A stretch of DNA of 64,000 bases from an uncultured Pelagibacteraceae bacterium. Its GTDB lineage: Bacteria > Pseudomonadota > Alphaproteobacteria > Pelagibacterales > Pelagibacteraceae. Under the pieces are notes generated by a model. The model saw only the letters and a list, made by a program, of their open reading frames with translations, was not told where the DNA came from and made no database searches. This document shows, one piece after another, positions 1-64,000 of this stretch (positions within the stretch are counted from its first letter, which is position 1; every line of letters starts with the position of its first letter). Location: NCBI GenBank assembly GCA_902625715.1, contig CACOCP010000003.1:1-64000 (forward strand), given 5' to 3'. The translations under genes and the position numbers were made by a program.

Positions 1-1481
1 CATATCTTGATACTGAGGAAAATATTGAACCAAAAATTGAAACCAAAACTATTCAAGAAAATTTCCCTTTTGATAAAAAAGCAGAACCAGAATTAAAGAC
101 TTTTAAATTTAAACTACCAACTTTAGATTTTTTAAAACAACCAACAAAAAAAGAGAGAGAGAATTCTTCTGAAATTAAAGTTGATGAAGAAACACTTGAA
201 AAAATATTATTAGATTTTGGAGTGGAGGGTAAAATAAATAAAATAAGCAACGGACCAGTTGTTACATTAAACGAGTTTGAACCAGCGCCAGGTGTGAAAG
301 TATCTAAAATAATTAATTTGTCAGAAGATATTGCTAGAAACACTAGTTCCGAGTCAGCTAGGATAGCAACGATTCCGGGTAGTAGCTCTATTGGGATAGA
401 ATTGCCAAAATCTTCAAGAGAGAACGTTTATCTTAGTGAAATCATATCTAGCACTGAATTTTCAAAGAAAAATATAAAATTACCTATTGCTCTTGGAAAA
501 AGTATTTCTGGTATACCCATTACAGGTGATTTAAGTGCTATGCCTCATTTACTTATTGCAGGTACTACGGGATCTGGAAAATCAGTTTGTATAAATACAA
601 TAATACTATCACTGCTTTATCGACACTCTCCAGATAAGTGCAAATTTATACTAATTGATCCAAAAATGCTTGAGCTATCCACTTATGAAGGCATCCCCCA
701 TTTATTATGTCCTGTTATCACAGAAGCAAAAAGGGCTGCATCAGTGTTAGGGTGGGTCGTTAAAGAAATGGAGAGTAGATATAGACTTATGACAAGAGAA
801 GGAGTTAGAAACATTGATGGGTACAACGATAAACATAAATTATCGATGCCATATATTGTTGTAATTGTTGATGAAATGTCTGACCTTATGTTGGTTGCTG
901 GCAAAGAAATTGAAAATTATATTCAAAAATTATCTCAAATGGCGCGAGCTGCTGGAATTCATATTATTATGGCAACACAAAGACCTAGTGTCGATGTAAT
1001 TACAGGAACTATAAAAGCTAATTTTCCAACAAGGATATCTTTTCAAGTTACCTCTAAAATAGATAGTAGAACTATACTTGGTGAACAAGGTGCTGAACAA
1101 TTACTTGGAAAAGGAGATATGCTTTACATGTCTTCTGCGAACAGAATTGTTAGAATACATGCACCATTTGTATCTGAGAATGAAATTGAAAAAATTAACA
1201 ATTTTTTAAGAAATCAAGCTGAGCCAGATTACGTTGATGAAATTTTAAATTTTGCTGATGAAAAAGACACAAAATCGTCAAACAAAGATGATGAAAATCT
1301 AGATGAATTATACGAAACTGCTCTTGAAATCATTAAAAGTGAAAGAAAAGCCTCTACATCTTTCCTGCAAAGAAAACTGCAAATTGGATATAACCGTGCT
1401 GCAAGAATTATTGACCAAATGGAATTAAATGGTGAAGTAAGCAAAGCCAATCACGTGGGCAAAAGAGAAGTTCTTAAATGA
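1..1481 (+). CDS. ftsK: DNA translocase FtsK, C-terminal part (5' end outside window)
   Basis: Septal DNA-pumping ATPase that resolves chromosome dimers and clears DNA at division. The frame is open from base 3, so the GTG start at 222 in the ORF track is only the first start-like codon inside a longer gene. About 70 extra residues are visible upstream, including acidic linker. Seen: the PGVKVSKI segment before the motor, Walker A GTTGSGKS (about 565-590), Walker B-like VVIVDEMSDLM, then IIMATQRPSVDVITG. The winged-helix gamma domain, which reads KOPS in the family, fills roughly the last 60 residues (SFLQRKLQIGYNRAARIID). The N-terminal membrane domain lies outside. The stop overlaps the lolA start by 4 bp (ATGA). 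Confidence 0.97.
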   Translation, partial: YLDTEENIEPKIETKTIQENFPFDKKAEPELKTFKFKLPTLDFLKQPTKKERENSSEIKVDEETLEKILLDFGVEGKINKISNGPVVTLNEFEPAPGVKVSKIINLSEDIARNTSSESARIATIPGSSSIGIELPKSSRENVYLSEIISSTEFSKKNIKLPIALGKSISGIPITGDLSAMPHLLIAGTTGSGKSVCINTIILSLLYRHSPDKCKFILIDPKMLELSTYEGIPHLLCPVITEAKRAASVLGWVVKEMESRYRLMTREGVRNIDGYNDKHKLSMPYIVVIVDEMSDLMLVAGKEIENYIQKLSQMARAAGIHIIMATQRPSVDVITGTIKANFPTRISFQVTSKIDSRTILGEQGAEQLLGKGDMLYMSSANRIVRIHAPFVSENEIEKINNFLRNQAEPDYVDEILNFADEKDTKSSNKDDENLDELYETALEIIKSERKASTSFLQRKLQIGYNRAARIIDQMELNGEVSKANHVGKREVLK

Positions 1482-2032
1482 AAAAATTAATTTTAATTTT
1501 TTTTTTTTTATCTATGACAATTGCATATGGATCTGTAAAATCTCAAATAATTTCAAATTTAGTTTCTACAGACAATTTAAAGTTTAAATTTAAACAAAAA
1601 ATTGAAGAAAAAATCGAAACAGGAAGCTGCATAATTAATTACCCAAAAAAAATATTTTGTGAATATGATGACTTCTACAAAAAGGTTTTAGTTTCTAACG
1701 GTAAGTCATTATTAATAAATTCAAACAAAAATAATCAGTATTTTAGATATTCTCTAGACAAAACCCCTCTTAACCTAATTTTGGATAAGGAATTTATTAT
1801 TGAACGAATTAGAGAACTTGGGGAAGAGATTTCTGTCGGCGATAATTACAAATTTGAATTAACTTATGAAAATTTAGATATAATTATTTACTTTGATAAT
1901 CAGAGTCTTAATTTAGTTGGTTGGTCAACAATCGATATATACCAAAATAAAGTTGAAACAAAACTCTCAATTGTTGATAAAAATATTCAAGTTGATCAAA
2001 AAATATTCGATATTAGAAACTATACTAATTAA
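1478..2032 (+). CDS. lolA: Outer-membrane lipoprotein carrier protein LolA
   Basis: Periplasmic chaperone that ferries lipoproteins from the LolCDE exporter to the outer membrane. The 184-aa product has a Sec signal peptide (MKKLILIFFFLSMTIAYG) and a LolA-type beta-rich body, with conserved-looking segments GSCIINYPKKIFCEYDD and LVSNGKSLLI. Sequence similarity is modest, as usual for alphaproteobacterial LolA; the position directly after ftsK supports the call. Translation is probably coupled to ftsK (ATGA overlap). A run of 13 T residues codes the FFF of the signal peptide. The 3' end overlaps the convergent GNAT gene by 8 bp. Confidence 0.85.
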   Translation: MKKLILIFFFLSMTIAYGSVKSQIISNLVSTDNLKFKFKQKIEEKIETGSCIINYPKKIFCEYDDFYKKVLVSNGKSLLINSNKNNQYFRYSLDKTPLNLILDKEFIIERIRELGEEISVGDNYKFELTYENLDIIIYFDNQSLNLVGWSTIDIYQNKVETKLSIVDKNIQVDQKIFDIRNYTN

Positions 2033-2537
2033 TATCTAAATTTATTGTTTCTGACTTAAATATTTTCATTCCCCGAGATAAATAGTTTTTAAGAGCATTC
2101 TCGTGGTCTAAGGAACAAGTATGAAGCCATATCTTATTAACTTTTTTCTCAAAACACTTTGTAATTGCTAAAGACAAAAGATGAGCTCCATATTTTTTTC
2201 CATAAAACTCTTTTAAAATTCCAAAATATGCTATTTCACAATCATTTTTTTCCTGATTAATAATTTGCTCAAAGTATCCAACCAATTCATCATCTTCTTT
2301 CAATACATAAGTTTTTACATTTGGATTACTTACGTAAGATATCCATTTTTGATCATCCCAAACTAAACGGTCAATCCATCTATGATCACTTCCAATTTGT
2401 TTATAAAAAAATTTGTTTATTTGAAAATCTGGTGGATTTATCTCAAATAGTTCACATTTATTGTTTGGGTTTTTTGAATAATTTAATTCATCGATAGATT
2501 TTATCTCTAAATAATTTCGACTAACTTTTTTAATCAC
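2025..2537 (-). CDS. GNAT-family N-acetyltransferase
   Basis: A 170-aa acyltransferase of the GNAT fold that would use acetyl-CoA; the substrate is unknown. Seen: the central beta strands (VGYFEQI, CEIAYFGILKEFYGKKYGAHLL), in which FYGKKYGAHLL stands where the CoA-pyrophosphate-binding loop (Q/RxxGxG/A) is expected, and a C-terminal LHTCSLDHENALKNYLSRGMKIF typical of GNAT strand 5 and helix 4. The start is GTG, overlapping the stop of the HIT gene (GTGA), so it is the last gene of the mcl-mtkA-mtkB-HIT run and probably translationally coupled. Nothing here fixes a specific function. Confidence 0.8.
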   Translation of the reverse strand: MIKKVSRNYLEIKSIDELNYSKNPNNKCELFEINPPDFQINKFFYKQIGSDHRWIDRLVWDDQKWISYVSNPNVKTYVLKEDDELVGYFEQIINQEKNDCEIAYFGILKEFYGKKYGAHLLSLAITKCFEKKVNKIWLHTCSLDHENALKNYLSRGMKIFKSETINLDIN

Positions 2538-2899
2538 AAAACCAGTTTACCTACTTTTTCACCACCAAATAAGTGAAAATGTAAATGTGGAACTTCTTGT
2601 CCTCCATCATCATTAATGTTTGCTAAAGTTCTATAACCATTACCTTTTTCGGAGGAAATACCTAATTTTTCAGCCACAATAGATATTCCATTTATAAGTC
2701 CTACAATCTCATCCTTAGATGCATTTTTATTAAAGTCATCAAGGTTGATATATTTTCCTTTTGGTATCACTAAAGCATGAACTTTCTTTTGTGGATTTAT
2801 ATCGTGAAAAGACAATACAAAATCGTCTTCATAAATTTTTTTGCAAGGTATTTCTCCTCTTAAAATTTTAGCGAAAATATTTTGATCATCGTAAGGCAT
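2534..2899 (-). CDS. HIT-family (histidine triad) nucleotide hydrolase, HinT-like
   Basis: A 121-aa HIT protein of the HinT/PKCI branch, which in characterised members hydrolyses nucleoside phosphoramidates and aminoacyl-AMP. Seen: N-terminal NIFAKILRGEIPCKKIYED and the catalytic triad motif HLHFHLFGG near residues 104-112. Length is normal for the family. The start codon abuts the mtkB stop without a spacer, and the gene overlaps the downstream GNAT gene, so it belongs to the same transcription unit. That placement probably reflects genome packing rather than a role in C2 metabolism. Confidence 0.93.
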   Translation of the reverse strand: MPYDDQNIFAKILRGEIPCKKIYEDDFVLSFHDINPQKKVHALVIPKGKYINLDDFNKNASKDEIVGLINGISIVAEKLGISSEKGNGYRTLANINDDGGQEVPHLHFHLFGGEKVGKLVL

Positions 2900-3787
2900 T
2901 TATATTTTATCAAGAACAGATTTTACCGTATCACCCATAACAGACGGATTTTTGGAAATTGTAACTCCACATTCTTTTAAAATTTCAACTTTTTCGATTG
3001 CACTTTCTCCATATGCTGAGACTATTGCTCCAGCATGACCCATAACCCGTCCTTTTGGAGCTGTTAATCCAGCAATATAACCTATCACTGGTTTTTTCAT
3101 ATTTTCTTTTGCAAATTCTCCAGCTGCTACTTCTTGTGGTCCTCCTATTTCTCCAATCATTAATACAGCATCAGTTTCATCGTCAGTTTCAAATTTTTCA
3201 ATTATATCTCTAAACGAACTTCCATTGATCGGATCACCACCAATACCAACACTTGTTGAAATTCCTATGTCTAAATTTTTCATTTGCTGAGCAGCTTCAT
3301 AACCTAAAGTTCCTGAACGGCTTATAATTCCAACTCTTCCTTCTTTGTAAATGTGCCCAGGCATTATTCCTAACATTGATTTTCCTGGACTAATAATTCC
3401 TGCACAGTTAGGTCCGACTAAAGTCATTTTTTCTGTTCTAGAATATCGTCTCATATATCTTTTAATTCTAATCATGTCGTGTGATGGAATTCCGTCAACT
3501 ATAGCTACACAAGTTTTAATACCTGCATCAGCTGCTTCCATTGCAGAGTCTGCTGCAAACGCTGGGGGAACAAATAGTATTGATGCTGTTGCCCCTGTAT
3601 GTTTAACGGCATCTTTTACAGTGTTGAAAACAGGTCTATCTAAATGTTTTTGGCCTCCTTTGCCAGGTGTGACGCCTCCAACAACGTTAGAACCGTATTT
3701 TATCATTTCCTCAGCATGAAATGTACCCATCTTTCCAGTAAACCCTTGGATAATAATTTTTGTATCTTTGTGAATAATTACTGACAT
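2900..3787 (-). CDS. mtkB: Malate-CoA ligase alpha subunit (SucD-like)
   Basis: Alpha subunit of an ADP-forming acyl-CoA synthetase, with CoA-binding Rossmann domain and the phospho-histidine loop (GHAGAI, about residue 250). It would be annotated sucD by default. I prefer malate thiokinase for two reasons. First, GPNCAGIISPG, MPGHIY and the RIKRYMRRY segment resemble methylotroph MtkB as I recall it, rather than E. coli SucD (GPNCPGVITPG, QPGHIH). Second, it sits behind malyl-CoA lyase and the partner beta subunit with no spacer. Product: malyl-CoA from malate, CoA and ATP. Dual activity on succinate cannot be excluded from sequence. Confidence 0.82.
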   Translation of the reverse strand: MSVIIHKDTKIIIQGFTGKMGTFHAEEMIKYGSNVVGGVTPGKGGQKHLDRPVFNTVKDAVKHTGATASILFVPPAFAADSAMEAADAGIKTCVAIVDGIPSHDMIRIKRYMRRYSRTEKMTLVGPNCAGIISPGKSMLGIMPGHIYKEGRVGIISRSGTLGYEAAQQMKNLDIGISTSVGIGGDPINGSSFRDIIEKFETDDETDAVLMIGEIGGPQEVAAGEFAKENMKKPVIGYIAGLTAPKGRVMGHAGAIVSAYGESAIEKVEILKECGVTISKNPSVMGDTVKSVLDKI

Positions 3788-4948
3788 TTATTTCAATGCT
3801 GCAACAGCCTTGTTAGCAGCCTCCTCTAAAGTACCTGCCTGTATATAATTTATATTGCTGTCTTTTAAAATTTTATTTCCCTTTTCAACATTTGTGCCGG
3901 CTAATCTAATAACCAATGGAACTTTTACCTCAATTTTTTCTAATGCTTGGACAATACCTTCTGCAACCCAATCACATCTATTTATACCTGCAAAAATATT
4001 TACTAATATTACTTTTACTTTTTTATCCATTGTTATTAGTCTAAACGCTTTGACAATTTTTTCTGGTGTTGCACCTCCACCAACATCTAAAAAATTAGCA
4101 GGTTCTCCACCAGCTAATTTAATCATGTCCATTGATGCCATAGCAAGTCCAGCTCCATTAATAATATTTCCAATGTTTCCATCCAAACTGACATAATTTA
4201 AACCTCTGTCAGATGCATATACCTCTTTTTCATCTTCTTGAGATTTATCTCTCAGTTCTGAAACTTTATTTCTTCTAAACATTGCATTGTTATCAAAGCT
4301 CATTTTACAATCTAAAGCTAATATTTGTTTTTGTTTTGAAATTACTAATGGATTAACTTCAACCATTGTAGCATCTAGTTCGCTGAATGCTTTAGCACAT
4401 CCAATTATTGTATCTGAAGCTCTAGCTATTAACTCTGGATCAATACCTAATCCAAATGCTAATTCTCTTGCTTGAAAACTTTGAATTCCTACCGCTACTT
4501 CAATTTTAGATCTAATAATTGTCTCTGGTTTTTCTTTAGCAATTTCCTCAACACTCATTCCTCCTTCTGTTGAGGCTACAACCATGATGCTCTCTGAACT
4601 TCTATCAAATACTAAACCTAGATAAAGTTCCTTTTCAATATCAGTTGCTTCTTCAATATATATTCTATTTACAATTTTTCCTTCGGGTCCTGTTTGATTT
4701 GTAACTAATTTTTTACCTAATAATTTATCTGTTGCCTGAGCAACCTCTAAAGGTGAATCACAAACTATTATTCCTCCTGCCTTTCCTCTTGCTCCAGAAT
4801 GAATTTGTGCTTTTACAACCCATTTAGATCCACCAATCTCTCTCGCTTTATTTTCAGCATTTTCAGGACTATAAACAATTCCTCCTCTTGGAATAGTTAC
4901 TCCAAAACTAGATAGAATTTCCTTTGCTTGATATTCGTGTATATCCAT
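3788..4948 (-). CDS. mtkA: Malate-CoA ligase beta subunit (SucC-like)
   Basis: ATP-grasp beta subunit (386 aa) pairing with the next gene. Seen: MDIHEYQAKEIL start, GARGKAGGI ATP-grasp loop, EVNPLVI metal-site region, GGEPANFLDVGGGA and the C-terminal flavodoxin-like domain. The stretch VNIFAGINRCDWVAEGIV matches my memory of MtkA from serine-cycle methylotrophs. E. coli SucC reads NIFGGIVRCDLIADGI at the same place, so the acid-binding end looks malate-type. It lies 2 bp after mcl and abuts mtkB, indicating one operon. If the genome also has a TCA-linked sucCD elsewhere, this reading is strengthened. Confidence 0.84.
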   Translation of the reverse strand: MDIHEYQAKEILSSFGVTIPRGGIVYSPENAENKAREIGGSKWVVKAQIHSGARGKAGGIIVCDSPLEVAQATDKLLGKKLVTNQTGPEGKIVNRIYIEEATDIEKELYLGLVFDRSSESIMVVASTEGGMSVEEIAKEKPETIIRSKIEVAVGIQSFQARELAFGLGIDPELIARASDTIIGCAKAFSELDATMVEVNPLVISKQKQILALDCKMSFDNNAMFRRNKVSELRDKSQEDEKEVYASDRGLNYVSLDGNIGNIINGAGLAMASMDMIKLAGGEPANFLDVGGGATPEKIVKAFRLITMDKKVKVILVNIFAGINRCDWVAEGIVQALEKIEVKVPLVIRLAGTNVEKGNKILKDSNINYIQAGTLEEAANKAVAALK

Positions 4949-4950
4949 AA

Positions 4951-5886
4951 TTATTTGTTTATTAATTTATCTATATTAACAATATTCTCTGCCATTCTTG
5001 CAGACGCTGCATCAATCATTCTGCCATCTAATTGAGCTGCGCCTTTGCCTTCATTAGCAGCTTTTTCTAATTCCTCCAGAATCCTTTTTGCTTTATTCAC
5101 TTCAGCTTCTGGAGGTGAAAATACTTTATTTGCTAATTCTATTTGAGAAGGATGTATTGCCCATTTTCCTTCTATCCCTATAGCTGCTCCTCTTTTTGCA
5201 GCAGCTACATAAGCATCAGGATCATTAAAATCTCCAAAAGGGCCATCAATTGCTCTTAATCCATAGGCTCTACAAGTCATTACTAATTCTGATAAACCAT
5301 GATGCCATTGATCACCAGGATAATCAGGATTTAATCCACCTATAACAACTGTTCTTGCTCTTAAGCTTGCTGCGTAATCTGCTACTCCAAAATGTAAAGC
5401 CTCAAGTCTTTCGCTTGATGTTGCGATTTCTTTTATGTTTGACATTCCAAGTGCTGTTTCAATTAAACATTCGATTCCAATTTTGTTTTTAATTTTTTTA
5501 TTTGTTTCAATTTGTGTAAGCATACAGTCAACCATATAAACATCACTGACAGTCCCTGCTTTTGGAACTAGAATTGTGTCAACATTTTCTCCAGCTTGCT
5601 CAACAATTTCAACAAGGTCGCTATACATATAATGTGTATCTAAACTATTAATTCTTACAGACATTGTTTTTCCTTTTTCTCTCCAATTAATTTCGTTTAA
5701 AGCTTTAATAACATTTGCTCTTGCAGTTATCTTATCATTTGGAGAAACAGCATCTTCTAAATCTAAAAAGATATAATCGGCGTCAGAATTCAATGCTTTT
5801 TCAAACATTTTTGGAGATGAGCCTGGAACCGCTAGTTCGCTTCTTTGAAGTCTAGATCTTGCAGGTTTATAAAATTTATGGCTCAT
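4951..5886 (-). CDS. mcl: L-malyl-CoA lyase (CitE-like superfamily)
   Basis: TIM-barrel lyase that cleaves malyl-CoA to glyoxylate and acetyl-CoA. Seen: RSELAVPGSSPKMFEKA, the acidic metal-binding FLDLEDAVSP, VRINSLDTHYMY, ECLIETALGMSNI, HFGVADYAASLRART and GPFGDFNDPDAY, then EGKWAIHPSQIELANKVF. These follow methylotroph MclA more closely than citrate lyase CitE. The loop between IGGLNPDY and the following helix is shorter than in the Methylobacterium enzyme as I remember it. First gene of mcl-mtkA-mtkB. Alternative: a beta-methylmalyl- or citramalyl-CoA lyase. Confidence 0.85.
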   Translation of the reverse strand: MSHKFYKPARSRLQRSELAVPGSSPKMFEKALNSDADYIFLDLEDAVSPNDKITARANVIKALNEINWREKGKTMSVRINSLDTHYMYSDLVEIVEQAGENVDTILVPKAGTVSDVYMVDCMLTQIETNKKIKNKIGIECLIETALGMSNIKEIATSSERLEALHFGVADYAASLRARTVVIGGLNPDYPGDQWHHGLSELVMTCRAYGLRAIDGPFGDFNDPDAYVAAAKRGAAIGIEGKWAIHPSQIELANKVFSPPEAEVNKAKRILEELEKAANEGKGAAQLDGRMIDAASARMAENIVNIDKLINK

Positions 5887-5934
5887 TTTTATAAAAAAAG
5901 TATATCTGGATTTAATTAATGTGAATACTTAATT

Positions 5935-6345
5935 CTACTTAAGAGATAAATTAAATTTAGACGGCTTCCAATCTTTTGGTGCAAGTTCTAAATCTTCAAA
6001 CTCAAAAGCTGGAGCAACAGTACAACCGATTAGGCTGTATTTGCCTTTGGGTTTCATTGCAAACCAAGTATTTTTTTTAATACTATAAATAAAATTGTTA
6101 TTTGACCCAATTTGGTTAGTTTCAAACTCTTCTCCATCTTTGGAAGTATATATTTCTAAAGGATCTCCAAAATAAAAGTGAACTGTTTCATTTTTAGTTA
6201 TTCTGTGCCAATGAGAATGTTCGTGGCCTTCCAATAAAAAATAAATGTGACTTACATCTCTATTCTTAAATACCTCGACGTAATGTCCTCCCTCAGGATG
6301 AGGTATCATTTTATGGTATTCTATTAAAGATTTAACAATATTCAT
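5935..6345 (-). CDS. Cupin, DUF985 family
   Basis: A 136-aa single-domain cupin. Seen: the family start MIPHPEGGHYVEVFK, YFLLEGHEHSHWHRI (metal-ligand-like His cluster), the VHFYFGDPLEIY strand, NNTWFA-type turn (KKNTWFAMKP), and LIGCTVAPAFEFEDLELA at the end. These are hallmarks of DUF985/cupin_5. The biochemical role is not established for most members. It lies 48 bp upstream of mcl on the same strand and could be co-transcribed, but a separate promoter fits in that gap equally well. Confidence 0.85.
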   Translation of the reverse strand: MNIVKSLIEYHKMIPHPEGGHYVEVFKNRDVSHIYFLLEGHEHSHWHRITKNETVHFYFGDPLEIYTSKDGEEFETNQIGSNNNFIYSIKKNTWFAMKPKGKYSLIGCTVAPAFEFEDLELAPKDWKPSKFNLSLK

Positions 6346-6430
6346 AAGTTTTCTTAATATATTTTATCATTGTTAACTTTTTTTTATTTCTATTTAATAA
6401 TTTTATCCCTTATTAAAATAATAAGTATAA

Positions 6431-6643
6431 TTATTTATTTACACCGTACTTGCTGAATTTATACCACGCTCTCTCATGAAAATAGTATAGAAACATTTTT
6501 GTTAAAACTTCAATTCCTGCTATTGTTCCTGCCCAGTCAAACTTTCCAGTTATTAACCATGCTATTAAAAATGTGTCTAAACTTGCTATTACTCTCCAAG
6601 TAACTGTTTTGGCTAGATGTCTTTTTTTCTCTACGTGTTTCAT
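6431..6643 (-). CDS. DUF2061 small membrane protein
   Basis: A 70-aa inner-membrane protein with about two hydrophobic helices. The pattern KRHLAKTVTWRVIASLDTF, GTIAGIEVLTKMFLYYFHERAW matches DUF2061, whose members sit alone or fused to assimilatory sulfate-reduction enzymes. Function is unknown. The ATG follows an AAAGGC Shine-Dalgarno-like stretch, and a tandem TGCGGAAAT repeat lies 17-40 bp upstream. Nearest neighbours give no functional clue. Confidence 0.85.
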   Translation of the reverse strand: MKHVEKKRHLAKTVTWRVIASLDTFLIAWLITGKFDWAGTIAGIEVLTKMFLYYFHERAWYKFSKYGVNK

Positions 6644-6660
6644 AATTGCCTTTCTTTTTA

Positions 6661-6683
6661 TTTCCGCAACTATAATTTCCGCA
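6661..6683 (-). promoter_or_regulatory. Tandem TGCGGAAA repeat upstream of the DUF2061 gene
   Basis: Two exact copies of TTTCCGCA (TGCGGAAA on the gene strand) start 15 bp apart, 18-40 bp before the DUF2061 ATG. C and G are rare in spacers of this genome, so a repeated GC-containing octamer is notable. Spacing of about 1.5 helical turns is compatible with a direct-repeat operator or with part of the promoter. No known regulator motif is recognised. Confidence 0.3.
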
Positions 6684-6795
6684 CGTAATTTTTAGATTTT
6701 AGAAATAATTAAATTAAAGTAAATTTTTATTATGCCACATGTAAATTAAAATTAATTAATGGGTTTGAGTAAAGCTGTTATTTATTGCCTAATTT

Positions 6796-7293
6796 ATGGC
6801 TAATTTTAAATCTAATCAAATAAATGTGAAATATATTTTTATTTTATTTTTATCTATATTTTTAGTCTCGTGTAACACGACCAATCCAACTGATGTTAAA
6901 AAGTCAGACACTCAAAGAATTAAATCAATTAAATACGGAAATATTGTTTCCTCTTTACCAGTAAAAGTTAAAGGTGAAGGAAGTTTAATTGGTGCTACTA
7001 CAGGAGCAATGATTGGGGGTCTTTTAGGTACACAGGTTTGTGGAAAAGAACTAATTGCAGGGGCAAAATGTGAGGAAATTGCAATTGTTTATGCAACAAT
7101 TGGCGGGGCTGCGCTTGGTTATGTTACAGAAGCCTTATTAGGAAACCATGATGGACATCAATATATTATTAACATTGATGACAGTGAAGATGATGTAGCC
7201 ATTGTTCAAGGTAGTGAAACAAAATTAAGTAATAATGATAGGGTTGTGATAATATTTGGTAAAACTATAAGAGTATTGCCTTACGACGGTTAA
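6796..7293 (+). CDS. Glycine-zipper outer-membrane lipoprotein (SlyB/Pcp-like)
   Basis: A 165-aa predicted lipoprotein. The N-terminal hydrophobic stretch ends in a lipobox LVSC (cysteine near residue 26). A glycine-zipper segment (LIGATTGAMIGGLLG, then TIGGAALGYVTEALLG) follows, and a beta-rich C-terminal half ends in IRVLPYDG. This arrangement is typical of the SlyB/17-kDa surface-antigen group, thought to stabilise the outer membrane. Two extra cysteines (QVCGKELIAGAKCE) sit between the zipper halves and could pair. The stop lies 1 bp from the end of convergent hisE, leaving no room for a terminator. Confidence 0.78.
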   Translation: MANFKSNQINVKYIFILFLSIFLVSCNTTNPTDVKKSDTQRIKSIKYGNIVSSLPVKVKGEGSLIGATTGAMIGGLLGTQVCGKELIAGAKCEEIAIVYATIGGAALGYVTEALLGNHDGHQYIINIDDSEDDVAIVQGSETKLSNNDRVVIIFGKTIRVLPYDG

Positions 7294-7294
7294 A

Positions 7295-7567
7295 CTACTT
7301 TTTCCTAGAATTTAACTCTTCCATCACTTCTTCAATTTTTATGCCACTTTTTTCCAGATACATTATCAAATGATAAAAAACGTCAGCAGCTTCATGGATT
7401 TTGTTTGTATTTTTTTCAACAGAATCAATTAACTCATCTATTTCCTCTAGGATCTTTTCTTTTGCTAAAGTTTTATCCTCTAAAAGTTTATTAGTATAAG
7501 ATCCCTCAACTGGGTTCTTTTTTCTTTCTCTTGCAAGAGTAACGAGATCCTCTAAAATTTTAAGCAT
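7295..7567 (-). CDS. hisE: Phosphoribosyl-ATP pyrophosphatase HisE
   Basis: Second step of histidine synthesis: PR-ATP to PR-AMP plus pyrophosphate. I place the start at the ATG at 7567 (MLKILEDLVTLARERKK), not the track's 7636, because the extra 23 residues come from the coding region of hisF and HisE proteins are about 90-110 aa. Seen: the EEIDELIDSVEKN and HEAADVFYHLIMYL helices carrying the Mg-binding acidic residues of the all-alpha NTP pyrophosphatase fold. Last gene of the his operon, 1 bp after hisF. Confidence 0.92.
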   Translation of the reverse strand: MLKILEDLVTLARERKKNPVEGSYTNKLLEDKTLAKEKILEEIDELIDSVEKNTNKIHEAADVFYHLIMYLEKSGIKIEEVMEELNSRKK

Positions 7568-7568
7568 A

Positions 7569-8321
7569 CTAAATCCTAACAGGTATATCTTTTGAAGCCA
7601 AATATTGCTTTGCTTCATTAACTGAGTATGTGCCATAATGAAATATTGATGCAGCTAAAACTGCGCTAGCACCTGATTTTATTCCATCAACCAAATGATC
7701 CAGAGTTCCAACTCCACCAGATGCAATGACAGGAATATTAACACTTTCAGAAATAGTTTTCATTAATTCAATATCATATCCGGATTGAGTGCCATCTTTA
7801 TCCATTGAGGTAACAAGTAGTTCCCCTGCTCCACTTTTTTCCATATTAAGTGCAAATTCCATTGCATTAATTCCTGTTTCTTTTCTTCCACCATGAGTAA
7901 ATATTTCCCATATGTCTCCTTTTTTTTTTGCATCAATTGCAACAACAATACATTGCGAACCAAATTTTTTTGAGCTTTCTTCAACAACTCTTGGATTTTG
8001 GACTGCAGCTGTATTTATTGAAACTTTATCAGCACCACAGTTTAAAAGTTTGTTTATATCATCAACACTTCTTACGCCTCCTCCAACTGTCAAAGGCACA
8101 AAACATTTTTTTGAAGTCTCCTTTACCACATCATAAATAGTATCTCTATTTTCATTCGATGCAGTTATGTCTAAAAAGCATATTTCATCAGCACCCCCAT
8201 CACTATATATCTTTGCTTGTTCAACTGGGTCTCCAGCATCTTTTAGATCGACAAAATTTATACCTTTTACAACTCTTCCATTTTTAACATCTAAACAAGG
8301 GATAATTCTATTTTTAAGCAT
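7569..8321 (-). CDS. hisF: Imidazole glycerol phosphate synthase cyclase subunit HisF
   Basis: Uses ammonia from HisH to convert PRFAR to imidazole-glycerol phosphate and AICAR. The ATG at 8321 gives the classic [20 protein letters not shown] start; the track's longer start (8366) lies in the hisA-hisF spacer and adds unconserved residues. Seen: catalytic Asp in [19 protein letters not shown], the second Asp in [13 protein letters not shown], and [16 protein letters not shown]. Complete at 250 aa. A 78-bp gap separates it from hisA, the longest inside this operon. Confidence 0.97.
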
Positions 8322-8399
8322 AACTAGAAATATATCCTGTATAGAAAATTTACCCCCACTAGGCATAATATTATAACAGCTAGATATAGGCTCAAGTAA

Positions 8400-9122
8400 T
8401 CAAACGATTTCATTTGCTAAGTCTTCGAGTTTAATATCCCCATCATATATTGCTTTACCAACTATAATACCTTCAATATTTTTGTTATTTAATTCTTTTG
8501 CTTTTTTAATATCATCTATATTTGATACCCCGCCAGATATTATTACTGGGCAATTTGAAGTATGAGCCACTCTCTCAGTTTCCTCAAAATTAGGACTTTG
8601 CTTCATACCATCTCTATTTATGTCTGTATAAATTAATCTACTTGCTCCAAAGTTATTTACTTCTTTTAGATAATCTAAAGTTAGTTGATTAGAGTTTTCT
8701 TTCCACCCTGAAACAGACAAATATCCATCTTTTGCATCTAGCCCTAATGCAATTTTATTAGGGAACTTTTCACAAGCACCTTTTAAAAAGTCTTTATCTT
8801 TAATAGCAGCACTTCCTAAAATAACTTTTTCAACACCAGCATTAGTATATTTTTTGATGCTTTCAAAGTTTCTAATTCCGCCACCAATTTCAATTTTAAG
8901 ATCACACTTCTTTACTATTTCTTGAATAATATCCAAATTAACAGTCTGCCCTGTTAAGGCTCCATCTAAATCTACAATGTGTAAATTTTTAAATCCATAA
9001 TCTTTATATTTTGAAGCTTGTTCAAATGGAGACATCCCATATTCAGTTTTATTTTCAAATTCTCCTTTAATTAGTCTTACACATTTTTTGTCTTTAATGT
9101 CTATTGCAGGAAAAATCTTCAT
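8400..9122 (-). CDS. hisA: ProFAR isomerase HisA
   Basis: 1-(5-phosphoribosyl)-5-[(5-phosphoribosylamino)methylideneamino] imidazole-4-carboxamide isomerase, a (beta/alpha)8 barrel paralogous to HisF. Seen: N-terminal FPAIDIKDKKCVRL with the catalytic Asp, HIVDLDGALTG, IEIGGGIRNFESI, IYTDINRDGM with the second Asp and IISGGVSNIDDI. Complete at 240 aa. Its start overlaps the stop of the upstream lyase-like gene by 4 bp (ATGA), suggesting translational coupling to a gene that has no place in histidine synthesis. Confidence 0.97.
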   Translation of the reverse strand: MKIFPAIDIKDKKCVRLIKGEFENKTEYGMSPFEQASKYKDYGFKNLHIVDLDGALTGQTVNLDIIQEIVKKCDLKIEIGGGIRNFESIKKYTNAGVEKVILGSAAIKDKDFLKGACEKFPNKIALGLDAKDGYLSVSGWKENSNQLTLDYLKEVNNFGASRLIYTDINRDGMKQSPNFEETERVAHTSNCPVIISGGVSNIDDIKKAKELNNKNIEGIIVGKAIYDGDIKLEDLANEIV

Positions 9123-9961
9123 TTACTTTTTTTAAATTTTTCATCTTTTTTTGGTTTTCTTAAGACTATACTATCTAGATAAACTGTTTGATCTTGCAAA
9201 CTTTCCCAATCAGAATTCCAATATCCTATAGTTCTGTGCCTATAAATTCCCATTTTCATATAACCACCTGTACATGTATCAGCTAAAGTTTTAATATTTT
9301 TAAGATCAGCGATCACTTCATTATTTTTATAAATTTTAAATCTGCCTGTTTCATCTAACTTCCATAAGACATGAAATTTAATATGTGTCCATTTTCCTTT
9401 AAGATCATCTATTTTTCCGATTATTACTGGCTCAGATGAATATGCTGCCTTGCTAGCCCAGCTGTAATTGTGTTCTCCTTTATATTTAAAATCTTGAAAC
9501 CAGAAATGACAACAACTATGACAACCTTTGGCTTTATTGTCAGTATGCATTTGACCAATAATTACAACGGCGCCTTTCTTAAGAGGCTCATAACTTTCAT
9601 CGAAATAAACTGCATACTCGTAAATATACTCTTTATTTTTTAACTTCATGTCACCCAAATGTAATTCTTGTCTGCTTCTATTGCCTTTGCCATCACACTG
9701 AATTTGGGTGGTTTGTGCTTTTCCTTTACCACATCCTGCATCTTCTCTGTTTACTGTAAACTGGATACTAGTTTCACCCTCGTAAACTGGAAAGCCATCT
9801 GATTTTTTTACTTCCTTAATTCTATTTACTTTTTTTTCAGACATAGAAATAAATTGTTTTTTAAATCCCTTAATGTCTTTAAATTTCGTTTTATGACTAT
9901 CAGACCATGCTATTGTGCTATTAACAAAAACGAAAATTAATAAGATTAAAAATTTTTTCAT
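9119..9961 (-). CDS. Secreted polysaccharide-lyase-like protein (concanavalin A-type fold)
   Basis: A 280-aa exported protein. The Sec signal peptide ends near residues 18-21 (MKKFLILLIFVFVNSTIAWS). The body resembles the heparin-lyase/PL20-like beta-jelly-roll group: SRQELHLGDMKLKN, YEYAVYFDESYEP, VIIGQMHTDN, WTHIKFHVLWKLDETGRFKIYKNNEV and MGIYRHRT.GYW. Several cysteines (AGCGKG, IQC, KGCHSCCHFW, DTC) may form disulfides. The lyase activity and substrate are inferred from fold-like motifs only. It lies between hisH and hisA and overlaps hisA by 4 bp. The C terminus is lysine-rich. Confidence 0.62.
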   Translation of the reverse strand: MKKFLILLIFVFVNSTIAWSDSHKTKFKDIKGFKKQFISMSEKKVNRIKEVKKSDGFPVYEGETSIQFTVNREDAGCGKGKAQTTQIQCDGKGNRSRQELHLGDMKLKNKEYIYEYAVYFDESYEPLKKGAVVIIGQMHTDNKAKGCHSCCHFWFQDFKYKGEHNYSWASKAAYSSEPVIIGKIDDLKGKWTHIKFHVLWKLDETGRFKIYKNNEVIADLKNIKTLADTCTGGYMKMGIYRHRTIGYWNSDWESLQDQTVYLDSIVLRKPKKDEKFKKSK

Positions 9962-9972
9962 ATGAATATCTC

Positions 9973-10599
9973 TTATATATTTATAAAGTTCTCAATTATT
10001 TTAAGCCCAATCTTATCACTCTTCTCTGGATGAAATTGAGTTCCGAAGATATTATCTTTTTCAACAGAGCAAACAACTTTAGAGGAATAATCTGTTGTTG
10101 CTGAAATTACGTCTTTATCTTCAGGAATAAACTCATAACTATGTACAAAATACATATGTGAATTATTTTCCACATCTTTAAAAATTTTGCTATCTTTAAC
10201 TATATTTATTTGGTTCCAGCCAATATGTGGAAGTTTATATTTTCCATTTTTATTATCGATTTTTGATACTTTTCCAGATATCCAACCCAATCCTTTTGTC
10301 TCGGTTTCTTCATAACCAACATCAGCAAACATTTGCAAGCCCACACATATTCCAAAAAGTGGTTTTTTTTTATTTATCACAAACTCGTTTAAAGTATCTG
10401 TTAAACCATTTATGCTGTTTAAAGCGTCTATGCAGCTCTTAAATGAGCCTTGTCCAGGTAACACGACTTTATCGCTTGATTTAATTTTATTTAAATCTGA
10501 TGTTACTTCTAAATTAGTTGTACCTTTTGCAACCTCAGTGAAAGAATTAATTACTGAGCTTATATTGCCTGAGTTATAGTCAACAATTGTGACATTCAT
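9973..10599 (-). CDS. hisH: Imidazole glycerol phosphate synthase glutaminase subunit HisH
   Basis: Class I glutamine amidotransferase that supplies ammonia to HisF. Seen: VVLPGQGSFKSC, the nucleophile loop FGICVGLQMFAD, and the His-Glu pair in FGTQFHPEKSD. Complete at 208 aa. It is 5 bp downstream of hisB in the same operon; the intervening lyase-like gene separates it from hisA. Confidence 0.97.
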   Translation of the reverse strand: MNVTIVDYNSGNISSVINSFTEVAKGTTNLEVTSDLNKIKSSDKVVLPGQGSFKSCIDALNSINGLTDTLNEFVINKKKPLFGICVGLQMFADVGYEETETKGLGWISGKVSKIDNKNGKYKLPHIGWNQINIVKDSKIFKDVENNSHMYFVHSYEFIPEDKDVISATTDYSSKVVCSVEKDNIFGTQFHPEKSDKIGLKIIENFINI

Positions 10600-10604
10600 T
10601 AATT

Positions 10605-11195
10605 TTATAAAGAGCCTTTGGTAGAAGGAATAGTAGTTTTGTTCCTTGGATCCATTTCCAATGCAGCTCTTAAAGATCTTGCTAAGCCTTTAAAACAAGA
10701 CTCTATTATGTGGTGACTATTATCACCATAAATATTTTCAACGTGTAAAGTAATTCCTGCGGCTTGTGAAAAAGCTTGAAACCACTCTTTGAAAAGCTCT
10801 GTATCCATTTCTCCAAGCTTTTCGATTTTTAATTTCACTTTCCAAATTAAGTAAGGTCTATTTGATACATCAATTGCAACTCGAGTAAGCGTTTCATCCA
10901 TTGGTATCATTGCATGTGCATATCTTTTAATGCCAACAAACTTTTTGGACGCTTTTTTTAAACATTCACCGATTGCAATACCTGTGTCTTCTGTTGTGTG
11001 ATGAAGATCAATGTGTGTGTCACCCTTGGCTTTTATATTCATATCCATTGAAGAATGCTTAGATAGTTGTTCAAGCATGTGATCTAAAAATCCTATACCT
11101 GTGTCAACTTTGTATTTACCTTTTCCATCTATGTTAAGTTCAACATTGATGTTAGTTTCTTTTGTCTTTCTGCTTATTTTTGCTTTGCGCTTCAT
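10605..11195 (-). CDS. hisB: Imidazoleglycerol-phosphate dehydratase HisB (monofunctional)
   Basis: Dehydrates IGP to imidazole-acetol phosphate. It has the 196-aa monofunctional form without the phosphatase domain of enteric HisB. Seen: [17 protein letters not shown], the metal-binding [15 protein letters not shown], and the second metal motif [18 protein letters not shown]. First gene of the his run; its upstream region is shared divergently with hslV. Confidence 0.97.
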
Positions 11196-11251
11196 AATTT
11201 TAAAGAGGTATATATATATAATTCAATTATGGCAATAATACTAAACCTGGG

Positions 11252-11279
11252 CTTGAACTATCAAATTTAGTATCCATTT
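11252..11279 (+). promoter_or_regulatory. Sigma-32 (heat-shock) promoter of hslVU
   Basis: CTTGAA, 14 bp, ATCCATTT. The -35 half is identical to the sigma-32 consensus CTTGAA and the -10 half matches 6 of 8 positions of CCCCATNT. hslVU is a classical heat-shock operon, which supports the reading. The -10 ends 7 bp before the hslV ATG, so transcription would begin at or beside the start codon. No Shine-Dalgarno sequence precedes the ATG. Confidence 0.6.
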
Positions 11280-11286
11280 ATAATGC

Positions 11287-11802
11287 ATGACAACAATAGT
11301 TTTGGTTAGAAAAAATAATGATGTAGTAGTTGCAAGTGACGGTCAAGTCAGTATGGGAAATACTGTAATTAAAAAAACTGCAAACAAAGTCAGAAAGATT
11401 GAGAAAAGAAATGTGATCGCTGGGTTTGCTGGCTCAACAGCTGATGCATTAACATTATTTGAGAGATTAGAGTCTAAATTAGAAAAACATGCAGGTAATT
11501 TGACAAGAGCAGCTGTTGAACTAGCTAAAGATTGGAGAACCGACAAATATTTAAGAAGACTCGAAGCACTAATGGCTATAGCTGATAAAGAAAAAAGTTT
11601 TATTATTTCTGGTACTGGAGATGTTTTAGAACCAGAAGGAGATGTAATTGGGATCGGTTCAGGTGGAAATTATGCTTTAGCAGCTGCGAAAGTATTAATG
11701 GATGGTGATAAATCTGCTGAGGATATAGCAAAGAAAGCTATTAAAGTTGCATCTGAAATATGTGTTTTTACAAATGACAATTTGAGTATGGAGAAAATAT
11801 AA
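11287..11802 (+). CDS. hslV: ATP-dependent protease peptidase subunit HslV (ClpQ)
   Basis: Proteasome-like peptidase that forms a double ring capped by HslU. Translation from ATG at 11287 gives MTTIVLVRK; removal of Met exposes the N-terminal Thr nucleophile. Also seen: [32 protein letters not shown] and [14 protein letters not shown]. Full length at 171 aa. An out-of-frame ATG lies 4 bp upstream. The gene lacks a visible ribosome binding site and sits right at a predicted heat-shock start site, so it may be translated leaderless. Followed 1 bp later by hslU. Confidence 0.97.
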
Positions 11803-11803
11803 A

Positions 11804-13171
11804 ATGGAAAAAACTAATGTTACTACATTTCCAAAAGAAAAGGTCGCAAAAGAACAATCAACTATTGAAAATTCACTTTCCCCAAGAGAAATTGTTTCAG
11901 AGTTAGATAGATTTGTTGTTGGACAAAATAAAGCAAAAAGAGCAGTAGCCATAGCATTAAGAAATAGATGGAGAAGACAGGCTTTATCTGGGGATATGAA
12001 AGATGAAGTTCTTCCAAAAAATATACTTATGATTGGGCCAACAGGAGTCGGTAAAACAGAAATTTCAAGAAGACTATCAAAGCTTGCTGAAGCTCCATTT
12101 GTAAAAGTTGAGGCAACTAGATTTACAGAAGTAGGTTACGTTGGAAGAGATGTTGAACAAATTGTAAGGGATTTGTTAGAGATTGCCATTTCAATGGAAA
12201 AGGTAAAAAAAAGAAAAGAAGTTCACGCACAAGCACAAAAATTAGCTGAGGAAAGAGTTTTAGACGCGCTAGTAGGTAATAAAGCTAGTGTTGCAACTAG
12301 AGAAAGTTTTAGAAAAAGGTTGAGAGACGGAGATTTAGATGAAAATGAAATTGAAATTGCTGTTGCAGAAAGTAATCAAATGCCATCTTTTGAAATACCG
12401 GGAATGCCTGGTGCAAACGTTGGAATGATAAATATTTCTGATGTTTTAGGAAAATCTATGGGACAGAAACCAAAGAAGAAGAAAATGAGTGTAAAAGAAT
12501 CTCATGAAATTTTAATCAATGAAGAGTCTGATAAGTTAATTGAGCAAGATAAAATTATTAAAGCTGCAAAAAATTCAACAGAAAATAATGGTATCGTATT
12601 TTTAGATGAGATAGACAAAATTTCAGCTAGAACTGATCGTGTTGGTGGAGATGTTTCAAGAGAAGGAGTTCAAAGAGATCTATTACCTTTGATTGAAGGA
12701 ACAACAGTTAGTACAAAATATGGTCCTATTAAAACTGATCACATTTTATTTATTGCTTCAGGAGCATTCCAATTAGCAAAACCATCTGACCTTTTACCGG
12801 AACTTCAAGGAAGACTTCCAATAAGAGTTGAGCTTGATGCATTAAACAGTGATGATTTTAAAAGAATTTTGAAAGAACCAGATAACAGTTTGATAAAACA
12901 ATATAAGGCACTTTTAAAAACTGAAAATGTAGATCTTGAATTTACAGACGACGGTATTGATACTATTGCTAATATTGCAAGCGAAGTAAATACAACTGTT
13001 GAAAATATTGGTGCCAGACGTCTTCATACCATTATCGAAAGAGTTCTAGATGAAATTAGTTTTACAGCTACAGATAGAGCTGGTGAAAAGATAACAGTAG
13101 ACTCAGAATATATTAAGAAAAATATTGGAGAATTGGTAAAAGATACCGATCTTTCTAAGTTTATTTTATAA
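11804..13171 (+). CDS. hslU: HslU ATPase (ClpY) unfoldase
   Basis: AAA+ unfoldase partner of HslV (455 aa). Seen: [31 protein letters not shown], Walker [13 protein letters not shown], pore loop [16 protein letters not shown], Walker [12 protein letters not shown], arginine-finger region [25 protein letters not shown] and a C-terminal LSKFIL tail, the part that docks into HslV in the family. A full I-domain is present between the two ATPase halves. It ends overlapping the convergent smr gene by 6 bp. Confidence 0.97.
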
Positions 13172-13582
13172 CTTCTTTTTTAAGTAAATCTCAAAATTTC
13201 CTTTTGATGGACTGTCAACAGCTTGCTGATCGATTTTGATAATTTTTGACATTAGGTGAGGGCTATCTTTAATAAAGTTAGGTACAGAGTGCTTTAGTAT
13301 ACTTAGATCTTTAGATTGATATGGATCATCTAAATTTTTTGATCTAAGTCCCTTACCAGTTATTATATTTATTTTTATTACATTTTGATCATAACAATCT
13401 TGGATAAATTCAGAAACTTTTTGATTTGCCTCCTCAAGAGTAAGTCCATGAAGATCTATAACTTTCTCTCCAATTCTATTCTGGTGGTCTAAAGTTTCTT
13501 TATCTTTGTTGTCTAACTTTTTTGAACTTTCAAGGAAATTTTGCCAGTCCTTTTTATCTTTATCTGAAAGTTTTTTTATCAA
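13166..13582 (-). CDS. Smr-domain protein
   Basis: A 138-aa stand-alone Smr (small MutS-related) protein; the domain is a nicking endonuclease or RNA nuclease in characterised members. Seen: the [19 protein letters not shown] motif, [11 protein letters not shown] (the GxG loop) and the final [17 protein letters not shown]. The lysine-rich N-terminal 40 residues are a charged leader. In many alphaproteobacteria this gene follows mltA; here it abuts the Tim44-like gene directly. Confidence 0.88.
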
Positions 13583-14170
13583 TTAAGCTTGAGTATCAAT
13601 TAGTACCCAATTTGGATTTACAGATCTGCTATCTTTGGAAAATTTCCAAATATCATGAACTTTTTTTATTTTCTCTGGATCTCCTGAAACTGTTTTGTTT
13701 TCTTTGTCCTTAATATGTGAAATGATTTCACTTACAAACTCAACGGTTACCTCCAGCATGTTTTTATTTTGCTCATGATTTTTAATCTCTGCAGAATTAA
13801 TTCCTATAAACGTAGTGTTAGAAGATAAATTTTTAGATTTTCTGTCCTTTACTGCTTGATCGAATTGATCATAAACTTCTTTACCTAACAATGATTTGAT
13901 ATCCTTTAACTTTCCATCGGAAAAACTAGTGACAATTGTTTCGTAAGCAATTTGCGCACCTTTTAAAAATTCTTTTTTAGCATTATCATCAAATGTATCA
14001 GCGTTTAACTTTACATCTGTTTTAACGACTGGCGCCTCATGGGGAAAGCTTTGGTTAATATCTTCCTCAAAGCCTGATTTTTTTCCTAAAATTCCTCTTA
14101 ATCTTAGAAATATAAACCCTGCAATCATTGCAAGAAGGATGATATCGATATATTCAAAGCTATAACTCAT
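13583..14170 (-). CDS. Tim44-domain inner-membrane protein (TimA-like)
   Basis: A 195-aa protein with one N-terminal membrane helix (DIILLAMIAGFIFLRLRGIL, about residues 8-28), a short polar linker and a C-terminal Tim44-like domain (KEFLKGAQIAYETIVTSFSDGKLKDIKSLL through WKFSKDSRSVNPNWVLIDTQA). It is the bacterial relative of mitochondrial Tim44; its role in bacteria is uncertain. Its place beside fxsA and secB is conserved in alphaproteobacteria. It shares its promoter region (58 bp) divergently with fxsA. Confidence 0.85.
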   Translation of the reverse strand: MSYSFEYIDIILLAMIAGFIFLRLRGILGKKSGFEEDINQSFPHEAPVVKTDVKLNADTFDDNAKKEFLKGAQIAYETIVTSFSDGKLKDIKSLLGKEVYDQFDQAVKDRKSKNLSSNTTFIGINSAEIKNHEQNKNMLEVTVEFVSEIISHIKDKENKTVSGDPEKIKKVHDIWKFSKDSRSVNPNWVLIDTQA

Positions 14171-14228
14171 ATGTTAATAATATTTACTATGTTGCCTAAT
14201 TTCAACTGGCAATTTACATTGTAGACAA

Positions 14229-14645
14229 ATGAACTCAGTATTAATTCTTATTTTATCTATTCCTTTAATTGAGATTTACTTATTTATTAAAATTGGATCC
14301 TCTATTGGAGCATTTAACACAATTAGTTTAATTTTGCTAACAGCTATTATAGGGGTTGCCTATGCAAGATACGAGGGATTTAACACTTTAAAATCTGGGA
14401 TGGCCCAATTAGTTAAAAATGAAGTTCCAATTTATGAAATTGTGTCAGGCGCCGCCCTAACATTTGCTGCCATTCTCTTAATCATTCCAGGTTTCGCCAC
14501 TGATTTTTTGGGGTTACTCTTAATTATTCCAATTTCAAGAAAACTGATCTTTAATGCTTTTTCCAAAAAATTTAATAAAAAAAATAATACCTACGAAAAA
14601 AAAGATTTTATTGAAGGTGAATATAAAGATATGGATGAAAAATAA
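14229..14645 (+). CDS. fxsA: FxsA-family membrane protein
   Basis: A 138-aa inner-membrane protein with about three hydrophobic segments (residues 1-18, 25-45, 70-100) and a charged C-terminal tail. Seen: the family patterns IPLIEIYLFIKIGSSIGAFNTISLILLTAI and ALTFAAILLIIPGFATDFLGLLLIIP. In E. coli it relieves F-plasmid exclusion of phage T7; the native role is unknown. The stop codon overlaps the secB ATG by one base, so the two are one operon. Confidence 0.92.
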   Translation: MNSVLILILSIPLIEIYLFIKIGSSIGAFNTISLILLTAIIGVAYARYEGFNTLKSGMAQLVKNEVPIYEIVSGAALTFAAILLIIPGFATDFLGLLLIIPISRKLIFNAFSKKFNKKNNTYEKKDFIEGEYKDMDEK

Positions 14646-15070
14646 TGCCTGTTAAACATAAAATCATAGTTACCTACACAAAAGATTTATCTGTTGAAAT
14701 ACCAGATGTGGAAACCCTTCTTTTAGCAAGAGAAAGAATATCAAAATATAAAATCACTTTAGATATAACGTCAAAACCATTAAAAAATAAAATGATAGAA
14801 GTTTTTACTAAACTTAAATACACAGATGTAGAAGAAAGTAAAAAAAAGGCACTCTTTGAACTTCTCCATTCAACAGTTGTTGAAATCGAAGACACAAAGA
14901 TAGAAAAAAATGAAATGAAAAAATTTATACTTTGTGATTTACAAATAGAAGTTTTTCCAAAAATACGAGAAGCTTTTGTTCAAATACTCAGACACTCTGG
15001 ATTTCCAGAGGCTAATTTTTCAGGCGAAATTGATTTTAACAAATTATACCAACAAAGATCAGATCAATAA
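14645..15070 (+). CDS. secB: Protein-export chaperone SecB (divergent)
   Basis: Cytosolic holdase that hands unfolded preproteins to SecA. The 141-aa product is divergent, but the C-terminal part is diagnostic: FILCDLQIEVFPKIREAFVQIL followed by HSGFPEANFSGEIDFNKLYQQ, which aligns with the SecB end (GFPPLLLxPIDFxALYxQ). The position after fxsA and facing dnaQ is the usual alphaproteobacterial one. The sequence looks more lysine-rich than typical acidic SecB. The 3' end overlaps dnaQ by 7 bp. Confidence 0.85.
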   Translation: MPVKHKIIVTYTKDLSVEIPDVETLLLARERISKYKITLDITSKPLKNKMIEVFTKLKYTDVEESKKKALFELLHSTVVEIEDTKIEKNEMKKFILCDLQIEVFPKIREAFVQILRHSGFPEANFSGEIDFNKLYQQRSDQ

Positions 15071-15732
15071 AAATTTTTTTTTAAATCTCTCTTTAAAAAT
15101 TCCCTGTGTTGTTCAAGCTCTTCTGATGTGGGATAAACAATTTTTTTTGAATAAGTAATATTTTTATTTTGAGTTTCGACAGAATTAATATCAACAGAGT
15201 TTGAAAAATTTAGTTTAGGCTCTTTCTGATCTAGTAGATTTATATAAACTTTTGCAAGTAGTTCACAATCAATTAACGCAGTGTGTTTTTCTCTTTTTGA
15301 ATTATCTATTCTAAATCTCTTGCACAGAGCATCCAAACTTATCCCTGAACCAGGGAATTTGTTCCTAGCAAGGTCTAGTGTATCTACAGTATTTTCTTTA
15401 TCTATTTCTTGTTTACCAGCAATATATAGTTCGTTGTTTAAATGTGAAATATCAAACTCTGCATTATGTATTATTATTTTTTTGTCTTTAATAAAATTTA
15501 AAAATTCATCTGCTATTTCAAAAAACTTTTTTTTATCAGATAAAAATTCATCAGAATAGCCATGAACTTCAAATGCTTTTTCAGATACTTTTCTTTCTGG
15601 ATTTAAATAGCAATGAAATACATTTTTTGTAGGAACTAGGTTATCAAGTTCTATACAACCAATTTCAACAATTCGGTGACCATCTTTAACAGATAGTCCA
15701 GTTGTTTCAGTATCTAAAATTATTTCTTTCAT
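15064..15732 (-). CDS. dnaQ: DNA polymerase III epsilon subunit (3'-5' proofreading exonuclease)
   Basis: DEDDh exonuclease. Seen: Exo I LDTETTGLSVKDGHRIVEIGCI with catalytic Asp and Glu, Exo II IIIHNAEFDISHLNNEL, and Exo III REKHTALIDCELLAKVYINLL with the catalytic His and Asp. Length 222 aa. The family's alpha-subunit-binding tail should lie in the last 50 residues, which are lysine- and asparagine-rich. Last gene of PPSR-maf-aroE-coaE-dnaQ; its start overlaps coaE by 4 bp. Confidence 0.94.
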   Translation of the reverse strand: MKEIILDTETTGLSVKDGHRIVEIGCIELDNLVPTKNVFHCYLNPERKVSEKAFEVHGYSDEFLSDKKKFFEIADEFLNFIKDKKIIIHNAEFDISHLNNELYIAGKQEIDKENTVDTLDLARNKFPGSGISLDALCKRFRIDNSKREKHTALIDCELLAKVYINLLDQKEPKLNFSNSVDINSVETQNKNITYSKKIVYPTSEELEQHREFLKRDLKKNFY

Positions 15733-16304
15733 ATATTTAAGATTTCAGTTTTTATATTTTTAACATCATTTTTAATTTTTGTTGCGTTAAATGTATTCTT
15801 AATAACAAAATTTGATAATTTTTTCTTTTTGGTTAACGGTAGCTGCAAAGTCTTCAAATTTCTGTTTAGTTTTTCATTAAAATATTCCCTCTTTTTTAAC
15901 CTTTTTTGAATGTCTTTTCTTTTTGCTTCTACAAAAATTAAAACATCTCCCTTCTTGTTTAGTTTATTTTCTAAATATAAAGGAATGTCTAGCACTACTA
16001 ATTTTTTAGAACTATTCTTGATTAAAAATTTATTCATCTTAGTTCTTACAATTGGATGAACAATTTTTGAAATCTTTTTAAGATTATTTTTACTATCTAA
16101 TACAGCTTTCAGTAAAAATTTTTTATCTAGGTGATCTGAGATAATATATTTAGGCAACGCTTTTTTAATTTTTTTGTAACAAGATCTGTCATTTTTATAA
16201 ATTTCAGCAACTTCTTTATCAGCATTAAAGACTGGACAATTAAATTGTTTAGAAACAAAACTTTTGCCAGCGCCTATATCTCCTAATATTGCTATTCTAA
16301 TCAT
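15729..16304 (-). CDS. coaE: Dephospho-CoA kinase
   Basis: Last step of CoA synthesis: phosphorylates the 3'-hydroxyl of dephospho-CoA. Seen: P-loop IAILGDIGAGKSFVSKQF, the FNADKEVAEIY segment with Asp, IVHPIVR, VLDIPLYLENKL and the LID-like RKDIQKRLKKRE. The otherwise common LxE(S/T)G region is altered to ENKLNKKGD. 191 aa is normal. Overlaps aroE by 8 bp and dnaQ by 4 bp. Confidence 0.93.
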   Translation of the reverse strand: MIRIAILGDIGAGKSFVSKQFNCPVFNADKEVAEIYKNDRSCYKKIKKALPKYIISDHLDKKFLLKAVLDSKNNLKKISKIVHPIVRTKMNKFLIKNSSKKLVVLDIPLYLENKLNKKGDVLIFVEAKRKDIQKRLKKREYFNEKLNRNLKTLQLPLTKKKKLSNFVIKNTFNATKIKNDVKNIKTEILNI

Positions 16305-17091
16305 CTAAAAGATTTAAGACCTGTTCATTAATTTCTGGCTTTAAATTATTCCACAATTCAAATGCTTTTTGTGCTTGATAAGCAAACATCATTTTACCGT
16401 TTTCAATTATATTTCCTCTTTTTTTTGCCTCATCTAAAAATAATGTTTTTGATGGTTTGTATATTACGTCATAAAAAAACTTATCCTTACCAATTTTTTC
16501 ATAATCTAGATCAATTTTATCATTAGGATTAAGACCTAGGCTCGTAACATTTATTACAACATCGGCAGCTGGTGTCTCTCCCCAATCAACTACATCGATA
16601 TCGCTGAATTTAGTTTTCAATTTTTCCGATTTAATCTTTGTTCTATTAGTTATTAAAATTTTTGATGCTTTAATTTTTTTTAAAACATAAATTATTGATG
16701 GAGCAACTCCTCCAGCTCCTAAAATTAGGACAATTTTATTTCTTATTTTATCGATATAATTTAATAACGATAACTCAAAGCCATCTACATCCGTATTAAA
16801 TCCGAAAATTTTATTCTCCTTTTTAAGTATTGTATTCACAGACTGAGTGGCGTTAGCATCATCGCTTAGTAAATCTAAGTACTTAATTATTTTTGTTTTA
16901 TATGGGACGGTTACATTTACTCCAAAAATTTCATTTTTTCTGACTTTAGATACGATATTCTGTAGTTCCAATTCATCAATTTTTTTTTTTTCATAAATTG
17001 CATCCATATTATTCTTTTTGAACCAATAATTATGTAATTTTGGAGAAAGTGAATGTTCTATTGGATTGCCAATTACTAAAAATTTTTTCAT
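16297..17091 (-). CDS. aroE: Shikimate 5-dehydrogenase
   Basis: NADPH-dependent reduction of 3-dehydroshikimate in aromatic amino acid synthesis. Seen: GNPIEHSLSPKLHNYWF (shikimate-binding serines), GVNVTVPYKTKI with the catalytic Lys, NTDVDGF, Rossmann loop VLILGAGGVAPSII, NRTKIK and the C-terminal GKMMFAYQAQKAFELW. Complete at 264 aa. Overlaps maf upstream and coaE downstream. Confidence 0.96.
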   Translation of the reverse strand: MKKFLVIGNPIEHSLSPKLHNYWFKKNNMDAIYEKKKIDELELQNIVSKVRKNEIFGVNVTVPYKTKIIKYLDLLSDDANATQSVNTILKKENKIFGFNTDVDGFELSLLNYIDKIRNKIVLILGAGGVAPSIIYVLKKIKASKILITNRTKIKSEKLKTKFSDIDVVDWGETPAADVVINVTSLGLNPNDKIDLDYEKIGKDKFFYDVIYKPSKTLFLDEAKKRGNIIENGKMMFAYQAQKAFELWNNLKPEINEQVLNLLDD

Positions 17092-17669
17092 TTATAATTT
17101 TCCATGTATGTTTTTATCTGAGTAATTGGTAAGCCCATTATTGTGTCTTTGTCACCTTCAATTTTCTCAAATAAATTTTTTCCCTCTCCTTCTATTTGAT
17201 AAACATTATAAGCATATAATGCTTCATCTGAGATTTTGTTTAAATAATCTTTTAGCTCTAAGTCTGAAAAATTTTTCATAGTAAGCTTTGCTTTATCAGT
17301 ATGATTCCAAATCATTGCATTATTTTTTGAAATACAAACAGAACTTATTAGATAATGTGACTTACCGTTCAATTTTCTTAATATATCCATCGCTTCTTCT
17401 CTTGAAGATGGTTTTGAGATTAATTCACCATTTAAATCTATTACGCTATCGGCTCCTAATACTAATTTATCATACACATTAGAACTAACTTTATTTGCTT
17501 TTAATTCAGCTAGATTTTTAGAAATTATTTCGGGCGTTGCTCCTTCCGCGATTAAACTATCTTTAATTGGATCTTCATCAACATTTGATTGAATAACTTC
17601 ACAGTCTATATTGTGTTCGGTTAATATATCTTTTCTAACCTTGCTTTTCGAAGCCAATACTATTTTCAT
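17088..17669 (-). CDS. maf: Maf-family nucleoside triphosphate pyrophosphatase
   Basis: House-cleaning NTP pyrophosphatase (193 aa). Seen: LASKSKVRKDIL, IQSNVDEDPIK, VLGADSVIDLNGELISKPSSREEAMDILRKLNGKSHYLIS with the catalytic Asp, and YQIEGEGKNLFEKIEGDKDTIMGLPI. The family branch (dTTP/UTP versus m7GTP) cannot be settled by eye. Its start overlaps the PPSR stop by one base. Confidence 0.93.
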   Translation of the reverse strand: MKIVLASKSKVRKDILTEHNIDCEVIQSNVDEDPIKDSLIAEGATPEIISKNLAELKANKVSSNVYDKLVLGADSVIDLNGELISKPSSREEAMDILRKLNGKSHYLISSVCISKNNAMIWNHTDKAKLTMKNFSDLELKDYLNKISDEALYAYNVYQIEGEGKNLFEKIEGDKDTIMGLPITQIKTYMENYK

Positions 17670-18487
17670 TATTTATTTTTTATCTCGTAAATCTTTATGA
17701 TTGAAGCAGCGGTCTCTTCAACAGATTTTCTTGTAACATCTATTGTTGGCCATTGATTTTTTCTGAAAATTTTTTTTGAGTTTTCAACCTCTTCTTTAAT
17801 TTTTTCTAGATTTGTGTAATCTGTATTTTCATTTTCCTTCAAACTGTTAAGTCTATTCTTTCTTATATCAAATAATCTTTCAGCTTCAGTTGTTAAACCC
17901 ACAATACAAGGTTTAAAGTTTTTTTTTGTTATTCTTGTAGGTATTGATTTTTCATTAACTAATGGAATATTTGACGTTTTGTAACCTTTATTGGCCAAGT
18001 AAATCGAGGTTGGAGTTTTGCTTGTTCTGCTAACCCCTAATAAAATAATGTCGGATTTCTCCAAATCATCAGTTTGATTTCCATCATCATGATTCATTGT
18101 AAATTGTATGGCTTCTATTCTTTGATAATATTCTTCATTGAGTACGTGTTGACCGCTTGGTTCGTGTGATGCTCTCTGATTCAATATTTTAGAAAAGCTT
18201 AGTATTAAATCTCCTAAAACACCAAAACAAGGGATTTTTTTTGATTGAGCTTGATCCGCTAAGTGCTTGGCAAGCTTACTATTAACAATTGTATAAAGGA
18301 TAATTGGGTTCTCTCTTTTTTTTGCTTTCTCTAAAATCTGTTGAATTTGATTCTCTGTTCTAGTGAAAGAGAAATTATTAAGTTCATATTCAAAATTTGT
18401 GAATTGTGCTTTTAGTGCTAAGAAAATTCTATCTAAAGTTTCTCCGGTTGAGTCCGAAATTAAGTAAATTTGATGTTCATTTTTCAT
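17669..18487 (-). CDS. Pyruvate, water dikinase / PPDK regulatory protein (PPSR, DUF299)
   Basis: Bifunctional ADP-dependent kinase and phosphorylase that controls pyruvate phosphate dikinase or PEP synthetase. Seen: YLISDSTGETLDRI, LGDLILSFSKIL, ASHEPSGQHVLNEEYYQRIEAIQFTMNHDDG, the P-loop LLGVSRTSKTPTSIYLANKG, and the C-terminal WPTIDVTRKSVEETAASII. Complete at 272 aa. First gene to the left of the probable replication origin, as in other alphaproteobacteria, and head of the PPSR-to-dnaQ operon. Confidence 0.95.
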   Translation of the reverse strand: MKNEHQIYLISDSTGETLDRIFLALKAQFTNFEYELNNFSFTRTENQIQQILEKAKKRENPIILYTIVNSKLAKHLADQAQSKKIPCFGVLGDLILSFSKILNQRASHEPSGQHVLNEEYYQRIEAIQFTMNHDDGNQTDDLEKSDIILLGVSRTSKTPTSIYLANKGYKTSNIPLVNEKSIPTRITKKNFKPCIVGLTTEAERLFDIRKNRLNSLKENENTDYTNLEKIKEEVENSKKIFRKNQWPTIDVTRKSVEETAASIIKIYEIKNK

Positions 18488-18675
18488 GTATAAAATGTCA
18501 ATAAAATATCACTAAAGTTTAAATATTAGCGATTAGTAAATATCCGTAATTAATATTATAAATGATTACTGATATTAAACATTTTTTTACATGTTAATTA
18601 ACTAAAAACCAGAATTCTTTAATTGGTAAAATTATTAACTTACATTGATAAATAAGCGATAAATTTACGACTAAA

Positions 18676-18684
18676 TGTTAATAA
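18676..18684 (-). promoter_or_regulatory. DnaA-box-like 9-mer
   Basis: TGTTAATAA, the reverse complement of TTATTAACA. It differs at one position from the DnaA box TTATNCACA. It sits in the probable oriC. In DNA this AT-rich one such match has limited weight by itself. Confidence 0.35.
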
Positions 18685-18700
18685 ATTGTATATAAAGCGT

Positions 18701-18718
18701 GTAAATTGGATAATTTAC
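18701..18718. repeat. Perfect inverted repeat inside probable oriC
   Basis: GTAAATT GGAT AATTTAC: 7-bp arms with a 4-bp centre. The same AATTTACG word occurs again about 45 bp to the left (AAATTTACGA, 18661). The arms flank a 7-of-9 DnaA-box-like ATTGGATAA. It could be a protein-binding dyad of the origin or part of the hemE promoter region. Confidence 0.45.
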
Positions 18719-18719
18719 G

Positions 18720-18728
18720 TAATTCACA
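18720..18728 (+). promoter_or_regulatory. DnaA-box-like 9-mer
   Basis: TAATTCACA, one mismatch from TTATNCACA, lying directly beside the GTAAATT inverted repeat in the probable oriC. It keeps the less random CACA end of the motif, so it is the better of the two candidates. Confidence 0.4.
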
Positions 18729-18772
18729 TATCATAATACTAATACAATAAATATTAATTTGTCTATTTATAA

Positions 18773-19771
18773 ATGACCCCTATTCAAAAATGTATTGTTG
18801 AGAAAAATAGTAATATAAATCCAATATGGTTAATGAGACAAGCTGGAAGGTATCTACCTGAGTTCAGGGAAATAAGGAGTAAAAATCAAGATTTTATAAA
18901 ATTGTGTCTTAGTGAAAATTTAGCGTCCGAAATAACTTTACAACCTATAGAGAGATTTAATTTTGATGCTGCAATTATTTTCTCCGATATTTTAATGTTG
19001 CCGTATGGTTTAAACCAGAAAGTTAAGTTTGAAAAAAATTTTGGACCAAAATTAGGTAATTTTAATTTAGATGATTTAAAGAATATTGATGAAGTAGATT
19101 TTTCTTTTAAGTTAAATTCCGTTTATAAGGCAATTAACATAACATCAAATAAGATTAATAAAGATGAAAAAGATTTAATAGGGTTTGTTGGTGCTCCATG
19201 GACAATCTTAGTATACATGATCAACAAAATCTCTCCTAAAAAAAAACTTAAAGAAGATTTTTTTAAAGATGAATTTTTAATTAATAGATTACTATCGATT
19301 ATCGATAAATTCCTCAAAATTCACATTAAAAATCAAGTTGAAGCAGGTGCTACGATTATACAAATATTTGATAGTTGGGCTGGACTGCTTGAAAAGAATA
19401 TTCCTGAGTATATTTACATACCAACATTAAGTCTTGTAGATTATACAAAAAGTCTTGGTGTGCCAGTTATATGTTTTCCTAGAGGTATAAAAGATTACAA
19501 GAACTTTTGTGATATTGTTAAGCCAAATGTTGTCAATATCGATTATGATATAGATCCTAAAGATATTGTAAAAAATATAGATATTCCTATACAAGGTGGA
19601 TTAGATCCAAAAATACTTTTAACAAATAAGGAAACATTAAAAAAAGAGACAAAAAAATATCTAGAAGTATTTAAAACTCACCCTTATATATTTAATCTAG
19701 GCCATGGTGTGCTTCCGGAAACAAGCCCTGACATGGTAGAATATTTAGTAGAAATAGTGAGAAATTTTTAA
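18773..19771 (+). CDS. hemE: Uroporphyrinogen decarboxylase
   Basis: Decarboxylates uroporphyrinogen III to coproporphyrinogen III. Seen: PIWLMRQAGRYLPEFREIR signature, IIFSDILMLPYGL with the catalytic Asp, GFVGAPWTILVYMI, QIFDSWAGLL and NLGHGVLPETSPDMVEYLV. Complete at 332 aa. First gene to the right of the probable origin and head of hemE-hemH-hemG. Confidence 0.97.
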   Translation: MTPIQKCIVEKNSNINPIWLMRQAGRYLPEFREIRSKNQDFIKLCLSENLASEITLQPIERFNFDAAIIFSDILMLPYGLNQKVKFEKNFGPKLGNFNLDDLKNIDEVDFSFKLNSVYKAINITSNKINKDEKDLIGFVGAPWTILVYMINKISPKKKLKEDFFKDEFLINRLLSIIDKFLKIHIKNQVEAGATIIQIFDSWAGLLEKNIPEYIYIPTLSLVDYTKSLGVPVICFPRGIKDYKNFCDIVKPNVVNIDYDIDPKDIVKNIDIPIQGGLDPKILLTNKETLKKETKKYLEVFKTHPYIFNLGHGVLPETSPDMVEYLVEIVRNF

Positions 19772-19813
19772 TTATGAGAACTAAAAGTTTTATCAAAAAA
19801 AACTTATAATTTT

Positions 19814-20926
19814 ATGCAATATCAACATCCAAAAAGAAAAACCAAAGTGGTTTTCGTCCAACTCGGATCTCCTTCTGAACCAACTCCTAAGGCACTAAGA
19901 AAATATCTTAGAGCTTTTTTAGGAGACCCCAGAGTTGTTGATATAAATCCTTGGTTATGGAAAATTATATTAAATTTCTTTGTATTGCCCTTCAGGCCTA
20001 AAAAATCAGCCAAGCTTTATGCTAGAATATGGGACGGAGAAAGTTTTCCGCTTATAACAAATACAAGAGATTTTACTAAAAAAGTTAGCGAGGAGTTAAA
20101 AAAAATAGATCCAGAGGGTTATGTAGAAGTTAACTATGCTTTTTTATTATCACCACCATATGTGCACGAAGTGTATGACAGCTGGGAAGAAGATTTAAAG
20201 AAAGGGACAGGAGCAACAAAATTACTTGTAATACCAATGTTTCCCCAGTACTCCGAAAGTACAATTGCATCTGGTATAGACGCATTAGCAAAAGAATTAT
20301 CAAAAAGAGTAAAAATCCCAACCTTCGAAGTGATTACAAACTTTCACCGAACACATGCTTTTATAAACAATTCGGTAAATCTGGTTGATAAAAAATTAGT
20401 TAATTTAGAAAAACAAGGGAAGAAAATAGATAGCCTGGTTATAACTTTCCATGGAATGCAAAAGAGACGTATTGTTAATAAGGGTGACGATTATTACAGG
20501 CACTGTTATGAGACATTTTGTTTAATAACTCAAAATCTTAAAAATATGAAACCAGAGAATTGTCTTATGAGTTTTCAAAGCCGATTTGGTTCGGAAGAAT
20601 GGATAACGCCTTACACAGAAGACGTAGTTAGGAAATTGATATCAAGTGGTAAAAAAGAGATTGCAATCTATTCACCGAGCTTTGTTGCAGATTGCCTTGA
20701 AACTACAGATGAATTAGGACACGAGCTAGTAAATGAGGCAAAGGAATGGGGAGGAAATATATATCCAATAGAGTGCCTTAACACGAACCAAAGTTGGTGC
20801 AAAGATTTTGCAAAATATACATTCACGCAAGCAGAAGGATCTGCACAAGATAAAGAGAATCTAGAATATAAAGTTGAAAATAAATATTATCAAATGATGC
20901 CCAGACTAGAGATGAACAAGTCGTAG
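19814..20926 (+). CDS. hemH: Ferrochelatase
   Basis: Inserts ferrous iron into protoporphyrin IX at the inner membrane. Seen: VVFVQLGSPSEPTPKALRKYLRAFLGDPRV, YARIWDGESFPL, PMFPQYSESTIAS, the catalytic His in TFHGMQKRRI (where E. coli-type enzymes read FHGIP), FQSRFGSEEWITPYT and SPSFVADCLETTDEL with the catalytic Glu. The 370-aa length includes a charged C-terminal extension. It sits 42 bp behind hemE and 10 bp before hemG. Confidence 0.97.
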   Translation: MQYQHPKRKTKVVFVQLGSPSEPTPKALRKYLRAFLGDPRVVDINPWLWKIILNFFVLPFRPKKSAKLYARIWDGESFPLITNTRDFTKKVSEELKKIDPEGYVEVNYAFLLSPPYVHEVYDSWEEDLKKGTGATKLLVIPMFPQYSESTIASGIDALAKELSKRVKIPTFEVITNFHRTHAFINNSVNLVDKKLVNLEKQGKKIDSLVITFHGMQKRRIVNKGDDYYRHCYETFCLITQNLKNMKPENCLMSFQSRFGSEEWITPYTEDVVRKLISSGKKEIAIYSPSFVADCLETTDELGHELVNEAKEWGGNIYPIECLNTNQSWCKDFAKYTFTQAEGSAQDKENLEYKVENKYYQMMPRLEMNKS

Positions 20927-20936
20927 TTTAATTTTA

Positions 20937-21458
20937 ATGTTTAGATCTTTATTTATTTATTCAAGTACTGACGGTCATACAAAAACTATTTGTGAGAATA
21001 TAATTAGTTACGCTCCAAACACAAGTTCAATAAAATTAATATCCTTGAATGAAGTAAGTAATATAAAAATATCTGAATATGACAAAATTATTATTGGAGC
21101 AAGCATAAGATATGGTAGGCACAATAGAAAAGTATTAGATTTTGTAAAAAAAAATAAAAATGTTTTGGATTTAAAAAAAACTGCTTTTTTCTCAGTAAAT
21201 GTTGTTGCAAGAAAGTTGGAGAAAAACTCACCTACCACAAATCCATATGTTATAAAATTTTTAAAAAAAACAAATTGGAAACCAAATAATATTGCAGTAT
21301 TTGCAGGTAAAGTAGATTATCCAAATTACAATTTTATTAACAAAAACATAATTAGGTTTATCATGATGATAACCAATGGCCCAACAGACACATCCCAATC
21401 ATTTGAATTTACCAATTGGGAAGAAGTAAAGAAATTTGCAAAAGACATTAAAATTTAG
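20937..21458 (+). CDS. hemG: Menaquinone/ubiquinone-type protoporphyrinogen IX oxidase HemG (flavodoxin fold)
   Basis: Oxidises protoporphyrinogen IX to protoporphyrin IX, just before ferrochelatase, passing electrons to the respiratory chain. The 173-aa product has the flavodoxin FMN loop IYSSTDGHTKTICENI at its start, IIIGASIRYGRHNRKVLDFV, FFSVNVVARK, PNNIAVFAGKVDYPNYNF with the long-chain insert seen in HemG, and a C-terminal TNWEEVKKFAKDI. Context with hemE-hemH is strong. HemG is mainly known from gammaproteobacteria; most alphaproteobacteria use HemJ. Confidence 0.88.
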   Translation: MFRSLFIYSSTDGHTKTICENIISYAPNTSSIKLISLNEVSNIKISEYDKIIIGASIRYGRHNRKVLDFVKKNKNVLDLKKTAFFSVNVVARKLEKNSPTTNPYVIKFLKKTNWKPNNIAVFAGKVDYPNYNFINKNIIRFIMMITNGPTDTSQSFEFTNWEEVKKFAKDIKI

Positions 21459-21549
21459 CTATATCTGAGCAAATTAATAGATAATCTGGGGTTGAAATTG
21501 CTTTATCATAACACTATATTATTAACTCAAACATCAAAATCCCCACAAT

Positions 21550-22821
21550 ATGAACATACAAGAATTAAAAGAAAAAAGCTCAGAGAAGTTGATAACCGAG
21601 GCTGAAAAGCTTGGTATTGAGAACGCAAGCACCCTAAGAAGACAAGAAATCTACTTTGCTATATTAAAAAAATTAGCGGAAAAAGGTGAGGAGATAACAG
21701 GCGGCGGTGTCTTGCAGCTTCTTCAAGATGGATTTGGTTTTTTAAGAGCAATGGAGTCCAATTATCTCCCTGGTGCAGATGATATTTATGTAAGCCCAAG
21801 CCAAATTAGAAGGTTTGGATTAAGAACAGGCGATACTGTTGAAGGCCCAATAAGATCTCCAAAGGAAGGTGAAAGATATTTTGCTTTATTGCAAGTATCT
21901 AAAATAAATTTCGAGGAACCTGATAAATTTAAACATAAAATAGCTTTTGACAATTTAACTCCACTCTACCCTAACAAGCAATTTAGAATGGAAGTTGAGA
22001 CTACAAAAATTGAAAAAAAACCAGATTTAACTCCAAGATTAATTGATCTCGTTAGTCCAATTGGAAAAGGACAAAGATCATTGATTATATCTCCACCAAA
22101 AGCCGGTAAAACGATGATTTTGCAAAGTATAGCAAACTCGATTACAGCAAATCATCCAGAGTGTTATTTGATGGTTTTATTAATTGATGAAAGACCTGAA
22201 GAGGTAACCGATATGCAACGAACCGTTAAAGGAGAAGTTATAAGCTCAACATTTGATGAGCCCGCTCAAAGACACGTTGCAGTTGCTGAAATGGTTATTG
22301 AAAAAGCTAAAAGACTAACTGAGCATAAAAAGGATGTTGTAATTTTATTAGATTCAATAACAAGGCTTGGACGAGCTTATAATGCTGTAGTTCCAAGTTC
22401 AGGTAAAGTTTTAACTGGAGGTGTGGATGCAAATGCACTTCAAAGACCAAAAAGATTTTTTGGTGCTGCAAGAAATATTGAGGAAGGTGGATCATTAACA
22501 ATTATTGCTACAGCACTAATTGATACTGGAAGCCGAATGGATGAAGTCATATTTGAAGAATTTAAAGGTACTGGTAACAGTGAAACAATTTTAGATAGAA
22601 AGATATCCGAAAAGAGAATATTCCCAGCAATAGACATAACTAAATCAGGCACAAGAAGAGAAGAGCTGTTGTTTGATAAAAGTGATCTTCAAAAAATGAA
22701 TGTATTAAGAAGAATTATCGCCCCAATGGGCTCAATGGATGCAATAGAGTTTATAAATTCTAAATTAAAAGATACTAAAAATAATGCAGAATTTTTTAAT
22801 TCTATGAATAAGCCATCTTAA
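21550..22821 (+). CDS. rho: Transcription termination factor Rho
   Basis: Hexameric RNA helicase that ends transcripts. Seen: N-terminal helical domain [15 protein letters not shown], cold-shock-like RNA-binding [46 protein letters not shown]-loop [34 protein letters not shown], the secondary-site loop around [26 protein letters not shown] and [11 protein letters not shown]. Complete at 423 aa. The 91-bp leader contains no obvious hairpin. Rho may matter more than usual here because intrinsic terminators are scarce. Confidence 0.98.
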
Positions 22822-22857
22822 AGATTTATTTTCCCAAAATACTGATATAATTTTCTG

Positions 22858-24186
22858 ATGACATTTTATGCTCTATCTTCAGGGCCAGGTTTATCGGGTA
22901 TAGCTGTTATTAGAGTTTCTGGATCTGAAACTGTGAACGTTATTAAACATCTCACAAATTCTAGTTTGCCGAAACCTAAAGAGGCTACTTTAAAAAAATT
23001 TATTAATAAAAATAATGAATTGATAGATGAAGGTATACTTTTATGGTTTCCTGGGCCAAACAGTTACACAGGTGAAGATATGGCTGAATTCCATGTTCAC
23101 GGTAGTAGAGCAGTAATTGAAGCAATACAAAGTTCAATTTCAGAAGTATCTGATTGTAGACTTGCATCTCCAGGAGAGTTCACGAAGACTGCTTTTCAGA
23201 ATGGAAAAATAGATTTATTGAAAGCAGAAGGTATTTCAGACCTAATTTCATCAGAAACAGAAATTCAGAGATTACAAGCTATAAAAATAATGGAGGGCAA
23301 AAGTTCAAAAATATTTGAAACTCTTAGACATACACTTATTAAAGTTTTATCTAAGTTAGAGGCTAAAATTGACTTTCCAGATGAAGATCTGCCAATTGAA
23401 ATCTTAGATGAAATAAAAGCAGATACAGCTAAAGCATTAGCTGATCTAGAGAAGTTATTGGATGATCAAAGAGTAGGAGAAAGAATAAGAGAAGGATTTA
23501 AAATTTCTATAATTGGACCTACAAATGTAGGTAAATCTTCTCTCCTTAATCATCTAGCAAACCGTGAAGTAGCAATTGTCTCTGAAATAGCTGGGACTAC
23601 AAGAGATGTTATAGAAACACATCTTAATTTGGATGGATATCCAGTCATTTTATCTGACACAGCTGGCATCAGAGACTCTAAAGATGAAATAGAAAGAAAA
23701 GGTATAAAGCTAAGTCTTAAAAATGCAAATGAAGCAGATTTAAATATCATTGTATTAGAACCAAAAAGTGTTGATTTTCAAAGCTTTTTAAGTGCTTTGA
23801 GCCAGGATAAGAATATTATTGTCGTTAATAAATTGGATAATATTGATGACAGAATAAATGAAGAAATTAGAAAATTAAATCCAATAACTATATCGGTTAA
23901 AGAAAATAAAAATATAGATTTACTTATTAATGAAATAAAAAAAAAATTAGAAAGTAAATTTATATCATCAAACGATATTATAATCACAAGAAGCAGGCAT
24001 AGAGACAATATTGAGAAATGTATTTATCATTTAAAAACATTTCAAAATAAAAATTCAGAAGAGGAATTTGATAAAGCTGCAGAAGACTTAAGATTAGCAG
24101 TTAGACATTTAGGATTAATAGTTGGAAAAGTAGATGTCGAAGAAATACTAGGATCCATCTTTAATGATTTCTGTATAGGCAAATAA
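22858..24186 (+). CDS. mnmE: tRNA modification GTPase MnmE
   Basis: With MnmG, builds the (carboxymethyl)aminomethyl group at wobble U34 of tRNA. Seen: N-terminal folate-binding domain (FYALSSGPGLSGIAVIRVSGS, PNSYTGEDMAEFHVHGS), helical domain, inserted G domain with GPTNVGKSSLLNHL, TAGTTRDV-type switch (IAGTTRDVIE), DTAGI, NKLDNI, and the C-terminal FCIGK motif with the essential Cys. Complete at 442 aa. Confidence 0.98.
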   Translation: MTFYALSSGPGLSGIAVIRVSGSETVNVIKHLTNSSLPKPKEATLKKFINKNNELIDEGILLWFPGPNSYTGEDMAEFHVHGSRAVIEAIQSSISEVSDCRLASPGEFTKTAFQNGKIDLLKAEGISDLISSETEIQRLQAIKIMEGKSSKIFETLRHTLIKVLSKLEAKIDFPDEDLPIEILDEIKADTAKALADLEKLLDDQRVGERIREGFKISIIGPTNVGKSSLLNHLANREVAIVSEIAGTTRDVIETHLNLDGYPVILSDTAGIRDSKDEIERKGIKLSLKNANEADLNIIVLEPKSVDFQSFLSALSQDKNIIVVNKLDNIDDRINEEIRKLNPITISVKENKNIDLLINEIKKKLESKFISSNDIIITRSRHRDNIEKCIYHLKTFQNKNSEEEFDKAAEDLRLAVRHLGLIVGKVDVEEILGSIFNDFCIGK

Positions 24187-24262
24187 TTATCAACTAAGAA
24201 AACCCCAGAAAGTGGAATAACTAGTATCTTGTAAAATTTAATAACGATAATAAATTAAAGGC

Positions 24263-26134
24263 ATGAAAAATGAATTATCGTTTGATGTAGTGGTTATTGG
24301 GGGTGGTCATGCTGGTTGTGAGGCAGCAGCAGCATCTGCAAGATTGGGAGTTAACACTGCCTTATTCACACATAAATTTGAAACTATAGGGGAAATGTCC
24401 TGTAATCCTGCAATTGGTGGACTTGGTAAAGGTCATTTGGTCAGAGAAATAGATGCATTAGACGGTGTTATGGGAGAAGTTGCGGACAAATCAGGAATAC
24501 AATTTAGGCTCCTAAATAGAAGTAGAGGCCCTGCAGTTAGAGGACCAAGAACACAAAGCGATAGATCATTATACAAAAAATTTATGCAAGAAAAACTCGT
24601 AAACTACTGTAATTTAAGCATATATTCAGATCCTGTAATAAGCTTCAATTTTATAAATAATGCTATAATCGGATTTAATACTCAATCTGGTAAAGAAATC
24701 AGATCATCTAAGATAATTCTAACAACTGGCACATTTTTAAATGGTCTTATACATATTGGTGAGAAAAAAACCCCAGCAGGGAGATATGATGAAAAACCAT
24801 CAATAGGTTTAAGTGAACAACTAGAAAAGTTTAATTTTAAAATTGGTAGGTTAAAAACCGGAACTCCACCAAGATTAGATGCACGAACAATTAATTTTGA
24901 AAATTTGGAAGCACAACATGCAGACGAAGATCCATATTTTTTTTCTTTCTTAACCAAAAAAAATATAAACAAGCAAATCTCTTGCAGAATGACTTATACC
25001 AATGAGGAAGTTCATAAAATCATTTCCAAAAATATTAAGCGAAGTGCTATGTACTCTGGCAGCATTCAAGGAGTAGGACCAAGATATTGTCCATCTATAG
25101 AGGATAAAATAAAAAAATTCGCTGATAAGAAGCGACACCAAATTTTTTTAGAGCCAGAAGGTTTAAATGATAATACTATATATCCAAATGGCATTTCAAC
25201 TTCTCTACCATTAGAGGTACAGCAAGAAATATGCAGTAAAATCAATGGTTTAAACAATGTAAAAATATTAAGGCCTGGATATGCTATTGAATACGATTAT
25301 ATTGATCCAAGAGAGCTATTTTTAACTTTGGAGACTAAAAAAATCAAAAATCTATATCTTGCTGGTCAAATAAATGGAACAACTGGATATGAAGAGGCTG
25401 CTGCTCAAGGCTTAATCGCTGGAATAAATTCTGCTCTATCTATTAAAGGCGAGGAACCTTTTATACTTGATAGATCAGATGCATATATTGGAGTGATGAT
25501 AGATGATTTGGTTACAAAGGGTGTAGCAGAGCCATATAGAATGTTTACTTCAAGAGCTGAGTACAGATTATCATTAAGGTCAGATAATGCAGATGTTAGA
25601 TTAACTCAAAAAGGAATTAATTTGGGAGTAGTTCTTAAGGAGAGAGCCAAGATATTCAAAGAAAAGCATTTTCAATTAATAAAAATTGAAAATCAAATGT
25701 CAAAATTACAAATTACACCTTCAAAAGTTGAAAATTATGGTATTAATATTGCAAAAGACGGGGTTAGTAGAACTGCATTCCATATATTAGGTCAAAAGTC
25801 TGTTAATATGAGTAAAATAAGAGAAATTTGGCCAGAAATCCCTTATGTTTCACGTGAAATAGATGAACAATTAGAGATAAACTCTCATTATAAAGGTTAT
25901 TTGAAAAAACAAAAGTCTGATATTTTAGCTTTTAAAAGAGATGAAAATTTAATAATCCCAGATAATATTAATTATGACAGTTTTTCAGGACTATCAAATG
26001 AAGTTAAATCAAAATTTAAGAAAATAAAGCCTAAAACAATGGGTCAAGCCCTTAGAATAGATGGAATAACACCTGCAGCTGTATATATTTTATTGTCTCA
26101 CCTTAAAAGAAAGTCTATTAAGCATATAGCTTGA
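24263..26134 (+). CDS. mnmG: tRNA U34 modification enzyme MnmG (GidA)
   Basis: FAD-dependent partner of MnmE. Seen: FAD-binding [111 protein letters not shown], and a C-terminal domain that binds MnmE. Complete at 623 aa. A near-perfect parS site lies within its coding sequence at 25846-25861. The stop overlaps the rsmG TTG start. Confidence 0.98.
25846..25861. promoter_or_regulatory. parS centromere site (15 of 16)
   Basis: TGTTTCACGTGAAATA, one base away from the bacterial parS consensus TGTTTCACGTGAAACA, inside mnmG (encoding VSREI). About 330 bp from the exact site in rsmG and about 1.7 kb from the start of parB. ParB should nucleate here and spread. Confidence 0.85.
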
Positions 26135-26769
26135 TTGATTCGTATTTTTTAAAAACAGTCTCAAAATTTAATCTAGATGTTTCACGTGAAACACTCGAAA
26201 GGTTAGATGAATATTCAAAAGACATAATTTTAAAAAATAATGAAATAAATTTAATTAGCAAAAGTACAGAAAAATCAATAAAATCAAGGCATATTGCCGA
26301 TAGCATGCAAACTATTGATTTTATTAATAAAAATGACATTAAAACGTGTACCGACTTAGGTTCGGGGGCAGGTTTACCAGGAATTGTCCTAGGTATTATT
26401 ATGAGTTCGAAAAAGCCTACATTTAAAGTGATTTTTTATGAAAAAAGTTATCATAAAAGTAATTTCTTAAGAGAGATGTCCAAAAAATTTCATCTGGACG
26501 CAGAAATTTATCAAAAAAATATTTTTAATGAAAAAAATTTAATTACTGACGTCATAATTTCACGCGCTTTTAAACCTTTGCCAGTAATTTTTCAAATTGC
26601 GAAAACTAATTTTAAAAATTTTAAATACATAATTTTATTTTTAGGAAAAAGTGGAAAAAAGATTTTAAAAGATGCAATGAAAAATTGGAAATTTGATTAT
26701 GAAGAGAGAAAAAGTTTAACCAACGACGAGTCTATCATTGTGAAAATATCAAATCTTAAAAAAATATGA
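26131..26769 (+). CDS. rsmG: 16S rRNA m7G527 methyltransferase RsmG (GidB)
   Basis: Uses SAM to methylate G527 of 16S rRNA. Starts with TTG at 26131, overlapping the mnmG stop (TTGA); no better start lies upstream. Seen: [40 protein letters not shown] loop [31 protein letters not shown] and ISRAFKPL. Complete at 212 aa. The codons for DVSRETL form the exact parS site, so the protein and the centromere share sequence. Confidence 0.96.
26178..26193. promoter_or_regulatory. parS centromere site (exact 16-bp consensus)
   Basis: TGTTTCACGTGAAACA, a perfect 16-bp palindrome identical to the widely conserved chromosomal parS. It lies in the 5' part of rsmG, about 570 bp before parA and about 7.4 kb from the probable oriC. 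An exact match by chance in a window this size is very unlikely. Confidence 0.95.
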
Positions 26770-27566
26770 ATAGAAAAATTATTTCAGTCATAAATCAAAA
26801 AGGTGGAGTGGGGAAGACAACGACAATAATAAATTTGGCTGCTGGTTTATCTCTTAAAGAAAAAAGAATTCTCGTGATTGACCTTGACCCACAAGGAAAT
26901 GCTACAACAGGTCTTGGATTATCCAACTCAGGTACATCTGATAATACAATTTATAGTGTTTTAAATGGAAACAAAAAAATATCCGACGTGATACAAAAAA
27001 CTGAATTTAAAAACTTAGATATTATTACCTCTAATGTAGATTTATCAGGACTTGAGGTTGAAACTGCTGGCGACAGCCGAAGAGCATTTAAATTAAAAGA
27101 TGAATTAGCCTCTATTTTAAATGATTCTAGAGCATCCTATCATTATATACTAATTGACTGCCCTCCATCTCTTAGTCTTCTCACAATTATGGCCTTAGTT
27201 GCCTCTGATGCTTTGGTAGTCCCGCTTCAGACGGAGTTTTTTGCTTTAGAGGGCCTAACCCAATTAATGAAAACTATTGAAAGGATTAAATCAAATTTAA
27301 ATCCTATACTAGAGATAAGAGGGATCCTCCTTACGATGTATGATAAGAGAAATAAGTTGTCCAGTCAGGTGGAGATGGAAGCTAGAAATTTTTTTAAAGA
27401 AAAAGTTTACAACACAGCAGTGCCTAGAAATGTAAGGTTATCAGAGGCTCCCTCGCATGGTGTTCCAGTATTAATCTACGATAAGCTTTGTCCAGGCAGT
27501 AAAGCGTATTTTAGTTTCACTGAAGAATTTCTAGAACAAGAAAAAGAAATAGAGACCGCTGCATGA
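26766..27566 (+). CDS. parA: Chromosome-partitioning ATPase ParA
   Basis: Deviant-Walker ATPase that moves ParB-parS complexes along the nucleoid. Seen: VINQKGGVGKTTTIINLAAGL (deviant Walker A with signature Lys), VIDLDPQGNATTGLG, LIDCPPSLSLLTIMAL, QTEFFALEGLTQLM and PRNVRLSEAPSHG. Complete at 266 aa and lacking the N-terminal HTH of plasmid ParA. It overlaps rsmG and parB by 4 bp each. Confidence 0.98.
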   Translation: MNRKIISVINQKGGVGKTTTIINLAAGLSLKEKRILVIDLDPQGNATTGLGLSNSGTSDNTIYSVLNGNKKISDVIQKTEFKNLDIITSNVDLSGLEVETAGDSRRAFKLKDELASILNDSRASYHYILIDCPPSLSLLTIMALVASDALVVPLQTEFFALEGLTQLMKTIERIKSNLNPILEIRGILLTMYDKRNKLSSQVEMEARNFFKEKVYNTAVPRNVRLSEAPSHGVPVLIYDKLCPGSKAYFSFTEEFLEQEKEIETAA

Positions 27567-28411
27567 TAAATCCGTTTAAAAATAAAAAAGGATTAGGAAG
27601 AGGTTTATCATCTTTGATTGGAGATAGTGATGTAAAGATTACCAACAATAAAATATCGATTAGTTCTATTATTCCAAATAAATATCAACCAAGAAAAAAC
27701 TTTGACAAAAATAGCTTAGAAGAACTCACAGCATCAATTCGTGAAAGAGGAATTATTCAGCCAATAATTGTAAGAGCATCAGAAAATAGCAATGACAAAT
27801 ATGAATTGATAGCAGGAGAAAGAAGATGGCAAGCAGCCCAAAATGCTGGCTTGCACGAAGTTCCAGCAGTAATTCTTAATGTAGACAATCTTAAGTCTCT
27901 TGAATTTGCAATTGTTGAAAATGTTCAAAGAAAGGACCTTAACCCTATCGAGGAAGCCGAAGGATATCAAAGATTAATTAATGAATTTAATTATGATCAA
28001 GAAAAAGTTGCGAAATTTATTGGGAAGAGTAGAGCTCATATATCTAATTGTATAAGATTATTAAGTCTTCCAGCTAAGGTGATTGAGCACATTATCAACG
28101 ACAAAATATCTCCGGGCCATGCCAAGATTTTAGTTGGTCTAGATAACTCAGAGTTATTAGCTGAGAAAATAATCAAAAAAAAATTATCAGTTAGACAAGC
28201 CGAAGCTCTTGCTAGATTAGTTAAAAGTAATAAAAGTTCAATTAAATCCAAAGATCCAAATTCTTTAGATATTGAAAATCAGTTAAGTTCTAAAATTGGA
28301 ATGAAGGTTTTTTTAAATAATAAAAAAAATAATACTGGTACTTTAATTTTTGAGTATAAAGGTGTTGATCAACTTGATCGATTAATCAAAGTAATTAAAG
28401 AAAACTATTAA
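27563..28411 (+). CDS. parB: Chromosome-partitioning protein ParB
   Basis: CTP-dependent DNA clamp that loads at parS. Seen: KGLGRGLSSLIGD N-terminus (the family's ParA-stimulating Arg region), IIPNKYQPRKNFD, ELIAGERRWQAAQNAGL (CTP-binding box), ENVQRKDLNPIEEAEGYQRLI, HTH region IGKSRAHISNCIRLLSLP, and SPGHAKILVGL. Complete at 282 aa. It ends overlapping convergent holA by 4 bp. Confidence 0.97.
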   Translation: MINPFKNKKGLGRGLSSLIGDSDVKITNNKISISSIIPNKYQPRKNFDKNSLEELTASIRERGIIQPIIVRASENSNDKYELIAGERRWQAAQNAGLHEVPAVILNVDNLKSLEFAIVENVQRKDLNPIEEAEGYQRLINEFNYDQEKVAKFIGKSRAHISNCIRLLSLPAKVIEHIINDKISPGHAKILVGLDNSELLAEKIIKKKLSVRQAEALARLVKSNKSSIKSKDPNSLDIENQLSSKIGMKVFLNNKKNNTGTLIFEYKGVDQLDRLIKVIKENY

Positions 28412-29382
28412 TAATTGCTGATTAAATCTGATACAAGATTAATAGAGAATGTATTTTTCTTGGTTAAAATCTCTAAATTAGATATTTGATAAATTTTTTT
28501 TTTAATCTCTTTTTCAGACCAATTTTTAATTTGTTGTTTAACTAAATCCTTTTCTTTCCAAAATATTGAGGGTTTATAAGATGAAATTACATCATCAATA
28601 TTATCTTTTTCTTTTTGAATATTCTTTAATTTTAAAAGCCTTTTTGATCTATTGAGTAATGTTCTTACTATTAAAATGCAATCATCATTTACAAAATTAT
28701 TTTCATTTAGAATTTTTGAAACTTTAACCTTATTTTTCGCCAAATAATTATCTACGAGTTCAAATATTCCATAATCTTCCGAAAGATTTGTTAAATTAAA
28801 TATATCTTCTTGTGTGATTTTTTTTCTTGTTAGAGATAGAGCTTCTAACTTTTGAAGTTCATTATTTAAATTACCTCTATCCCCACGCGCTCTTTCAACA
28901 ATTAAATTTACAGTTTCTTGTGAAATTTTAATATTTTTTTCTTTTATAAAATTAATTGCAAAAATATTTAGACTTTGATTGTTGTCCTCATAAAACGGTA
29001 TACAGGCCAATTTTTTATCTTTTTCGTATAAAGCTCTAAGCTTTGATTTTTTATCTAAGTTTTCAGAGTTTATTACTATTTGAACATTTGATATATCCCT
29101 TTCTAAAAATTCCTCCATAAAATTAAGTATTTTGTTAGAAGATCTTGAGATTATCATCAGCTTCTTATCATCAAATAGTGATCCGTTAATAAAACCTTCA
29201 AGTATGGTTTCTTTGTTATCTAAAACCTCTGACTCTTCGTAACGTAATATTTCTCCAAAAAAACCTAGTAAAATATTTGAATTTATCACCTCATCTTTAA
29301 ACCCCTTATTGAGACCATATAAAAGAATTGATTTAAATTTAGAAAATTTAGCTTTATTAACTTCGAATGATTTAATTATCAT
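28408..29382 (-). CDS. holA: DNA polymerase III delta subunit
   Basis: Clamp-loader wrench that opens the beta clamp. Sequence similarity is low, as common for HolA, but the 324-aa length, the LLYGLNKGFKDEVIN start, the EARGDRGNLNNELQKLEALSL-like segment (VERARGDRGNLNNELQKLEAL) and the FELVDNYLAKNK helix match the family. The leuS-lptE-holA order is the standard alphaproteobacterial one. Overlaps lptE by 11 bp. Confidence 0.9.
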   Translation of the reverse strand: MIIKSFEVNKAKFSKFKSILLYGLNKGFKDEVINSNILLGFFGEILRYEESEVLDNKETILEGFINGSLFDDKKLMIISRSSNKILNFMEEFLERDISNVQIVINSENLDKKSKLRALYEKDKKLACIPFYEDNNQSLNIFAINFIKEKNIKISQETVNLIVERARGDRGNLNNELQKLEALSLTRKKITQEDIFNLTNLSEDYGIFELVDNYLAKNKVKVSKILNENNFVNDDCILIVRTLLNRSKRLLKLKNIQKEKDNIDDVISSYKPSIFWKEKDLVKQQIKNWSEKEIKKKIYQISNLEILTKKNTFSINLVSDLISNY

Positions 29383-29857
29383 TAATCATTGGATTAAGGA
29401 TTAAATTTGATGCAGAATTAATAATATCTGAAACCAAATTCTCAATAAGATTGTCTTTAAGGATTTCTTCTGATTTACTTAACTCAAATTTATCTGATAT
29501 ATTATTATAAGTTGATCTTTGAGTTAAACTTCTGTTAACTAAAACTTTACCACCCTCAATCAATTTATAATTTAAATTAATTACAATTTCTAAAATAGCT
29601 GGATCTCCTTTAGAATCTTTAGAGAATATGTTTTTAGATTCATTTGAGATAATATCCACATTAAAGGTTTTTTTAATTCCTTTCAGGGCATTTAGCTTAT
29701 TTTCAATATTGGAATTTATGTACTCATTACCAGAACTGTTTCCAACTTTTATCGAAAAGTCATAATCTGTTCCTAATAATATTGGTTTAAATCCACATCC
29801 ATTTAAAAAAAATAATATTATGAAAAGAAAAGGTAAGTTAAAAACTTTTTTTATCAT
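29372..29857 (-). CDS. lptE: LPS-assembly lipoprotein LptE
   Basis: Plug of the LptD translocon in the outer membrane. 161 aa with a signal peptide ending in a lipobox FLNGC (Cys about residue 21) followed by GFKPIL, the usual start of mature LptE. The rest is a low-similarity alpha/beta domain, with [23 protein letters not shown] typical of the family. It overlaps leuS by 4 bp and holA by 11 bp. Confidence 0.87.
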
Positions 29858-32397
29858 ATTAATATATTCATCAATCGATTTTTCACAAAAATTATTTTTT
29901 TTATAGATATATTTTTTAAATATTTATCCAACAGTTTATCCTTTTTAACAAGTTCAAATAATAATTCTTGTTTAAGATCTTTTTCAGCATTAATTAATGA
30001 TCTTTTTTTTCCATTTATTTGAATTACATAATCGATATTCCTTTTTTCTAAATACTTTGCCTCGGTTCTTGGCCATAGATTATTTTTATCATAATTCATT
30101 TCACTTAAACACTCGTTTATGAGATGTGGTAAAACCGGAGAGAATATAATTAAAATTTTTTTATAGCATTCACTTAAATCATCGGAATTTAATTCTGTTT
30201 CAAGATGTTTAGAAAGAAAGTTATAAGTCTCGTGCATGTTTGCTATTATAACGTTATAGCTAAAGCTGCTAAGATTATGAGTAATTTTACTTATTAGTTG
30301 ATTAGTAAATTTTTTTAAAACTACATCTTCTTTACCATTATAGTTTTTTTCAATACTTTTCTTGATTTTTTGATGTAGACCCCAAAATTTTTGAACAAAC
30401 TTGTAAGAAGATAACATTCCCTGATCGGACCACTGAACATCTTTTTCAGGAGGACTATCTGAGAGTATAAAAAATCTTACAGCGTCAGCTCCATAATTAT
30501 TAATTATATTTTCGGGGTCGATTACATTCTTTTTTGATTTTGACATTGACTCTGATGGGCCCACAGTAACTCTTGATGAAGAATTTGTCTTAACATAATA
30601 ATTTTTTTCACTAAGCTCTACCTCATCTGGACTGAGCCAATTATTATTTTCATCTTTATAGGTTTCGTGACAAACCATACCTTGAGTAAATAAACCTTCA
30701 AATGGTTCTTTAAATTTAAATTTATCATTATTGTAAGCTAAAGATCTCATAAAAAATCTTGAATATAGTAAGTGAAGAATGGCGTGTTCTACACCTCCAA
30801 TATACTGATCTACTGGCATCCAATAATTTATCTCATCTAAATCAAAACCATACTTATCATTATTAGGTGAACAAAATCTTAAAAAATACCATGATGAGTC
30901 TACAAAGGTGTCTAAAGTATCTGTCTCTCTATGATATTTTTTTCCCTCAATATCTACGGTCTTCCAGTTTTCATCGTTGTCTAATGGATTACCTTTACAA
31001 TTGAGATTAATATTTTTTGGAAGTTTTACCGGAAGTTGATCTTTTGGAATTGTTTTAATTTCACCTTTTTCATCATACGCGATTGGAATTGGACATCCCC
31101 AGTATCTTTGTCTTGAAACACCCCAATCTTTTAACCTAAAGTTAATTTTTTCTGTTCCAATTCTTCTTTCCTGTAGAATTTCTATAGCCTTTACTACTGA
31201 TTGTTCTGGCGCTTTGAGACCGTTCAAAAATTCTGAGTTTATTATTATGCCCTCCCCAGGAAATGCTTCTATTTTTACTTCAAAATTTTCTTGATCTTTC
31301 GGTCTTACGACTGTTTTTATATTAAGATTATATTTTTTGGCAAAATCAAAATCTCTTTGGTCGTGACCAGGACAACCAAAGACTGCACCAAATCCATAAT
31401 CCATGAGTACAAAATTTGCAAAGTAAACTGGAACTTTTTCATTTTCTTTAAATGGATTTATAGCCTTCAAACTTGTTTTAAAACCTATCTTTTCAGCCAT
31501 TGCCAAAGACTCCTCTGTAGTACCTGTCTTCGAGCATTCATCTTTAAATTTTATAAAATCTGGATCGTTCTCGTAATGTTTTGATATTGGATGATCTGGC
31601 GAAAGAGCCAAAAAAGAAAAGCCAAACAAAGTATCTGGTCTTGTAGTAAAACATTTTATTTCATCAACTGGCAAATCACCTTCTATCTTAAAATTAAGTT
31701 CGCAACCAAAAGATTTTCCAATCCAATTTTGTTGCATAACTTTAACTTTATTTGGCCAATTTGTTAATTCATTAAGTCCTTCTAATAAATCATCTGAAAA
31801 TTTTGAAATATTAAAAAACCACTGATTGAGTTTTTTTCTTTGAACAACAGCTCCTGACCTCCAACCTTTGCCATCAATTACTTGTTCATTTGCTAAAACT
31901 GTTTCATCAACAGGATCCCAATTAACAAAATTTTCTTTTCTATAAACCAAACCTTTTTCATAAAGCTCTAAAAAGAATAATTGCTGATGTTTATAATAAT
32001 CTTCATTACATGTTGAAATTTCTCGATCCCAATCAATAGAGAGTCCAAGTTTTTTTAGTTGAGACTTCATTACTGATATATTTTTCTCAGTCCAATCTTT
32101 TGGGTCTAAATTATTTTGCTTTGCAGCATTTTCTGCTGGCAAACCAAATGAATCCCATCCCATTGGGTGCAGAACATTAAAACCTTTAAGCGATTTGTAT
32201 CTTGAAAGAACATCCCCGATTGTATAATTTCTAACGTGACCCATATGTATTTTACCTGATGGATAAGGAAACATTTCAAGGCAGTAAAATTTTTTTTTAT
32301 TTTGATTGAGTTTAGTTTTGAAAGATTTATTCTTTTCCCAAAAATTTTGCCACTTATTTTCTATTACTCTGAAATTATATCTATTGTTATGTTCCAC
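29854..32397 (-). CDS. leuS: Leucyl-tRNA synthetase
   Basis: Class I synthetase, 847 aa. Seen: [21 protein letters not shown] (HIGH motif as HMGH), the CP1 editing domain with [12 protein letters not shown] and [51 protein letters not shown] and the KMSKS motif [15 protein letters not shown]. Complete. Head of leuS-lptE-holA; DUF3576 lies 20 bp upstream on the same strand and may share the transcript. Confidence 0.98.
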
Positions 32398-32417
32398 TTA
32401 TGAATATTAATTTTTTT

Positions 32418-32969
32418 TTAATTATCTGTAGTTGCTCTACCTTTATAAGGTTTAAAGTTTTTTACTTTTGTTTCTGCTTCATAAACAGCTGCTTTAGATA
32501 AAATTTTTTTGCTTAGTTCTTTTTTGATATTTTCAGATCTTTCTATAATTGTGCAATTTTGATTTGATGCACATTTTTTATAAAAGACTTTTATATCTAG
32601 CGCGTCAGATCTAATTTCATTTGTTAAAAACCTGATTGTAATTTTTATTGCCTCAGAGGAACTTGTGTTACTTGAGTACCAATCGGTTATTATTATTCCC
32701 CCACTATAATTTGCTGATGCTAATGGCATAAAATCTATTGTATCAAGTGACGCTCTCCATAAGCTATTTGAACTTGCAAAATCAAAATTTCCAGAGCCTT
32801 TTTTTTTGTCTTCATCAAAGAGTCTAAAACCTCTACCTTCCTCAATATTTTTTTTAACACGAGACTCTGCATCAGGTGGAAATTGACGCGCATCCGCCCC
32901 CATGCCACATCCATAAAGAAATATAAAGAAAGAGCTAAAAATTACCGTATATTTTAGATTTTTTATCAT
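32418..32969 (-). CDS. DUF3576 lipoprotein
   Basis: 183 aa with a lipobox FLYGC (Cys near residue 21). The segment GSGNFDFASSNSLWRASLDTIDFMPLASANYSGGIIITDWY is the DUF3576 hallmark. This family is found mainly in alphaproteobacteria next to leuS, as here. Function is unknown; an outer-membrane role is likely from the lipid anchor. Two cysteines in KKCASNQNCTI may pair. Divergent from the porin across the 195-bp spacer. Confidence 0.88.
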   Translation of the reverse strand: MIKNLKYTVIFSSFFIFLYGCGMGADARQFPPDAESRVKKNIEEGRGFRLFDEDKKKGSGNFDFASSNSLWRASLDTIDFMPLASANYSGGIIITDWYSSNTSSSEAIKITIRFLTNEIRSDALDIKVFYKKCASNQNCTIIERSENIKKELSKKILSKAAVYEAETKVKNFKPYKGRATTDN

Positions 32970-33037
32970 TTTTAAATTTACGTTTTATTTAATATTAATA
33001 ATAAATAGTCAATTTTTACTGAAGCACATAATATAGG

Positions 33038-33063
33038 TGCAAAAATGCAACACTATATATAAT
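33038..33063 (+). promoter_or_regulatory. Porin promoter: -10 element with adjacent palindrome
   Basis: A perfect TATAAT (33058-33063) lies about 100 bp before the porin ATG. Directly upstream is the dyad TGCA-AAAA-TGCA (33038-33049), where a regulator could sit in the -20 to -35 zone. No good -35 hexamer is visible 17 bp upstream, so activator dependence is possible. The leader would be about 95 nt and ends in a strong AAGGAG (33151-33156), spaced 8 nt from the ATG. Assignment by eye only. Confidence 0.35.
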
Positions 33064-33164
33064 TACTTCAATTTAAATGAAATTAAGAGATTTAATAGCA
33101 ATAAAACTGATAAAAGGCTCGTGTTTAATATTAATATTAACAATTAAATAAAGGAGTAATTAAT

Positions 33165-34109
33165 ATGAACAATCTTAAAAAATTAGGATTGACTGCATTA
33201 GGTACTGCTCTTGTAACTTCATCAGCTGTTGCTGGTTCATTGGATGTTACAGGTACTGCTGGACTTACATATGTAGGAAATTCTGGAGCTGATAACGGTG
33301 CAAGTAAGCTATCACAAAAAACTACTATCTCATTCACAGGTTCTGCTGATTTAGATAACGGTTTTACAGTTAGCTACTACAATAACGTATCAGGTGCTGG
33401 TATGACAGCAGCAAACAGCCACTTCACTTTAGATATGGGTGATATGGGTACACTAAGATACGCAGGCCAAGGTGCTGTTGGAAATGGTGCTGTAGGTGCA
33501 TGGGATGATAAAACACCAGCTGCAAACGAAGAATCTTGGGACATCAAAGGTGGCGGTGGAGAAACTGGGCCAATAGCTCAACAAACTACTGCTGACTCAA
33601 TGATCTACACTAACAACATGATTGATGGTGTAACTGTAATGTTAAACTACAAACCAGGTGAAACTACTCACGATAGTACAACAGGTGGTGGTATCGCATT
33701 TACTGGTGTTGAAGGTTTAAACGTTGGTGTTGCAATTGAAGATAATAATACAACTGATGGTGCCGTAGTAGAAAACACTGTAGTATATGCAACTTATGCA
33801 ATAGATGCATTTACAGTTGGTATCCAAGCTAACGAAACTGATAGCCAAACAGCTAATGCAGATACTGAGTTTGAAGCATGGGGTGTGTCATACGCAATAA
33901 GCGAAGACATCTCAGTTTCATACGGTTCTTCAACTGTTGAATATGAATCAGGTGCAGGAAATTCAGACCAAGAAGCAGATGCTTTAGGTGTGTCTTGGAC
34001 AAATGGTTCAATGTCAGTAACAGCATCAAGACATGATATCGCTAATGTTGCTGGTACAGCAACTGATGATAGAGATGCAACAGAAGTTAACTTAACTTTT
34101 GCATTCTAA
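33165..34109 (+). CDS. Major outer-membrane porin (alphaproteobacterial general porin type)
   Basis: 314-aa beta-barrel channel. Signal peptide MNNLKKLGLTALGTALVTSSAVAG, then alternating strands beginning SLDVTGTAGLTYVG, FTVSYYNNVSG and MGTLRYAGQG, with a C-terminal strand ending in Phe (VNLTFAF), as BAM substrates do. Loops are rich in acidic residues and Asn/Thr. Codon use leans to C- and G-ending codons (aac, ggc, tac) more than its neighbours, and the AAGGAG site and strong terminator point to very high expression. The permeant is unknown. Confidence 0.86.
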   Translation: MNNLKKLGLTALGTALVTSSAVAGSLDVTGTAGLTYVGNSGADNGASKLSQKTTISFTGSADLDNGFTVSYYNNVSGAGMTAANSHFTLDMGDMGTLRYAGQGAVGNGAVGAWDDKTPAANEESWDIKGGGGETGPIAQQTTADSMIYTNNMIDGVTVMLNYKPGETTHDSTTGGGIAFTGVEGLNVGVAIEDNNTTDGAVVENTVVYATYAIDAFTVGIQANETDSQTANADTEFEAWGVSYAISEDISVSYGSSTVEYESGAGNSDQEADALGVSWTNGSMSVTASRHDIANVAGTATDDRDATEVNLTFAF

Positions 34110-34130
34110 TTATTTTATATAATTATATTA

Positions 34131-34161
34131 AAGGCCCCTTTTTTAAGGGGCCTTTTTTTTT
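34131..34161 (+). terminator. Rho-independent terminator of the porin gene
   Basis: AAGGCCCCTT TTTT AAGGGGCCTT followed by a T tract. It is a perfect 10-bp GC-containing stem, 21 bp after the porin stop. One of only two strong intrinsic-terminator hairpins I found in the window. It also separates the porin from convergent ThiE-like transcription. Confidence 0.95.
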
Positions 34162-34165
34162 ATAC

Positions 34166-34690
34166 CTATTTAAAATAACTTATTCCAGCAAAACCACTAC
34201 AATTTGTTAAAGATAGAATTTTTAGATTTCTTCTATTAATACCTCCTAAAGCAATAATATTAATACTAGTTAATTTTTCTAAATTTATAAATTTATAAAG
34301 TCCAAGGTAATTTTTATTTTTCTTAAATATAGATGAAATAAAAATTAGACTAACTTTTTGTTTTTCTTTCAATCGTATTTCTTTGATATTATGAGCAGAA
34401 CCTAAAATTCTAAAATTTTTTTTTAATTTATAATTTAAATGTCTTAAGCTTTTGTTAAATGAGGGGATGTAAGCCCCGTCAAAACCTAGTTTAATAGCAA
34501 GTTGAATATTATTGGATAAATATAGTTTTATCCCCTTTCTTTTACAGAATGTCCTTAACTTCAAAAGTTCAGTAATTACAGGCATTTTTTCATAATTTCT
34601 ATATATTACACTTGTATTTGAGTTTAAATTTTTAAGTTCTGTAGTATTAAATTTTTTAATAAAGTAGTATTTTTTTTTTAATCTATGCAT
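34166..34690 (-). CDS. ThiE/TenI-like protein, divergent
   Basis: 174 aa from the ATG at 34690 (the track's 34693 is a TTG one codon earlier). It resembles the thiamin-phosphate synthase TIM barrel: LYLSNNIQLAIKLGFDGAYIPS stands where ThiE reads GADGVHLGQ, then SLIFISSIFKKN and INIIALGGINRRNL (ThiE: PVxAIGGI). Conserved pyrophosphate- and HMP-binding residues seem missing, and it is shorter than ThiE (about 210 aa). It may be a TenI-type paralogue or a decaying ThiE. The start overlaps yggS by 6 bp on the opposite strand. Confidence 0.6.
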   Translation of the reverse strand: MHRLKKKYYFIKKFNTTELKNLNSNTSVIYRNYEKMPVITELLKLRTFCKRKGIKLYLSNNIQLAIKLGFDGAYIPSFNKSLRHLNYKLKKNFRILGSAHNIKEIRLKEKQKVSLIFISSIFKKNKNYLGLYKFINLEKLTSINIIALGGINRRNLKILSLTNCSGFAGISYFK

Positions 34691-35353
34691 CAATCAATAA
34701 CAAATTTTACAAACATACAGAATTCAATAAAAGAAAATCAAGAAAAAACAAACAACAAAAATAATGTAAAAATTATCGCTGTTTCAAAAACATTTGAAAT
34801 TGGTCATATAAATCCTTTAATTGAGTATGGCCACACAGATTTTGGAGAAAACAAGGTTCAAGAAGCAATTGAAAAATGGTCCGACATAAAAATTAAAAAT
34901 CAAAACTTATCACTTCATTTAGTTGGAAAATTACAATCAAATAAGACAAAATTAGCTTTAAAAATATTTGATTACATTCACTCTCTTGATAGTGAAAAAC
35001 TTGCCAATAAAATTTCTGAGGAGCAAAAAAAAATAGATAAAAAACCTAAATTGTTTATTCAAGTAAATATTGGAAATGAGGATCAAAAAAGTGGGGTTAG
35101 TCCAAATAAGTTAAAATCATTCTACAAATATTGCTTAGATAAGGATTTAGATGTAATTGGAACCATGTGTTTGCCGCCCATTTCAGAAGACCCTGAGAAA
35201 TACTTTATGAGGATGAATTACTTAAATAAAGATTTAGGCTTAAATGAACTTAGCATGGGTATGTCAGCTGATTATATCCCTGCAATTGATAACAATGCTA
35301 CTTTTATCAGAGTTGGTTCAAAAATATTTGGTGAAAGAAAAAAGAAATTTTAG
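34685..35353 (+). CDS. PLP homeostasis protein YggS (PLPBP family)
   Basis: Single-domain PLP-binding TIM barrel (222 aa) that buffers pyridoxal phosphate and affects amino acid pools. Seen: IIAVSKTFEIGHI with the Schiff-base Lys, YGHTDFGENKVQEAIEKW, LHLVGKLQSNKTK, FIQVNIGNEDQKSGV, GTMCLPP and LSMGMSADYIPAIDNNATFIRVGSKIFG. Starts ATGCATC at 34685, back-to-back with the ThiE-like gene. Followed 3 bp later by the sulfotransferase gene. Confidence 0.95.
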   Translation: MHQSITNFTNIQNSIKENQEKTNNKNNVKIIAVSKTFEIGHINPLIEYGHTDFGENKVQEAIEKWSDIKIKNQNLSLHLVGKLQSNKTKLALKIFDYIHSLDSEKLANKISEEQKKIDKKPKLFIQVNIGNEDQKSGVSPNKLKSFYKYCLDKDLDVIGTMCLPPISEDPEKYFMRMNYLNKDLGLNELSMGMSADYIPAIDNNATFIRVGSKIFGERKKKF

Positions 35354-35356
35354 GTA

Positions 35357-37069
35357 ATGAAAAGTAATAACGATTTGAGAGAAAATTTAGATTTCGCAAA
35401 AAAATTTTTTAAAAATAAAAATTTTGTTAAAGCAGAAAAATTGTATACAAAAATAATAAAGAAATTTCCTAACAATTTTGATGCTAATTATTTTATGGCC
35501 TCAATCAAAGCACAAAATAATAATTTCAATGAAGCTAAAGATTACATGGAGAAAGCTAATTCTATAAATCCAAATCTTCCAGAGTTAAATAATAATCTAG
35601 GGTTAGTATATTTAAACTTAAATGAAATAGGAAAGGCTTTAAAATATTTCCAAAAAGCAATTAGTTTAAATAAAAATTATTTAATTGCTTATACTAATCT
35701 TGGTATGGCGTATGTTAGTCTTAAAAAAGTTTCGGAGGCTAAGGAAAATTATCTCAAAGCGCTAGAAATTGATCCAAATAATCTTCTTGCAAACTATAAT
35801 TTTGCTAATTTATTGAAAAGATTAGGGGATCATGAAAATGCTGAAAATTTTTATAAAAAAGCAATAGAGATTAATCCAAATTATCTACCAGCTTATAATA
35901 ATGTTATGGATTTGTATGACAAATCAAATCAAAATGAAAAACTTCATGATCTAATAAATACTGCAGAAAAAATATTTTTAAATGACCAAGTAATTAAATC
36001 ATTTAAAGCTAAGCTACTCTTTAAAAATAAAAGTTATAAAGAGGTAGTAAGTTTAATAGAAAATACAGAATTTTTACCTGAGCAAATTGTTCAAAAACAG
36101 TCTAGCTATGAAGTCTTAGCTAAAAGCTATGATAAAGTCGGAGACTATGACAGGGCTTTTGAACTTTTTCAAATGTTGAACGACATAATGGATCAAGGTA
36201 AAGACCAAACAGTCGACAAAAAAATATATATAAAAACTACAAAAGATAGACTAAATTTTTTTAGTAATCCAAAAATATCCACTTGGAACCCTCCAAAAAT
36301 TTTAGATGATAGAAAAGATCCATATTTTTTAATAGGTTTTCCTAGATCTGGTACAACTTTGTTAGATACAATATTAAGAAGCCATCCGTCCATTGAGGTT
36401 TTAGAAGAAATACCAATAATAAATAGATTAATAGATCATCTTTATATAAACAAAGGTTTTGCCCTTGAAGATCTAGAAAATACTGATCTAAAATTAATAA
36501 AAGAGATGAGGGATTACTATTTTAATCAAATTGAAACCTATAAAAAAAATAAAAATAAAAAAATCACTATAGATAAAATGCCACTTAATCTTGTACATGT
36601 GGGTGAGATTTTAAGATTTTTTCCAAATGCTAAATTTATATTAGCTTTAAGACATCCATATGATTGTGTTTTGAGCTGCTTCATGCAGAATTTTATGCTC
36701 AATCATGCTATGGCTAACTTTCTTAATTTAGATGACTCATTAAATTTATATGACCTTACTATGTCATTGTGGAAAAAATATACCAATGTTTTTAAAATTG
36801 ATCATCATTTAATAAGATATGAAGATGTGGTCTCTAACTTTAAAAAAACAATCGGAGATCTTTTGAAATTTTTAAACGTAAAATGGTCTGATAATGTATC
36901 AGAATTTTATAAAACAGCTGAAAAAAGAGGAATAATTAACACTCCAAGTTATAATCAAGTAAGCCAACCTATTTATTCAAATTCTATGTATAGATGGAAA
37001 AATTATGAAAAGGAGTTTGCAAAATCAAATATTTCTTTAGAAAATTGGATTAAAGAATTTAATTACTAA
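35357..37069 (+). CDS. TPR-repeat sulfotransferase
   Basis: 570 aa in two parts. Residues about 1-270 are tetratricopeptide repeats (e.g. PELNNNLGLVYLNLNEIGKALKYFQKAISLN, then LLANYNFANLLKRLGDHENAENFYKKAIEIN). Residues about 315-560 form a PAPS-dependent sulfotransferase domain: FLIGFPRSGTTLLDTILRSHPSI (5'-phosphosulfate loop), ILALRHPYDCVLSCFMQNF (3'-phosphate loop) and HLIRYEDVVSNF. The acceptor is unknown; a glycan or polar head group is possible. No signal peptide is seen, so it is probably cytosolic. Probably co-transcribed with yggS. Confidence 0.87.
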   Translation: MKSNNDLRENLDFAKKFFKNKNFVKAEKLYTKIIKKFPNNFDANYFMASIKAQNNNFNEAKDYMEKANSINPNLPELNNNLGLVYLNLNEIGKALKYFQKAISLNKNYLIAYTNLGMAYVSLKKVSEAKENYLKALEIDPNNLLANYNFANLLKRLGDHENAENFYKKAIEINPNYLPAYNNVMDLYDKSNQNEKLHDLINTAEKIFLNDQVIKSFKAKLLFKNKSYKEVVSLIENTEFLPEQIVQKQSSYEVLAKSYDKVGDYDRAFELFQMLNDIMDQGKDQTVDKKIYIKTTKDRLNFFSNPKISTWNPPKILDDRKDPYFLIGFPRSGTTLLDTILRSHPSIEVLEEIPIINRLIDHLYINKGFALEDLENTDLKLIKEMRDYYFNQIETYKKNKNKKITIDKMPLNLVHVGEILRFFPNAKFILALRHPYDCVLSCFMQNFMLNHAMANFLNLDDSLNLYDLTMSLWKKYTNVFKIDHHLIRYEDVVSNFKKTIGDLLKFLNVKWSDNVSEFYKTAEKRGIINTPSYNQVSQPIYSNSMYRWKNYEKEFAKSNISLENWIKEFNY

Positions 37070-37075
37070 TTAAAT

Positions 37076-37570
37076 TTATCTCAATATTCTTATTTTTGTT
37101 TTTTTATTAATTAACTTTATCAAAATTAAAAAATCTTTTTTTGATAAAGCAATACACCCTGCAGTAGGTTGATAATTTTTTGTTAAGTGAATAAAGATTG
37201 CGCTTCCTTTTTTTGGTATAGTCTTGTTATAATTGTATTTTATTACTAAGAGAAAGTCATATTTATAGTCTTTTCGAAATAATTTTTCATAACCTATATT
37301 TTTATCAATTTTCATTAATTTGTTATAATTTTTGTGGTTAACATCATTGCACCAGGCCATATTTTTATCAATTTTATGAGTCTTTAGACTTGTAAGTGGC
37401 TTTTCAAATCTGTCAGCTCTATAGAAGAGATCTCCCAAATCAAATATTCCAATTGGAGTTTTTTTATCGCCCTCAATTTTTTTTTTGGAGAAATTATTTT
37501 TTCCAATACAACACCTAAACCTAAAATCTTTAAATAAAAGAGTATGTTTATTTTTGACAATAATTGTCAT
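37076..37570 (-). CDS. L,D-transpeptidase (YkuD domain)
   Basis: Cross-links peptidoglycan or attaches proteins to it. I take the ATG at 37570 (MTIIVKNKHTLLFKDFRFRCCIG), 164 aa; the longer track start runs into the divergent regulator gene. Seen: KKTPIGIFDLGDLFY and the catalytic block GSAIFIHLTKNYQPTAGCIALSKKDF with the His and nucleophilic Cys. No N-terminal signal peptide is visible, unusual for an envelope enzyme. Similar signal-less YkuD proteins of the L,D-peptidoglycan group exist. Ends 6 bp from the sulfotransferase stop. Confidence 0.85.
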   Translation of the reverse strand: MTIIVKNKHTLLFKDFRFRCCIGKNNFSKKKIEGDKKTPIGIFDLGDLFYRADRFEKPLTSLKTHKIDKNMAWCNDVNHKNYNKLMKIDKNIGYEKLFRKDYKYDFLLVIKYNYNKTIPKKGSAIFIHLTKNYQPTAGCIALSKKDFLILIKLINKKTKIRILR

Positions 37571-37586
37571 AGATTCACTATATACC

Positions 37587-38162
37587 ATGACAAAAAAATT
37601 AATAATTTTTAGATACAAAGAACTATTTAATATACTTGAAGAAATAAAGGAAAATTTTGAATTTAAATTGGAATTTTATGAGAAGGAGAGAGAATTAGAA
37701 AAATTAGAAAATGATAATTTAAGTGATTACTTAGTGATTGCTAAAAAAAAATTATCAAATTTAAAAAAGCAGATTATAATTGATAAATCTCCAATTAATA
37801 TTAACGATCTTATTCAAACTTTAAATATCAATTTTTTAAAGTCAAAATTTATAGAACAATCTAAAATAGATTTAGGAAGATATTATTTAGATCTTAATTC
37901 AAGAATATTAAATCAAAATGAAAAGGAACTTGAGCTGACAGAAAAAGAGAGCTCTATATTAATTTTTTTAAAACAGTCTAAAGATCCAGTGAAAATTGAT
38001 CAGCTTCAAGAAAAGGTTTGGGGATATAAATCTGAACTTGAAACCCATACAGTTGAAACTCACGTATATCGTCTTAGAAAGAAAATAAACGATAAATTCT
38101 ACGATAATGAATTTATTATAAGTGATAAAAAGGGTTATTTTTTAAATGAAAAAAAAAAATAG
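37587..38162 (+). CDS. Orphan OmpR-type winged-helix protein with degenerate N-terminal domain
   Basis: 191 aa from the ATG at 37587; the track's 37485 start lies inside the divergent transpeptidase gene. Residues about 110-190 are a Trans_reg_C winged helix: LELTEKESSILIFLKQSKDPVKIDQLQEKVWGY, HTVETHVYRLRKKIND and IISDKKGYFL. The first 100 residues, where a receiver would be, are lysine-rich and show no DD...D...K pattern, so phosphorylation looks impossible. No histidine kinase is adjacent. It may act as a constitutive or ligand-controlled regulator. The next gene begins within its last codons. Confidence 0.8.
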   Translation: MTKKLIIFRYKELFNILEEIKENFEFKLEFYEKERELEKLENDNLSDYLVIAKKKLSNLKKQIIIDKSPININDLIQTLNINFLKSKFIEQSKIDLGRYYLDLNSRILNQNEKELELTEKESSILIFLKQSKDPVKIDQLQEKVWGYKSELETHTVETHVYRLRKKINDKFYDNEFIISDKKGYFLNEKKK

Positions 38163-38250
38163 TGTTGCTAAAGAACTTTTTTCTAAAAAGTACAAGCCGA
38201 GAGTTGTTAAACCGAAAAAAGGTAAAGGGAGCTTTAAAAGAAAAAAATAA
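38146..38250 (+). CDS. ArfA-like alternative ribosome-rescue factor (34 aa, not in the ORF track)
   Basis: An ATG at 38146, in the +1 frame relative to the end of the regulator gene, opens a 34-codon frame ending TAA. The product is very basic: NSVAKELFSKKYKPRVV, then KPKKGKGSFKRKK. It lines up with E. coli ArfA, which as I recall reads [29 protein letters not shown]: the N-A/V-xxLL-xxxFxxRVVxxKKGKGS-F/Y-xRK pattern is shared. ArfA recruits RF2 to stalled ribosomes. Here a stop codon follows the KGKGS motif closely, so the encoded form equals the naturally truncated active form. It overlaps the regulator by 17 bp through an A11 tract. Confidence 0.72.
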   Translation: MKKKNSVAKELFSKKYKPRVVKPKKGKGSFKRKK

Positions 38251-38253
38251 TAT

Positions 38254-39183
38254 TTAAAGTCTTGCACCTATTTGTTGAATAACTTTCGACGACATTTCTG
38301 TCCCTTTTTCTAAGCTATCTTTCAATGACATATTATTTACATGCCCATGCAAAAAACCTCCTGCGAAAAGATCTCCAGCACCAGTTAAATCAACAATTTT
38401 TAAACCTTCTTTTATACCACACTCAACAACTTCATCTCCATTAACCGCTACAGCACCCTTTTCGCCTCTTGTTACAACAACTGTTTTACTGAGTGATTTG
38501 GAAAATGTTATTACATCATCAAAACTTTTTGCATCGATAAGCGACATTATTTCTTGCTCATTGGCAAAGGTAATATCTAGTTTATTTTTTACCAATTCTA
38601 AAAAGTGTGGTTTGTGTCTATCTACACAAAATTGATCAGATAAAGACATTGCCACTTTGTTTGCACTTTGAATTGCTTTTTCAAATGCCTTTTTTGGATC
38701 CCCTTCATCCCAGAGATATCCCTCTAAAAGAATAATCTCACTTCTTTTTACTGCGTCTGAACTTACATCGTCTTCATTAATTTTTCCTGCAGTTCCTAAA
38801 AATGTACACATTGTTCTTTCAGAGTCTGGTGTCACTAAAATTAAACAAGTACCTGTAGGCAGTGCCTCCTTTTTCTTGTCATAAATATATTTAACGTTTT
38901 CTTGTTTTAAACCCTCTTCGTATTTTTCACCCAATTTATCATCGCTTACTTTTCCAATAAATCCTACTTCATTTCCAAGTTGTGATAGACCAACAATAGA
39001 ATTAGCAACAGAACCACCTGAAACAGTTTTTTCGATTTTAAGATTTTTTAATAAACTTTGAAATTCACTCTCATCAAAAATTAACTTCATTGTACTTTTT
39101 GTTAATCCATTTTTTGAAATAAAATCTTCATCCACTTTGCAAATTACATCTACAATTGCGTTTCCTATTCCTAATATTTTCAT
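38254..39183 (-). CDS. PfkB-family sugar/nucleoside kinase (adenosine kinase-like)
   Basis: 309-aa ribokinase-fold kinase. Seen: ILGIGNAIVDVICKVDEDF, the substrate-side SGGSVANSIVGLSQLGNEVGFIGKVSDD, GTCLILVTPDSERTMCTFLGTAG, VVTRGEKGAVAV and the catalytic anion hole DLTGAGDLFAGGFLHG. This subgroup is common in alphaproteobacteria and is usually labelled adenosine kinase; the substrate is not certain. Last gene of the minus-strand run after nth, 2 bp from it. Confidence 0.9.
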   Translation of the reverse strand: MKILGIGNAIVDVICKVDEDFISKNGLTKSTMKLIFDESEFQSLLKNLKIEKTVSGGSVANSIVGLSQLGNEVGFIGKVSDDKLGEKYEEGLKQENVKYIYDKKKEALPTGTCLILVTPDSERTMCTFLGTAGKINEDDVSSDAVKRSEIILLEGYLWDEGDPKKAFEKAIQSANKVAMSLSDQFCVDRHKPHFLELVKNKLDITFANEQEIMSLIDAKSFDDVITFSKSLSKTVVVTRGEKGAVAVNGDEVVECGIKEGLKIVDLTGAGDLFAGGFLHGHVNNMSLKDSLEKGTEMSSKVIQQIGARL

Positions 39184-39185
39184 TT

Positions 39186-39839
39186 TTATGCTTTCTTTGT
39201 TTTAAGAGGTTTTTTTCTTTTAGGATAACAAGTAGTACAAATTTTACAAGCAATTCCATAACATTCTCTTGCTTTGCAGTACTCTCGTCCATAATAAATT
39301 ATTTGGAGGTGTAATTTATTCCAATATTTTTTTGGGAATAATCTTTTAAGGTCCTTTTCAGTTTGTACTACATTTTTTCCATTTGTAAGTCCCCATCTTT
39401 GAGCCAATCTATGAATATGAGTATCAATAGGAAAAGCTGGAAAGCCAAATCCTTGTGACATGACTACACTTGCAGTTTTATGGCCAACACCAGGTAATTT
39501 TTCTAAATCTTCAAAGGTTTTGGGGACTTTTCCATTATAATTTTTTACTAAAATTTTTGACAAAATATAAATACTTTTTGCTTTAATTCTAAAAATTCCA
39601 ATTTTTTGTATTAGTTTTTCTATTTTTTTTCTACCAAGTTTAACAAAATGTTCTGGTCTATAATACTTTGTATAAATATCTTTAGTCACATTATTTACAT
39701 TTTTGTCAGTACACTGAGCAGACAAAAGGACAGAGATTAGAAGTGTAAAAATATTTTTGTGTTTTAATGGAATTGGTGTTTTAGGATAAAATTTATTAAG
39801 CTTTTTTAAAACTATTTTAGCCCTTTGGACTTCATTCAT
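39186..39839 (-). CDS. nth: Endonuclease III (DNA glycosylase/AP lyase)
   Basis: Base-excision enzyme for oxidised pyrimidines (217 aa). Seen: LISVLLSAQCTDKNVN, HhH motif LEKLPGVGHKTASVVM with the catalytic Lys, and FPIDTHIHRLAQRWGL with the catalytic Asp. The C-terminal cysteine cluster reads CKARECYGIACKICTTC, which does not follow the C-x6-C-x2-C-x5-C spacing of E. coli Nth. It may still hold a 4Fe-4S cluster. Start overlaps dapB by one base. Confidence 0.94.
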   Translation of the reverse strand: MNEVQRAKIVLKKLNKFYPKTPIPLKHKNIFTLLISVLLSAQCTDKNVNNVTKDIYTKYYRPEHFVKLGRKKIEKLIQKIGIFRIKAKSIYILSKILVKNYNGKVPKTFEDLEKLPGVGHKTASVVMSQGFGFPAFPIDTHIHRLAQRWGLTNGKNVVQTEKDLKRLFPKKYWNKLHLQIIYYGREYCKARECYGIACKICTTCYPKRKKPLKTKKA

Positions 39840-40615
39840 TATTCAAAATTTAATACATCTCTCATTGAATAAAGACCTGATTTTTTTGATTTTAGCCACT
39901 TTGCAGCTGTGATTGCTCCTTCTGAATAAAGAGCTCTATCAAAAGCTTCATGGTTGAGCGTGATTATCTCTTTACCACTAGAAAATTTAACCTCATGTTC
40001 TCCGATAATTTCATCTTTCCTAATCGAATTAAAATTTATCTTTTTGCTATATGGAAATATTTTCTTATTTAGAAATTTTTTTCCAAGTAATTTATAAAAG
40101 TCTTTATTTTTACCAACAGCTATACCTTTACCAAGCATTAAAGCAGTTCCTGATGGAAAATCTTTTTTATGTTTGTGATGAACTTCAAAAACCTTACTTA
40201 AATATTTATCCCCAAGTGCTCTTGATGCAATTTCGGTTAAATACATTAAAAGATTTATTCCAAGACTCATATTACCTGCCTTTAAAATAGGTATTTTTTT
40301 TGAAATTTTTTTAATCTTATCTTCTTCAGTCTTAGTAAAACCAGTGGTTCCAATAACAACTCTTTTCTTTAATTTTGAAGCTATTTTTAAAACTTCAAAG
40401 GTGCATTTAGGCACTGTAAAATCTATTATTACGTCTGTTTTTTTAAACACATTTTCGTTGTTTAATTGTGGTTTAATTCCAACTATCTTTTTTTTTATTA
40501 ATATATTTTCAGTTAAACCAACAAGTTTTGTAGCACTGTCAGATTTTATAGATTTTATTAGTTGCTGGCCCATTCTCCCCATGCACCCAGTTATTACTAA
40601 ATTTATTTTTTTCAT
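39839..40615 (-). CDS. dapB: 4-hydroxy-tetrahydrodipicolinate reductase
   Basis: NAD(P)H-dependent step of lysine and meso-diaminopimelate synthesis. Seen: VITGCMGRMGQQLIKSI (Rossmann loop), VIIDFTVPKCTFEVL, VVIGTTGFTKTEEDKI, the catalytic EVHHKHKKDFPSGTALMLGK with His-His and Lys, and the C-terminal EGAITAAKWL. Complete at 258 aa. Lies 37 bp after dnaJ; the dnaJ-dapB linkage is common in proteobacteria. Confidence 0.96.
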   Translation of the reverse strand: MKKINLVITGCMGRMGQQLIKSIKSDSATKLVGLTENILIKKKIVGIKPQLNNENVFKKTDVIIDFTVPKCTFEVLKIASKLKKRVVIGTTGFTKTEEDKIKKISKKIPILKAGNMSLGINLLMYLTEIASRALGDKYLSKVFEVHHKHKKDFPSGTALMLGKGIAVGKNKDFYKLLGKKFLNKKIFPYSKKINFNSIRKDEIIGEHEVKFSSGKEIITLNHEAFDRALYSEGAITAAKWLKSKKSGLYSMRDVLNFE

Positions 40616-40652
40616 TTAAAAATTTAAAGATAACTTAGATTAGCATTAACCT

Positions 40653-41777
40653 TTAGTTTTGCCAGAAACTTTTAGCTTTTTGAAAGAATTTTTTAATACT
40701 TGGGTTAGATTTCTCATTTTCAATTTCTCTAAATTTTTCTAGTAGTTCTTTTTGCTCCTTATTTAATGAAACTGGAACTTCTGTATTTACTTGAACATAA
40801 AGATCACCATAATCTCCACCCCTCATATAAGGCATACCTTTTGCCCTTAATCTAAATTGCTTTCCACTTTGAGTTCCAGCCGGAATTTTTATTTTTGCCT
40901 TTCCTCCATCAATAGTGGGTATTTCAATAGAAGTTCCTAAAGCTGCGTCTGCAATTGAAATGGGACATTCAAAAAATAAGTTTTCATCAGACCTTTTAAA
41001 TAATTCATGTGAGTGGACATTTATAAATAAATATAAGTCTCCATTACTCCCACCTCTTGAGCCTGCTTCACCTTTGCCAGACAACCTAATTCTTGTTCCA
41101 TCATCAACGCCTTTTGGAATTGTAACTGATAGTCTCTTTGAGGCTTGTTTTTTTCCTTGCCCACCACAACTTCCACATGGATGAGTTATCATCTCGCCAG
41201 AGCCAGAGCACTGAGGGCAAGTTTGTTGGACAGTAAAAAACCCTTGGCTTGATCTTACTTGTCCATGACCTCCACACATATTACACGCACCAGCGTTATG
41301 ACCTGGTTTAGAGCCAGAGCCACTACAAGTGTCACATTTTTCTGTTGTTGAAAACTTAATATCCTGTTTTTTACCAGAAAAGGCTTCCTCTAAGGTGATA
41401 GATAAATCATATCTTAAATCAGAACCTCTGTTATTAGATCTTCTCGATCTTCTTCCTCCACCAAAGCCTTCTCCAAAAAAATCCTCAAATATATCTGAAA
41501 AATGATTTGAAAAATCAAAGTTTCCAAAACCTCCTCTTCCACCACCACCATTTTCGAAAGCTGCGTGTCCAAAATTATCGTAGTTCTGTTTTCTTTCAGA
41601 ATTTGATAAAACGTGGTAAGCCTCTGAAGCCTCTTTAAACTTTTCCTCAGCTGCTTTATCGCCTTTATTTTTATCTGGATGAAATTTGACTGCTAATTTT
41701 CTGTAAGCTGATTTAATTTGATCAGCTGAAGCACCTTTATTAACTCCCAAGACGTCATAATAATCTCTCTTTGCCAT
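40653..41777 (-). CDS. dnaJ: Chaperone DnaJ (Hsp40)
   Basis: Co-chaperone that delivers substrates to DnaK (374 aa). Seen: J-domain with HPD (AVKFHPDKNKGD), a Gly/Phe-rich region (GGGGRGGFGNFDF), four zinc-finger CxxCxGxG repeats (CDTCSGSG, CNMCGGHG, CPQCSGSG, CGSCGGQG), and the C-terminal substrate domains. Separated from dnaK by 28 bp without a terminator, so the two are co-transcribed. Confidence 0.98.
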   Translation of the reverse strand: MAKRDYYDVLGVNKGASADQIKSAYRKLAVKFHPDKNKGDKAAEEKFKEASEAYHVLSNSERKQNYDNFGHAAFENGGGGRGGFGNFDFSNHFSDIFEDFFGEGFGGGRRSRRSNNRGSDLRYDLSITLEEAFSGKKQDIKFSTTEKCDTCSGSGSKPGHNAGACNMCGGHGQVRSSQGFFTVQQTCPQCSGSGEMITHPCGSCGGQGKKQASKRLSVTIPKGVDDGTRIRLSGKGEAGSRGGSNGDLYLFINVHSHELFKRSDENLFFECPISIADAALGTSIEIPTIDGGKAKIKIPAGTQSGKQFRLRAKGMPYMRGGDYGDLYVQVNTEVPVSLNKEQKELLEKFREIENEKSNPSIKKFFQKAKSFWQN

Positions 41778-41805
41778 AACAGGTTATAGACAAATAGTTG
41801 TTAGT

Positions 41806-43731
41806 CTAGGCGCTTTTCTCTTTATTCTCGTCTTTTACTTCTTCAAAGTCAGCATCAACAACATTGTCGTCTTTTTTGTTTTCTCCTTTAGAATCATCTT
41901 TTGGAGCATCATCTGGTTTAGCACCTTGTTGTGATTTATAAATTGCTTCACCAAGCTTCATGGATGCTTGAACTAGGTCTTGCGTTTTCTTTTTTATTTC
42001 TTCTAAATCAGTTCCTTTAAGTGAATTTCTTAGGTTTGCGGATGCATCTTCTATAGCTTTTTTGTCAGCATCAGAAACTTTACTTCCATGTTCTTTTAAA
42101 TTTTTTTCAGTTGAATGTAATAAAGTATCAGCTTGGTTTCTTGCATCAACAGCTTCTCTTTTTTTCTTGTCTGCTTCCTTATTGCTCTCTGCGTCTTTTA
42201 CCATTTGATTGATTTCTTCATCACTTAAACCGCCGGATGCTTGAATTTGAATTTTTTGTTCTTTACCAGTTCCTTTGTCTTTAGCTGAAACGTTAACAAT
42301 ACCATTTGCATCAATATCGAATGTTACTTCAATTTGAGGAACTCCTCTAGGCGCTGGCGCAATTCCAACTAGTTCAAAATTTCCAAGAACTTTATTGTCT
42401 GTTGCCATCTCTCTTTCACCTTGCAAAACTCTTATTGATACAGCCGGCTGATTATCCTCTGCAGTCGAGAAAACTTGGCTTTTCTTCGTGGGAATAGTTG
42501 TATTCTTCTCAATTAATTTTGTTGATACACCACCTAATGTTTCAATTCCTAGTGATAACGGAGTTACATCTAACAATAATACGTCTTTAACATCCCCCTG
42601 TAATACACCTGCTTGAATAGCAGCTCCCATAGCAACAACCTCATCTGGGTTTACAGATTTATTAGGATCTTTACCAAAAAAGTTTTTTACTTCTTCAACT
42701 ACTTTAGGCATTCTTGTCATACCACCAACTAAAACAATCTCGTCTATTTCACTTGCTGAAAGACCAGCGTCTTTTAATGCAGTTTGGCAAGGTGGTATTG
42801 TTCTAGAAATCAAATCTTCAACAAGAGCCTCCAATTTTGCTCTAGTCATTTTTAAATTTATATGTTTTGGACCTGTTTTGTCAGCTGTTATAAAAGGTAA
42901 ATTTATTTCAGTTTGCGCAGCAGATGATAATTCAATTTTTGCTTTTTCTGCAGCTTCTTTGAGTCTTTGGAGTGCTAGCTTATCTGATTTTAAATCAATA
43001 CCATTTTCTTTTTTAAATTCCGTAAGAAGATACTCAACAATCGTGTTATCAAAATCTTCGCCACCTAAGAATGTGTCCCCATTAGTAGATTTTACTTCAA
43101 ATACGCCATCACCTAATTCAAGAATTGAAACGTCAAAAGTTCCACCACCTAAATCGTATACTGCAATTTTTTTATTTGTTTTTTTATCTAATCCATATGC
43201 AAGCGATGCTGCAGTTGGTTCATTAATAATTCTTAAGACTTCAAGACCAGCTATTTTTCCTGCATCCTTTGTTGCTTGTCTTTGTGCGTCGTTGAAATAT
43301 GCTGGAACTGTTATTACTGCTTGTTTTACCTCTTGGCCTAAGTATTTTTCTGCTGTCTCCTTCATTTTTTGAAGCGTGAATGCTGATATTTGAGAAGGTG
43401 AATACTTTGTGCCTTTTGCCTCTATCCAAGCATCACCTTTGTCTGAATTAACTATTTTAAATGGAGCTGTCTCAACATCTTTTTTAACAGTTGGATCTTC
43501 AAAATTTCTACCAATTAATCTTTTAACAGCAAATATAGTGTTTTCAGGATTTGTTACCGCTTGTCTTTTTGCTGGTTGTCCAACTAATTTTTCATCTCCA
43601 TCAGTAAACGCAACAACGGATGGAGTAGTTCTCGCACCTTCTGCGTTTTCTAAAACTTTTGCTTGTGTACCTTCCATTACGGCGACACAAGAATTAGTTG
43701 TTCCTAAATCAATTCCAATTACTTTACTCAT
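41806..43731 (-). CDS. dnaK: Chaperone DnaK (Hsp70)
   Basis: ATP-driven folding chaperone (641 aa). Seen: [59 protein letters not shown], linker [19 protein letters not shown], substrate-binding domain and the C-terminal [12 protein letters not shown] tail that ends most DnaKs (followed here by KDENKEKSA). A probable heat-shock promoter lies 19-46 bp upstream and an AAAGGAAA site precedes the ATG. Confidence 0.98.
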
Positions 43732-43749
43732 ATTAATTTCCTTTGCTTC

Positions 43750-43777
43750 ATATAAGTGTTAATTTTACAACTACAAG
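43750..43777 (-). promoter_or_regulatory. Possible sigma-32 promoter of dnaKJ
   Basis: On the gene strand: CTTGTA, 14 bp, ACTTATAT. This fits the alphaproteobacterial heat-shock form (CTTG, then CYTATNT) better than the E. coli -10. The 14-bp spacing equals that at hslV and grpE. The predicted start gives a leader of about 12 nt containing the AAAGGAAA site. A second CTTGAT lies 11 bp further upstream. Confidence 0.42.
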
Positions 43778-43789
43778 CATCCATCAAGA

Positions 43790-44431
43790 TTAATTTTTAT
43801 CCTTTTCTGCTTGATTTTCTTGAGTTTTTTGTTCATCTTTTGATTGTTCTTCTAACTTCCTTTTTGCTACCCCAACTAATGCCGGTCTTAATAGTCTATC
43901 TTTCATCATAAATCCCTTTTGAATTTCCTGAACTATCGTTCCTTGTTCTTTAGTTTCATCCTCAATTTCCATCATTGCTTGATGAAGATTTGGATCTAGC
44001 TTTTCATTTATAGACTTAATTGGCTCTATATTATTTTTCTTAAATATTGATAACAAATCTTTATTAATAATTTCAAAATGTTCGAGAACTTTTTTTAAAG
44101 TGTCAGTATTTTTAATAGTCTCATCATTTTCTAATGAAATCTTTGATCTTTCAAGATTATCTAAAAGATTTAATGCTTCTCTTGCAAAAGAAAAACCACC
44201 ATATTCAAAAGCATCCTCTTTTTCTTTTTCATATCTTCTTCTTTGGTTTTCCATCTCAGCAAAAGTTCTTGCGAGCTTATCTTTAATGTTAACCAGCTCA
44301 TCTTCAGGAGTCAATTTCTCCTCAGTTTTTTCCTCAACATCCTTAATATCTTCAGTCTTTTCTGATTTTGAATCTTCAATTTCTGTTTGATCTTTTTTAG
44401 AATTATTTTCTATTGATTCTTCTTTTTCCAT
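43790..44431 (-). CDS. grpE: Nucleotide exchange factor GrpE
   Basis: Releases ADP from DnaK. I use the ATG at 44431 (MEKEESIENN); the track start 147 bp upstream would run through the divergent rdgB gene and the promoter. Seen: an acidic coiled-coil N-terminus (about residues 1-55), then LARTFAEMENQRRRYEKEKEDAFEYG, FAREALNLLDNLERS, and the beta-domain KLDPNLHQAMMEIEDETKEQGTIVQEIQKGFMMKDRLLRPALVGVAK. 213 aa. There is no Shine-Dalgarno sequence and a sigma-32-like element sits just upstream, so near-leaderless translation is possible. Confidence 0.95.
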   Translation of the reverse strand: MEKEESIENNSKKDQTEIEDSKSEKTEDIKDVEEKTEEKLTPEDELVNIKDKLARTFAEMENQRRRYEKEKEDAFEYGGFSFAREALNLLDNLERSKISLENDETIKNTDTLKKVLEHFEIINKDLLSIFKKNNIEPIKSINEKLDPNLHQAMMEIEDETKEQGTIVQEIQKGFMMKDRLLRPALVGVAKRKLEEQSKDEQKTQENQAEKDKN

Positions 44432-44439
44432 TAAGACGT

Positions 44440-44467
44440 ATATGGTAAGTAAACCTAATTTTTCTAG
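44440..44467 (-). promoter_or_regulatory. Probable sigma-32 promoter of grpE
   Basis: On the gene strand: CTAGAA, 14 bp, TACCATAT. This is 5 of 6 for CTTGAA and 6 of 8 for CCCCATNT, with the same 14-bp spacer as at hslV. The -10 ends 8 bp before the ATG, so the message would start within a few nucleotides of it. The element occupies the 36-bp gap to divergent rdgB. Confidence 0.5.
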
Positions 44468-45070
44468 ATGCTTAAAAAAAAAATCGAAAAAATTGTTATA
44501 GGGTCTAATAATAAGGGTAAAATCAAAGAAATAAGAGATTTGATCCCAAAAAAGTATAAAATTTTCACCCCTAATCAATTTAAATTAAAAAGCCCTGTTG
44601 AAAATGGAAAGTCGTTTAAAGAAAATTCTTTAATTAAGGCAAAAAATTTTTCGTCAAAAACTAATATGGTTTGCATAGCTGATGACTCTGGACTTGAAAT
44701 TGACTTATTAAATAAAAAACCAGGCATTTATTCAGCAAGATGGGGAGGTTCAAAAGGAGACTTTAATTTAGCAATTAAAAAAATTTTTAAAGCTTTAGAT
44801 AAAAAGAAAAAAAATTGGAGAGAAGAAAAAATCTCAGCAAGATTTATTTGTGCATTAACAATTTTTGGTCTTAAAAAGGAACCTATTTTTTCAATTGGCA
44901 AAATTGAGGGATATATATCTAATGAGCAGAGGGGCCATAAAGGCTTTGGTTATGATCCTATTTTTATACCTAAAGGAAAAAGTAAAACTTTTGGTGAGAT
45001 GGATCCTAAAAAAAAATATAAAATTGACCACAGATACAAAGCTTTTAAAAAAATTAGAAAATTTTTATAA
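44468..45070 (+). CDS. rdgB: RdgB/HAM1 non-canonical purine NTP pyrophosphatase
   Basis: Removes ITP, dITP and XTP from the nucleotide pool (200 aa). Seen: IVIGSNNKGKIKEIRDLI, ADDSGLEIDLLNKKPGIYSARWGG, GYISNEQRGHKGFGYDPIFIP, and FGEMDPKKKYKIDHRYKAF, with SHR changed to DHR. Placement beside grpE is usual in alphaproteobacteria. Its 3' end overlaps the convergent LpoA-like gene by 17 bp, the largest tail overlap in the window. Confidence 0.94.
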   Translation: MLKKKIEKIVIGSNNKGKIKEIRDLIPKKYKIFTPNQFKLKSPVENGKSFKENSLIKAKNFSSKTNMVCIADDSGLEIDLLNKKPGIYSARWGGSKGDFNLAIKKIFKALDKKKKNWREEKISARFICALTIFGLKKEPIFSIGKIEGYISNEQRGHKGFGYDPIFIPKGKSKTFGEMDPKKKYKIDHRYKAFKKIRKFL

Positions 45071-46205
45071 ATTTTTCATCATTGATACTGTAAAAATTTA
45101 ATTGGTGTGTAATTGTGTTCTTATCAATCTCAAAAATACCTATTTTTCCTTTGAATTTATTTTTTTCATAAAATATCTTTTTATCTTGATCAAAATTGTT
45201 ACTGTAAATTAAAAAGTAAACTAAACCGACAAGGTCATAACTTAAAAAGGAAAGTTGATTAGCTTTTTTTTTGTATGCGTTATTATACTCAATCTTAAAT
45301 AACTCAAAATTTTCTTTATTAATTGATGGAAAATAAATTGGTTGAAGTGAATTTTCTTTTAAAAGTGAATTATCAAACCACTGATTTAAAGTAATGTAAG
45401 AAATTCTTTTTGAGGAAACATCTGTATATAAAAGAGATGTAGCTACACTCTTCAAACTTTCGCCAAAATCAGCAATAATAACTGAGTCAAAGTTTATTCC
45501 ACCTAAAGTATCTTTTTTATTTAGTTCCTCTAATTTTTTTTCTTTATTTATTAATGATGAGTTTTCTACCCTTTCAATTTCATTAAGTAAATTCTGTTTC
45601 CTTTCAGGGTATCTTGTAACTTTTTCAATTTGGGAAGTAAGCAATGTTGGGTCCATATCATAAAAATATTTATCTTTTAATTTTAATTTTGTTTTTTTGA
45701 TAGCCTGTTCAACTTCTTTTTGGTAGTCACTCTTAGGGATTAAAATAATAGTCCTTTGGATCTCGTTTAAGTTCCTAAATTTATCAATTGTTTGAAATTG
45801 AGAAATCGCGTTAACACCTGCACTAATTACATTTTGAGGATTTCCATAAACTTTATTTGTGAATGATATAAAGGTTACATCATCTAATTCATCAAGATAC
45901 TTTGTACTCTCATTAAAAACCGGACCTATAATAATTTTGATACCTTGATCATGTAGGGCTTTTGATGCTTTTAATGCATCAATTGGATTAGCTTTTGTAT
46001 CTCCTGGTACAATTTCAAATTTTTCATCATTAATTTTATTAAGTGCAAGTCTTGTTGATTTAATAATGGAGTCCCCAATGGTCGAATATTCACCACTTAA
46101 TGGTACCACAAGACCAATTTTAATTTTGCCCTCTGCAAATATTTTACTTGAAGGCAATAAGCATATTAAGATTAATACTAATATTTTTTTAAATAAAGAT
46201 TTCAT
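45054..46205 (-). CDS. LpoA/LppC-like periplasmic-binding-fold protein
   Basis: 383 aa with a Sec signal peptide (MKSLFKKILVLILICLLPSSKIFA) and a type I periplasmic-binding fold: KIGLVVPLSGEYSTIGDSIIKSTRLALNKI, IIIGPVFNESTKYLDEL, then YLDLGVYFL-like C-lobe (SYDLVGLVYFLI). Divergent from rsmI, as the PBP1A activator lpoA (yraM) is in many proteobacteria, which suggests a peptidoglycan-synthesis role. There is no lipobox cysteine and no N-terminal TPR domain, so an amino-acid-binding protein is the alternative. Confidence 0.72.
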   Translation of the reverse strand: MKSLFKKILVLILICLLPSSKIFAEGKIKIGLVVPLSGEYSTIGDSIIKSTRLALNKINDEKFEIVPGDTKANPIDALKASKALHDQGIKIIIGPVFNESTKYLDELDDVTFISFTNKVYGNPQNVISAGVNAISQFQTIDKFRNLNEIQRTIILIPKSDYQKEVEQAIKKTKLKLKDKYFYDMDPTLLTSQIEKVTRYPERKQNLLNEIERVENSSLINKEKKLEELNKKDTLGGINFDSVIIADFGESLKSVATSLLYTDVSSKRISYITLNQWFDNSLLKENSLQPIYFPSINKENFELFKIEYNNAYKKKANQLSFLSYDLVGLVYFLIYSNNFDQDKKIFYEKNKFKGKIGIFEIDKNTITHQLNFYSINDEKFIKIF

Positions 46206-46233
46206 TTAATTATTAATAATATAATTTTAAATT

Positions 46234-47094
46234 ATGCATCATGATAAAATCTTAAATAATCTTAAACCTGGGCTATATTGTGTTGCTACACCTATTGGAA
46301 ATCTTGGGGATATTACTTTAAGAGCTTTAGAAGCACTTGAAAAATGCGATCTAATTTTGTGTGAAGACACAAGAGTTTCAAAAAAATTGTTAAATCATTT
46401 TAAAATAAAAAAACATCTTATTTCTTACCATAAATTCAATGAGAGACAAAAAATTGAAGAAATAATAGAAATGCTCAAACAAGACAAAATTATTTGTTTG
46501 ATATCTGACGCTGGAACCCCGACTATATCAGACCCAGGACAATTACTTATTAAAAAATGTATTGAGCATTCAATCGATATCTTTCCCGTACCTGGTGCAT
46601 CGTCAGTTAGTGCAGGTATTTCTATAAGTGGATTTTCAGATAGATATTTATTTCTCGGTTTTTTACCTGAAAAAAAAAAAGACCTTAATTTAAATCTTGA
46701 AAAAGCATCAAGTTTTGGATGTACAGTTGTATTTTTTATATCACCAAACAAATTCTATAAAATTATTAATGATTTAAAACTTCATTTTCCAAAAAGAGAT
46801 ATATTAATTTGTAGAGAAATTACCAAGTTTCATGAGGAGTATATAAGAATTACTTCCGATAAATTGGATAATTTGAGCATATCTAAAAAAGGAGAAGTAA
46901 CAGTAATAATTTCTGAGAATAAAAATATTCAAAAAAAGTTAATTGAATTAGAAGAATCAGATAAAAAAGACATTAAAAAATTATTAAAAACCAATACAAT
47001 TAAAAATGTAGTGAAAGTAATTTGTGGTAAAAAAAACTTTCAAAAAAAAGTTATATATAATTACTGCTTAAAAATTAAGAATGAAAAAAAATAA
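46234..47094 (+). CDS. rsmI: 16S rRNA 2'-O-ribose C1402 methyltransferase RsmI
   Basis: Tetrapyrrole-methylase-fold SAM enzyme (286 aa) modifying C1402 in the ribosomal P site. Seen: GLYCVATPIGNLGDITLRALEALEKCDLILCEDTRVSKKLLNHF, LISDAGTPTISDPGQLL, PVPGASSVSAGISISGF and the FFISPNKFYKII region (family: FYESPHR). The C-terminal tail is lysine-rich. Overlaps the DolP-like gene by 14 bp. The yraN and diaA genes that often follow it are not here. Confidence 0.96.
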   Translation: MHHDKILNNLKPGLYCVATPIGNLGDITLRALEALEKCDLILCEDTRVSKKLLNHFKIKKHLISYHKFNERQKIEEIIEMLKQDKIICLISDAGTPTISDPGQLLIKKCIEHSIDIFPVPGASSVSAGISISGFSDRYLFLGFLPEKKKDLNLNLEKASSFGCTVVFFISPNKFYKIINDLKLHFPKRDILICREITKFHEEYIRITSDKLDNLSISKKGEVTVIISENKNIQKKLIELEESDKKDIKKLLKTNTIKNVVKVICGKKNFQKKVIYNYCLKIKNEKK

Positions 47095-47677
47095 ACTTTG
47101 CCTTTTTTTTATATTATTAATAGTTTTAAACGGATGTGTGGGTGCTTCATCAACTGGAGTTCTTGGTACTGGAGTATCAATTGCATTAGATCCAAGAACC
47201 ATAGGAACTCAGATAGATGACAATATAATGCAGAAAAATTTGAGTGCTAAAATTATAAATATGGATGGAAAGTATTTTTTATCTGTTAAACCAAAAGTTA
47301 TAGATGGAAGAATTTTTATAACTGGTAAGGTCGAAACAATTGAGGAAAAATTAAAAATAACAAAATTAGCTTGGGAAATAAAAGGTGCAAGATCAGTCAA
47401 AAATGATCTTAAGATTAAAGAGAAGTTTAATTTTCAACAATCAGCAAAAGATCTTTTGATTACTTCGCAATTACGTACAGCCATGATCGCTAGTAAAAAA
47501 ATAAAATCTTCTAATTATAATTTAGATACTCATAAAAAAAAAATTTATATTTATGGCATTGCTGAAACTGAAGATGAAAGAGCGGAAGTTATTAATGAAG
47601 CAAAACAAATTCTCGATGTCGAAGATGTTATTTCAAGTATATTGCTTGTAGAAGATCTTAGAATTGTTAAAAACTAA
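47081..47677 (+). CDS. BON-domain lipoprotein (DolP/YraP-like)
   Basis: 198 aa. Lipobox VLNGC (Cys about residue 19), then two BON domains (about 40-115 and 120-195): VKPKVIDGRIFITGKVETIEEKLKITKLAWEIKGARSVKNDL and NYNLDTHKKKIYIYGIAETEDERAEVINEAKQILDVEDVISSI. DolP in E. coli is an outer-membrane lipoprotein tied to envelope integrity and division sites. Coupled to rsmI; the stop overlaps maeB by 4 bp. Confidence 0.88.
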   Translation: MKKNKLCLFFILLIVLNGCVGASSTGVLGTGVSIALDPRTIGTQIDDNIMQKNLSAKIINMDGKYFLSVKPKVIDGRIFITGKVETIEEKLKITKLAWEIKGARSVKNDLKIKEKFNFQQSAKDLLITSQLRTAMIASKKIKSSNYNLDTHKKKIYIYGIAETEDERAEVINEAKQILDVEDVISSILLVEDLRIVKN

Positions 47678-49962
47678 TTTGGTTTTTTATAATTAATTAC
47701 TCCTGCAGAATATGCTGCAACAGAAGCTAAATTTAATATATCAGAAGTAGAGGATCTTAGTGGAGCAATTTCAATTGGTTGTCCCAAACCAATTAACAAA
47801 GGACCAATCACCTTAGCTCCACCCAAAGACTTCATCATTTTATGAGAAATAGTTGCACTATGTTGTCCTGGCATAATTAATATATTCGCTTTACCAACAA
47901 TTTCTGAAAAAGGATAAAGATCTGCATACTCATTATTTAAAGCTACATCTGGCTGCATGTCTCCATCAAATTTAAAATCAACTTCTTTATTTTTTAAAAT
48001 TTCAACAGCATCTCTAATGTGTTTTGTTCTGCTAGTTAATGGTTGTCCAAAAGTTGAATGAGAGAGGAAGGCAACTTTAGGATCGAAACCAAAAAGTCTT
48101 ACTACCCTTGCAGCTGAAATCGCTATTTCAGCTAATTGTTCTGACGTTGGATATTCATGTACGCTAGTATCTCCAATAAATACAGTTTTCCCTTTATTTA
48201 CAACCATATTTAAACCAAACATTATTTCACCAGGCCTTGGTTCAACAACTTTTTTAATCTTTTGTAGAGACTGGGCATATCTTCTTGTATTTCCAGTCAC
48301 CATTGCATCTGCATCTCCACATGCCACCATACAAGAGCCCCATATAACTCTGTCGTTTCTTACCATTCGATCACAATCTCTCTCTAATAAGCCTTCTTCT
48401 CTTTGCAATTTTTTAAATAGAAAGTTTAAATATTTTTCTCTTTTCTCTTTGTTAGTTGAATTCACAATCTCGATATCAAAATTTTCTCCGTATCCAATTT
48501 CTTTTAACCTTTCTTTGACAACTTTTTCTTTTGCAACAATAATAGGTGTTCCAAGATTACTATTTTTAAAAGCTATTGCAGCTTTAAGTGTATTTTCATC
48601 TTCCCCATCTGCAAAAACAACTCTTTTTTTATTTTTTTTAATTTTCGAATTTATTCCTTGCATAATAGTTACTGATGGATCTAACCTTTGTTTAAGTTGC
48701 TCAGAATATATATCAAAATTATCAATATTCTTCCTAGCCACCCCACTTGACATTGCAGCTTTTGCTACTGCAACTGGAATTACACTAATTAACCTTGGAT
48801 CAAATGTAGAGGGAATAATGTATTCTTTTCCATAAGTAGGTGTCTCACCTCCCATCGCAGCAGCCACTTCCTCAGGAACAATTTCTCTTGCAAGTTTTGC
48901 AATAGCATCAGCTGCAGCAGTTTTCATTTCCTCATTGATTGTTTTCGCTCGTACATCTAATGCCCCTCTAAATATATACGGGAAACCAATTAAGTTATTC
49001 ACTTGGTTGGGATAATCTGATCTACCTGTAGCAATAATTGCATCATTTCTAACTTCTTCCACTTGTTCTGGAGTAATTTCTGGATCTGGGTTAGCGCATG
49101 CAAAAATTATCGGGTTTTTTGCCATTTTTTTAACCATCTCTTTTTTAAGAGCTCCTGCAGCAGATAATCCTAAAAAAACATCAGCACCATCTATAGCGTC
49201 AGACAATGTCCTATTTTTTGTATCAACTGCATAAGCTGATTTCCATTGATTTAGATTATCTCTTCCCCTGTAAATCACTCCTTTTCTATCTAACATAGTA
49301 ATATTTTTTTTAGGAACACCTGAGCTTTTAAATAAATTAGCACAAGCCATAGCTGCAGCACCAGCTCCATTGATTACAATTTCAATTTTTTTTAAATTCT
49401 TTTTTGCAATGTCTACTGCATTTATTAGTGCTGCAGTTGTAATAATTGCAGTGCCATGTTGATCATCATGAAAAACAGGAATATCTAAAATTTCTTTTAG
49501 TTTTTCTTCTATGATGAAGCAGTCAGGAGCAGCGATATCTTCTAAGTTAATACCTCCAAAACTTTTTGCAAAATTCTTAATTGAATTTATAATTTCGCCA
49601 GTATCGTTTGAGTCTATTTCTAAATCAATAGAATCAATATCCGCAAATCTTTTAAATAAAACTGCTTTTCCTTCCATTACAGGTTTAGAGGCAACAGCTC
49701 CCAAATTACCAAGACCAAGAATTGCAGATCCATTACTAATTACTGCAACCAAATTACCTTTTGTTGTATATTCATAAGCAAGATCAGGATTTTCCGCTAT
49801 AGCTTTAACTGGAGCAGCAACACCTGGAGAATAAGCTAGAGCTAGATCTCTTTTAGTAGTCATCGGTTTTGATGAATTTATTTCAATTTTTCCCGATTTC
49901 TCGTTCGTATGAAAATCAAGAGCTTCTTTATCAGAATAATGTTCTACTTTTCCTTTTTTCAT
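47674..49962 (-). CDS. maeB: NADP-dependent malic enzyme (malic domain plus phosphotransacetylase-like domain)
   Basis: Decarboxylates malate to pyruvate. 762 aa in the MaeB layout: malic N and NAD-binding domains (about 1-430; LAYSPGVAAPVKAI, VFHDDQHGTAII, INGAGAAAMACANLF, FACANPDPEI) followed by a phosphate acetyl/butyryltransferase-like domain (about 440-760; VFADGEDENTLKAA, GLNMVVNKGKTVFIGDTSV) that is regulatory in known enzymes. It shares the malate node with the mtkAB-mcl operon at 2.9-5.9 kb. Divergent from murJ across 50 bp. Confidence 0.96.
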   Translation of the reverse strand: MKKGKVEHYSDKEALDFHTNEKSGKIEINSSKPMTTKRDLALAYSPGVAAPVKAIAENPDLAYEYTTKGNLVAVISNGSAILGLGNLGAVASKPVMEGKAVLFKRFADIDSIDLEIDSNDTGEIINSIKNFAKSFGGINLEDIAAPDCFIIEEKLKEILDIPVFHDDQHGTAIITTAALINAVDIAKKNLKKIEIVINGAGAAAMACANLFKSSGVPKKNITMLDRKGVIYRGRDNLNQWKSAYAVDTKNRTLSDAIDGADVFLGLSAAGALKKEMVKKMAKNPIIFACANPDPEITPEQVEEVRNDAIIATGRSDYPNQVNNLIGFPYIFRGALDVRAKTINEEMKTAAADAIAKLAREIVPEEVAAAMGGETPTYGKEYIIPSTFDPRLISVIPVAVAKAAMSSGVARKNIDNFDIYSEQLKQRLDPSVTIMQGINSKIKKNKKRVVFADGEDENTLKAAIAFKNSNLGTPIIVAKEKVVKERLKEIGYGENFDIEIVNSTNKEKREKYLNFLFKKLQREEGLLERDCDRMVRNDRVIWGSCMVACGDADAMVTGNTRRYAQSLQKIKKVVEPRPGEIMFGLNMVVNKGKTVFIGDTSVHEYPTSEQLAEIAISAARVVRLFGFDPKVAFLSHSTFGQPLTSRTKHIRDAVEILKNKEVDFKFDGDMQPDVALNNEYADLYPFSEIVGKANILIMPGQHSATISHKMMKSLGGAKVIGPLLIGLGQPIEIAPLRSSTSDILNLASVAAYSAGVINYKKPN

Positions 49963-50012
49963 TTTGGATATTTAAATATACAATTAGATCTAAATTAAGA
50001 CTAATATGATTT

Positions 50013-51542
50013 ATGAACATAATTAAGTCAACTGGCACCTTTAGTTTTTTTGTTTTGATAAGCAGAATACTTGGTTATGTTAGGGATTTTTTTATCGCTC
50101 TCTATTTAGGTTCTGGGCCAATAGCAGATGCTTTTTTTGTAGCATTTAGAGTACCCAACACATTTAGAAGGTTATTTTCTGAGGGAACCTTCAACGCTGC
50201 TTTTGTTCCATCTTATTCTAGCGAACTTATCAAAGGCAAGGATAAAGCCAAAGAGTTTGCTAATTCAGTTTTTAATTTGTTAGTTTTCTTTCTTTTGGTC
50301 ACTACCATTTTAATTGAAATTTTTATGCCAGAATTTGTAAAAATTATAGCTCCTGGTTTTAGTGATGATAAAGAAAAAATGCAATTAGCTATAAATTTAA
50401 CAAGGCTTACTTTTCCTTTTTTACTTTTTATTTGCCTTGCCTCTTTTTTATCTGCGATTTTAAACTCTCACAACAAATTTGCAGCTGCAGCAGCTGCGCC
50501 AATAATTCTAAATATTTTATTAATTGTTTGTTTAATCTTTGCAAATAATTTTGGAGATACGTTAGTTTATTATCTATCATACACAGTATCTGTTGCAGGA
50601 TTAATACAGTTTATATTTCTTATTTTTTTTGTAAGAAAATTTTATTTACCCAATTTCAATTTAAAAATTAAATTAAATGATAATATAAAATTATTCTTTA
50701 AAAAGCTTTTGCCAAGCATTTTTGCTTCAGGTGTCACTCAAATAAATATTTTAGTTGGTACTATTATTGCTTCATTTCAAGCAAGTGCAGTGTCTTATTT
50801 ATATTATGCAGATAGAATTTATCAGATAAATCTTGCAATAGCAGGTATAGCAATAGGTACAGTCATACTTCCAAATTTAAGTAAATATGTTCAAACAAAA
50901 GATGAATTAAAAATTTCAGAAATACAAAATAAAGCTTTAGAATTAAGCTTATTTCTAAGTTTGCCTGCTTCACTAGCTTTGATTGTTGCGTCAGAGGAAA
51001 TAACTTCCTCGTTATTTGGATACGGATCATTTGATATTGAAAGTGTAAAAAATTCAGCTAAAGCGTTATTTTATTTTTCCCTTGGTTTACCCGCATTTTC
51101 ATTGATAAAGATATTTTCCAGTTTTTTGTTTGCCAGAAATGACACTAATACTCCTTTTAAAATATCTGTGTTCTCAGTAGCAGTTAACATTTTTATTAGT
51201 GTGATTTTTTTTAACAAAATTGGATTTATAATTATTCCAATTGCAACAACAATATCTTCATGGTTAAATGGTATAATTTTAATGATTATAGTCATTAACA
51301 AAAGTTATTTTAACTTTTCAAGTAATTTTCATTTTTCAATGCTAAAAATACTTTTCTCAAATTTTATTATTTTGAGTATATTTATATATTTAATCAAATT
51401 TTTTTCTGAATATCTGGCTTATGAGAATAAGTATAAATTTTTATGTATTATTATTTTAGTAATCACAACGTTTGTGATGTATATTTTAATATCTATTGTC
51501 ACTAAAGCTTTTAAATTATCAGATATTAAAATAAAACATTAA
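50013..51542 (+). CDS. murJ: Lipid II flippase MurJ
   Basis: MOP-superfamily membrane protein (509 aa, about 14 helices) that flips lipid II for peptidoglycan synthesis. Seen: FVLISRILGYVRDFFIALYLGSGPIADAFFVAFRVPNTFRRLFSEGTFNAAFVPSY, the family's most diagnostic stretch, and later LYYADRIYQINLAIAGIAIGTVILPNLSKY. Complete. trpS starts 4 bp after its stop. Confidence 0.96.
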   Translation: MNIIKSTGTFSFFVLISRILGYVRDFFIALYLGSGPIADAFFVAFRVPNTFRRLFSEGTFNAAFVPSYSSELIKGKDKAKEFANSVFNLLVFFLLVTTILIEIFMPEFVKIIAPGFSDDKEKMQLAINLTRLTFPFLLFICLASFLSAILNSHNKFAAAAAAPIILNILLIVCLIFANNFGDTLVYYLSYTVSVAGLIQFIFLIFFVRKFYLPNFNLKIKLNDNIKLFFKKLLPSIFASGVTQINILVGTIIASFQASAVSYLYYADRIYQINLAIAGIAIGTVILPNLSKYVQTKDELKISEIQNKALELSLFLSLPASLALIVASEEITSSLFGYGSFDIESVKNSAKALFYFSLGLPAFSLIKIFSSFLFARNDTNTPFKISVFSVAVNIFISVIFFNKIGFIIIPIATTISSWLNGIILMIIVINKSYFNFSSNFHFSMLKILFSNFIILSIFIYLIKFFSEYLAYENKYKFLCIIILVITTFVMYILISIVTKAFKLSDIKIKH

Positions 51543-51546
51543 ATTT

Positions 51547-52548
51547 ATGGCAAAAAAAATTTTTTCAGGAGTCCAACCAACAGGAAATCTACACTTAGGA
51601 AATTATTTAGGAGCAATAAAAAATTTTGTAGAATTGCAGAATGAAAAAGATAATAATTGCATATACTGTGTTGTTGACTTGCACGCAATTACTTTAAAAC
51701 AGGATCCAAAAGAACTTAAAAACAATATTAGAGAAACTGCTGCAACGTTTATTGCAAGTGGACTTAATCCAAACAAAAGTATTTTGTTCAATCAATCATT
51801 GGTTCCCGCGCACTCTGAGGGTGCTTGGATATTGAGTTGTATTGGCAGGATGGGTTGGCTTAATAGGATGACACAATTTAAGGAAAAAGCAGGTAAAGAT
51901 AAAGAGAAAGCTAGCGTTGGCCTTTACATTTATCCAATTCTTATGGCTGCAGATATTATGTTGTATGATGCAACACATGTTCCAGTTGGCGATGATCAGA
52001 AGCAACACTTGGAACTATGTCGTGATATTGCTCAAAAATTTAATAATGATTATCATGTTGAGGATTTCCTAGTTGCTCCTGAACCATTAATACAAAAACA
52101 ATTTTCCAGAATTATGAGCTTAAAGGATGGTTCCAAAAAAATGAGCAAATCAGAAGTCTCAGATTTAAGTAGAATAAACTTAAAAGACAGTAAAGATTCA
52201 ATAATTAATAAAATTAAAAAAGCAAAAACAGATCCATATCCCATCCCAAATATTATTGAAGAATTAAAAAACAGACCTGAGGCAGAAAATTTACTTGGAA
52301 TATATTCAAGTTTAAAAAAACAAAATATTAACACTACTTTGAAGGAGTTTGGTGGCAAAAATTTCTCTGAGTTTAAAACAAATCTTTCTGAACAATTAAT
52401 TGATAAAATTTCTCCAATAACAAATGAAATAAATAAATTATTAAATAATTCTGATTATCTAGACAAAATTTTATTAGCAGGAGCAGAAAAAGCAAATGAT
52501 ATGGCTGAAAATAAAGTTAGAGAAATCAAGAAAATAATCGGTTTTTAA
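51547..52548 (+). CDS. trpS: Tryptophanyl-tRNA synthetase
   Basis: Class I synthetase, 333 aa. Seen: FSGVQPTGNLHLGNYLGAIKNFVELQ (HIGH as HLGN), VVDLHAIT, YPILMAADIMLYDATHVPVGDDQKQHLEL and SKKMSKSEVSD (KMSKS). Complete. In many alphaproteobacteria it also follows murJ. Confidence 0.98.
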   Translation: MAKKIFSGVQPTGNLHLGNYLGAIKNFVELQNEKDNNCIYCVVDLHAITLKQDPKELKNNIRETAATFIASGLNPNKSILFNQSLVPAHSEGAWILSCIGRMGWLNRMTQFKEKAGKDKEKASVGLYIYPILMAADIMLYDATHVPVGDDQKQHLELCRDIAQKFNNDYHVEDFLVAPEPLIQKQFSRIMSLKDGSKKMSKSEVSDLSRINLKDSKDSIINKIKKAKTDPYPIPNIIEELKNRPEAENLLGIYSSLKKQNINTTLKEFGGKNFSEFKTNLSEQLIDKISPITNEINKLLNNSDYLDKILLAGAEKANDMAENKVREIKKIIGF

Positions 52549-52585
52549 CTATTTAAAATGTTTTTTTAGTTATTATATTAAAGAA

Positions 52586-53128
52586 ATGTTTGTACAAACT
52601 CAAAAAACACCCAACCCTAACTCACTGAAGTTCATACCAGGACGTCCGGTTTCAAATAATGGACCTTTAGAGATAGTTAATAAAGAAGATACAAAAAATA
52701 CCTTGTTAAGAAATATTCTTTCCATAAATGGTGTAACTGGTATTTTTTTAGGTGAAGATTTTTTATCAGTAAACAAGATAGATAAAAATAATTGGGATGA
52801 TATACAGCATATTATTATATCTTACATAAATGAGTATTATGCTGAAGGAAACAAGTGTATAATTGATAAATTAGGCCATAATGAGAATGATGAAAGTTTA
52901 AATGAAATTGAAAAAAAAATAATTCATATTTTAGAAACAAAAGTTAGACCTGCAGTTGCAAAAGATGGTGGAGATATAAAATTCAAAGAGTTTGTGGATG
53001 GTAAGGTCAAGGTTGAATTACAAGGAAGTTGTTCAGGCTGCCCATCTTCAACTATGACGTTAAAACAAGGAGTTCAAAATTTACTCACACATTATATTCC
53101 TGAAGTTAAAGAAGTTTTAGCAGTTTAA
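52586..53128 (+). CDS. NfuA/Nfu-type Fe-S cluster carrier
   Basis: 180 aa. N-terminal Nfu_N domain (MFVQTQKTPNPNSLKFIPGRPV, about residues 1-90) and C-terminal NifU-like domain with the cluster-binding CSGCPSSTMTLKQGVQNLL motif (about 145-165). It delivers 4Fe-4S clusters to target enzymes; the mitochondrial NFU1 layout is the same. Position after trpS is common in alphaproteobacteria. Confidence 0.95.
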   Translation: MFVQTQKTPNPNSLKFIPGRPVSNNGPLEIVNKEDTKNTLLRNILSINGVTGIFLGEDFLSVNKIDKNNWDDIQHIIISYINEYYAEGNKCIIDKLGHNENDESLNEIEKKIIHILETKVRPAVAKDGGDIKFKEFVDGKVKVELQGSCSGCPSSTMTLKQGVQNLLTHYIPEVKEVLAV

Positions 53129-53167
53129 AATAATAATTTAATTTTATATAATCATTATACTTATTTT

Positions 53168-54307
53168 ATGCCTAAAAAAAATAGAAATGAGTTATTTTTC
53201 ATAAAACCAAACTCAATTAAATTTAAAAGTCTCAAAAAGAATAATAAAAAAAATTTTCTTAAAAAAGATTACAAGAGTTTATCTAAGTTTTCTTTAGCAA
53301 GTGCCATTATTATTTTGATTTTTTCTGGTTTACCTGTGATGACTAATTTTATCAGTGAAAACCTCAGAGCCAATATAGAGGTATCGAATATATCAAAAAA
53401 AAATTTTGATTTAACACTTAATAATAAAGAAATATTTAAAAACGAAAACGTTGATGATGAAACAAACTTGGAAAACGTATTTGACGACATAGACGTATTT
53501 AATTCTGATGATAACAACTCAAATACCTCAAGATTAAGCGCGTCTACTATCGAGCAATTATTTGAGGACACAAAGTACAACCTTCAAAAAGTTAAAGAAA
53601 CAAAGCTAGTAAACATTGGAAATTCTATTGATCATTTACCCAAAGAAATGAAAAAAATAGAAAACACAAAAAAGAGAAAAAATCTATTTATACAAATTGT
53701 GCTTCCTTTAATAATTGAGGAGAATACAAAAATTCGTTTAGATAGGAAAAAGCTTTTCGCTATCTTAAATAAAAACAATAATTCAAAAACAGAGAAAGAG
53801 TGGCTATCTAAAAAATTTAAGCAATATGGTGTCAAAAGTAATGATTTTTCAACATTAAAAATTAGAATGGATGTAATCCCAGCATCTTTAGCAATTGCTC
53901 AAGCAGCAAAAGAGACTGGGTGGGGTACATCAAGATTTGCACAAGAGGGAAATGCACTTTTTGGACAATGGACTTGGTCTGGTGAAGGTATTAAGCCGGC
54001 TGGAGCAGATGGAGATTCAAAACATAAGGTTGCAAAGTTTAAAGTCTTAAAGGCGTCTGTTAAGGCGTATCAAAGAAATTTAAATACACATTCGGGATAT
54101 AGAGAATTCAGACGTGAAAGAGCAATTCAAAGAGATAATCAAGGAAAACTGAACAGCCTTTTGCTTGTAAATTATTTGGATAAATATGCTGAAACTGGAA
54201 TTGAATACACAAAAATATTAAAAAAAATTATTGAACAAAATTCTCTTACAGAATTTGATGATGTTAAAATTCTACCAACAACAAAAAAATTGAAAAACTT
54301 AATTTAA
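53168..54307 (+). CDS. Bax-like glucosaminidase (peptidoglycan hydrolase), membrane-anchored
   Basis: 379 aa. A basic N-terminus (about 45 residues) precedes one membrane helix (LASAIIILIFSGLPVMTNFI, about 38-60), then an acidic low-complexity linker (NVDDETNLENVFDDIDVFNSDDNNS). The C-terminal half is a glucosaminidase domain: RMDVIPASLAIAQAAKETGWGTSRFAQEGNALFGQWTW with the catalytic Glu, KHKVAKFKVLKASVKAYQRNLNTHSGYREFRRERA. The enzyme faces the periplasm. Cleavage of glycan strands is inferred from the family. The 3' end overlaps the deacetylase by 9 bp. Confidence 0.85.
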   Translation: MPKKNRNELFFIKPNSIKFKSLKKNNKKNFLKKDYKSLSKFSLASAIIILIFSGLPVMTNFISENLRANIEVSNISKKNFDLTLNNKEIFKNENVDDETNLENVFDDIDVFNSDDNNSNTSRLSASTIEQLFEDTKYNLQKVKETKLVNIGNSIDHLPKEMKKIENTKKRKNLFIQIVLPLIIEENTKIRLDRKKLFAILNKNNNSKTEKEWLSKKFKQYGVKSNDFSTLKIRMDVIPASLAIAQAAKETGWGTSRFAQEGNALFGQWTWSGEGIKPAGADGDSKHKVAKFKVLKASVKAYQRNLNTHSGYREFRRERAIQRDNQGKLNSLLLVNYLDKYAETGIEYTKILKKIIEQNSLTEFDDVKILPTTKKLKNLI

Positions 54308-55354
54308 ATCTACTGAAAATTGGCTACCTAACCACCTCCAGCCATCTATGTCGTTTAAGGAACAATTGATTCTTCCTCTTCTAAAATTAAACTTTTCCCT
54401 AAAGGAAATTATAAGTTTGTTCCCTTTTAAATTTATGTTTGAATTATCCCAATAACCTCCTTCATCAGAAAAACAATTTATTTGTCCTAAATTTTTTTGG
54501 TCTTTAAAAAATTCCAAACTCATCTCAGGAGGATTATTCTTTGTAACTAGTTTATCTTCTGGAGAGAGTTTATTGTACTGAAGTGGAAGTAAATTTATTA
54601 AAAACTGAAATCTTTTAAGATCGCCGTACTTTTCATTTATTGGGAATCTTGGTAATTCATATGGATCTTTATTAAGATCAATGACACCCGAGTGTTGGCC
54701 GAATGCAAATTTAAATTTTGATGAAATAAATTTTTTTTGTTTTAAACTATATTCACCAAAAGGATATGAAAAAAAAATTGGATTATAATTAAATTGAGCA
54801 TTAAATATTTCAATAGATTTATTTATATCTGCAGTGTACTTCTCAAAATCAAATTCTACCATGTATTCATGAGAGTGGGAATGATTTCCTAAATATGCAA
54901 AGCTATACGATTCAACTTCCTTTAATTGATCCATAGTCATGTAACCTTTATTTCCTATAGTTTCAGTGGATGTAAACAAAATAAAAGGAATTTGATTTTC
55001 CTTCAAAAAAGGCCAAGCGTTTTTATAGAAAGATAAAAATGCATCATCTATGGTAATGAGAATTTTTTTTTTAATTTTCACATTATAAAATTCGTTGTCA
55101 AAATCTTTTGGATCAAAAAACTCAAAATTATTATTTTTTATTATTTCCATATGTTTTTTGAATACAGCCATTTTAATATTAGTTGATGGATACTTATTTT
55201 CTTCAAATCTATGGTACATGAGAGATAAAATTCCTTTTTCATCTTTCTCGTATTTCTTTTCGGTTGCATATAGGTTTGTTTGCAATAGAAATAAACTGAT
55301 TATGACTAATTTAGTAATTGATGCTGCAAGTGATAAAATTTTTTTTTCAATCAT
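54299..55354 (-). CDS. Exported polysaccharide deacetylase-like protein
   Basis: 351 aa from the ATG at 55354 (the track's 55357 is a TTG one codon before). Signal peptide MIEKKILSLAASITKLVIISLFLLQTNLYA. NodB-type domain: LSLMYHRFEE, the metal-binding Asp region ITIDDAFLSFYKNAWPFLKENQIPFILFTS (usual TFDDG altered to TIDDA), NHSHSH (usual H-S-x-x-H) and FSYPFGEYSL. A C-terminal domain (about 260-350) is not recognised. Substrate unknown. Its 5' end overlaps divergent tsaB by 53 bp. Confidence 0.83.
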   Translation of the reverse strand: MIEKKILSLAASITKLVIISLFLLQTNLYATEKKYEKDEKGILSLMYHRFEENKYPSTNIKMAVFKKHMEIIKNNNFEFFDPKDFDNEFYNVKIKKKILITIDDAFLSFYKNAWPFLKENQIPFILFTSTETIGNKGYMTMDQLKEVESYSFAYLGNHSHSHEYMVEFDFEKYTADINKSIEIFNAQFNYNPIFFSYPFGEYSLKQKKFISSKFKFAFGQHSGVIDLNKDPYELPRFPINEKYGDLKRFQFLINLLPLQYNKLSPEDKLVTKNNPPEMSLEFFKDQKNLGQINCFSDEGGYWDNSNINLKGNKLIISFREKFNFRRGRINCSLNDIDGWRWLGSQFSVDLN

Positions 55355-55682
55355 CAAAGATACTAAATCTTATACCACTGAGTATTCAAACAGTAGAGAA
55401 AATTTTGATAAAATAGTGTCTCTATTAAATAAATTCTTGAGTGAAAAAGATACAAATATAAATCAATTTAAAAAAATATATATTAATAGAGGTCCAGGAA
55501 AATTTTCAAGTTTAAGAACCTCAATTTCAATTGCTAAAGCTTTATCTATAGTTAATAAAATTGAATTAGTAGGATTTACCTCCATGGATATAAAAAACAT
55601 AAATGACTATAAAAACTTAATTGAATTAGATAACGAAGATAAGCTAACAAAAGATTTGATAAATCCAATTTATTCGAGTTAA
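55302..55682 (+). CDS. tsaB: TsaB-like t6A protein, shortened
   Basis: 126 aa from the ATG at 55302; the track's longer start runs through the divergent deacetylase gene. Seen: NLVIDAASDKIFFSII and the hallmark INRGPGKFSSLRTSISIAKALSI (family: GPGSFTGLRIG), then VGFTSMDI. TsaB is usually about 220 aa. Only the N-terminal ASKHA lobe is present, with a short tail. TsaB is a non-catalytic scaffold for TsaD, so one lobe may suffice for dimerisation. Position before fur-miaB fits the alphaproteobacterial order; rimI, usually next, is missing. Confidence 0.78.
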   Translation: MTNLVIDAASDKIFFSIIKDTKSYTTEYSNSRENFDKIVSLLNKFLSEKDTNINQFKKIYINRGPGKFSSLRTSISIAKALSIVNKIELVGFTSMDIKNINDYKNLIELDNEDKLTKDLINPIYSS

Positions 55683-55689
55683 ATAAGGT

Positions 55690-56109
55690 ATGTCTGAAAC
55701 AATAGAACAAAAATGTATTTCAAAAGGAGTAAAACTAACCGAACAAAGAAGAATAATCGCAAGGGTAATATCAGATTCAAAAAAAAAATATGGTGAGTCA
55801 GACCATCCAGATGTTGATGAACTTTACACTAGAGTATCACAAATAGACTCAAAGATAAGTATAGCAACAGTTTACAGAACAGTTAAATTATTTGAAGAGG
55901 CAGGAATTTTAACTAAACACGATTTTAAATCTGGAAAAGCAAGATACGAATTGAATGATGATCATAATCATTTAATTGATATCAAAACTGGTGAAATTAT
56001 AGAGTTTGTAGATGAGGAAATTGAGGAGCTTCAAAAAAAAATTGCAGACAAATATGGTTATAATTTAGTAGATCATAAATTAGAGCTATACGGAATAAAA
56101 AAGAAATAG
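55690..56109 (+). CDS. fur: Fur-family metal-responsive repressor
   Basis: 139 aa. Winged-helix N-domain: KGVKLTEQRRIIARVISDS, HPDVDELYTRVSQIDSKISIATVYRTVKLFEEAGIL. C-domain: HDFKSGKARYELNDDHNHLIDIKTGEIIEFVDEEIEELQKKIADKYGY.LVDHKLELYG. It lacks CxxC zinc motifs, like other alphaproteobacterial Fur/Mur proteins. The family's HHDHL reads DDHNHL here, so one metal ligand may differ. It could sense Fe or Mn. Confidence 0.93.
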   Translation: MSETIEQKCISKGVKLTEQRRIIARVISDSKKKYGESDHPDVDELYTRVSQIDSKISIATVYRTVKLFEEAGILTKHDFKSGKARYELNDDHNHLIDIKTGEIIEFVDEEIEELQKKIADKYGYNLVDHKLELYGIKKK

Positions 56110-56112
56110 TTA

Positions 56113-57444
56113 ATGGAAAAAAAAGTTTTCATTAAGACATTTGGTTGTCAAATGAATGAATATGATTCCAATCGGATCTATGACACAGTCAAAAATATAG
56201 GATTTATTAGAAATGATAATCAAAATGATGTTGACTGTTACATATTAAATACCTGTCATATTAGAGATAAAGCAAAAGAAAAAGTCTATCATGAAATAGG
56301 TAGAGTAAAAAAAAGCTTTCGAGGAAAAAAAAAACCAATTGTAATTGTTGCTGGATGTGTCGCTCAAGCCGAAAATGAGGAAATGTTAAAAAGAGAACCT
56401 TATATAGATATAGTCATTGGTCCTCAGGCATATCATAAAATTAATGATTTAATTTTAAATCAATCGAAAAACAAAAAAATAGATGAAACAGATTTTGATA
56501 CCGTAACAAAATTTAATTATTTTGATGATATAAGAAACGAGAATAGCAAAATTTCTGCTTTCTTAACAATCCAAGAAGGGTGTGATAAGTTTTGTCATTT
56601 TTGTGTGGTCCCTTACACTAGAGGTCCAGAGTATTCCAGGCCTTTTGAACAAATAATAAAAGAAGCTGAGGAACTAATTAAAAATGGCGTTAGAGAAATT
56701 ACTCTATTAGGTCAAAATGTAAATGCATACTCATATTCTGAAAATGGCAAAGAGTACAGAATTTCTGACTTGATAAAAAAATTGGATCAGTACACTGAAT
56801 TAAAAAGAATAAGATATACAACATCTCATCCAAGAGACATGACTGATGACCTAATAGATTGTTATTCGTCAAGTAAAAAGTTAACCCCATTTGTACATTT
56901 ACCAATTCAAAGTGGTTCAGATAAAATATTACATTTGATGAATAGAAAGCATAAAGTTGAGGATTATTTAAAAGTTTATAAAAAGTTAATAAATATTAAT
57001 AATGATATTAAATTTTCTAGTGATTTTATAATTGGATATCCTGGTGAAACTGAAAATGATTTCAACGATACTCTTAAATTGTTAGATAAAGTAAATTTTA
57101 TTAATTCTTTCTCTTTTATTTTCAGCCCAAGACCAGGCACCACAGCCTCAAATTATGAGTTAATTGACAATGAAATTTGTAAAGAAAGACTAATTATCAT
57201 TCAAAAAAAATTATTCAATAATCAAATACAAATTAATAAATCTATGGAAAAACAATCTGTTGAAGTTCTAGTTGAAAATAAGTTAAAAAATCAAAATAAA
57301 TATTTTGGAAGAAATAAATATTTATCCTCAGTTATCTTTGATGGATCAGAAGACATTATAGGAAATTTGGTAGAAGTTAAAATAGAAAACTCTAATCAGA
57401 ACAGTCTATTTGGAAAATTAGATAACAAAATGGCAGCAGCTTAA
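56113..57444 (+). CDS. miaB: tRNA-2-methylthio-N6-dimethylallyladenosine synthase MiaB
   Basis: Radical-SAM methylthiotransferase acting on A37 (443 aa). Seen: KTFGCQMNEYDSNRI and VAGCVAQ (UPF0004 cysteines), the radical-SAM triad EGCDKFCHFCVVPYTRGPEYSRP, LLGQNVNAYSY, HLPIQSGSDKIL and a C-terminal TRAM domain (about 375-443). Complete. phoH starts 1 bp after the stop. Confidence 0.97.
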   Translation: MEKKVFIKTFGCQMNEYDSNRIYDTVKNIGFIRNDNQNDVDCYILNTCHIRDKAKEKVYHEIGRVKKSFRGKKKPIVIVAGCVAQAENEEMLKREPYIDIVIGPQAYHKINDLILNQSKNKKIDETDFDTVTKFNYFDDIRNENSKISAFLTIQEGCDKFCHFCVVPYTRGPEYSRPFEQIIKEAEELIKNGVREITLLGQNVNAYSYSENGKEYRISDLIKKLDQYTELKRIRYTTSHPRDMTDDLIDCYSSSKKLTPFVHLPIQSGSDKILHLMNRKHKVEDYLKVYKKLININNDIKFSSDFIIGYPGETENDFNDTLKLLDKVNFINSFSFIFSPRPGTTASNYELIDNEICKERLIIIQKKLFNNQIQINKSMEKQSVEVLVENKLKNQNKYFGRNKYLSSVIFDGSEDIIGNLVEVKIENSNQNSLFGKLDNKMAAA

Positions 57445-57445
57445 T

Positions 57446-58456
57446 TTGAAAAATCTAAAACAAAATAATTTTAAAACAGAGCTGAAATTTGTTTACTCAG
57501 ATAATAATTCGCTGAGTATAGTTTTCCAAGATAATGATCTGCTATTAGGTGTTGTTGGAGAATTTAATAACAACTTAAAAGAGTTAGAAAAGTTAACAAA
57601 TACCAGCATTTATTCAAGAGGAAACTCAATTCTTATAAAAAGCGATCCAAAAAAAAATAATTTAGTAAAAAATGCTATTCAGTTTTTAACTAATCAATTT
57701 ATTACAAATGGAAATATTGAAAAAAAAGATATAATTTCATCGGTTAATGAATTTATGATTGAGGAAAATAATAATAACAATACGAATAAAAATATTGAAT
57801 ATATTATTAAGACACCAAAAAAATCTGTAATTCCTAGATCAGAAAAACAAAAAAACTATGTTAGAGCGTTAAGGGAGAGCGATATAGTTATTTCAGCAGG
57901 ACCTGCGGGCACAGGTAAAACCTTTTTAGCTGTTGCTGTTGGCCTTACTATGCTCCTGGAAAAGAAAATTGAGCGAATAATTTTATCAAGACCTGCGGTG
58001 GAAGCAGGTGAAAGACTAGGTTTTTTGCCTGGTGACATGAGAGAAAAAGTAGATCCGTACCTAAGGCCATTGTATGACTCTCTTTATGATCTTTTAGATT
58101 TTGAAAAAATACAAAAAAAAATAGAAATTGGAGATATAGAGATTGCACCTTTAGCCTTTATGAGAGGTAGAACTCTAAAAAATTCATTTGCAATTTTGGA
58201 TGAAGCTCAAAATGCAACTGATACTCAAATTAAAATGTTTTTAACTAGAATAGGAGAAAATTCAAAAATTGTAATAAATGGAGATCCATCTCAAATAGAT
58301 CTTCCAAATAAAAATTTATCAGGTTTGAACAGATCAAAAAAAATATTAGGTAACTTAAGCGAAATATCAATTATAGATTTTGATCATTCGGATGTTGTCA
58401 GACACCCTTTAGTATCTAAAATAGTTAAGGCTTATTCTGATATAAATAATGATTAG
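57446..58456 (+). CDS. PhoH-family ATPase (YbeZ-like)
   Basis: 336-aa PhoH NTPase associated with RNA metabolism together with YbeY. Starts with TTG at 57446; no ATG fits. Seen: an N-terminal KH-like part (about 1-110), TPKKSVIPRSEKQKNYVRAL, Walker A ISAGPAGTGKTFLAVAVGL, RPAVEAGERLGFLPGDMREKVDPYLRPLYDSL, Walker B FAILDEAQNAT and VINGDPSQIDLP. Overlaps ybeY by 8 bp. Confidence 0.95.
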   Translation: MKNLKQNNFKTELKFVYSDNNSLSIVFQDNDLLLGVVGEFNNNLKELEKLTNTSIYSRGNSILIKSDPKKNNLVKNAIQFLTNQFITNGNIEKKDIISSVNEFMIEENNNNNTNKNIEYIIKTPKKSVIPRSEKQKNYVRALRESDIVISAGPAGTGKTFLAVAVGLTMLLEKKIERIILSRPAVEAGERLGFLPGDMREKVDPYLRPLYDSLYDLLDFEKIQKKIEIGDIEIAPLAFMRGRTLKNSFAILDEAQNATDTQIKMFLTRIGENSKIVINGDPSQIDLPNKNLSGLNRSKKILGNLSEISIIDFDHSDVVRHPLVSKIVKAYSDINND

Positions 58457-58895
58457 TGTAAATGTTCTTGTTGATCATAAGAAATGGAAAAAAAGCTTAA
58501 ATAAGCCACAATTATTTTTTGACAAAATTTTAAAGCGATTTCCAAAAAAATATTTTTACTCTAATAAAAATGTAAATTTTACTTTATTACTCTCAAATAA
58601 TACGAATATTAAAAAACTAAATTATAAATTTAGAAAAAAAAATAATCATACAGATGTATTGTCATTTCCTTCCTTTATAAAAACAGATTTAAAAAAAGAA
58701 TTAAAAAAAAAGGAAATTTATCTTGGAGATATAATTATCAGTTATCAATATATTTTTCCTAATAAAAAAAATTTTATTTTAGAAATGACTTTTATTCATG
58801 GGTTTTTGCATCTTCTAGGTTTTGACCATAAAAAATCTAAAGATTTTAAATTAATGAATAAAGAAGAAAATAAAATATTAAACTCAATAAGTTAA
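58449..58895 (+). CDS. ybeY: Endoribonuclease YbeY
   Basis: Single-strand RNase for 16S rRNA 3' maturation and ribosome quality control (148 aa). Seen: the zinc site FIHGFLHLLGFDHKKSKDF (H-x3-H-x5-H), NHTDVLSFPSF and LGDIIISYQYI. Lysine-rich, as is the genome. corC, often found between ybeY and lnt, is missing. Confidence 0.94.
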   Translation: MISVNVLVDHKKWKKSLNKPQLFFDKILKRFPKKYFYSNKNVNFTLLLSNNTNIKKLNYKFRKKNNHTDVLSFPSFIKTDLKKELKKKEIYLGDIIISYQYIFPNKKNFILEMTFIHGFLHLLGFDHKKSKDFKLMNKEENKILNSIS

Positions 58896-58899
58896 ACTT

Positions 58900-60447
58900 T
58901 TGACAAAATCTGAAAAACTAAATTTTTTAATTTTATTTTTACTTGGTGGCGTTTCATCATTTAGTTTACCTCCGTATAATTTTTTTTTTGTAAATTTTAT
59001 ATCTTTTACATTTTTATATTTATTTTTAGTTGAGGCTAAAAATTCAAATAAATCCAAATTAATTTTTTTTCTTTACGGATGGTTTTTTGGGTTTGGATAT
59101 TTTATTTGTAGTTTATATTGGATATCAATTTCTCTTACATTTGATAATAATTTTAAATTTTTAATACCAATATCAATTATTTTTATTCCAGCATTTATCT
59201 CTACCTTTTTTGGTATTTCAACCTTGATGACAAAATTTTTTTTAAGTCAAAAAAAAATTATTACTTCAGTTCTTTTATTTTCACTTGTTTTTAGTATTGT
59301 CGAATATATTCGAGGAATTGTACTCTCTGGTTTCCCATGGAACTTAATAGCTTATAGTTTTTCTGATCAAACAGAGTTTATTCAAATTAACTCTTTATTA
59401 GGAATTTATGGATTTAATCTGCTATGTATCACTTTGTTTACAATACCAGCTATATGGTTCATCAAAAAGTCAAAAAAAAATATTTATTGTATTTTTATTG
59501 TTGGAATTTTAGTCATATCTAATTTGATTTATGGATATGTCAGCCTAAATAATCTGAGTATAAAAAGTGATAAAAATAATATAAATATTGTTACTATTTC
59601 TACCAAAGTAACTTTAGAAAGATTTTATTCATCGAATGTTGATGAATATTCTATAATTCAAAATTTAGTTAAACTTAGTGATCCAAAAAGATATTTTGGA
59701 AAAAAAACAATTTTTGTTTGGCCAGAAGGTGTTTTACCTTTAACCAACATGAATAATATTAATTCATACAAAGAAATTTTTAGTAAAAATTTTGATAAGG
59801 ATCATTTTATTTTGATAGGTTTAAATAGGGAGGTGAATTTAGACGGTAAAACTGAGTATTATAACTCTATTGCAGTTATTGATAATCAATCAAATGTAAT
59901 TGATTATTACGATAAGAGGAAATTAGTTCCATTTGGTGAGTTTTTGCCTCTAGATAATGTTTTGTCTTTGATAGGGCTTAAAAGTTTAACCAATAATTAT
60001 CAATCTTACACTAAAGGAAAAGATAAAAAAGCAATCTTAAATATTGAAGATATTAATTTAAAACTATTAGCCACAATTTGTTATGAAATAATTTATGCAG
60101 GGTCATTCAATAATAATTTAGATTATGATTTAATAATTAATATTTCTGAGGATGGTTGGTTTGGAAATTCAATAGGCCCATACCAACACTTTACTCATTC
60201 AAAGTTTAGATCTATCGAGCAAGGCAAAACTCTTATAAGATCAGCAAACAACGGTATTTCTGCAATTATCAATCCAAGTGGTAAAATTAAATCATTAATT
60301 GATTTAGAGGAAACTGGTTCGATTTATACGAGCGAAATTAAGCATAAAGTTACACTTTTTTCTAAATATGGAAATAAAATGTATTTTGTATTAATTTTTA
60401 TCTATATTTTTTTAATATTATCTATTAGAAGGTTTGATCATGAATAA
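58900..60447 (+). CDS. lnt: Apolipoprotein N-acyltransferase
   Basis: Third acylation of lipoproteins at the inner membrane (515 aa). TTG start at 58900. Seen: several membrane helices in the first 210 residues ([36 protein letters not shown]) and a nitrilase domain with catalytic Glu ([10 protein letters not shown]), Lys ([16 protein letters not shown]) and Cys ([13 protein letters not shown]), then [16 protein letters not shown]. It ends with a final helix. Serves the lipoproteins found in this window (LptE, DUF3576, DolP-like, SlyB-like). Confidence 0.96.
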
Positions 60448-61609
60448 CCTTAAAAATTTCCTTTTTACTAGTGAATCTGTATCGGAAGGTCATCCTGATA
60501 AAGTATCAGATAGAATTTCAGATATGGTAGTTGATAATTATTTAGCAAACGAACCTCAGTCTAGAGTAGCGTGTGAAACGTTAACAACAACCAATAAAGT
60601 TGTTTTGGCAGGTGAGGTTAGAGGTCCAGAAATCAAAAAAGATGAATTGATTTCAAAAGTCAGAGATTGCATTAAAGATATTGGATATGATCAAGATGGT
60701 TTTTCATACAAAGAAGCTACAAAAATTGAAAGTCATTTACATTCGCAATCTGCAGATATTGCAATGGGTGTTGATGCATCTGGAAATAAAGATGAAGGTG
60801 CCGGAGATCAAGGTATAATGTTTGGCTATGCATGTGATGAAACAGATGTTTTGATGCCAGCTCCAATTCACTATTCACATAAAATTTTAAGACTAATGGC
60901 TGAAGATAGAAAATCAGGGAAATTAAAAAGCATTGAACCAGACTCAAAAAGCCAAATAACAATAGAGTATAAAGATGGAAAACCTGCAGCTGTTAAATCA
61001 GTAGTAATATCAACACAACATTCTGCAGATGTAAATCAAGCTGATGTTAGAGAATTAGTTAAACCTTACATAGAGAAATCTATACCAAAAAACTTATTAT
61101 CAGATCTTAGCGAAGATGAAATTTATGTAAATCCTACTGGAAACTTTGTTATTGGAGGACCAGATGGAGATGCAGGATTGACTGGAAGAAAAATTATAGT
61201 TGATACTTATGGAGGTGCTGCGCCTCATGGCGGTGGAGCATTTTCGGGAAAAGATCCAACAAAGGTTGATAGATCAGCAGCTTATGCTTCTAGATATTTA
61301 GCAAAAAATATAGTTGCATCAAAAATTTCTGATAGATGTTTGATACAGCTGGCGTACGCTATTGGGGTATCTAAACCACTTTCTATTTATGTTAATCTTT
61401 TTACTAACGATGAAGAACAAAACAGACATGTTGAAAAATTAATAAGAGAAAATTTTGATTTAAGTCCTAGAGGAATTAGAGAAATGTTGAGTTTAAATAA
61501 ACCTATTTATCAAAAAACTGCAGCATATGGTCATTTTGGAAGAGAGCCAGAATCAGATGGATCATTTTCATGGGAAAAAACTGATAAATCAAACATATTT
61601 AGTAGTTAA
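60440..61609 (+). CDS. metK: S-adenosylmethionine synthetase
   Basis: Makes SAM from methionine and ATP (389 aa). I start at the ATG at 60440 ([21 protein letters not shown]) rather than the TTG two codons earlier; it overlaps lnt by 8 bp. Seen: [85 protein letters not shown]. Complete. Because it starts inside lnt there is no room for a SAM riboswitch. Confidence 0.97.
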
Positions 61610-61615
61610 ATAAAG

Positions 61616-61643
61616 TTGAATATTTAAAAAAAGCCAATATATT
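61616..61643 (+). promoter_or_regulatory. Candidate sigma-70 promoter of nusA
   Basis: TTGAAT, 16 bp, TATATT, in the short space between the metK stop and the terminator-like hairpin. It matches 4 of 6 at -35 and 5 of 6 at -10. In such AT-rich DNA the match is only suggestive. It would give a leader of about 55 nt that contains the whole hairpin. Confidence 0.4.
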
Positions 61644-61665
61644 CCACTAACATTATTGAAATTTC

Positions 61666-61692
61666 AAAATGGGCCTCGGCCCATTTTTTTTT
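61666..61692 (+). terminator. Intrinsic terminator / candidate attenuator between metK and nusA
   Basis: AAAATGGGC CTCG GCCCATTTT: a 9-bp stem with a CTCG tetraloop (a tenth C-G pair is formally possible), followed by a run of nine T. The T run touches the nusA ribosome binding site (GGAG at 61693), and the nusA ATG lies 14 bp after the run. It ends the metK operon and must be read through by any message that carries nusA with its own ribosome site. Confidence 0.85.
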
Positions 61693-61705
61693 GGAGAAAA
61701 TTTAA

Positions 61706-63259
61706 ATGTTAAACAGAAGAGCAGATAAACTTGAATTATTACGAATTGCAGAAGCAGTGGCTTTAGAAAAATCAATTGATAAAGAGTTGATAATAGACTC
61801 AATGGAAAATGGTATTGCAAAGGCTGCAAAATCAAAGTTTGGATCTGAAAATGAGATAAAAGTAGAGATTAATCGTGACAACGGTGACATAGGAATTTTT
61901 AGAAAACTACAAATTGTTGATAGCCCAGAAAACTCAAATTTAGAGATTAGTTTGGATGATGCAATCAAACTTAATGAAAATAATAAAGACAAAAAAGTTG
62001 GAGATGAAGTTTTACAACCTTTACCTTCATTTGATTTTGGAAGAATTGCTGCTCAAACTGCAAAACAAGTCATAAGCTTTAATGTGAGAGAGGCAGAGAG
62101 AGAAAGACAATTTAACGATTTTATAGACAAAAAAGATTCAATATTAAGTGGAATTGTTAAAAGATTAGAATTTGGAAACATAATCGTAGATCTTGGCAGA
62201 ACTGAAGCAATTATTCAAAAAAACGAATTAATACCTAGAGAAAATATTAAAGCAGGAGATAGAATAAAAGCTTATTGCTTAGATGTCAGAAGAGAGCCTA
62301 GAGGACAGCAAATATTTTTATCTAGAGCACATCCTAAATTTATGGAAAAATTGTTCATTCAAGAAGTTCCAGAGATTTATGATGGACTAATTGAGATAAA
62401 ATCTTCTTCTAGAGATCCAGGAAGCAGAGCAAAAATTTGTGTTAAAGCAATTGATACTTCATTAGATCCTGTTGGTGCTTGCGTTGGAATGAGAGGTAGT
62501 AGAGTTCAAGCTGTTGTTAATGAACTTCAGGGTGAAAAAATTGATATTGTAAATTGGTCAGAAGACCCAGCGGTGGTTGTGGCAAATGCGCTATCACCAG
62601 CTGAAGTACAAAGAGTTAATGTTGATAATGATGCAAAAAAATTGGACGTGATCCTCACTGAAGAGAATTTAAGTAAAGCTATAGGTAGAAGAGGTCAAAA
62701 TGTCAGATTGGCAACTAAACTTCTGAACTATGAGATTAACATAATGACTGATCAGGAGGACTCAGAGAGAAGACAAATAGAATTTAAAGAGAAAACTGAT
62801 AATTTTGTAAAAAATTTAGAATTAGATGAAACATTAGGTCAGTTATTAGTAGCTGAAGGCTTTTCAACAATTGATGATATTAAGGATAGTGAACCTCAAG
62901 CCTTAACAAAAATTGAGGGAATAGAAGAAGATACTGCAAAAGAACTTATTGAAAGAGCAAAAGAGTTTTATCAAAAAGACCAAGAGGAAATTGCAAAAAG
63001 AGTAAAAGATTTGGGTCTAGAAAATGAACTTATTAGTCATGAAGGTTTAACCCCTGGCATGCTGGTTACATTGGGAGAACAAAATATATTAACGTTAACC
63101 GACTTTGCAGATTTAGCATCTGACGAACTTACAGGTGGTTATGATGTTGTTAAAGGTGAGAGAGTAAAAATCAAAGGGTATTTAGAAGATTTTGCTTTAT
63201 CAAAACAAGAGGCAGATAGTTTAATTATGTCCGCTCGTGACAAAGTTTATAAAGATTGA
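61706..63259 (+). CDS. nusA: Transcription termination/antitermination factor NusA
   Basis: RNA polymerase-binding pausing factor (517 aa). Seen: N-terminal domain (LLRIAEAVALEKSIDKELIIDSMENGIAKAAK), S1 domain (about 135-200, ILSGIVKRLEFGNIIVDLGRTEAI), KH1/KH2 (DPVGACVGMRGSRVQAVVNELQGEKIDIV and LSKAIGRRGQNVRLATKL), and C-terminal helix-hairpin repeats (about 365-515). Unlike most alphaproteobacteria, no rimP precedes and no ylxR follows it. It sits right behind a terminator hairpin. Confidence 0.97.
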   Translation: MLNRRADKLELLRIAEAVALEKSIDKELIIDSMENGIAKAAKSKFGSENEIKVEINRDNGDIGIFRKLQIVDSPENSNLEISLDDAIKLNENNKDKKVGDEVLQPLPSFDFGRIAAQTAKQVISFNVREAERERQFNDFIDKKDSILSGIVKRLEFGNIIVDLGRTEAIIQKNELIPRENIKAGDRIKAYCLDVRREPRGQQIFLSRAHPKFMEKLFIQEVPEIYDGLIEIKSSSRDPGSRAKICVKAIDTSLDPVGACVGMRGSRVQAVVNELQGEKIDIVNWSEDPAVVVANALSPAEVQRVNVDNDAKKLDVILTEENLSKAIGRRGQNVRLATKLLNYEINIMTDQEDSERRQIEFKEKTDNFVKNLELDETLGQLLVAEGFSTIDDIKDSEPQALTKIEGIEEDTAKELIERAKEFYQKDQEEIAKRVKDLGLENELISHEGLTPGMLVTLGEQNILTLTDFADLASDELTGGYDVVKGERVKIKGYLEDFALSKQEADSLIMSARDKVYKD

Positions 63260-63269
63260 GAGATGAACT

Positions 63270-64000
63270 ATGGAAAAGAAAAAATTAAAGTTATCAATTT
63301 CAGGAAGTTCCAAAAGAACTATAAACAGCATAGAGCAAGCTAAATCACAGTCAAAAAATACTGTTGTTATTGAAAAAAAACCTAGATTTGGGACCAAACC
63401 AAACTACCCGAGACCAAATACTTTAAATGAAAGACCCAAAGGGAGTGCACCTTTTGTGCCTAGAAATAATACTTTTTCTAAACCAACTACTTCCCCTAGT
63501 TCAGATTTTGAAAGACGAAAGCTTGCAGAGCAAAGAGCAACGAGAAGATTAAAAGGAGAAACAACTCCAAGCAAAGATTCAAAAGCTGGAAAAGGGACCT
63601 CAAAAAGAAGAGAATTAAAATTAACAGTATCCAGAGCACTTAGTGATGAGGACTTTACAGGAAAAGGAAGAAGCTTAGCATCATTAAAAAGAGCAAAGCA
63701 AAAAGAGAATAGACTTTTAAATCAAGAAGACGATAAGGACAATTTAAAACCAGTCAAAAGAGACGTTAAAATACCTGAAGTTGTTACAATCCGAGAGCTT
63801 GCAAATAGAATGGCTGAACAGTCAAGCAATATTATAAAACATTTATTAGGTATGGGAGTTACAGTAACTATAAATCACACAATTGACTCTGATACTGCTG
63901 AATATTTAGTAAAAGAATTTGGACATAATCCAATAAGAGAAGAAAAAGCAGAGGAAATAATTGAAAAAATAAAAGAAGTTAAAGCCGAAAATTTAAAAAG
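63270..64000 (+). CDS. infB: Translation initiation factor IF-2, N-terminal part (3' end outside window)
   Basis: Not in the ORF track because it has no stop in the window. ATG at 63270, 10 bp after nusA. Translation stays open to base 64000. Seen: MEKKKLKLSISGSSKRT (alphaproteobacterial IF-2 start), a Pro/Lys/Arg-rich linker, RRELKLTVSRAL (bacterial IF2 assembly segment), then the IF2_N domain VVTIRELANRMAEQSSNIIKHLLGMGVTVTINHTID. The GTPase domain lies beyond the window. Confidence 0.95.
   Translation, partial: MEKKKLKLSISGSSKRTINSIEQAKSQSKNTVVIEKKPRFGTKPNYPRPNTLNERPKGSAPFVPRNNTFSKPTTSPSSDFERRKLAEQRATRRLKGETTPSKDSKAGKGTSKRRELKLTVSRALSDEDFTGKGRSLASLKRAKQKENRLLNQEDDKDNLKPVKRDVKIPEVVTIRELANRMAEQSSNIIKHLLGMGVTVTINHTIDSDTAEYLVKEFGHNPIREEKAEEIIEKIKEVKAENLK

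Follow-up and report, generated by a model that had tools for sequence, protein, structure and literature searches.

The spacer between hemE and the COG1806 gene is the experimentally mapped position of the chromosomal origin, oriC, in Caulobacter, and the Rickettsia origin was assigned to the same position by prediction (PMC1914354). CtrA sites are usual in the origins of this class but absent in Ehrlichia ruminantium (PMC1914354), so they are not strictly defining for it. Another described system is the basal unwinding system (BUS), in which a DnaA filament is loaded from DnaA boxes onto DnaA-trios and grows in the 3'->5' direction (PMC6669920). Its sequence rules call for a box with no more than two mismatches and at least three NAN trios within 16 bp, and a BUS was predicted in 85% of 2070 oriCs (PMC8287927). 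As for SAR11 itself, one report calls the oriC of HTCC1062 'manually identified', with no coordinates in the accessible text (PMC4033161), and another describes V-shaped metagenome coverage with one origin and one terminus, again with no position in the accessible text (PMC9589681). Our search, which covered part of the open literature, found no description of the anatomy of the SAR11 spacer.

The window analyzed here consists of bases 1-64000 of contig 3 of a Pelagibacteraceae (SAR11) genome in 29 contigs. We conclude that its PPSR/hemE spacer (Table 1) is very probably the SAR11 chromosomal origin, as the preliminary description had proposed. The conclusion draws on position, box enrichment, near-fixed spacing, trio periodicity, the skew minimum, a nearby parS and persistence of the core without hemE, all computed here. 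Like Caulobacter crescentus Cori and Rickettsia prowazekii oriC, the spacer has the same boundary genes, is A+T-rich and non-coding, and carries DnaA boxes (PMC1914354); at about 255-288 bp across the family (280-288 bp in 78 related loci), it is shorter than that of Rickettsia (383-395 bp). All named relatives with the same locus belong to the Pelagibacteraceae. The constancy of the length was dropped as an argument, since the neighboring 58-bp timA/fxsA gap is equally constant.

Transcription diverges from the spacer as previously described, with the PPSR ATG at 18487 on the minus strand and the hemE ATG at 18773 on the plus strand. It is also the longest truly non-coding gap in the window, in agreement with the preliminary description: ORFs are present within the three gaps that look longer (37070-37484, 44579-45053 and 55358-55689), and the stretch at 63260-64000 (741 bp) is truncated by the end of the window. 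The A+T content is 81.8% and thus raised compared with about 70.7% genome-wide in the relative G014, but one other place in the window, near 58.5 kb, is richer still, with 84% in a 285-bp span. An Rfam search of the window returned no match.

Several side observations concern the surroundings. The hemH/ferrochelatase-like gene that follows hemE (19814-20926) shows only 33% identity to its positional counterpart in G014, whereas nearly all its neighbors are 89-99% identical, and this gene next to the origin has probably been replaced or is non-orthologous. A small lipoprotein-like ORF (29372-29857) is 60% identical to its G014 counterpart vs. about 89% for the flanking genes, which indicates locally fast evolution. 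The rho/trmE gap (22821-22858) is 36 bp in the window and about 888-930 bp in many relatives (L003-L082), which points to a gene inserted or lost there; the hslU/smr gap is also variable among relatives, from -11 to 650 bp.

Taken alone, the window copy offers thin motif evidence, and its own boxes are weak. No 9-mer in the spacer lies within one mismatch of TTATCCACA, and five have two mismatches, compared with about 1.5 per 285 bp by chance; a scan of this spacer alone with the E. coli consensus was uninformative. The "two near-consensus DnaA boxes" of the preliminary description were therefore overstated, and it is the comparison between genomes that shows which boxes are real. The perfect inverted repeat reported with them does exist; however, the DNA here is very A+T-rich and contains three repeats with arms of 7 bp, none of which stands out, and the one reported is not the conserved feature.

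Comparison of the spacer across strains, which had been suggested as a check, revealed enriched and positionally conserved DnaA boxes that are followed by DnaA-trios. In 18 cluster representatives, there are 46 TTATNNACA-type sites vs. 5.3 +/- 2.1 in shuffles (about nine-fold), and 17 boxes with at most one mismatch vs. 1.6 in shuffles. These TTATNNACA sites recur at near-fixed positions among the 18 divergent spacers. Box A appears in most of the representatives as TTATAAACA, TTATTAACA, TTATCAACA, TTATACACA or TTTTCCACA. The counterparts of box C are TTATTCACA in L071, TTATTAACA in G034 and TTATAAACA in G016, and that of box D in G034 is TTATCCACA itself. The pair of boxes spaced by 11 bp is also present in G054, G015, G002 and G011. 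More distant genera share the order of elements: a box at the PPSR end, then a single box or a pair oriented towards PPSR, in many cases with a spacing of 11 bp, and after these a box ending in ACA, a short and often C-containing spacer, and TAATAATACTAATA-like repeats.

Alignment of 79 spacers gives a median identity to the window of 56% and two strongly conserved blocks. The first lies beside the PPSR start and includes TGTTTATAA, which read on the opposite strand is a DnaA-type box. The second, of about 45 bp on the hemE side, reads TAATTTACGTwATTCACAnnnCATAATACTAATA and holds the core, which is near-invariant despite the low overall identity. Its box F, TAATTCACA, has two mismatches to TTATCCACA in the window and none or one in many relatives, where it reads TTATTCACA, TTATCAACA or TTATCCACA. 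The 31-bp core is unique both in its own genome and in G014, and a reversed-pattern control gave zero. A search with the core pattern over the order found matches confined to the genus of the window (37 of 198 genomes), since subclades differ in the order of the trios and in the letters of the boxes; homologous cores outside the genus were read directly from the spacers.

Table 1. Features of the PPSR/hemE spacer and its surroundings (window coordinates)
Feature	Position	Strand	Sequence	Basis or remark
PPSR (COG1806/DUF299), left boundary gene	17669..18487	-		NCBIfam PRK05339, 313.7 bits, cut-off 225
Spacer between PPSR and hemE, very probably oriC	18488..18772	.		Non-coding, 285 bp
DnaA box A, PPSR end	18496..18504	-	TTATTGACA	Same position in most cluster representatives
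DnaA box C, weak	18592..18600	-	TAATTAACA	Several relatives have a DnaA-type site at spacer positions 103-106
DnaA box D	18676..18684	-	TTATTAACA	Shared by many relatives, at positions 187-191
DnaA box E	18687..18695	-	TTATATACA	11 bp after box D
Possible weak tandem box	18711..18719	+	TAATTTACG	Abuts box F; nearly invariant in the 79-spacer alignment
DnaA box F, core box	18720..18728	+	TAATTCACA	Points at trios; most conserved alignment block
Likely DNA-unwinding element	18722..18771	.		Least stable 50-mer of the spacer, nearest-neighbor energy
DnaA-trios	18733..18744	-	3'-TAT-TAT-GAT-TAT-5' (plus strand ATAATACTAATA)	Separated from box F by 4 bp
hemE, right boundary gene	18773..19771	+		NCBIfam TIGR01464, 311.2 bits, cut-off 303
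Second parS-like site	25846..25861	.		One mismatch
parS, exact	26178..26193	.	TGTTTCACGTGAAACA	Inside rsmG/gidB, beside parAB, 7.4 kb from spacer
parA	26766..27566	+		ParA-family matches below equivalog cut-offs, plus gene context
parB	27563..28411	+		TIGR00180, 194.9 bits, cut-off 58

Downstream of the core box, the sequence shows the period expected of trios. T occurs at offsets 5, 8, 11, 14 and 17 in 50-78% of the 18 cluster representatives, and at the positions between in 0-28%; the period-3 score is 68 vs. 54.9 +/- 3.0 in shuffles, the maximum among 2000 shuffles being 65. The trios of G016 read 3'-GAT-TAT-TAT-GAT-TAT-5', and the trio runs of genera g2 and g6 are weak and unconvincing. 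As in the BUS, a box with no more than two mismatches to TTATCCACA is followed within 16 bp by at least three consecutive NAN trios of the GAT/TAT type, four in the window, on the strand whose 5' side points away from the box. Unlike in the BUS, the SAR11 spacing between box and trios is only 4-6 bp, and the second, tandem box is weak: with four mismatches to TTATCCACA, TAATTTACG is a possible box. The likely unwinding element covers the trios and ranks in the top 0.6% of the window for low stability. Opening of the DNA at this spacer by a box-trio mechanism is probable. In Escherichia coli oriC, the R1 box points at an A+T-rich unwinding segment (DUE), and the SAR11 core box likewise points at an A+T-rich segment; unlike E. 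coli oriC, the SAR11 spacer lacks a conserved IHF site between boxes and has a far smaller box array.

The conserved block lies between divergent genes, and it could be argued that it is just the divergent PPSR/hemE promoter region, possibly regulated by DnaA, with the origin elsewhere nearby. The conserved TATAAT-like strings CATAATAC and GTATAA could then be -10 elements, and GC skew by itself is too coarse to separate sites 30 kb apart. Genus g4 (G004 and G005) speaks against this: there PPSR is followed by rho, hemE is missing from the locus, and yet the spacer keeps the box and trios beside PPSR, as TTATAAACA-TTCCC-TAATAATA or TTATAAACA-TTCCC-TAATAATAAAACTAAT. The core is thus not a hemE promoter. 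Moreover, an array of DnaA boxes across the whole spacer is unexpected for a promoter, and in the complete genome G014 the PPSR/hemE gap ranks first by DnaA-type sites among 177 gaps of at least 120 bp, no other having as many. Given these data, a promoter in place of an origin is improbable. A cluster of four DnaA-like sites at 555.6 kb of G014 was set aside because it lies inside a coding gene.

Two observations on the flanking genes may be added. The sole hemE-like match in G004 and G005 lies elsewhere in the genome and has 32-33% identity, which suggests rearrangement or replacement of a haem gene at the origin in g4. In the Pelagibacterales family f2 (G060-G084), no PPSR homologue was detected.

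Cumulative GC skew was computed from 69 stretches covering the full sequence of G014 (1.38 Mb) and from about half of G055 (1,308,759 bp) and G002 (1,160,202 bp). In G014 the minimum is at 637 kb and the spacer at 605 kb; the corresponding positions are 308 and 336 kb in G055, and 1083 and 1090 kb in G002. The minimum is therefore 7-32 kb from the spacer in all three complete genomes, with the maxima about half a genome away; a minimum elsewhere would have spoken against the origin assignment. With each genome oriented so that hemE reads forward, the minima are not all displaced to the same side of hemE. The skew mainly follows gene orientation (about 59-64% of coding bases are leading), and at four-fold sites G055 and G002 show the expected sign and G014 the opposite one, so the skew locates the origin to no better than about 30 kb. 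Between genes, all three genomes show the expected sign. A third-position skew model intended to sharpen the origin in G014 was weak and of opposite sign. In G014, leading genes have a more negative four-fold-site GC skew than lagging genes do, the reverse of the usual sign.

Many bacteria have the origin beside dnaA, which in this genome is absent from the window, as already stated in the preliminary description, and lies 62 kb downstream of the spacer on the same contig. In 11 complete genomes, dnaA is 60-72 kb from the PPSR/hemE locus. The raw skew minimum of G014 falls between the spacer and dnaA (667 kb) and would be compatible with an origin there. In contrast, the gap upstream of dnaA contains no DnaA-type site in G000, G014, G012 or G015, and the skew minimum of G055 is on the opposite side of hemE from dnaA. 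An origin beside dnaA is hence very unlikely. The partition genes give a further indication of position: parABS had been placed 7-10 kb away, which agrees with the exact parS and with parA/parB at 8-10 kb, and parS copies also occur 7-9 kb from hemE in G014 and G055. Sites that titrate or reactivate DnaA (datA/DARS) are likewise clusters of DnaA boxes, but such a role in place of an origin is hardly credible for the spacer, since the box-trio core by a low-stability segment, the skew minimum, parS and the location between hemE and COG1806 are all in keeping with oriC, and no competing cluster exists in the gaps of G014.

With the chromosomal origin as the preferred reading, we regard the SAR11 spacer as a further case of the known hemE/COG1806 class. 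It shares the location (in 78 relatives), several DnaA boxes, raised A+T and a GC-skew shift with that class, and lacks the CtrA sites and the IHF site, the latter usual but not universal. The window spacer contains no strict CtrA site and no IHF site, and over the 18 clusters there is no enrichment of CtrA sites (6 vs. 4.9 expected), IHF sites (3 vs. 1.7) or GANTC (0 vs. 3.2). This differs from Caulobacter and Rickettsia, as does the gene content. No CtrA orthologue was found in eight SAR11 genomes (G000, G014, G055, G012, G020, G002, G005 and G006), the best response regulators being 32-35% identical to the query, a Caulobacter CtrA sequence that matches NCBIfam CtrA NF045991 at 410 bits. 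GcrA is present in all eight genomes, and a CcrM homologue has been reported in SAR11 (PMC3973325). The presence of GcrA with no CtrA orthologue found suggests that the alphaproteobacterial cell-cycle circuit is partly dismantled in SAR11; from the absent orthologue and the absent sites, we infer that initiation is controlled without CtrA. More tentatively, and at somewhat less than even chance, the SAR11 origin may have been reduced to a minimal form free of CtrA, IHF and GANTC sites, composed of a fixed-register box array and one box-trio module.

By analogy with other bacteria, DnaA would bind the boxes of the array (A, C, D, E and F), most of which are degenerate. An ATP-DnaA filament would start at core box F, which points towards hemE, and extend 3'->5' along the minus-strand trios, stretching that strand. 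The A+T-rich segment up to hemE would open, the helicase would be loaded there, and bidirectional replication would begin. New origins would then be segregated by parS/ParB at 7-10 kb.

SAR11 is among the most abundant bacterial groups of the ocean, and the ratio of metagenomic reads at the origin to those at the terminus is used to infer how it grows. Such methods use a terminus inferred from coverage, and an origin located at base level should provide a sequence anchor. The unique core lets the origin be found in fragmented genomes of the close relatives of the window, and the spacer offers a short DNA substrate for SAR11 DnaA. The hemE/COG1806 origin persists in SAR11, a lineage that is streamlined and has yielded no CtrA orthologue here. 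If the origin is indeed minimal, initiation in SAR11 would be set by the supply and activity of DnaA alone, unlike in the CtrA-controlled alphaproteobacteria.

Follow-up and report, generated by a model that had tools for sequence, protein, structure and literature searches.

A natural short form of the ribosome-rescue factor ArfA, terminated by its own stop codon, is encoded in a group of bacteria from which ArfA has been reported absent, and it has wide relatives among phages. It was found in a 64,000-nucleotide stretch of an uncultured Pelagibacteraceae genome (called the window below), where the gene is wedged between a regulator gene and a kinase gene (Table 1). With a probability of roughly 0.8, it is a functional rescue-factor gene of the ArfA family, the short peptide of which is encoded directly, stops by itself and is coupled to the regulator, rather than derived from a truncated message of the non-stop type.

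Table 1. Features of the arfA-like locus; positions are those of the window.
Feature	Position	Strand	Description	Basis or remark
arfA-like gene	38146..38250	+	34 codons + TAA; product MKKKNSVAKELFSKKYKPRVVKPKKGKGSFKRKK	PF03889, PDB ArfA chains, conservation, pN/pS
mRNA-tunnel motif KKGKGSFKRKK, codons up to the stop	38215..38247	+	five residues between KGKGS and the stop	
overlap of arfA start and regulator end	38146..38162	+	17 nt, A-rich	regulator ends GAA AAA AAA AAA TAG
degenerate OmpR/PhoB-type orphan response regulator	37587..38162	+	191 aa	Trans_reg_C domain; receiver-like N-terminus
convergent PfkB-family (ribokinase/adenosine-kinase type) sugar kinase gene	38254..39183	-		family assigned by sequence, without profile search

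Family membership and ribosome-rescue context

An earlier note on this DNA had proposed an ArfA-like gene at this place from a residue pattern and the basicity of the product. Both are borne out, the 34-aa peptide being strongly basic and carrying the ArfA pattern. It scores 27.6 bits with the Pfam ArfA model PF03889 (gathering cut-off 25.5; E = 2e-6), and the best matches in a search of solved structures are all E. coli ArfA, with a single-sequence E-value of only 0.017. When PF03889 is run against the whole genome, the frame is the sole ArfA match (E = 1.5e-5), and the peptide of a typical SAR11 relative reaches 32.2 bits. An independent profile was made from eleven non-SAR11 alphaproteobacterial relatives, which had been found by the SAR11 profile and several of which exceed the Pfam ArfA cut-off unaided. 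Among the 1,521 frames of the window, this profile gives 48.2 bits to the arfA frame and 7.2 bits to the runner-up; the best of 30,420 shuffled window frames of the same composition reaches 16.3 bits, and shuffling the peptide itself 5,000 times yields at most 13.1 bits. No match to the peptide was returned by an NCBIfam search or, up to E = 10, by the DUF7230 model (PF23876), and the GGQ-containing RF-1 domain of ArfB (YaeJ) is absent from the 34 residues. At the level of sequence, membership in the ArfA family is firm.

The alignment with E. coli ArfA (YhdL) runs without gaps from Asn14 to Lys42, a shared core with an identical KKGKGS and an aromatic residue at the position of Phe25. The counterpart of Phe25 is Y16 (in Y16-K-P-R19-V20), not F12, and Y or F is found there in all 27 aligned SAR11 sequences. 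In the same alignment the equivalents of Arg28-Val29 are mostly retained, and KKGKGS (K24-S29) and R32, which belong to the mRNA-tunnel motif KKGKGS[YF]xRK present in the window peptide, are invariant. The two proteins differ in length (72 codons in E. coli versus 34 in the window) and at both ends. At the N-terminus the peptide is nine residues shorter and thereby lacks the start of the E. coli minidomain (its first nine residues); its last residue falls at position 43 of E. coli ArfA (44 in most relatives). E. coli ArfA reportedly keeps its activity when truncated to Asn47 but loses it when the cut comes after Met40 (PMC5378476); the tail of the window peptide falls four residues short of the shortest active truncation. 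Thus, where the earlier note had a short active form encoded directly, the shortness stands and the activity is a prediction. The E. coli equivalents of the residues in the KGKGS tail bind the empty mRNA tunnel (PMC5378476), and the lysine-rich tail may compensate for the shortness. Within the minidomain, the hydrophobic patch formed in E. coli by Ala18, Leu19 and Leu24 is replaced by K9, E10 and K15 in the ungapped alignment; the role of this patch is documented, and the substitution A18T inactivates the E. coli protein (PMC5378476). Owing to these replacements and to the missing minidomain residues, activation of RF2 may differ in detail. By analogy, an activity like that of E. coli ArfA is nevertheless likely.

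As in E. coli, tmRNA and an RF2 with the ArfA contact residues are present in the genome to which the window belongs (88% complete). The tmRNA scores 230.9 bits and is confirmed by Rfam. The hydrophobic patch of ArfA contacts Val198, Phe217 and Trp319 of RF2 (PMC5378476); in the RF2 of this genome (L032), Val198 is replaced by Ile, and Phe217 and Trp319 are identical, although the conservation of the latter two is not diagnostic because both residues serve normal termination too. Ahead of the main RF2 frame, the prfB gene, near 139000 of G000:C1 (L032), appears to have the classical programmed +1 frameshift (AAGGAGTTT CTT TGA). SmpB gave no match in this 88% complete assembly despite the tmRNA, which is probably due to an assembly gap since it is found in 37 of 38 relatives. 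With ssrA present, arfB is absent: PF00472 matches nothing but RF1 and RF2, and ArfB was not found in any of 38 SAR11 genomes either. Exactly two RF-1-domain genes were found in 37 of these, each as long as a full release factor, and a single one in the other.

The host, an alphaproteobacterium, sets this ArfA apart from that of E. coli. In a survey of 2,376 Alphaproteobacteria, ArfB was found in 2,022 and ArfA in none (PMC11633108), and ArfA has likewise been reported absent from this class elsewhere (PMC10070815). These surveys relied on nhmmer with selected genes or on annotated proteomes (PMC11633108; PMC10070815), by which an overlapping frame of 34 codons would easily be overlooked. SAR11 seems to lack the ArfB of most Alphaproteobacteria and to have the ArfA reported missing there.

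Most likely, after translation coupled to the upstream regulator gene, the KGKGSFKRK tail would enter the empty mRNA channel once a ribosome has stalled at a broken mRNA end. The solved ArfA-RF2-ribosome complexes suggest by analogy that the middle of the peptide (Y16-V21) would then recruit and open RF2, the GGQ loop of which would release the nascent chain, so that ArfA would act as a back-up to tmRNA-SmpB in a lineage devoid of ArfB. A conserved ArfA-derived peptide could also bind the empty mRNA channel in a role other than RF2-dependent release, for example together with another release factor or by plugging and protecting idle ribosomes. This alternative, to which we give a small but real chance, draws on the contrast between the invariant tunnel half (KKGKGSFxRK) and the shortened RF2-activating minidomain with K and E at the positions of Ala18 and Leu19, and on phages, which retain the core yet vary the N-terminal part freely. 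However, the position of Phe25 stays aromatic, Arg28-Val29 are mostly kept and the ArfA contact residues persist in the SAR11 RF2, and a back-up of the release type is the simplest need of a genome without ArfB.

The locus, its conservation and the self-terminated form

That the frame is tucked into the end of an orphan winged-helix regulator gene, as described in the earlier note, is confirmed; it lies in the +1 frame relative to that gene. The regulator has a Pfam Trans_reg_C domain (E = 1.8e-14), and its AlphaFold model (mean pLDDT 83, pTM 0.58) matches full-length response regulators, e.g., RitR and MtrA, from which its N-terminus is probably a degenerate receiver. Only 3 nt separate the end of arfA from the stop codon of the convergent kinase gene, so that a longer ArfA tail would not fit.

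Of 397 sampled Pelagibacterales genomes, 282 have a single PF03889 match each, above the cut-off in 168. A profile of 27 SAR11 peptides matches in 305 of the 397, essentially as a single copy; counted among these are 18 weak matches that fall in a second family, as well as the sequences from which the profile was built. The gene is hence kept in about three quarters of the sampled Pelagibacterales genomes, and the named records carrying it are SAR11, i.e., Pelagibacteraceae as well as Pelagibacterales single cells and MAGs. Strong purifying selection acts on the frame: pN/pS is 0.21 among 109 distinct cores and 0.17 for the window against the rest, pN is lower than pS in all 5,886 pairs, and third codon positions dominate the pairwise differences (0.18, 0.11 and 0.42 for positions 1, 2 and 3). 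With a significant ArfA match, a conserved frame and pN/pS values of 0.17-0.21, none of the three outcomes that the earlier note had named as speaking against the gene was obtained.

The neighborhood is equally stable. In 29 of 31 loci arfA sits between the regulator on its upstream side and the kinase on its downstream side, and the regulator precedes arfA in 77 of 80 named loci, which is where the earlier note had proposed to look for the frame in other SAR11 genomes. Nine genomes lacking the gene have the kinase directly behind the regulator with nothing in between, which identifies arfA as a unit gained or lost between fixed neighbors. Genus g2 lacks the regulator and has instead an unrelated 443-aa gene whose end overlaps arfA. 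Five genomes of the same genus (G005, G011, G013, G024 and G096), each at least 95% complete, have neither the KGKGS form nor a diverged relative, so that arfA is dispensable there; with no ArfB in the set, they would depend on tmRNA-SmpB alone.

The A11 run at the junction and the +1 overlap in the window raise the question of whether the frame is a mere C-terminal extension of the regulator, reached by slippage on the A11 run with no free peptide being made. Among genomes, however, both the frame (+1 or +2) and the spacing (from overlaps to small gaps) vary while a start codon is kept, which rules out such a fusion, and a different gene lies upstream in genus g2 and in phages; the idea is accordingly very improbable. 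Although the frame is short, lysine-rich and overlapping another gene, a functionless open frame arising by chance in an A-rich gene end is ruled out by the shuffles and the codon-level selection and, given also the precise presence or absence between fixed neighbors, has a next to negligible probability.

The usual SAR11 product has 35 aa (MKKKNxIAKDLxTPKYKxRVVKPKKGKGSFKRKKK). The early stop past KGKGS, first described for the window, holds there and is general, the stop codon (TAA in 86, TAG in 22 and TGA in three) lying 5-13 residues past KGKGS in 111 of 111 host genes and exactly six past it in 82. Start codons in this set are ATG in 90, TTG in 12, GTG in eight and CTG in one. In these 111 host copies, the stop of the regulator gene mostly overlaps or abuts the start of arfA, the ATGA and TAATG types being commonest, and such overlaps are the usual sign of translational coupling.

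Non-stop arfA messages are reportedly found in other Proteobacteria too, as Schaub and colleagues are said to have described in 2012. In E. coli, a stem-loop within the arfA frame makes the message non-stop, and ArfA builds up only when trans-translation is overwhelmed (PMC8012679; PMC10107115). Unlike E. coli arfA, the SAR11 gene has no hydrophobic tail and neither a terminator nor a conserved hairpin in the frame. A terminator scan found none and RNAalifold gave no consensus pair over 14 homologs, while the single-sequence fold of the ORF plus 40 nt (z = -2.6) is without a conserved counterpart. Control by a hairpin or terminator as in E. coli was therefore rejected. As the stops follow right after KGKGS and neither a terminator nor a conserved hairpin is present, the short form is encoded in the genome. 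The gating by non-stop mRNA known from E. coli looks absent, and membership in the tmRNA-gated class of arfA genes is contradicted, as far as the sequence can tell. The suggestion in the earlier note that regulation through non-stop messages would work differently here is in this way supported, though not proven. BrfA from Bacillus and ArfT from Francisella are likewise release-factor-dependent back-up rescue factors for tmRNA (PMC6881298; PMC6299226). BrfA, which has been described as distinct from ArfA in its evolution and is set apart here on that description, is moreover made from a terminator-truncated message, of which the SAR11 gene bears no sign.

Diverged relatives and phage copies

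Related frames of 35-50 aa are found outside SAR11 in Alphaproteobacteria, as well as in SAR11 genomes lacking the KGKGS form (L245-L264, L279-L289). They follow the pattern NPxAKxLRTPKFRxKVV-KK-YxRKK, in which KGKGS is shorter by about three residues; matches are to ArfA for some, to DUF7230 (up to 42.8 bits) for others and, weakly, to both for still others. In a profile-profile comparison, the diverged peptides align to the SAR11 ArfA set with 97% probability (E = 3.8e-11). The Pfam family DUF7230 (PF23876, function unknown) comprises short basic alphaproteobacterial peptides akin to SAR11 ArfA, differing by the same loss of about three residues in the KGKGS stretch, and from these short basic sequences it is probably a remote ArfA group.

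In a scan of IMG/VR (L063-L142), at least 230 viral contigs have ArfA-like frames of several types, all short and stop-terminated and several with an N-terminal extension (MPGKWDGKSRISNDKYR..FDRIFK). Neither the host regulator nor the kinase adjoins the gene in any of 80 loci taken from these (at least 230) viral ones. One type, with 82% identity to the window peptide, occurs in HTVC010P-like phage contigs (L064:5001-5102), where it is located behind genes for an endolysin (peptidase M15) and a small product and touches both of its neighbors. Five of six peptides from phages or viral contigs pass the PF03889 cut-off. Among the phage frames, an unannotated one in Roseobacter phage CRP-212 (MRQKNPVAKILRTPRYRQRKVMPKKGKGSYKRNTKHRKETT; L295, ~38.5-39.8 kb) scores 33.3 bits and overlaps the end of gp38 in another frame, and gp30 of pelagiphage HTVC027P remains below the cut-off with 20.2 bits. 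Two ArfAs of cultured phages have been published: this gp30, transcribed early and late in the infection of the SAR11 strain HTCC1062 (PMC12753301), and gp10 of the Citromicrobium phage vB_CbaS-RXM (PMC8953757). Both are short, stop-terminated and share the core of the SAR11 peptide (NPxAK...KPKKGRGSFKR in HTVC027P, NPLAG...RPLKGRGSYTRK in RXM); in contrast to it they are phage genes, named ArfA by annotation only (PMC12753301; PMC8953757), and gp30 is longer than the SAR11 peptide by about 25 residues at the N-terminus.

Matches were also obtained to PHROG families 20887 and 37108, neither of which has a known function. A plain tblastn search with the peptide against phages found nothing, most likely because of the masking of low-complexity sequence by BLAST; the phage ArfAs were recovered by pattern search and with less lysine-rich queries, and weak tblastn matches in Acinetobacter and Salmonella phages had E-values of about 0.5 and above. 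In the isolate phages HTVC010P, Mosig, HMO-2011, Lederberg and HTVC204P, ArfA is absent from the matching regions, which marks it as variable cargo. Carriage by viruses was counted in favor of a functional rescue factor, as a cargo that can be selected for.

Implications for ribosome rescue in SAR11 and its phages

Beyond the single gene, a large overlooked family of self-terminated ArfA-type peptides can tentatively be proposed, comprising those of SAR11, of other Alphaproteobacteria and of phages, and including DUF7230. Its members would not be gated by tmRNA and would provide release-factor rescue beside trans-translation, with phage copies keeping ribosomes cycling as the mRNAs of host and phage break. 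This wider proposal is possible, though rather less than an even bet.

For the Pelagibacteraceae, which are among the most abundant bacterial groups on Earth, ArfA is the rule despite its absence in the published surveys. For the two PHROG families this suggests a likely function, and for DUF7230 a testable one. An active short form would show that a genome can encode ArfA without the feedback through non-stop mRNA that is taken as its hallmark, and the SAR11 peptide would offer a minimal natural ArfA for work on structure and mechanism.
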